Origin: a virus
Length of the DNA: 20,239 nucleotides
Direction: 5' to 3' (one strand)
IMG/VR virus record: IMGVR_UViG_3300045790_000556
Location: 1 to 20,239 of that record
Positions 1-20,239 of this stretch are shown one piece after another. Every line of letters starts with the position of its first letter. Position 1 is the first letter of the stretch. The notes beneath the pieces are model-generated. The model did not search any database. It had not been told where the DNA came from and was given only the letters and a program-made list of their open reading frames with translations. Position numbers and translations under genes: made by a program.

Positions 1-37
1 CCCCCTTTTCAACTAGGTTTCTATCGCTGCGGTTCAT
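1..37 (-). CDS. Possible start of a gene cut by the left edge
   Basis: An ATG at 37 on the minus strand opens a frame that stays open to the window edge, giving only 12 residues (it begins MNRSDRNLVEKG). It would continue the run of short early genes, because the previous gene ends at 94. No convincing Shine-Dalgarno lies at the right distance. Nearby ATGs at 51 and 65 give frames that stop after 10 and 5 codons. This is a placeholder, and its product cannot be judged. Confidence 0.25.
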   Translation of the reverse strand, partial: MNRSDRNLVEKG

Positions 38-93
38 TGTTTGTGTCAGTCATCTATCTGTTGCCCCTCATACGTTTGGCCCCTTTCGTTCTG

Positions 94-192
94 CTATATG
101 GGGAATGTGACGGCTGCGGTGATCATCACGATTAAAGCGAAGCACAAATACACAAAAAATGCGAGGCCAGTCGTTATTAAAAGATTCAACAT
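94..192 (-). CDS. 32-residue single-span membrane micro-protein
   Basis: The frame starts at ATG 192, which overlaps the stop of the upstream 256-residue gene as TAATG, so translational coupling is likely. The peptide (MLNLLITTGLAFF... ending AAVTFPI) is almost entirely one hydrophobic helix with no charged residue in the core. It is a typical small phage inner-membrane protein. A longer frame starting further upstream at 339 lies inside the 256-residue gene and looks non-coding before residue 50, so I chose the coupled start. The function is unknown. Early phage micro-proteins of this kind often act on host membrane enzymes, but that is only inference. Confidence 0.55.
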   Translation of the reverse strand: MLNLLITTGLAFFVYLCFALIVMITAAVTFPI

Positions 193-962
193 TATGCGAT
201 GCTCACATTTTGGGAAAAGTTGGCCGCGCCGATGCCGTGCGCTACAATGGCGATGGATTTCGCTCTGATGCCGGAGCCTGCGCATAGCCCGCAGCTCTCG
301 CATTGCGTTCGTTTGCCCGCCTCTTTCGATGCCGGGCATAGTATCTCACGACCGACGACCACGTCGTCCACGTCATCGATCACGCGGAACGTCCGGACAT
401 CGCCAGCCCAAAACGTTTCCGCTTGTTCCAGCGTGTCGGCGCTTGCCATTACCATGTCAGGCCTGAAGTCCGCACCCCGAACGCCTGACTGGTGACTATA
501 GCCGGTATGGCCGCTCGCTTTCGTCAATAGAGCCGTCCAGACATAGCTAGGGACGGCGCTTGGGTCGCCATAAGTCCCTAGCCGGACCTTGCGGCCATTT
601 CCCATGCCCACCATGCCTAGAAGGTCTGTGCGGTGCGGGTAGATTCCGTTAATCAGCCCACGCCATACATTCATAGGGCCATGACCTAGCGTGACATAGC
701 AGGAGCGCTTGGCGGCTTGCTTTTTGGCTGGGTCGTCGGTCGGCTCGCCGCGATGCGGGCATGTACCGCAGATCGAATAATCATTGCCGGACTTGCTGGC
801 ATCCAGCGGCGACATGTCAGCACGTAAGATATAGGTCTGGACCATCTTGCCCGTCTTTTTGTTGCGACTATCACCAGTTAGCACGACGACGGTGATGCGC
901 TCGTGATCGATCTGAGATGGGCCATTATAAACAATGTATCCTGTAGGTTTCGACATGCTCAT
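192..962 (-). CDS. Cysteine-rich phage protein of unknown function (256 aa)
   Basis: This is a soluble protein with seven cysteines in two clusters: C65-x2-C68-P...C88-Y near the N terminus, and C209...C221-x2-C224-x2-C227 near the C terminus. Between them lie conserved-looking stretches such as RLGTYGDPSAVP (about 127-138) and MASADTLEQA. The protein resembles a widespread phage family of about 250 residues with a CxxCPxR...CY pattern, which I recall as DUF7227 but cannot confirm. The clustered cysteines suggest a zinc or iron-sulphur site. The CY motif and repeated beta-strand pattern loosely recall phage radical-SAM-like proteins, but no canonical CxxxCxxC is present. The start at ATG 962 (or the second ATG at 956) follows an AAGGGA element. 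It lies downstream of the 77-residue gene and overlaps the 32-residue gene. Its place in the early region suggests a role in host takeover or DNA metabolism. Confidence 0.8.
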   Translation of the reverse strand: MSMSKPTGYIVYNGPSQIDHERITVVVLTGDSRNKKTGKMVQTYILRADMSPLDASKSGNDYSICGTCPHRGEPTDDPAKKQAAKRSCYVTLGHGPMNVWRGLINGIYPHRTDLLGMVGMGNGRKVRLGTYGDPSAVPSYVWTALLTKASGHTGYSHQSGVRGADFRPDMVMASADTLEQAETFWAGDVRTFRVIDDVDDVVVGREILCPASKEAGKRTQCESCGLCAGSGIRAKSIAIVAHGIGAANFSQNVSIA

Positions 963-989
963 GATTGACAGTCCCTTCTGATTAGCAGG

Positions 990-1223
990 TTATTTGATAA
1001 ATTTTAAATGCACGCGCCGCCAGCGCTGGATCGCGTACCGAGCGCCGACCAGTTGGTTGACGCCCTTCGTTGCACATGTCTCCTGGAAATCGGCGCAACT
1101 CAGCAATAGGCCAATGGCTTTTGCCGTGTGCATGGTGCCCGCCAGTATACCGTATCGCGCGGCATGATACGGCCAGTCCGGGCCTTGCGCGTCGGCATCC
1201 TGTCTGCTGTAAATATTCAACAT
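990..1223 (-). CDS. Small early protein, unknown (77 aa)
   Basis: The frame starts at ATG 1223 and overlaps the end of the 95-residue gene (ATGTTGA), consistent with coupled translation. The product is basic, has no membrane segment and no motif I recognise, and its C-terminal third (GARYAIQRWRRVHLKFIK) is helical and arginine-rich. A second frame over the same bases (1248-982) begins inside the upstream gene and has a composition typical of a shadow frame, so I prefer this one. It is one of a string of short genes in what looks like the phage early region, where products are often host inhibitors and poorly conserved. Confidence 0.55.
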   Translation of the reverse strand: MLNIYSRQDADAQGPDWPYHAARYGILAGTMHTAKAIGLLLSCADFQETCATKGVNQLVGARYAIQRWRRVHLKFIK

Positions 1224-1504
1224 GTTCCAAGCCCGTCAAAAAACTCATCGATGTCCGCTAATGCAGGTGATGTCGCCACCTCGCCCAGGATTTCTACCTC
1301 AGCCCACTCGTCGCATGGATGAGCATCGCATACTCCGCGAGCCGCTTGCGTCGCGACGATGTCTGCTTCCTTGGCACCCCTGGCGACCACCAGATCAATG
1401 TAATTATCGCGGTGGTTCGTGAACGCCGTTCTATATACCCAATAGCGCGGCTCGGTTTTAAGTGTAGTCTTACAAGATTTAATATAGTGGTGGAATTTTG
1501 TCAT
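1217..1504 (-). CDS. Small acidic early protein, unknown (95 aa)
   Basis: ATG 1504 is preceded at good distance by a GGGGA element. The first half of the protein is basic and aromatic (MTKFHHYIKSCKTTLK...). The second half is strongly acidic and ends EVATSPALADIDEFFDGLGTC, so the protein is charge-segregated. No domain is recognised. It lies 18 bases after the 65-residue gene and overlaps the next gene by a few bases. An acidic tail is common in small phage anti-host proteins that mimic DNA or bind polymerase, but nothing specific supports that here. Confidence 0.6.
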   Translation of the reverse strand: MTKFHHYIKSCKTTLKTEPRYWVYRTAFTNHRDNYIDLVVARGAKEADIVATQAARGVCDAHPCDEWAEVEILGEVATSPALADIDEFFDGLGTC

Positions 1505-1522
1505 CAGTTGTTCCCCAGTTAA

Positions 1523-1720
1523 TTATACATACAGCCTGATAGCCACGGGATTACAGCGGTAGTATGCGTCTAGCCAGTTGCCCTTGTCCGCCTGTCGAAA
1601 GTCTATCTGAAAACATAGAGACTGGCAAAGCCTCTTAGCTCTTGCGGTTGTCACCTTCCCACAGGCCCAGTCGTATAAAATGGATTCAGCCTGTAGGCGC
1701 GGGATTACAGCGGCATTCAT
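1523..1720 (-). CDS. Small early protein, unknown (65 aa)
   Basis: The start ATG at 1720 overlaps the stop of the preceding 66-residue gene (ATGA), a classic coupling arrangement. The protein is probably helical with an even mix of charges and four cysteines, without a membrane segment or a recognisable motif. It belongs to the cluster of short early genes to the left of the presumed genome-end junction. I assign no function. Confidence 0.55.
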   Translation of the reverse strand: MNAAVIPRLQAESILYDWACGKVTTARAKRLCQSLCFQIDFRQADKGNWLDAYYRCNPVAIRLYV

Positions 1721-1917
1721 GATGCGCGCCCCGCTAAAAAAGCAACGTTTGCGGCATAGAGGCGTTTGCGACGCTTGCTTTCACGCCAGGCTGCTTTTTC
1801 TTCACTCATGCGAGTCCACCTTCGGTCCTGAATATACATCACGATTCCTGTGATGATGCTTGCGGGGCCAAGGAGCAGCAGGGCGAACTGTAGAGCTGCG
1901 GTGTGTATCGGGTCCAT
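1717..1917 (-). CDS. Small membrane-anchored early protein (66 aa)
   Basis: I place the start at ATG 1917 because an AGGAG Shine-Dalgarno lies 8 bases upstream. The frame is open further (to 2082), but the extra 55 residues have no such signal and look non-coding. The product has one N-terminal transmembrane helix (about residues 7-28, TAALQFALLLLGPASIITG) followed by a short, strongly basic helical tail (RRWTRMSEEK...RESKRRKR). It is probably an inner-membrane protein with a cytoplasmic basic tail. It is the first gene after the 375-base gene-free stretch, so it probably opens the early operon. Confidence 0.65.
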   Translation of the reverse strand: MDPIHTAALQFALLLLGPASIITGIVMYIQDRRWTRMSEEKAAWRESKRRKRLYAANVAFLAGRAS

Positions 1918-1935
1918 TTGGGTAACTCCTGTTAG

Positions 1936-1964
1936 GTGTATATGTAGTGAGACAGTACATACAC
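1936..1964 (-). promoter_or_regulatory. Imperfect dyad just upstream of first early gene
   Basis: On the plus strand the arms are GTGTATATGTA (1936-1946) and TACATACAC (1956-1964), separated by 9 bases. They are inverted copies that differ by a 2-base insertion. The element ends a few bases before the AGGAG of the 66-residue gene. It could be an operator or an mRNA 5' hairpin. On the minus strand it also contains CTCACTA, which matches the core of T7-type RNA-polymerase promoters, but the rest of that consensus is absent. Confidence 0.3.
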
Positions 1965-2172
1965 ACTTACCGCTGTGCAAGATGTAAAATGCAAGGCCAC
2001 GCAAAAAAGACGGGGAGGAAGAGGAAGGAGCCGACACGAAAGACAAACACCACTGATCGCTGCGGACATCGGCTATGTACATTGTCTAAATATGCAGGAT
2101 TGGCTCAAACGCTGGGTATTTGAGGCTTACTGTGAATGTCCATGTGTTTCGGAGGCCTTAGAGGGTGCCCCA

Positions 2173-2224
2173 CCCCCCTCTTGCTGCGTTTTCCAGAGGG
2201 TATACGAAGGGGGGCAGAGGGGGG
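2173..2224. repeat. GC-rich inverted repeat with G-runs
   Basis: CCCCCCTCT (2173-2181) is an exact reverse complement of AGAGGGGGG (2216-2224), with a loop of 34 bases that itself contains further G-runs. It lies in the gene-free stretch between late and early genes. It could form a stem in DNA or RNA, and the G-runs could support a quadruplex on the plus strand. Confidence 0.5.
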
Positions 2225-2236
2225 GCCAGGAAGGTG

Positions 2237-2273
2237 CCGCGTATAAAATAAGGGTTTCAGATTTTTCTGTAGA
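2237..2273 (-). promoter_or_regulatory. Candidate sigma-70-type early promoter
   Basis: On the minus strand TCTACA (-35-like, 2273-2268) and TATTTT (-10-like, 2250-2245) are separated by 17 bases. Together they match 8 of 12 consensus positions. It faces the short early genes and lies in the gene-free stretch where host-type early promoters would be expected. An exact TTGACA at 2296-2291 lies further upstream but lacks a good -10 partner. This is a weak prediction from pattern only. Confidence 0.25.
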
Positions 2274-2292
2274 AATCCATCAGTACCCCGTG

Positions 2293-2598
2293 TCAACCTA
2301 CAGATATTCTGAAGACACCTCCAAGTATCATCACGAGTGCCGCTGAGTTAACTACAAGCAACGCTCTGTCATGCCATTTGTACCCTACCCAGGCCCACCC
2401 AGCAGCACCAATAGCTGTCAGAGACATGTCCAGTACCTGGAACCCTCCAGAAGACCTAGCAGCAACACCAATTAACAGGAGACTAGTAGCTACCCACTTG
2501 ATCACCCACGTAGCCCCGTGCCCAGGAGTAACCTTAGTTTTAGAACAGTGGACACCAGTAGAGCCCTGGTTATTATTATTGTTGTTAATGATAATCAT
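2293..2598 (-). CDS. Small multi-span membrane protein downstream of terL (101 aa)
   Basis: After a low-complexity start (MIIINNNNNNQG) and a polar stretch, the protein has about three hydrophobic helices: WVIKWVATSLLLIGVA (about 31-46), a middle helix with SLTAIGAAGWAWVGY, and LLVVNSAALVMILGGV near the end. KWHDRAL links the last two. The pattern resembles small membrane proteins seen in marine phages. I recall similar sequences but cannot name a function. It is the only gene between TerL and the gene-free junction, the place of T7 gp19.5, but it is twice as long and not obviously homologous. The AAAGGA before the ATG is almost touching it, which is a poor spacing, so initiation may be weak or the start may differ. 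Confidence 0.7.
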   Translation of the reverse strand: MIIINNNNNNQGSTGVHCSKTKVTPGHGATWVIKWVATSLLLIGVAARSSGGFQVLDMSLTAIGAAGWAWVGYKWHDRALLVVNSAALVMILGGVFRISVG

Positions 2599-2629
2599 TC
2601 CTTTAGTACACTGTAGTCAACTAAAGTAA

Positions 2630-2699
2630 CCCTTAGTAAGGGTAACCTTAGGTACAACCGGAGGGGGACAGTTGTGTTAACCTAAGGTTACCCTAAGGG
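2630..2699. repeat. Nested inverted repeat downstream of terL (CCTTAGG cluster)
   Basis: GGGTAACCTTAGG (2640-2652) is a perfect 13-base inverted copy of CCTAAGGTTACCC (2681-2693). It is extended inward by ACAAC (2654-2658) and GTTGT (2671-2675), and outward by CCCTTA (2630-2635) and TAAGGG (2694-2699). Together this could fold into a long interrupted stem-loop of about 24 pairs. The neighbourhood repeats short CCTTTAG, CTAAAG, CCTTAG, CCTAAGG and CCCTAAGGGG motifs. The element occupies the space between TerL and the last late gene, near the presumed genome end. There is no T-run, so it is not a classical terminator. An RNA-processing site or a packaging/replication-end structure fits better. 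Confidence 0.75.
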
Positions 2700-2720
2700 G
2701 AGGTAACAGGAGTTAACCCC

Positions 2721-2738
2721 CCATACCTTCTAGTATGG
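2721..2738 (-). other. Short hairpin directly after terL
   Basis: CCATAC and GTATGG form a 6-bp stem with a 6-base loop, starting 7 bases after the TerL stop codon. No run of T follows on either strand, so it is not a standard intrinsic terminator. It may protect the mRNA 3' end or pause transcription. Confidence 0.35.
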
Positions 2739-2745
2739 CTGCAAA

Positions 2746-4521
2746 CTAATTCATCCAAACCATGGGCCTGGTATTGTCATGCTGTCTTCTGTTCATCCTT
2801 GGGTTTCTAACAGCATCAGCAAAGTCATCCAGATCAGCCTGTAACGCCTTATCTCGTTCCTCTGTTATACCAAAGGATGCATCTCTGGCCATCTGCTCAA
2901 CCCAGTAGCCCACAGCCATAGACAATGCGTCTAGCCTATCGTCATGCCTGAGGGCTCCTCGTTCGTAAGTCACCCTGGTCATCTGGTAGATCAGTTGTTT
3001 ACTGAGTCTGACAGCTTGGTCGTACTTCTGGGCACTCTGGTAGTCCTCTTCGACTACACCGGGATCAATTACCAGTTTATGTCGGGCTACTACTGGCTCA
3101 AGAGTGTCTATAATTCTCTTCTCTTTCTGCTGACTGTGTCTGACCTCTTCGATCATCACCCTGTGTATCTTGTTCATGACAGGCATCAGCAGCTTGGTAT
3201 ACATCCCGTCACCGAAGTTACTTTCGACAATGACCTCGTTTACCAAGTGCTTTTTAGCTATCTCAGCAAGCCTCTTGAGAGTGTCATCATCATACCCCCC
3301 TTTAAGCCCTCCACAGGCTGTGACAAAGAGATACCCATTGAGCATCTTGACCACTGCATACCCTGTCTCATCTGCGCCTCTACCTGAGGGATCGATGGCC
3401 ATCACCGCACCTGAGTATTCCGACACATGCTCCCTGTCTATGTGCATGGGGGCGTACATGTAGTCCCCGTTCATCGCCGTATTTGGGAGAGTATTCATAC
3501 GTCTGTCTTCATCTGGCCCCCAAGCAATCTTCATGGGAGCCAGGGTTTTGTCACAAGCCATGAATATCAGGTCTCTGACTTTTAGAGGGTATCTCTCAAC
3601 GTCACTAAGCTGCGTATTCAGCATGAACTGTAGACTGAACCCTGCTTTTCCGTAAGACGCCTTTCGTTCCATCAAGTCTTCAATGTCAAACCTGAGGGGA
3701 TCAGTGGGATCACCTGCGTCTACAGGCAGCTCACGTATGAAGTCAGACAGCATACTCCCATACTGATCAGCCTCCTTTGCGCTTGGCTTTAACGCTGGCC
3801 AAATTCTCAGGTCATATCCGCGATCTGCTAACGCCTGATACAAGCTGTCCTCTGTCTGCGGGGTTCCCAGATAGATTATGCGCCCACCAGGTGACAGCAC
3901 AGCATCAAACTCTTTGACCTGTTCAGACAGCTTGTCCCTCATCTGCTGAGTAGCTGAGTTATTAGGCACCTCAACGTCATCTGCAATAATTAGGTCACCG
4001 CGACTGCCTGTAAGCTGCCCTGTGATCCCCACAGATTTCACTGAGGGAGCGTGGGCTGCTCTAGCAGGGCCAACATCAAAAGCAATCTTAGAGCTTCTTT
4101 GTTCTTCTTTAGGCTTTAGGTGCCTCAGGAATGGAACTTCTGATATAAGTCTAAGAGTAAACGTCGAAAACGCATCCGCCCGCTCCTTAGATGCACTAAC
4201 AACGAGTATTTTCGTATCAGGGTCTCTGTAAAGTTGCCAGAGCGTAAATGCGGAGGTAATCCACGATTTACCGACTCCACGAAATGCCTGTACGCAAGAT
4301 CGCTTTGGGCCGTGTTGTAAATAGGATGCAATATTGTACTGTACCGAAGTTGGAGGAGGTAATGTTAAGTGTTTCCATATTAAGAACAGGAATTTTCTAA
4401 AATCATCTGATATGGCGTCTTCAGAGCGTCCCTGAGTGTCCTTAGAGACACTATTGGCTATGGTCGCCTCCGAAACACCCTTGTTGCTCTGTACGGGCTT
4501 CTTAGTGGCTTTATTGGGCAT
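2746..4521 (-). CDS. terL: Terminase large subunit (T7 gp19-like)
   Basis: This is the packaging motor, which drives DNA into the procapsid with ATP and cuts concatemers. At 591 residues it matches T7 gp19 (586). The ATPase domain shows Walker A at 80-87 (FRGVGKSW), Walker B at 177-183 (LIIADDVE, with D181/D182 and E184 as acidic residues) and a coupling motif IIYLGTP at about 216-222. The C-terminal RNase-H-like nuclease shows the metal-binding acids in AIDPSGRGADETGYA (about 370-385), VIVESNFGDG (about 430-440) and DDRLDALSMAVGYW (about 526-540). It follows TerS with an 8-base gap and is the last large late gene. No frameshift is seen. Assignment rests on these motifs plus position, and I am confident. 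Confidence 0.97.
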   Translation of the reverse strand: MPNKATKKPVQSNKGVSEATIANSVSKDTQGRSEDAISDDFRKFLFLIWKHLTLPPPTSVQYNIASYLQHGPKRSCVQAFRGVGKSWITSAFTLWQLYRDPDTKILVVSASKERADAFSTFTLRLISEVPFLRHLKPKEEQRSSKIAFDVGPARAAHAPSVKSVGITGQLTGSRGDLIIADDVEVPNNSATQQMRDKLSEQVKEFDAVLSPGGRIIYLGTPQTEDSLYQALADRGYDLRIWPALKPSAKEADQYGSMLSDFIRELPVDAGDPTDPLRFDIEDLMERKASYGKAGFSLQFMLNTQLSDVERYPLKVRDLIFMACDKTLAPMKIAWGPDEDRRMNTLPNTAMNGDYMYAPMHIDREHVSEYSGAVMAIDPSGRGADETGYAVVKMLNGYLFVTACGGLKGGYDDDTLKRLAEIAKKHLVNEVIVESNFGDGMYTKLLMPVMNKIHRVMIEEVRHSQQKEKRIIDTLEPVVARHKLVIDPGVVEEDYQSAQKYDQAVRLSKQLIYQMTRVTYERGALRHDDRLDALSMAVGYWVEQMARDASFGITEERDKALQADLDDFADAVRNPRMNRRQHDNTRPMVWMN

Positions 4522-4529
4522 TTTAATCT

Positions 4530-4745
4530 TTAATGTAGTTTCTCATCGTCGAACATGGGCAAAGAGTCTACTAAATGAGCCAATGGGCTGTTTTCAGTCA
4601 TCTGTGCTTCAATATTATTGTCTTTTAAAAACTTAACGGCGACAGAAAGCTCTTGGCTCGTGGCTTCCCCGCTTTGTACCCTTCGGAGTAAGTCTGTCGC
4701 CACTTCACTGTGTAAGTTTGCTAGTAAATCTTCTGGAGTTTTCAT
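4530..4745 (-). CDS. terS: Terminase small subunit (T7 gp18-like)
   Basis: This 71-residue helical protein lies immediately upstream of TerL and overlaps the preceding gene by ATGA. Its core (DLLRRVQSGEATSQELSVAV, then KFLKDNNIEAQ) is the pattern of small terminases of T7-like phages, in which a short helix pair is followed by FLKDNxI and an acidic tail. The C-terminal MFDDEKLH is likely the segment that contacts TerL. Small terminases form rings that recognise viral DNA and regulate TerL. It is somewhat shorter than T7 gp18 (89 residues), which is usual for marine relatives. Confidence 0.88.
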   Translation of the reverse strand: MKTPEDLLANLHSEVATDLLRRVQSGEATSQELSVAVKFLKDNNIEAQMTENSPLAHLVDSLPMFDDEKLH

Positions 4746-4960
4746 ATTCCCAGTTTACTCCTAAAAGTGTCTATTTCATCGGAAGTCATTTTAAACCTTT
4801 CTCTAAGCCCTCCATACTTCTTTAAAGTTACGGAGTACTCATCGTACAGATTTGATTTTTCTGGATACGATACTGTTAAGTGTGTCCAGTTATGGTGTCC
4901 CATGTAAGCTTTGAGTAACTTTAATTCTCTTTTATTTAGAGTTATAAAGTCTTCGCTCAC
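4742..4960 (-). CDS. Small conserved-looking unknown protein (72 aa)
   Basis: A basic, soluble, mostly helical protein starting MSEDFITLNKRELKLLKAYM and ending in EIDTFRSKLGI. It overlaps the holin gene at its start and TerS at its stop, each by 4 bases. No signal peptide, membrane helix or known motif is seen. It sits where T7 has no equivalent between holin and TerS. The tyrosine/lysine-rich middle might bind DNA, but I have no specific evidence. A packaging or lysis accessory role is suggested only by location. Confidence 0.7.
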   Translation of the reverse strand: MSEDFITLNKRELKLLKAYMGHHNWTHLTVSYPEKSNLYDEYSVTLKKYGGLRERFKMTSDEIDTFRSKLGI

Positions 4961-5367
4961 TTACTTCCTCTCATGTTTTCTCTAGACACTCCCTTGGTCT
5001 TTTCTAGTGACCGCATTCCACCAAGACCCAAAAGTGCCATAATTAGTCCAGTGAGTTCCTCAGTCTGAAGCGTCGGCAGTGTCACCATGGGATACCAAAC
5101 GATCAGCGCCCAAGATGTAATTGGCGCGAGAATGTATTGCCACGCTAATGCAAAGGCGCATATCCACATTATAGCGGGCCTAGAGCCGCTTACAAAAATG
5201 GAGGGGTGTTTCGCTTGTTCTATATTTGCCTGTGCCTGTAGCGCATCTAGGCTTATTAATTGTGTCCTGAGTTCTGCATCTAGTTTTGTCTTTAGGTCTT
5301 TATCTTCGACAAACTTATCTAAGATTTTACCTGTGACACCTATGACACTTTCCGCAATACCAAGCAT
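4957..5367 (-). CDS. Holin, 3-TM superfamily
   Basis: This 136-residue protein has an N-terminal amphipathic and charged helix (about 1-55, rich in K/D/E with QAQANIEQAKHPSIF). Hydrophobic helices follow at about 66-92 (PAIMWICAFALAWQYIL...) and about 105-122 (ELTGLIMALLGLGGMR). It ends with a short charged tail (EKTKGVSREN). The SGSRPxxxW motif before the first span and the GLGGMRSLEK end are typical of the phage 3TM holin superfamily. It would form inner-membrane lesions that trigger lysis and release the endolysin. It corresponds to the T7 gp17.5 position, before TerS. The start overlaps the upstream stop as TAATG. No endolysin gene is adjacent. Confidence 0.87.
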   Translation of the reverse strand: MLGIAESVIGVTGKILDKFVEDKDLKTKLDAELRTQLISLDALQAQANIEQAKHPSIFVSGSRPAIMWICAFALAWQYILAPITSWALIVWYPMVTLPTLQTEELTGLIMALLGLGGMRSLEKTKGVSRENMRGSK

Positions 5368-5573
5368 TATGTTGATACTCTTTTATTAAACATTAAAGGA
5401 AAACAACTTCCGTCCCAAGATACAAATTCACCTTTCTTTTGACGGACATTCATATTCATCATTATAATCTCTGGAGAAGGGCACCCACCATTTACTAAAG
5501 TTTTTTCAAATGTAAATGATCCATCTGTGTGCATTAACACAAGAATAAGGAGAAACTTTTGAATAATTGGCAT
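5367..5573 (-). CDS. Small exported or membrane-associated protein (68 aa)
   Basis: The N terminus (MPIIQKFLLILVLMHTDG) looks like a signal peptide or a short membrane anchor. The remainder is polar with two cysteines and ends FVSWDGSCFPLMFNKRVST. No lipobox follows the hydrophobic stretch, so a lipoprotein o-spanin is not supported. It is coupled by TAATG to both neighbours, the membrane/coiled-coil gene upstream and the holin downstream. This places it in the lysis cassette. A periplasmic role in lysis is a reasonable guess, but I do not recognise the family. Confidence 0.65.
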   Translation of the reverse strand: MPIIQKFLLILVLMHTDGSFTFEKTLVNGGCPSPEIIMMNMNVRQKKGEFVSWDGSCFPLMFNKRVST

Positions 5574-5923
5574 TATTTTGAATCTCCTTTTATAACTGGG
5601 TGTGAGCCATTGTGCATTTTATTCAGCCGCAAAATTTCTTGAGAATGAGCCTCAATAGTGGTCTCCATTCTTTCTAAAGAACGGTGGAGTTTCTCACGAT
5701 TTTCTGGAGCAAGTATAGTAGCTAATACGTTCACTTTGTTTGCGGAAACTTGAGTTGATATGTTGTTTTTTTCTAAACTGTCAAACAACTCACCAATGTG
5801 TTTTTGCATTTGTTTGGAGTCTTCTTCTAATTCTATGCATTTCTGCCGGGTAACTATGAATGAAGTTATTACGCTTATAAGCATTCCACCAAGTGTGATG
5901 AGCAGTCGTGCGTCTAACTCCAT
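5573..5923 (-). CDS. Membrane-anchored coiled-coil protein, candidate i-spanin-like (116 aa)
   Basis: The start at ATG 5923 comes two bases after the stop of the 106-residue gene. The open frame extends 13 codons more, but those overlap that gene. The protein has one N-terminal transmembrane helix (about 6-24, LLITLGGMLISVITSFIV) and then a long helical, charge-rich region with heptad character (KCIELEEDSKQMQKHIGELF... and NREKLHRSLERMETTIEAHS). This N-in helix with a coiled coil is the architecture of Rz-type inner-membrane spanins and of some accessory lysis proteins. It is next to the holin. No partner lipoprotein is visible, so spanin identity remains unproven. Confidence 0.75.
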   Translation of the reverse strand: MELDARLLITLGGMLISVITSFIVTRQKCIELEEDSKQMQKHIGELFDSLEKNNISTQVSANKVNVLATILAPENREKLHRSLERMETTIEAHSQEILRLNKMHNGSHPVIKGDSK

Positions 5924-5925
5924 TA

Positions 5926-6246
5926 CTAATCCGCCAGCCAAGCTTGTTGTTCTTCGCTCCACGACACGCTTATACCGTTATTGGGATGCGCCACTGGCGG
6001 CGTCCATTGATATGTTTCCGCGTCAAGGCTCCAGCTTGGGTAAAGTTTTGGTTCGTAAAAAACGTCGTTAACGCTGTCATAAGTATGCCCGGCACCAGCA
6101 TAATTTTTTCGGATTGATCCGTCTTCAGATGTCTCAACCCAAGTGCCACCAAAAAAGTTATTGCACCAAGCGGCGTCACGCCCTTCCTCGACAACGACGA
6201 CACGTTCGACAATATTGTTGTCATTTACTTCGGCAAAAAAACTCAT
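5926..6246 (-). CDS. Marine-phage tail-associated protein, unknown (106 aa)
   Basis: It starts MSFFAEVNDNNIVERVVVV and continues through FFGGTWVETSEDG, NYAGAGHTYD, FYEPKLYPSWSLD, YQWTPPVAHP and SWSEEQQAW. I recognise this string of aromatic, proline-rich motifs as a small protein found repeatedly in marine podoviruses and myoviruses next to tail or structural genes. Its function is not known to me. It is coupled to the glycine-rich adhesin gene by TGATG with a GGAG ribosome site 7 bases upstream. It could be a fibre-associated or virion surface protein. It has no signal or membrane segment. Confidence 0.85.
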   Translation of the reverse strand: MSFFAEVNDNNIVERVVVVEEGRDAAWCNNFFGGTWVETSEDGSIRKNYAGAGHTYDSVNDVFYEPKLYPSWSLDAETYQWTPPVAHPNNGISVSWSEEQQAWLAD

Positions 6247-7082
6247 CAGACATCTCCGGTGTTTGTCGATGGATAAAATCTACCAGTGCCAAAAATCACA
6301 CGCACCCCACCGGCAGAGCCAGCGCCACCGGGTGCTGAAAAGGCTCCTTGCGATGCTCCACCACCACCCCCAAATAAGCCGCCGGCACCGCCAGAGCGGT
6401 TGCTAGCAGTCGATGCGCCAGCGGACCCACCTGATCCACCAGCGCCGCCAACCGATGCACTTGTGCCACCAGCCCCGCTTGATCCTTCACCAAGTAATCC
6501 AACACCGCCTCCACCTGGACCTCCAAAGTTAGCACCTGAGTCTCCTCCAGCACCGCCACCACCACCGCCGCCTGACCCGTTTGAGCCGGTTGACGCCCGT
6601 GTCCCCGCCCCGCCAGCGCCCGAGTACCCTCCAGCACCACCGCCGCCAGGAAGCGGCGACCCCGACGAGCCAGCCGCACCACCATTTCCACCACCGTCAC
6701 CCGTTCCTGAACTGCCTCCGGCACCGCCGCTGCTGACATAAGTCCCGCCGTTGGCAACGCAATCCGACGCGAAGCTAGAAGCAGCCCCGTTAGACCCACT
6801 TCCGTTAGCGCCAGCAGCCCCGCCAGCGCCAACAGTTACTGTAATTGAGGCACCGGGTGTGGTGGAAATATTGTTTTTGAATCGAAGTTCACCACCGCCA
6901 CCAGCGCCTCGGGCTGCGCCACTTAGGGCTGATCCTCCCCCGCCCGCGCCGCCGCCGACACAGACAACGCAAACAGTAAGGACATCAGCGGGCACCGTAA
7001 ACGTGCCAGAGGCTGTGAAAACTTGCTGCCCAGCGGGGGCAAATGTACTCATCCCACCAACAGAAATCGGCATCAAACTCAT
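6246..7082 (-). CDS. Glycine-rich tail adhesin-like protein (278 aa)
   Basis: The first 45 residues include QVFTASGTFTVPADV and TVCVVCVGGGAGGGG, the standard opening of phage glycine-rich tail domains. The rest (about 45-258) is dominated by GGxGG, GAGG and SGGAGG repeats. It closes with GVRVIFGTGRFYPSTNTGDV, the typical C-terminal strand and tail of this domain. Such domains probably form polyglycine-II helix bundles, as in the distal adhesins of T-even relatives, and sit at or near the fibre tip to touch the host receptor. It overlaps the preceding gene by ATGA and follows a GAAGG ribosome site. The gene is very GC-rich, and its mirror frames are long but spurious. Confidence 0.88.
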   Translation of the reverse strand: MSLMPISVGGMSTFAPAGQQVFTASGTFTVPADVLTVCVVCVGGGAGGGGSALSGAARGAGGGGELRFKNNISTTPGASITVTVGAGGAAGANGSGSNGAASSFASDCVANGGTYVSSGGAGGSSGTGDGGGNGGAAGSSGSPLPGGGGAGGYSGAGGAGTRASTGSNGSGGGGGGGAGGDSGANFGGPGGGGVGLLGEGSSGAGGTSASVGGAGGSGGSAGASTASNRSGGAGGLFGGGGGASQGAFSAPGGAGSAGGVRVIFGTGRFYPSTNTGDV

Positions 7083-7531
7083 TGGAGTGCCTTCACTGTC
7101 AAACTAGAGAAGGTCGTACTCCCATCACTGTACCTACAGAGGAACAGGAAAAATTCGTGCCCGTCCGTGTTTGTCAGCGAGTCGCCGTCCACCAAATTAA
7201 AATTGCTCGTTGAAATTGTCCCTGCACTGGCGTTATTTTTTTGAAGCAGAACCATGGTGCAGTTTTTTGCGGGTGGTGCCAAAGTGTGAGCGCCCCCATT
7301 GACAAAATGCTGCATGTTCCCAGTATCAGGTGTCGGAGTGAAAGTTCCGCTAGCCTTAGTGCCAGAATCGACGGTCGCGCTGCTAAAACCAGCCGTCAAT
7401 TCGGAAGCCGTCAATTCGGAAGCCGCCAAAGCGCCTGTCAAAGTTCCGGTTGTCGTCAGGTTTTCATTGTCAAAACCCAGGGTGCCAGTGCTGGACGTGA
7501 TGGTTCCAGAGCCATTTACGGTTACGCTCAT
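7079..7531 (-). CDS. Fibre-associated beta-structured protein (150 aa)
   Basis: The start at ATG 7531 is 9 bases after a GGAG, four bases beyond the upstream stop. The frame's earlier ATG lies inside the upstream gene. It opens MSVTVNGSGTITSSTGTLGF, a style common in phage fibre proteins. The C-terminal half (about 75-150, with GNMQHFVNGGAHTLAPP, NFNLVDGDSL and a final strand SLTVKALQ) forms a beta domain of a type seen repeatedly in phage structural and decoration proteins. The middle carries a duplicated ASELT from a 15-base tandem repeat. It lies between two adhesin-type genes, so a tail-fibre component is likely. Confidence 0.78.
   Translation of the reverse strand: MSVTVNGSGTITSSTGTLGFDNENLTTTGTLTGALAASELTASELTAGFSSATVDSGTKASGTFTPTPDTGNMQHFVNGGAHTLAPPAKNCTMVLLQKNNASAGTISTSNFNLVDGDSLTNTDGHEFFLFLCRYSDGSTTFSSLTVKALQ
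7391..7425. repeat. 15-bp tandem repeat inside fibre gene
   Basis: The unit AGCCGTCAATTCGGA is repeated twice (7391-7405 and 7406-7420) with a partial third copy (to 7425). It keeps the frame and encodes the duplicated ASELT. The copies are identical, suggesting a recent slippage or duplication. Confidence 0.85.
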
Positions 7532-7535
7532 TTCT

Positions 7536-9095
7536 TTAACTCCATGACAATGCAACACCGTGGACTTGGATGTCTTTGGTGTTATGCGTTGTAATTTTAT
7601 AGACCAGTGAGCTTCCTGACGTGGAGGTCAGTGTTGTCTCCGCACACTCATAATATCGAGTTCCGGTTTGCCCCAAGGTTGATTTGAGAACTAGGGATAC
7701 TGAGGTATAGTTGGCACCTCCGTCCCGCGACACGAATCCTTTTAGGTCGGTGTTGATTGTGACGGTGCCTGTCTCGACTGTTTGAAAACCGAGGACAGTT
7801 TTGGTTGGCGCGGATGTGGCCGTGAAGGCGTTGGAGACGAGCGTCATATTGAGCGTGTTCGTTTCGAAGAATTCAATTTCCGCGAACGACATGACGCAAT
7901 TAGTGTTCGGCGTAATTCGCACCCAAACAAAACGAAAAGCCGTTTCTGTAAATCCGGTAAGTTTTGCCTGTTGTGCGGTTGAATCTGTCATCGCAGAAAC
8001 AACGGTGGCCAGCACTGTCCCATCACCCGAGTTTGATGGGGTTGTATTACTGCCCAGAACGTCAATCGTGACCGAACTGCCTGTGCCGTCGATATAGCCT
8101 TGATCGCTCGAGGCGTAGACCTTGACCCCTGTTATGGTCTTAGTGTTTCCAGACCCCCAATCTTTTCCGACGAACGCGCTCGCCGTGTTCGCGCCAGTAT
8201 TTGACGTGGCGGCGGCAGACATTGCTTGACTCGTCGTACCGTCAAACGCGGCAGCGAGACCACCGGCGAAGGTCATGTTGCCAATGTTTGCGGACCCTGA
8301 GTAATTTACTTCGGCCTGCGCCTTACCGGTATAAAAACCACCTCCGCCCGCCGTAAAGTTTTGATTAACAGAGGCATCGGCTGGAGCCGCAATTAGCACT
8401 TTAATTCCCAACTCTCGATCTGCGTGAAAGGTACTAGCGTCTGCGTATCCTGTTCCTGTAATCAGCCCGCCGGCTGGCTGACCCGCTGTACCTGCGGTGA
8501 GTCGATAAATCCCGAACATGGTTGTCGTGTTTCGGCTTATGACGATCCAGTACTCTGTCCCGGCGACAATGTTGAAGGATGATGGAAAATTTTCCGTGTG
8601 ATAAACGGTTGCTGCCCCGAGCGCGTACGCCGTGCTTGTTGTTAGGACTGCGTTGCTGTCCACTAACACCCCTGTGGGCGTTGTCGATCCGTCGCTCGTC
8701 TCAATCCGGTAGTCTACCCCAGCCGCCTGTGCAATTCCTGCGACGTTAAATTTTACGCCGGTTACTGTGCCAGATATTGATGCGGTAAATCTCTGAGCCA
8801 CGAAAGCTGAGTCGCTCCCGTGAGTATTTCCCGTCACCGCGCTGCCGCCCTCTTCCGACGCCGCAACACTATTTACGTCTGTCTCATCTGTGAGCGGATC
8901 GACGATTCCGTTGAGCAGGGTAATGCGGTCAGCGGCACTACCGAGGGCAATGTTGCGAAGGTCTCCCGATAGATCACCTGGCATATTGGTCAGGCTCGCG
9001 GCTGATCCGTTCGGAGCCAGGACATCGGTTCCAATAACAAGGCCAAGGTCTGCGCGTGTCGTGGTGAGATCGGCGGGGTTTAATCGTATTGTCAT
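7536..9095 (-). CDS. Tail fibre protein with carbohydrate-binding-like domains (519 aa)
   Basis: I place the start at the second ATG (9095), six bases after GGAG. The first ATG is three bases nearer and too close. The N terminus (TIRLNPADLTTTRADLGL) matches the pattern of the neighbouring 550-residue fibre and may be a shared attachment module. Residues about 98-230 form a beta sandwich with QRFTASISGTVTGVKFNV, like domains that recur in secreted carbohydrate-binding proteins. Residues about 283-412 resemble an F5/8-type (discoidin-like) galactose-binding domain: AAFDGTTSQA at the start, VKVYASSDQGY in the middle and SFAEIEFFE at the end. A last beta domain follows. It likely binds host surface sugars. 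Confidence 0.83.
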   Translation of the reverse strand: MTIRLNPADLTTTRADLGLVIGTDVLAPNGSAASLTNMPGDLSGDLRNIALGSAADRITLLNGIVDPLTDETDVNSVAASEEGGSAVTGNTHGSDSAFVAQRFTASISGTVTGVKFNVAGIAQAAGVDYRIETSDGSTTPTGVLVDSNAVLTTSTAYALGAATVYHTENFPSSFNIVAGTEYWIVISRNTTTMFGIYRLTAGTAGQPAGGLITGTGYADASTFHADRELGIKVLIAAPADASVNQNFTAGGGGFYTGKAQAEVNYSGSANIGNMTFAGGLAAAFDGTTSQAMSAAATSNTGANTASAFVGKDWGSGNTKTITGVKVYASSDQGYIDGTGSSVTIDVLGSNTTPSNSGDGTVLATVVSAMTDSTAQQAKLTGFTETAFRFVWVRITPNTNCVMSFAEIEFFETNTLNMTLVSNAFTATSAPTKTVLGFQTVETGTVTINTDLKGFVSRDGGANYTSVSLVLKSTLGQTGTRYYECAETTLTSTSGSSLVYKITTHNTKDIQVHGVALSWS

Positions 9096-9406
9096 CATTC
9101 GCTCCAGTGAGCGTCGTCAGACGCATCGAAATTGAGAATCTGTTCGTCGGACATCGAGCCGATTGACGCCTCGACCTCGTTCGATTTTGTGCGTATCGCT
9201 ACGACTTTTGCCCATTCGGTTTCCGCCGCTGACTTAGTGTCGCTGTTGCTCGAGGACATATCGGCTATAACATTTCGTTGTGTCCAATCAGGCATCAGCG
9301 CGAGGATGCGCCGTCCAGCTTCCGCTTTTACGCTGGGCGTCAGTATTTCTTGGGCATCAGCGGCGTCGATGTATATGACGGTCCCGTCAATTCGTTTGAT
9401 TGTCAT
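9095..9406 (-). CDS. Small fibre-assembly-chaperone-like protein (103 aa)
   Basis: A mostly helical, polar protein with RRILALMPDWTQRNVIAD (about 32-49) and a C-terminal stretch ETEWAKVVAIRTKSNEVEAS followed by FDASDDAHWSE. The second stretch resembles the helical C-terminal segment of tail-fibre-assembly (DUF4376-type) proteins, in which a W/R/S-rich helix and a final W occur. It lies between two large fibre genes and overlaps both (TGATG and ATGATG), as fibre chaperones often do. A good GAGGAG ribosome site precedes it. It may help fold the adjacent fibre, or it may be a minor structural part. I am moderately sure of the fibre-assembly relation. Confidence 0.65.
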   Translation of the reverse strand: MTIKRIDGTVIYIDAADAQEILTPSVKAEAGRRILALMPDWTQRNVIADMSSSNSDTKSAAETEWAKVVAIRTKSNEVEASIGSMSDEQILNFDASDDAHWSE

Positions 9407-11058
9407 CAGCCTTTCTCCTCGATGATTAATTGTGTCGAAGACACGGCCAGACCGGCAATTCCGAGCGAAGCGTTCGTCGTCTGTACACCTCCCGTGGCGC
9501 TTACATAATATGTTGTGCCGGCGGTAAGCCCCCCGCCCGTTGGGGTTGCCACCGCCCCTGGAAGTTGGACGGTGACAGCCGCGCCGTCCGCTGCCGCCGC
9601 GCTCGCGAACCCGAGGACTTTTGGTTTTGTAATGTTAGTTGTCGTGCGGGCAATCCTAACTGGGTATGATACTGACGGTCCCGTTTGCGGGCGGCTTCGC
9701 ACCAGAAACGCATCAACATCCGGCGAGTATGCGGCTGACAGTCCGTGATACGTCGGCACCGCAGCAATTTGAACTGGCCCCGTAATCACGAAGCTATCGC
9801 CAGTGGCGTTGGTTCCGGCTGTGACATCGACGACCCAGTAAGATAGGTTTGAACTGGACGCGACATTTCCGGCAAATAAGACGACCAAATTTGTACCAGG
9901 TATCGGGACGGTGACGCTAGAGACAACGGGCATGGTCGCATTGATTGTTTGGAGGCCCGATATGTTGAGGCCGCCACTCATGGACATCGACCGGAACTTC
10001 TGGCCGTCGAACCAATACGCACGATCCGTGTTCGCGTGATAAGGCCAATTCCCTTGGTACATAAATCCATCGGAATCTGACATTAAGATTTCCGCAGTTT
10101 CAGACCACGTTGCCGCGCCCCCTGATCCGCTTATAGGACCGTGCGAAACGGCGGCTCGGTAGTCGGTGCCGCCAAAATAAAAATGTGTTACAAACGCCAA
10201 CTGCTCTTGGACCGGGAACCACACCGCGCTTTCGTAATATGCGTAGCTTGCACCCCCGGTTGTAAATGGCATCGTTTGCTGACCGCCGGAAGATGCAAGC
10301 GTGTCAAGGCTAGCATCGCTTCCTTTTGTTATGTCCCAGAATCGACGGCTAACCGTTGATGGCGATGCTGCGTAGGTACTAACGATCATGTTGTCGTTAG
10401 GCCCCGCCCAGGAGGTCGAGCCATAAGGATAATTGCCACTAACGTTGTTGGTCAGCCCGTCAATATCAAGACCGAGCGACGAGCTATACGAGAAAGTGTT
10501 GATGGCCGGAGGATACGGGCTTGGTCCCTGATAATGTGCAATTGCCCGGTCTTGAGCTTCGGAATATCTTAACGAGTACGGCGTGCCACTCGACGCGTTT
10601 GTTGTCGGTGCTACCGTCTCCGTGATAGCCAGGTCTTGAGCCAGGTCTAAGACAATAGTCCGAAGCACATCACTGCCGCTAATCGTACTGCGATTAACCT
10701 GCAAAAATTTATTTGGGACAGTCATGTAACACATTCCGCCGACATCGGCGGCTGTCTCATTCGTTGGCGAGTAGCCAGTGCCAACGGCAGCTGTCACCAC
10801 CTCTCCCGAGCCTTCGGTCACAGTGCCGTTTGAGTTGAGGAGTACCACTTTTCCAGCGGCAATTGCGCCAGAGGCTGTCAGTGCGATTGATCCACCGCTT
10901 GGCGGGATATCGAGGACAGAACTGGGAAGTTTGTTGTTGCTCCCGACGACTGGGACAGTCCCGTTTGTAGTGCCTGTGTTGACTGCGGCAGCGGTTCCTA
11001 GTCCTAATCCTGTTCTAGTGGCGGCAAGGTCGTCCGGGTTGATTGTCCACGTACCCAT
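9406..11058 (-). CDS. Tail fibre / receptor-binding protein (550 aa)
   Basis: The N terminus (WTINPDDLAATRTGLGLGTA) is a short repeat-like segment typical of modular fibres and is shared in pattern with the 519-residue protein. After a linker, residues about 50-100 contain SIALTASGAIAAGKVVLL, seen in fibre proteins. Residues about 110-460 form a long beta-rich region with many W, Y and G positions (for example YQGNWPYHANTDRAYWFDG), possibly a propeller-like binding domain. The C terminus (LTAGTTYYVSATGGVQ... then STQLIIEEKG) is a common terminal beta module of phage fibres. The ribosome site AGGAA precedes ATG 11058, three bases after the gp17-like stop. I infer a receptor-binding role. Confidence 0.84.
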   Translation of the reverse strand: MGTWTINPDDLAATRTGLGLGTAAAVNTGTTNGTVPVVGSNNKLPSSVLDIPPSGGSIALTASGAIAAGKVVLLNSNGTVTEGSGEVVTAAVGTGYSPTNETAADVGGMCYMTVPNKFLQVNRSTISGSDVLRTIVLDLAQDLAITETVAPTTNASSGTPYSLRYSEAQDRAIAHYQGPSPYPPAINTFSYSSSLGLDIDGLTNNVSGNYPYGSTSWAGPNDNMIVSTYAASPSTVSRRFWDITKGSDASLDTLASSGGQQTMPFTTGGASYAYYESAVWFPVQEQLAFVTHFYFGGTDYRAAVSHGPISGSGGAATWSETAEILMSDSDGFMYQGNWPYHANTDRAYWFDGQKFRSMSMSGGLNISGLQTINATMPVVSSVTVPIPGTNLVVLFAGNVASSSNLSYWVVDVTAGTNATGDSFVITGPVQIAAVPTYHGLSAAYSPDVDAFLVRSRPQTGPSVSYPVRIARTTTNITKPKVLGFASAAAADGAAVTVQLPGAVATPTGGGLTAGTTYYVSATGGVQTTNASLGIAGLAVSSTQLIIEEKG

Positions 11059-11061
11059 TTT

Positions 11062-12162
11062 TTATGTTCCTATTACATGCCAAGTCGCGCCGGTCGAAAC
11101 CGTCACGCTTGAGCCGCTTGTTATTGTGATGGGGCCAGCGGACATTCCGTTTGATCCACTAGGTATTGTGAGGGCCGCATTACCGCTGATTTGATTTTTG
11201 TTTGTGCGGATGACGCTCTCCTCGTCAGTCCCGTTGCCGTCAAGGCCGGGACCACCACCACCAATGCCCGCCCATTCAGTGCCATTGTTTCCCTCAAATT
11301 TTACATCTGTTGAATTAAAACGAATAAAACCGGCTTGGGCGCTTCCGTCTCGTTGTGCCGTTGTACCAACCGGAAGCACTGCCGACCCAGTTGCTGACGT
11401 TTTAGTGACAACAGCGTCACCGCTAATCGCAGCGTCTTGCCAACTCGATCCATTAAAGATTTTAAGAACATTAGAGGTGGTGTTGAAATACTGATCGCCA
11501 GCCGACAGCGCGTCCCCGTCAGTGTCTGTCGAAGGGTCGCTAGAGAATGCGCCAAGATATACGTCTGTGAAATTATCCAACGCAAGTTCAGCCGCAGTCT
11601 TAGCTGTCTCAGCAGCTGTCTTAGCAGTTTCCGCTGCGGCCTGTGCGGTCTCTGCTGCTGTCTTATTTGCTGCGTTACTGGCCAAGACTGTTTCTACATG
11701 GGCTTTTGTCGCGACATCCTGGGCATCTACTGGATCAGCGGTGTTTCTAATTCGTTTTGAAAGCGCGTCCCAGTGACTAGTGCCGTCTAGTACAATAGAG
11801 TTTTCTGAGTCATCTGCTGATTCTTGTACTGCAAACAGTAACTGATTTGTATTAGTATTTAGGTCTGAAGCTTTAAGCGTAGAGCTATTACTGAATACTA
11901 CACTAGCAGTAGTTATGGGCGTAACTCGGGCCATTTTAATAGTAACGTTATTTGGATTAGATGAATCAGATGTTTTAACAATGCGAACCGTGGTTCCGCC
12001 CGTTAAAACAGTAGCCGTAAACAGTGATGCTCCGTCAGTGGTAACGACGCCACCTACATAAAACAATAAATGGCTTTCACTGATGTAAGAAAATGGGATT
12101 GAAAAAGTATTTGTGGACCCATCCACACTACTGGCGTTTATGGTATTAGATGCGTTAGCCAT
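11062..12162 (-). CDS. Tail fibre anchor, T7 gp17-like N-terminal domain (366 aa)
   Basis: The first about 150 residues (NTFSIPFSYISESHLLFYV, SSTLKASDLNTNTNQLLFAV, RIRNTADPVDAQDVATKAHV) match the T7 gp17 N-terminal domain, which attaches fibres to the tail at the tube/nozzle interface. A coiled coil follows at about 154-195 with three or more heptad-like copies of AAETAKT. Then comes a segment with LGAFSSDP, GDQYFNTTSNVLKIFNG and SSWQDAA, typical of marine fibres. It ends with a short beta tail (GSSVTVSTGATWHVIG). At 366 residues it is much shorter than T7 gp17 (553), so the receptor-binding part is probably carried by the next genes. An AGGAAA precedes the ATG. Confidence 0.93.
   Translation of the reverse strand: MANASNTINASSVDGSTNTFSIPFSYISESHLLFYVGGVVTTDGASLFTATVLTGGTTVRIVKTSDSSNPNNVTIKMARVTPITTASVVFSNSSTLKASDLNTNTNQLLFAVQESADDSENSIVLDGTSHWDALSKRIRNTADPVDAQDVATKAHVETVLASNAANKTAAETAQAAAETAKTAAETAKTAAELALDNFTDVYLGAFSSDPSTDTDGDALSAGDQYFNTTSNVLKIFNGSSWQDAAISGDAVVTKTSATGSAVLPVGTTAQRDGSAQAGFIRFNSTDVKFEGNNGTEWAGIGGGGPGLDGNGTDEESVIRTNKNQISGNAALTIPSGSNGMSAGPITITSGSSVTVSTGATWHVIGT
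11585..11660. repeat. Heptad-encoding tandem repeat in fibre anchor
   Basis: About three and a half imperfect 21-base units encode successive AAETAKT-type heptads. The units differ mainly in codon third positions, so the protein repeat is better kept than the DNA repeat. It forms the coiled-coil shaft of the fibre anchor. Confidence 0.7.
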
Positions 12163-12163
12163 T

Positions 12164-15100
12164 TTAGTTTCCTATTAATTCTTTAAAGGCCTCGGGCCGC
12201 TCGCCTCGTCTTGCATCCCGCCCGGCTTTCCTGGTTTTATTAACTTCAATAACAAGCTGTTTTAACGGCTCTGGTGCATCAGAAGATCGCCCTTCTTGCA
12301 TCATTTCGCGTTCCGCAGCATCTCTGTATCGTTTAAAAATTTTAGATAAAACTTTAACTGCCGGGCCATCTTTATGATCTCGAGTGCCCACTGAAAGTCT
12401 TCGATAACTAGGACGATCTATTATTATTTCTAATTGCTGTCTTAGTGTATTTCCACCTAATTTAACCGTACTAATCTTGTCTAAGTAAGTGTCATAGACA
12501 GATGTACCGTCTTCCATAATGACCTGTGAAAAATCTGTAGTGGTCCCCATTGTTTTAGATGGGGGAAGACTAAAGGTTTTTCCAGTAAACCTTGCGATAG
12601 CTGCAAGCTCTTCCAGTACCATGTCTTTTTTGGGGTCTCTTGTAGACGCTGTAAACGGATGGGCTTTTGAAGTCATCCGGAGCAAGGGTTCTCCTAAAGC
12701 GTTCCTTTTAACTGGAGCGCTCTGTCCTCCAATTTCTGCGTTCCAAGCAGAACGGAGGCCATCAAGCATACTTCTTGTTTCACGCATGTAAGGGTCATCA
12801 TTTAATTGATTGATGATGTTAGGGCTGAAACTTTTAACAACACCGGAAGCCACTCGGCCCATTGATCTCTCAGGGCTGATAATTGCACTCATAAAATCAC
12901 TTAGTCCGCGCATGTAAGTTTTGTTAATTGTGTTCTCACTAATTGCAGTGACTAAACCTAAAACCAAATCTCCTACCCTAGTTTCTTCTCCTTGTTTACC
13001 TTCTAGTAAGGCTTCTTTTTGTAATTCAAATAAATCTGCGGCAATCCCCAGGAAGTTAGAAAGCGGCTCATACCGCTGGTACGGGATGTAATTTATTGTA
13101 CCGTCATCTTTCTCTATTCTAATACTGTAAGGACGCCACCCTGTAGCTTGTAATTGTTTTTTTACTTTTGGATCAGATGGTCCTGACCCAGTAATAATTC
13201 CTTGGTAGGCAAGAAACCCCGCAACACCTGTAACAGCGTATCCCGTCATTAGCTTGCCGCGCGCTTGTGCTTTGAGAGAAGGGTCATCACCCATTAAATC
13301 TCTTTTTAGCTTTGTTTGTTTTTGAAACAGATGCACTCCTGGCGCGCGGCGGTATGTCGCCAACAGAAGATTTGTAGGGGTCCTGATAAACGGAAGAATA
13401 AATCTTATTTGTGGGTATTTGATTGCCGCCGTCTGTAGATATGCAAACGCACCGTCAAGCTCTGTCGTGAACGTGGCTTCTCTTGCAACATCCAGTGCTG
13501 CCTTGGAATGTTTATTGAGGGCGGCTCCTGGTTTAGTAGTAGCAACAGCAGCACCTGTTTCAAGATCAAAAGCTTGTTTTGCTTGGACATGCATCCAATC
13601 TTTAAGCCCTTCTTTTGTGAGCTTACCGTCTGCTATTTGTTTTTGACCTTCTACCCATAAATCAGCATGTAGTTTTCCCCTGTATGTCGCTTGCTTAAAG
13701 AATTCATCGGAAAACAACAGAAGCCTCGACGGCAGTGTAGTAGTTAAGTTTGCCCAGTTTTTCCCTTTAGTAGCTGTGCGTTTAAACTCAGCCAATGTTT
13801 CAAAAGATACTTTTTCACCTCCAAAAATACCTGTCATATGCTCGTTTTGTTCAAGTTTTCCAAGCTGATCTAAAACAGTTGTATCTTCTTTAAGAGCTTT
13901 AAATGCCATCTCTATCGCACTGAGCATCGATCCATAAGTGGCTCCTAGCTGCCTAATCCCGCGCATTGCTTCTACTCGGTCTCCCGCCACAACCCCACCA
14001 ACTGCTTGTTCAATTGGCAACAAGTTTAAATTCATAAAGTTAGAGACGGTGTTGATTACCTGTGTGTTAGGGCCTGATAGCATGAAGTTAATGCGTAGAC
14101 TGTTGAGACGGTCCCAGCGAGAACTTAAAGTAGTTGCGCTTGGGATATTCTTGTGTCCACCTTGTTCAGCAGCTTCCCTAACGTCACGCATGTACGACAA
14201 TAGTGCAGATCGTGACCTGCCTGTTTTGGCAATTAACGCATTGTTTAACATGGTGTTTTCTTTATAAACCATTTTCTGTGCGTTCAATGCTCTCGCTACA
14301 GCTTTAACTTGTCCTCTATAAATACCTTCAAGGTTTCCAAATAGCTCAGTCATGCCAGCAACATCTAGTTCAAATTCGTCTCCGCTATCCCATCCAAGTT
14401 CTTTTAATTGGTCGTCAGTGATGCCATTTTCAGCGCGGCGCACATATATCTTAGAAATTTCTGCAAGGTGCTTGGCCATTGTATCTACAAACTGGCCTTT
14501 TGAGCCTAAGTCAGCAGCGAGTTTTGTAAAGTCATTCGGAGATAGCTGAGAAAACCTGTCCAATAATTCTTTTGGGTTGTGCTTGTATATTTTTGCCAAC
14601 GTAACCGCGTAGCCGTTTACTTCCTGCCTTACTGCATCGTGGCTTTTAACAGCACCTCCCGCCATTCTGTCGTACTGGCTTTGAAACGCTTCTCCAACAG
14701 TTATTAAAACATCTTGGATATCATCATTACCGTTCACCTTTCTCAGACTGCGTGAAAATTCAGCCGCTGCTTTAGCTCTTCCTTCACCAAACGTTCCAGC
14801 TGTTGATGACTGAGATGCTGCCGGAACATAGTCTTCTCCTGTCAGGTTCATTCGGATGCCTGAACCTTCAAGAACTTGTTTTACTAAGTTTTGGGTAGCT
14901 GCGAAATACGGGCTTTTAGGGTTTCTCAAACTTTCAGTATAATCTCGCATGTCTTTATTTTCATTGAGATTGCGAGTGTGTTTTTCAGCTGAAGTTTCGG
15001 GAATAAGCTCTCCTTGTCCGTCTGCATCACTTCTATAAGTAATCTCTTCTAGATTAGGATTGTCAGGGATTTCATTTACAGGAGCAGGAGTTGCATCATA

Positions 15101-16090
15101 AGCTTCTTGCTGTCGCGCTACTGATGCGGCGTTTTCTCCTTCCGCTCCTTTTACTAACGATGCTTCAGCTTCAGTTGCGAGCTTGTTAGCGTCTTCTGTA
15201 TTACCCTTCATTAGGTGGCTTTTAGCCCTGAATGCTAAGACGACGCCTTCAATCACCCCGCCTAAAACAACTCCTTCTATAGATGTTTTTAATCTGTTGA
15301 TCATGTCAGAGTCATCAGGGTTAGTCATAAGACCTTCTGTAATGACGTTTTCTACACCCATGCTGTGGAGCCAGTTAGATAAGTTCCCGTCTGATCCTTC
15401 AAACGCTGTGAAGTCAGCGATGGCACCACGCACCATGCCTTCTCTAATTTTTTGCCCAGAAGATATCCCGCGCATTTTTTTACGCGCTAGTCTGTCTGCA
15501 ACTTCTTGAGACATTCCTCGTTGTTTTGCAGCGCGGGTAGTTGCGTTTTTAATGACACTTGAAGCTTTAGCAAATTTACCGGGGCCAACAAAGCCGACTA
15601 TAAACTGGGTAACTCCTGATACACCATTACCTACAAGGGTGTCTGGCTTCCCTACAAAATCGCTTGCTTGATTCCCAAACCCCCAATCTACCCCTTTTTC
15701 AATAGATTTAGTAACTTCATCGCCTGTCCACACAGTAGGATCAAAATTACCTTTTTCATCTAATAAAGTAACGTTACCAATGTTTTCAGACAGCCACTGT
15801 GCCGGAGTGTCCGCAAGACTCATTATAGCTTCACCAGCTTTTGCTACTCCATGGAACACGCCTTGTATTGTGTCCCCCGTGTCATACCATGCCCCGCCGT
15901 CATCTTCCGGTTCTACAGGCACTACAGGCGGTGCAACAGTGGGGGAAGATTGTCCGTAATGTTCCAGCGCCAGTTGGGCCGACCCTTGCCCATAGCTCTC
16001 CTCAAATGCACCTTTATATAATTCGGGGTTTTGTCTAAGTAGGTTTATGCTATCTTCCATTTCTATTTTTTGATCAATGGAATCTGCCAC
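12164..16090 (-). CDS. Internal virion protein D, gp16-like ejection protein (1308 aa)
   Basis: At 1308 residues it matches the size of T7 gp16 (1318) and sits between gp15- and gp17-like genes. It would be an internal core protein, ejected with the DNA to make a channel through the envelope. Landmarks are FMLSGPNTQVINTVSNF (about 667-683), RFILPFIRTPTNLLLATY (about 893-910), and a hydrophobic stretch GYAVTGVAGFLAYQGIIT (about 950-967) that could be membrane-active. WRPYSIRI and NYIPYQRYEPLSNFLGIAAD follow. These are recurring signatures of marine T7-like ejection proteins. I do not see the lytic transglycosylase domain that T7 gp16 carries at its N terminus. The start is GTG, overlapping the upstream stop (TAGTG) with AGGAG 7 bases before. 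Confidence 0.9.
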   Translation of the reverse strand: MADSIDQKIEMEDSINLLRQNPELYKGAFEESYGQGSAQLALEHYGQSSPTVAPPVVPVEPEDDGGAWYDTGDTIQGVFHGVAKAGEAIMSLADTPAQWLSENIGNVTLLDEKGNFDPTVWTGDEVTKSIEKGVDWGFGNQASDFVGKPDTLVGNGVSGVTQFIVGFVGPGKFAKASSVIKNATTRAAKQRGMSQEVADRLARKKMRGISSGQKIREGMVRGAIADFTAFEGSDGNLSNWLHSMGVENVITEGLMTNPDDSDMINRLKTSIEGVVLGGVIEGVVLAFRAKSHLMKGNTEDANKLATEAEASLVKGAEGENAASVARQQEAYDATPAPVNEIPDNPNLEEITYRSDADGQGELIPETSAEKHTRNLNENKDMRDYTESLRNPKSPYFAATQNLVKQVLEGSGIRMNLTGEDYVPAASQSSTAGTFGEGRAKAAAEFSRSLRKVNGNDDIQDVLITVGEAFQSQYDRMAGGAVKSHDAVRQEVNGYAVTLAKIYKHNPKELLDRFSQLSPNDFTKLAADLGSKGQFVDTMAKHLAEISKIYVRRAENGITDDQLKELGWDSGDEFELDVAGMTELFGNLEGIYRGQVKAVARALNAQKMVYKENTMLNNALIAKTGRSRSALLSYMRDVREAAEQGGHKNIPSATTLSSRWDRLNSLRINFMLSGPNTQVINTVSNFMNLNLLPIEQAVGGVVAGDRVEAMRGIRQLGATYGSMLSAIEMAFKALKEDTTVLDQLGKLEQNEHMTGIFGGEKVSFETLAEFKRTATKGKNWANLTTTLPSRLLLFSDEFFKQATYRGKLHADLWVEGQKQIADGKLTKEGLKDWMHVQAKQAFDLETGAAVATTKPGAALNKHSKAALDVAREATFTTELDGAFAYLQTAAIKYPQIRFILPFIRTPTNLLLATYRRAPGVHLFQKQTKLKRDLMGDDPSLKAQARGKLMTGYAVTGVAGFLAYQGIITGSGPSDPKVKKQLQATGWRPYSIRIEKDDGTINYIPYQRYEPLSNFLGIAADLFELQKEALLEGKQGEETRVGDLVLGLVTAISENTINKTYMRGLSDFMSAIISPERSMGRVASGVVKSFSPNIINQLNDDPYMRETRSMLDGLRSAWNAEIGGQSAPVKRNALGEPLLRMTSKAHPFTASTRDPKKDMVLEELAAIARFTGKTFSLPPSKTMGTTTDFSQVIMEDGTSVYDTYLDKISTVKLGGNTLRQQLEIIIDRPSYRRLSVGTRDHKDGPAVKVLSKIFKRYRDAAEREMMQEGRSSDAPEPLKQLVIEVNKTRKAGRDARRGERPEAFKELIGN

Positions 16091-18534
16091 TACAGATCTC
16101 CTGGTTTTGTTAAGCTAGAAACAGTCTCAAACAGTTTATCAAAATAAGCGGGCCGCCCAATTATGGGAACACTTAAATCAAAGAATCTGTCAAAAAGTTG
16201 TTTCATTTGTTCTTCGTCTACTTCAATATTAGACTTTTTAGTTCCCGTTTTTCTCCGACGATTGTGATTTTGTTTGTATGTGTTTTCTGATTTAAATAGT
16301 CCTTTATTTCTAATCCTGCCTAAGAATTCCATAAATGCAGACATCTGATCTTCTGATATAGATGGGACACCTAACTCAGTTGATAATTCTCTAAGAGAAG
16401 GGTCTATTTCATCTAGTAAACTTTCCACATCTGTTTTAACATTTAATGGGTTACTGGAGTCTTCAACCTTTTGTAATGGAGGAGATTCCGTCGGTACTTC
16501 GGTACGAGTTTGTGTTACTTTGGGAGGTAAATGTTCTGTTAATTCTTTATAAATCTTTTGCAGCATCGTGTTGTTCATCCCTCCCTCAATCTTCGCAACT
16601 TGTTCCTCGAGCCAAGTTTCTGCCTGTTCCCGATTTTCAAACTTTACTGTTTTTGGGACTTTATCTTCCTTAGGTTCTTCAACTACGCCATTAACAACTA
16701 ACAGTTCGTATATTTCTGCTTTAGAACTTCCTCCATACTCTGCTATTCCCTTTTTCCAGTCGGTGTTATCTTTGTGATTCGGCCCTTTTGCAACCAGGCG
16801 AACGGAGGCATCAGTCTCCACAACACTCATAAGCGCGTTTTTATTAATTGCTTTATTAAGGGCATCCATACTTCTGGGGTCCCTTGGAGAATACTCGACC
16901 GTATCGTATGTGAATGTACCATCGTCCGGTCTGCCTTCCGACATGCGGGTCTCTCGTATAGCTTGTAACTGCCTTTGACGTGATGACCTAAAAACCCTAC
17001 TTGCGTGTGTTCTGTCGCCGAATTCAGTGTGCCCCAAAATCGCAGCAGTTTGTTTTATGGATTCTGTGTAAACATTCATTTTAGCCTCTATCGAGTTTCC
17101 TTTTAAAGTGCTCGATACTTGGGTCCAAACTGATGAATAAGTGACACCAGCGAACGCGGCGCTGTTCAGTTTTTCGAAAATCCTATCGCGGAGTTGACTT
17201 TCGTTTGTTATTTTTCCGTCTTCTGTCTCTTGAGCAAGGACCATTATTAGACTAGTTGTGCGATTATTTTTTTGAAGTGGTGTTATAGGCGTACCATCTT
17301 GAGCCAATTTATCTTCGGCCTGTAGTGCTGTTCTTATATTATTTTGCTCGGAATTCACCATCCTAAGAAATGCAGCTTGGTCATAATCTGCGCCGGTAAG
17401 GTTGTTATCTTTTTCCCACTTCTCTGTGAAGGCTTTCAGCTGTCTTCGGTTCATAATATATGGCTGCCCATCCTTGCTGAGTTCAGCTCTTGCAGTAAAC
17501 CAGTCGGATTGGATGGTTCTGTCGTTTTTGGCTCTTGTGATATTGCCAACCGTATATTCGTCTTTTATATCTTGGATTTGGTCATCTTGTAGGCGACGTA
17601 TAGCCGCATCGACCTGGCCATCTTCAGACAATGACAGCCCGCTTGCGATTTTGACAATCCGCCCATCTTTATTTTCATGGCGAGGAAGTTTTTTATTGTC
17701 ACTTAATGCTAAAAACTCCGTTAATACACTAATGCCTTGTGCGCCGCCTTTCCCCTCAGCATACGCTAACATATCCTTAACAAACTCTGCTCGCGAAGAA
17801 CCCGCAGTTTGTCCTGATACGCGAAACATTGTTTGTCTAATATTCCAAGCTGTACTAACAGCTTGTTCTGTAGTTAGGTTTTCGTCGTTAAGTATATTAA
17901 CAGTTTGTTCGCTGATATTTGCTTTGTGACTTTCTTGTTGGTACTTCTTTCGATACGCAGCATGGCTAGTAGTAAGGTTAGCAGATGCTTGCTGTATAAT
18001 AGGGGTTGCTCCCGCAATGTAATGTGGGTTTGTTCCTAACGCATTAAGATAAGTTTGCGTTTCTCCAGCCATCCATTCAGGAAAGCTTCCGATTTCATTT
18101 TTATTCTCTTCGTACTTAGCAATTGTATCTGCTCGCCAACGGGTGGCATGATTATATCCCAGTACTTCATTATACGAGGCTTGCCATATGTCGCTTTTAT
18201 CAGGGTGTATAGCTTCTGCACTTACAGTATCCAGCACCTGCCCGGCGTCTATCTTCTGGAGAAGAGCCGCTCGTGTGGCCGTAGCTTTATCTGTTTTATC
18301 TTGTTTGTCTTGCCAGATTTTCTCTTCAATTTTAACTTCCGCAGAAGCAACTCCTAGAGTTTGTTTAAGGTCTTTCAGCCCTTGACCGTCATTATACACC
18401 TCGGCGGAATATTGCGGCTTCACTTGTACAAACGTATCCACAGGTGTCCTGAGGTTACGCATTCCTCGTACTTCAGGGACATCTATTTCACGTCGGATAC
18501 GTTGTCGGTCCCGCGAAATTTGTCTAGTAGCCAT
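16090..18534 (-). CDS. Internal virion protein C, gp15-like (814 aa)
   Basis: A long, largely helical, charged protein with no membrane helix, between gp14- and gp16-like genes. Its size is close to T7 gp15 (747). Residues about 10-60 (RIRREIDVPEVRGMRNLRTP, then FVQVKPQYSAEVYNDGQGL) and NPHYIAGATPIIQQASANL (about 180-200) fit ejection-core proteins of this group. The last about 100 residues form a basic, lysine-rich linker and tail (KQNHNRRRKTGTKKSN). It would polymerise in the periplasm as part of the ejection tunnel. I start it at ATG 18534, 10 bases after AGGAG and overlapping the gp14-like stop as TAATG. A TTG six bases upstream is too close to the ribosome site. Confidence 0.87.
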   Translation of the reverse strand: MATRQISRDRQRIRREIDVPEVRGMRNLRTPVDTFVQVKPQYSAEVYNDGQGLKDLKQTLGVASAEVKIEEKIWQDKQDKTDKATATRAALLQKIDAGQVLDTVSAEAIHPDKSDIWQASYNEVLGYNHATRWRADTIAKYEENKNEIGSFPEWMAGETQTYLNALGTNPHYIAGATPIIQQASANLTTSHAAYRKKYQQESHKANISEQTVNILNDENLTTEQAVSTAWNIRQTMFRVSGQTAGSSRAEFVKDMLAYAEGKGGAQGISVLTEFLALSDNKKLPRHENKDGRIVKIASGLSLSEDGQVDAAIRRLQDDQIQDIKDEYTVGNITRAKNDRTIQSDWFTARAELSKDGQPYIMNRRQLKAFTEKWEKDNNLTGADYDQAAFLRMVNSEQNNIRTALQAEDKLAQDGTPITPLQKNNRTTSLIMVLAQETEDGKITNESQLRDRIFEKLNSAAFAGVTYSSVWTQVSSTLKGNSIEAKMNVYTESIKQTAAILGHTEFGDRTHASRVFRSSRQRQLQAIRETRMSEGRPDDGTFTYDTVEYSPRDPRSMDALNKAINKNALMSVVETDASVRLVAKGPNHKDNTDWKKGIAEYGGSSKAEIYELLVVNGVVEEPKEDKVPKTVKFENREQAETWLEEQVAKIEGGMNNTMLQKIYKELTEHLPPKVTQTRTEVPTESPPLQKVEDSSNPLNVKTDVESLLDEIDPSLRELSTELGVPSISEDQMSAFMEFLGRIRNKGLFKSENTYKQNHNRRRKTGTKKSNIEVDEEQMKQLFDRFFDLSVPIIGRPAYFDKLFETVSSLTKPGDL

Positions 18535-19151
18535 TACCAAGGTACTCCTGTGTGGCCACTTGAATTCCTGTTGTAAGCAGCCGTCTTGGCAGATGTGGGT
18601 GACTTGAACAAGCCCTTCTTATCCCCATAAGAAACTCCCGCTCCTGCAATTTCTAACATCGGACCCAACGGGCTTGGACCTGAGTGATATGGCATGAGCC
18701 TGTTTTCTTCTATTCTAGATGCTTCTTTTGCTTTAATACCTCGTTTATCCGATTCTAATTGATTACCAACTTGTGCCATTTCTTCTAAGGCGTTCTGCTC
18801 ACTTCTGGCTCCAGCAGCATTAAGTTCGTCATACGCTTCAACAACAGAGCCAGCGAGGTTTAGCCCTGCGCCAGATGCCGACACTAACAATTCAGCGGCT
18901 GTCCCTCTGCTGGACAATTCATTTTCGTAAGCATCTTCAAGTATTCTCTGATTTTCCATACGGGCTCTATCTTCAAGTCCATCGCGCTCTTCGTTTGCGG
19001 AAACTCTCGCCCGCATATCCGATTCCATCTTAGCAGAATTTTCTGCACTTATAGCGGCGTTCTTGGCCTTTGATTCTTGAGAGGAAGCCGCAAACCCCGC
19101 GCCAGCTGTTACTATCGCGAGTGCTAAACCGATTGACGCGGGATCACACAT
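18534..19151 (-). CDS. Internal virion protein B, gp14-like (205 aa)
   Basis: It matches T7 gp14 (196 residues) in size and layout. There is a hydrophobic alanine/glycine-rich N-terminal helix (IGLALAIVTAGAGFAASSQ, about 7-25), then a long charged helix (AAISAENSAKMESDMRARVS... and RMENQRILEDAYENELSSRG), and a second weakly hydrophobic segment (AELLVSASGAGLNLAGSVVE, about 85-104). A further helix with EEMAQVGNQLESDKRGIKAK follows. This protein inserts in the outer membrane during ejection in T7. The C-terminal glycine/serine-rich 30 residues are probably flexible. The start abuts the stop of the gp13-like gene directly (TAAATG). Confidence 0.85.
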   Translation of the reverse strand: MCDPASIGLALAIVTAGAGFAASSQESKAKNAAISAENSAKMESDMRARVSANEERDGLEDRARMENQRILEDAYENELSSRGTAAELLVSASGAGLNLAGSVVEAYDELNAAGARSEQNALEEMAQVGNQLESDKRGIKAKEASRIEENRLMPYHSGPSPLGPMLEIAGAGVSYGDKKGLFKSPTSAKTAAYNRNSSGHTGVPW

Positions 19152-19661
19152 TTATTTTCCTAACTTTGCAAACTCATAGAAATCTTTTTTAAAAGGACCG
19201 TAAGGACACCTGCGTATAAATACAAATCCCAACCATTTTAGCCACTTGTGGTGTACATGGTTTCTGACATCTGTATAGTTCCATAGAAGTTTGTGTTTTA
19301 TATGGAGTTCTTTGACATATTGTTTGTTGAGGCGCAGGAATGGTATTGTAAATTGCTCTAACACATGTGTCCCGACCATCCACACTGATCCGTTTGGAGA
19401 AGTCCCAAATATCATAAAAGGTTTATTATTTTTAGTAGCTACCTTTAAATAATCAGCCGACATTGCCCCTGCGAAAACAGATGTAAACGCATCGTTTCCA
19501 GAGGCTGCGTATAGTTCGTTAATATCAGATTTTCTGAGGTTGTTAGAGAGATACGATATATCGTTGATTTCACAGCCTCGTATTTTATACTCTTCTTGTT
19601 TTTGGGGTATACATTGCTTCCCATTCTGTTGACGAGAATGCGGAGTTAAATGGGGTGTCAT
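19152..19661 (-). CDS. gp13-like internal virion protein (acetyltransferase-like fold)
   Basis: The C-terminal half contains SVWMVGTHVLEQ, a helix with LNKQYVKELHI, then LLWNYTDVRNHVHHKWLKWL and GFVFIRRCPYGPF. This aligns in order with T7 gp13, which has LWNYVWVGNTSHIRFLKTIG near its end. The fold resembles GNAT acetyltransferases, and T7 gp13 is needed for virion assembly. T7 gp13 starts at about MTIRPTKSTDF, which corresponds here to IRGCEINDISY at codon 27. The extent given uses the only ATG (19661), which lies 77 bases inside gp12. The first 26 residues look like an out-of-frame gp12 reading. An ATA at 19583 just after the gp12 stop, preceded by AGAAGAG, is a credible true start. The identity is fairly certain, the start uncertain. 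Confidence 0.8.
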   Translation of the reverse strand: MTPHLTPHSRQQNGKQCIPQKQEEYKIRGCEINDISYLSNNLRKSDINELYAASGNDAFTSVFAGAMSADYLKVATKNNKPFMIFGTSPNGSVWMVGTHVLEQFTIPFLRLNKQYVKELHIKHKLLWNYTDVRNHVHHKWLKWLGFVFIRRCPYGPFKKDFYEFAKLGK

Positions 19662-20239
19662 TTTTAATTGATACTTCTACTTCGTCATTTTTACTAAATA
19701 CGGGAAATCTAAATTCACCAGTGTCATATCCTGTTTGGCCAATTATGTTCCCACTCGCGCCCAGAACTCGCCCAGTGAATGCGTAAGTCTTTGTGGGTTT
19801 GTTAGTAGGGGTCACTTCGACTTCAAACTGAGACGTATTTAAATATAAAAGAGACATATACCTAAGTTGCAGTCTTCCATCTTGAATAGGGACCTGTGAT
19901 CCTCTTTCTCCTTCCCGCAGGAATTGGGTGCTATACTGGTATTCGAATGTGTAAGGCAGACCAATATGGAAAGACTTGGCTGTAAAATCTCCTTCAACTA
20001 CTATTTGTGTTGTAGTTTGCGAGATTATCGGAGGTATTGTGCCGTCACTTTCTACAATTTGCCACGTTGCCGTTTCAATATAAGGGACGGTTATGGTTGT
20101 CCTATTTGTTGCGCTGTCAAAGCTTTCAGTACACTCCGCTTGCGTAACCCGCCGGTCTAATAGGACATCGTTTGGTGTTCCATCAACGCCTTCCCCTTCA
20201 GAAAGCGTCAGCTTATCAATGTGAACTCCTGAATTAGAC
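19585..20239 (-). CDS. Tail tubular protein B, gp12-like, C-terminal part (cut by right edge)
   Basis: The frame is open from the right edge with no stop for about 217 codons, so the N-terminal two thirds or more lies outside. The visible part has DRRVTQAECTESFDSATNRT, VTVPYIETATWQIVESDG, SFHIGLPYTFEYQYSTQFLR, then IQDGRLQLRYMSLLYLNTSQ and finally SAFSSTEWEAMYTPKTRRV. The RLQLR region and the WExxYxxxxRRV ending are the standard close of T7-like gp12, the nozzle of the short tail tube through which DNA passes. A smaller frame starting at the internal Met (19857) is only the end of this gene. Its last bases overlap the gp13-like frame. Confidence 0.93.
   Translation of the reverse strand, partial: SNSGVHIDKLTLSEGEGVDGTPNDVLLDRRVTQAECTESFDSATNRTTITVPYIETATWQIVESDGTIPPIISQTTTQIVVEGDFTAKSFHIGLPYTFEYQYSTQFLREGERGSQVPIQDGRLQLRYMSLLYLNTSQFEVEVTPTNKPTKTYAFTGRVLGASGNIIGQTGYDTGEFRFPVFSKNDEVEVSIKNDTPFNSAFSSTEWEAMYTPKTRRV

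Follow-up and report, generated by a model that had tools for sequence, protein, structure and literature searches.

The window considered here, i.e. the whole stretch of DNA that was analysed, comes from an uncultured T7-like phage that is known from environmental sequences only; it is a fragment of 20,239 bases, in which the late genes occupy the minus strand. The region of interest lies 3' of terL, the gene of the large terminase, and contains the following features:

2746..4521, minus strand: TerL, T7-type large terminase, 591 aa (phrog_38, E=9.5e-120; PF22530 Terminase-T7_RNaseH-like, E=2.3e-42)
2726..2737, minus strand: CATACTAGAAGG, located as phiOR is and predicted to serve as a promoter for the T7-type RNA polymerase of the phage itself; the motif recurs in the contig of one relative, L004
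2630..2699, minus strand: hairpin, with an outer stem at 2639-2653/2680-2694 (15 bp, perfect) and an inner stem at 2654-2660/2669-2675
2660..2670, minus strand: apical loop with the conserved sequence TGTCCCCCTCC, present once in each record searched, the same loop type in 8/8 members of the clade described below
2293..2598, minus strand: small ORF 3' of the hairpin, 101 aa, DUF6552 (PF20189, E=2.7e-15), probable membrane protein
2257..2266, minus strand: AAAAATCTGA, end/packaging marker, the only copy in the window

Read along transcription, the terL stop is followed by CATACTAGAAGG (2737-2726), the hairpin (2699-2630), the 101-aa ORF (2598-2293) and AAAAATCTGA (2266-2257). The best matches of TerL among isolates are those of the Roseobacter phages CRP-118, CRP-403 and CRP-804 (64-68% amino acid identity), and the hosts of these nearest isolates are marine alpha-proteobacteria. 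The DUF6552 ORF occupies the position that gene 19.5 has in T7, and a similar reading frame can be seen in the sequence of the relative L007. When genome contigs were scanned for a link to a prophage or a host, a distant MAG locus and a short fragment were all that was found. Among the tail genes, the window also encodes a strongly glycine-rich protein of 278 aa (6246-7082, minus strand).

An earlier note on this DNA had described the hairpin as a nest of inverted repeats around perfect 13-base arms, and the arms are as described: GGGTAACCTTAGG (2640-2652) pairs perfectly with CCTAAGGTTACCC (2681-2693), the perfect pairing extending beyond them to 15 bp (2639-2653/2680-2694). The inner ACAAC/GTTGT arms are likewise present, within 7 pairs that include one G-T (2654-2660/2669-2675); the outer CCCTTA/TAAGGG arms also exist, but a second TAAGGG at 2637-2642 competes for the pairing proposed for them. 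The symmetry, which the earlier note had rated as much greater than chance, is confirmed as unusual: this is the sole inverted repeat of at least 13 nt within 120 nt in the whole window, and, when the sequence was shuffled with its dinucleotides preserved, only 3 of 300 shuffles had any inverted repeat with 13 perfect base pairs and a loop not exceeding 60 nt. The plus-strand RNA fold of 2600-2745 has a z of -2.4. An intrinsic terminator is ruled out, since no U-tract lies directly 3' of the stem, where the transcribed strand reads ACCCTTACTAAGGGTTACTTTAG.

For comparison across phages, the clade was defined as the window and seven viral contigs (L003-L009) with TerL 78-89% identical, i.e. eight sequences; TerL searches starting from clade members found no members beyond these seven. 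The earlier note had made its proposal depend on conservation of the stem in close relatives, and a hairpin is indeed found at the same place, 3' of terL, in all seven of them, with many compensatory changes. Its stem is of one sequence type in the window, L003 and L004 and of another in L005 and L006, while the stems of L007, L008 and L009 are longer and unlike both. Double compensatory changes affect 13 of the 26 pairs in alignment A1 (97.4% of cells paired) and 10 of the 14 in alignment A2 (98.6%), these being counts from eight sequences only, in which a change inherited by several members is counted several times. The covariation score is reached by none of 500 shuffles in either alignment, the signal is lost when the partner is shifted by one to three columns, and RNAalifold agrees. 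Furthermore, a covariance model built from L007-L009 alone finds the window (E=0.0024), as well as L003 and L004. Because the stem sequence keeps changing while the pairing and the C-rich loop stay, the element is considered real, and a stem that remains paired although much of its sequence has been replaced, beneath a loop that is constant, speaks strongly for selection.

It could be argued that the hairpin arose by chance or as a by-product of palindromic short repeats of the CCTTAGG type, given that CCTTAGG itself is nearly palindromic and that several copies occur in L003 and L004. However, the stems of L005 and L006 lack such repeats and yet keep the fold and the loop, those of L007-L009 differ again, and the covariation statistics also oppose an explanation that the relatives have already refuted and whose probability is negligible. 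Within the window, the CCTAAGG/CCTTAGG/CCTAAAG motif is not enriched (12 found versus 8.3 expected), and half of the 12 hits are three palindromic copies in or beside the hairpin. The analogy with the CCTAAAG repeats of T7, on which the earlier note had drawn, was dropped as a conserved feature because CCTTAGG-type motifs are not common to all clade members, the stems of L005-L009 reaching the same fold with other sequences. The T7 repeats do lie in the same genome region, and similar heptamers are found in the window, L003 and L004, but they are mostly direct in T7, whereas in the window they form the arms of one hairpin. What is actually conserved is the pairing and the C-rich apical loop; this loop, the phage promoter and the AAAAATCTGA marker had not been mentioned in the earlier note.

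Within the hairpin, conservation is highest in the loop. Its consensus is about (C)TGTCyCCCcTCCGG on differing stems in 8/8 clade members, with the exceptions that L006 is without the final GG and that L008 reads TGTGCGCCCCCCCTCCGG. CCCCTCC is present in all eight loops, and TGTC in seven, L008 having TGTG instead. A search for further copies of the loop in the window and in the records of L003, L004 and L007 found a single one in each. A scan of viral contigs with the loop pattern returned mostly chance matches and, among the matches listed, the fold and the end marker occurred together only in the clade already known from TerL. No Rfam family matches the hairpin.

An invariant C/U-rich loop on stems differing highly in sequence is also the design of the alpha-r14 (NfeR1, ‘cuckoo’) sRNAs of alpha-proteobacteria (PMC10746234), and the hairpin could accordingly be imagined as a trans-acting regulatory RNA, the CCCCCUCC loop of which would pair with Shine-Dalgarno sequences. 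The alpha-proteobacterial hosts of the nearest isolates, the single copy and the predicted promoter of its own would suit such a function. On the other hand, the loop is CCCCCUCC or CUCCCCUCC and not the CCUCCUCCC of alpha-r14, one hairpin is found rather than three, the element lies at the right end of the genome, Rfam gave no match, no terminator follows the hairpin, and no loop-complementary GGAGGGG target was found in the clade loci, which leaves this explanation rather improbable.

The predicted promoter upstream of the hairpin can be evaluated through the L004 contig, in which CATACTAGAA is found at five places on the transcribed strand, with a sixth copy one base off, and in which the exact core lies on that strand at 5854, 8917, 13882, 22829 and 24300. 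The copy at 13882 is just 3' of a gene for a T7-type RNA polymerase (12640-13746), and CATACTAGAA is best read as the predicted promoter of that polymerase. In the same position after terL, phiOR is annotated in T7 and T3, and a putative promoter in gh-1; L005 and L006 have a diverged match only (ATAGAAG). In the window, the hairpin would start about 35 nt into a transcript from CATACTAGAAGG. A generic arrangement of promoter plus RNase III hairpin was rejected for the L004 contig, because a strong hairpin comes after just one of its other predicted promoters and, in that case, looks like a terminator. It is also observed that this contig, with 100,092 bases, is larger than a T7-like genome, that the promoter motif lies on the plus strand of its first 25 kb, and that minus-strand copies of the repeats near 50-51 kb look unrelated, for which reasons it may be chimeric.

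Whether the hairpin acts as RNA or as DNA can be approached through its mismatches, on the premise, which is our own expectation rather than a published definition, that selection for DNA symmetry alone would leave G-T and A-C mismatches equally frequent. In 21 stems downstream of TerL, folded as the transcribed strand with neutral scoring, 27 G-T and 10 A-C mismatches were counted (p=0.004; share expected from the composition of these regions, 0.50), with the limits that related phages do not provide independent stems and that strand-biased mutation could contribute. The absence of strand preference that would characterize a double-stranded DNA palindrome is therefore not what these counts display (G-T 27, A-C 10). 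Since G-T exceeds A-C, folding of the transcribed strand, most simply as RNA, is favoured, and this moderate evidence suggests that the functional form would be a sense-strand RNA hairpin rather than a DNA palindrome.

The position of the hairpin relative to the genome end can be inferred from AAAAATCTGA, which in the T7 record lies 17 nt before the terminal repeat, the annotated terminal repeats of T3 and gh-1 being 17 and 16 nt, respectively, from its start. As this spacing is fixed in the three phages, the terminal repeat of the window would be expected about 17 nt from where the motif starts, which puts its predicted beginning near 2249 (minus strand). The combination of AAAAATCTGA with a C-run, mostly 41-43 nt on, was found in 34 of 105 loci downstream of TerL and in none of the upstream control stretches. 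The window has the properties of a T7-type right end, i.e. the TerL type, the promoter motif after terL, and AAAAATCTGA followed at about 42 nt by a C-run, and the placement between TerL and the (predicted) genome-end junction, which the earlier note had proposed by analogy with T7, holds. Beyond the hairpin, AAAAATCTGA follows after some 370 bp and the predicted terminal repeat after about 380 nt. More generally, the right genome end of T7 (L086 2462-2471), T3, gh-1 and many uncultured T7-like phages is marked by AAAAATCTGA together with a C-run at a distance of about 42 nt, and a variant of AAAAATCTGA is found beyond inserted genes in CRP-118 and CRP-403. In a group of marine loci (L030, L038, L050, L051, L053, L055-L057 and L078), the end marker begins about 9 nt after the TerL match, so that hardly any spacer separates TerL from the predicted terminal repeat and a hairpin is absent there.

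The main rival explanation is DNA end-processing: the palindrome would form a hairpin end on concatemers, as reported for T7, and assist in duplicating the terminal repeat ahead of the terminase cut beside AAAAATCTGA. In T7-like phages, the spacer after TerL often contains a strong hairpin (26 of 106 loci, and also T7, T3 and gh-1), and that of the window is placed, as an inverted repeat serving this purpose would be, between TerL and the predicted terminal repeat. A passage of PMC4281155 reports that, during T7 infection, a hairpin structure was found in DNA containing the terminal repeat, which counts in favour of this explanation, and PMC4925675 cites Chung, Nardone and Hinkle 1990 on the hairpin end. 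However, hairpin and marker are separated by whole ORFs and by a distance that varies from about 130 to 760 nt, whereas the hairpin remains closer to terL and the promoter. Furthermore, the excess of G-T over A-C opposes a DNA palindrome that is symmetric, and it also opposes folding of the opposite strand. The explanation is thus possible but doubtful.

The strand bias is also compatible with a start of single-strand replication, in which the loop would make a primase-type site, TGTC, accessible on the strand that is displaced at a phiOR origin. A TGTC-type site is what primase prefers at T7 origins, and a TGTC loop beside the promoter is found, as in T7 origins, in 7/8 clade members. In L008, however, the tetranucleotide is TGTG, whereas CCCCTCC is kept in 8/8, and a replication function is quite unlikely.

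The conserved covarying stem, the conserved loop, its single copy and its position are plain observations. The element is probably a hairpin of a phage RNA, beside the predicted cut site at the genome end. The explanation tentatively preferred, with a probability of roughly 0.4, is that of a hairpin transcribed in the terminal (phiOR-like) transcript and processed or bound by RNase III, the loop being a recognition site. In the terL message, the hairpin would form on the 3' side; in the transcript from the terminal (phiOR-like) promoter, it would form near the start, before the small membrane-protein ORF and the genome-end site. Host RNase III may cut or bind the long stem, by which late messages would gain a defined, protected end rather than entering the concatemer junction, and the C-rich loop may be the recognition site of a partner, either a phage protein or an RNA. 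RNase III is considered most likely because gh-1 has an annotated putative site in the same spacer and because late messages would otherwise reach the concatemer junction. An RNA hairpin is supported by the covarying stems, the recovery of the window by the L007-L009 model, the mismatch bias, the upstream phage promoter and the gh-1 annotation, and the long, imperfect double-stranded stem typical of RNase III sites is present (15 bp and a further 7 pairs in the window; the stems of L007-L009 are longer). That the perfect stem of the window has only 15 bp counts against RNase III, which, furthermore, needs no conserved loop, so that the invariance of the loop is left unexplained. A more novel reading is that of a structured phage RNA with its own promoter beside the packaging genes, the invariant C-rich loop of which would act in trans on terminase, as an analogue of a packaging RNA, or on Shine-Dalgarno sequences, as an sRNA; this is unlikely, and we know of no packaging RNA in a T7-like phage.

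Hairpins in the spacer between terL and the terminal repeat are already known or annotated in T7-group phages. The closest parallel to a transcribed RNase III hairpin is the ‘R13’ stem-loop of gh-1 (37000-37069 of NC_004665), annotated as a putative RNase III site, which is also a strong hairpin between TerL/phage promoter and terminal repeat in the same direction of transcription, but lies after the small ORF, near the terminal repeat, and has another sequence and a short loop without a C-run. The right end of T7, with its concatemer hairpin end, resembles the window in the AAAAATCTGA marker and in the inverted repeats that lie downstream of gene 19, ahead of the right terminal repeat, but no such C-rich loop was found in T7, and a DNA role of the hairpin in the window would be putative. 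Models R1 and R2 found nothing significant in the outgroup loci or in T7, T3 and gh-1, and the T7 spacer sequences matched the clade models at chance level (E about 0.1-1). Many outgroup loci have unrelated hairpins of their own after terL: those of L010-L013, L023, L211, L212, L228 and L046 are long, imperfect and of unrelated sequence in the same spacer, that of L228 coming shortly before the end marker. T7 (L086 2240-2320) and T3 (L355 2246-2330) share a hairpin after gene 19.5, GGGATTC...CATCCC, which may also be a conserved element.

As far as the tools used here show, a clade-wide covarying hairpin with an invariant loop in the spacer between terL and the terminal repeat is uncatalogued. 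It adds a functional element to a poorly understood stretch of T7-like genomes, in which late transcription, duplication of the terminal repeat and packaging meet, and AAAAATCTGA, at its fixed spacing, lets the genome ends of uncultured T7-like phages be predicted from sequence alone.
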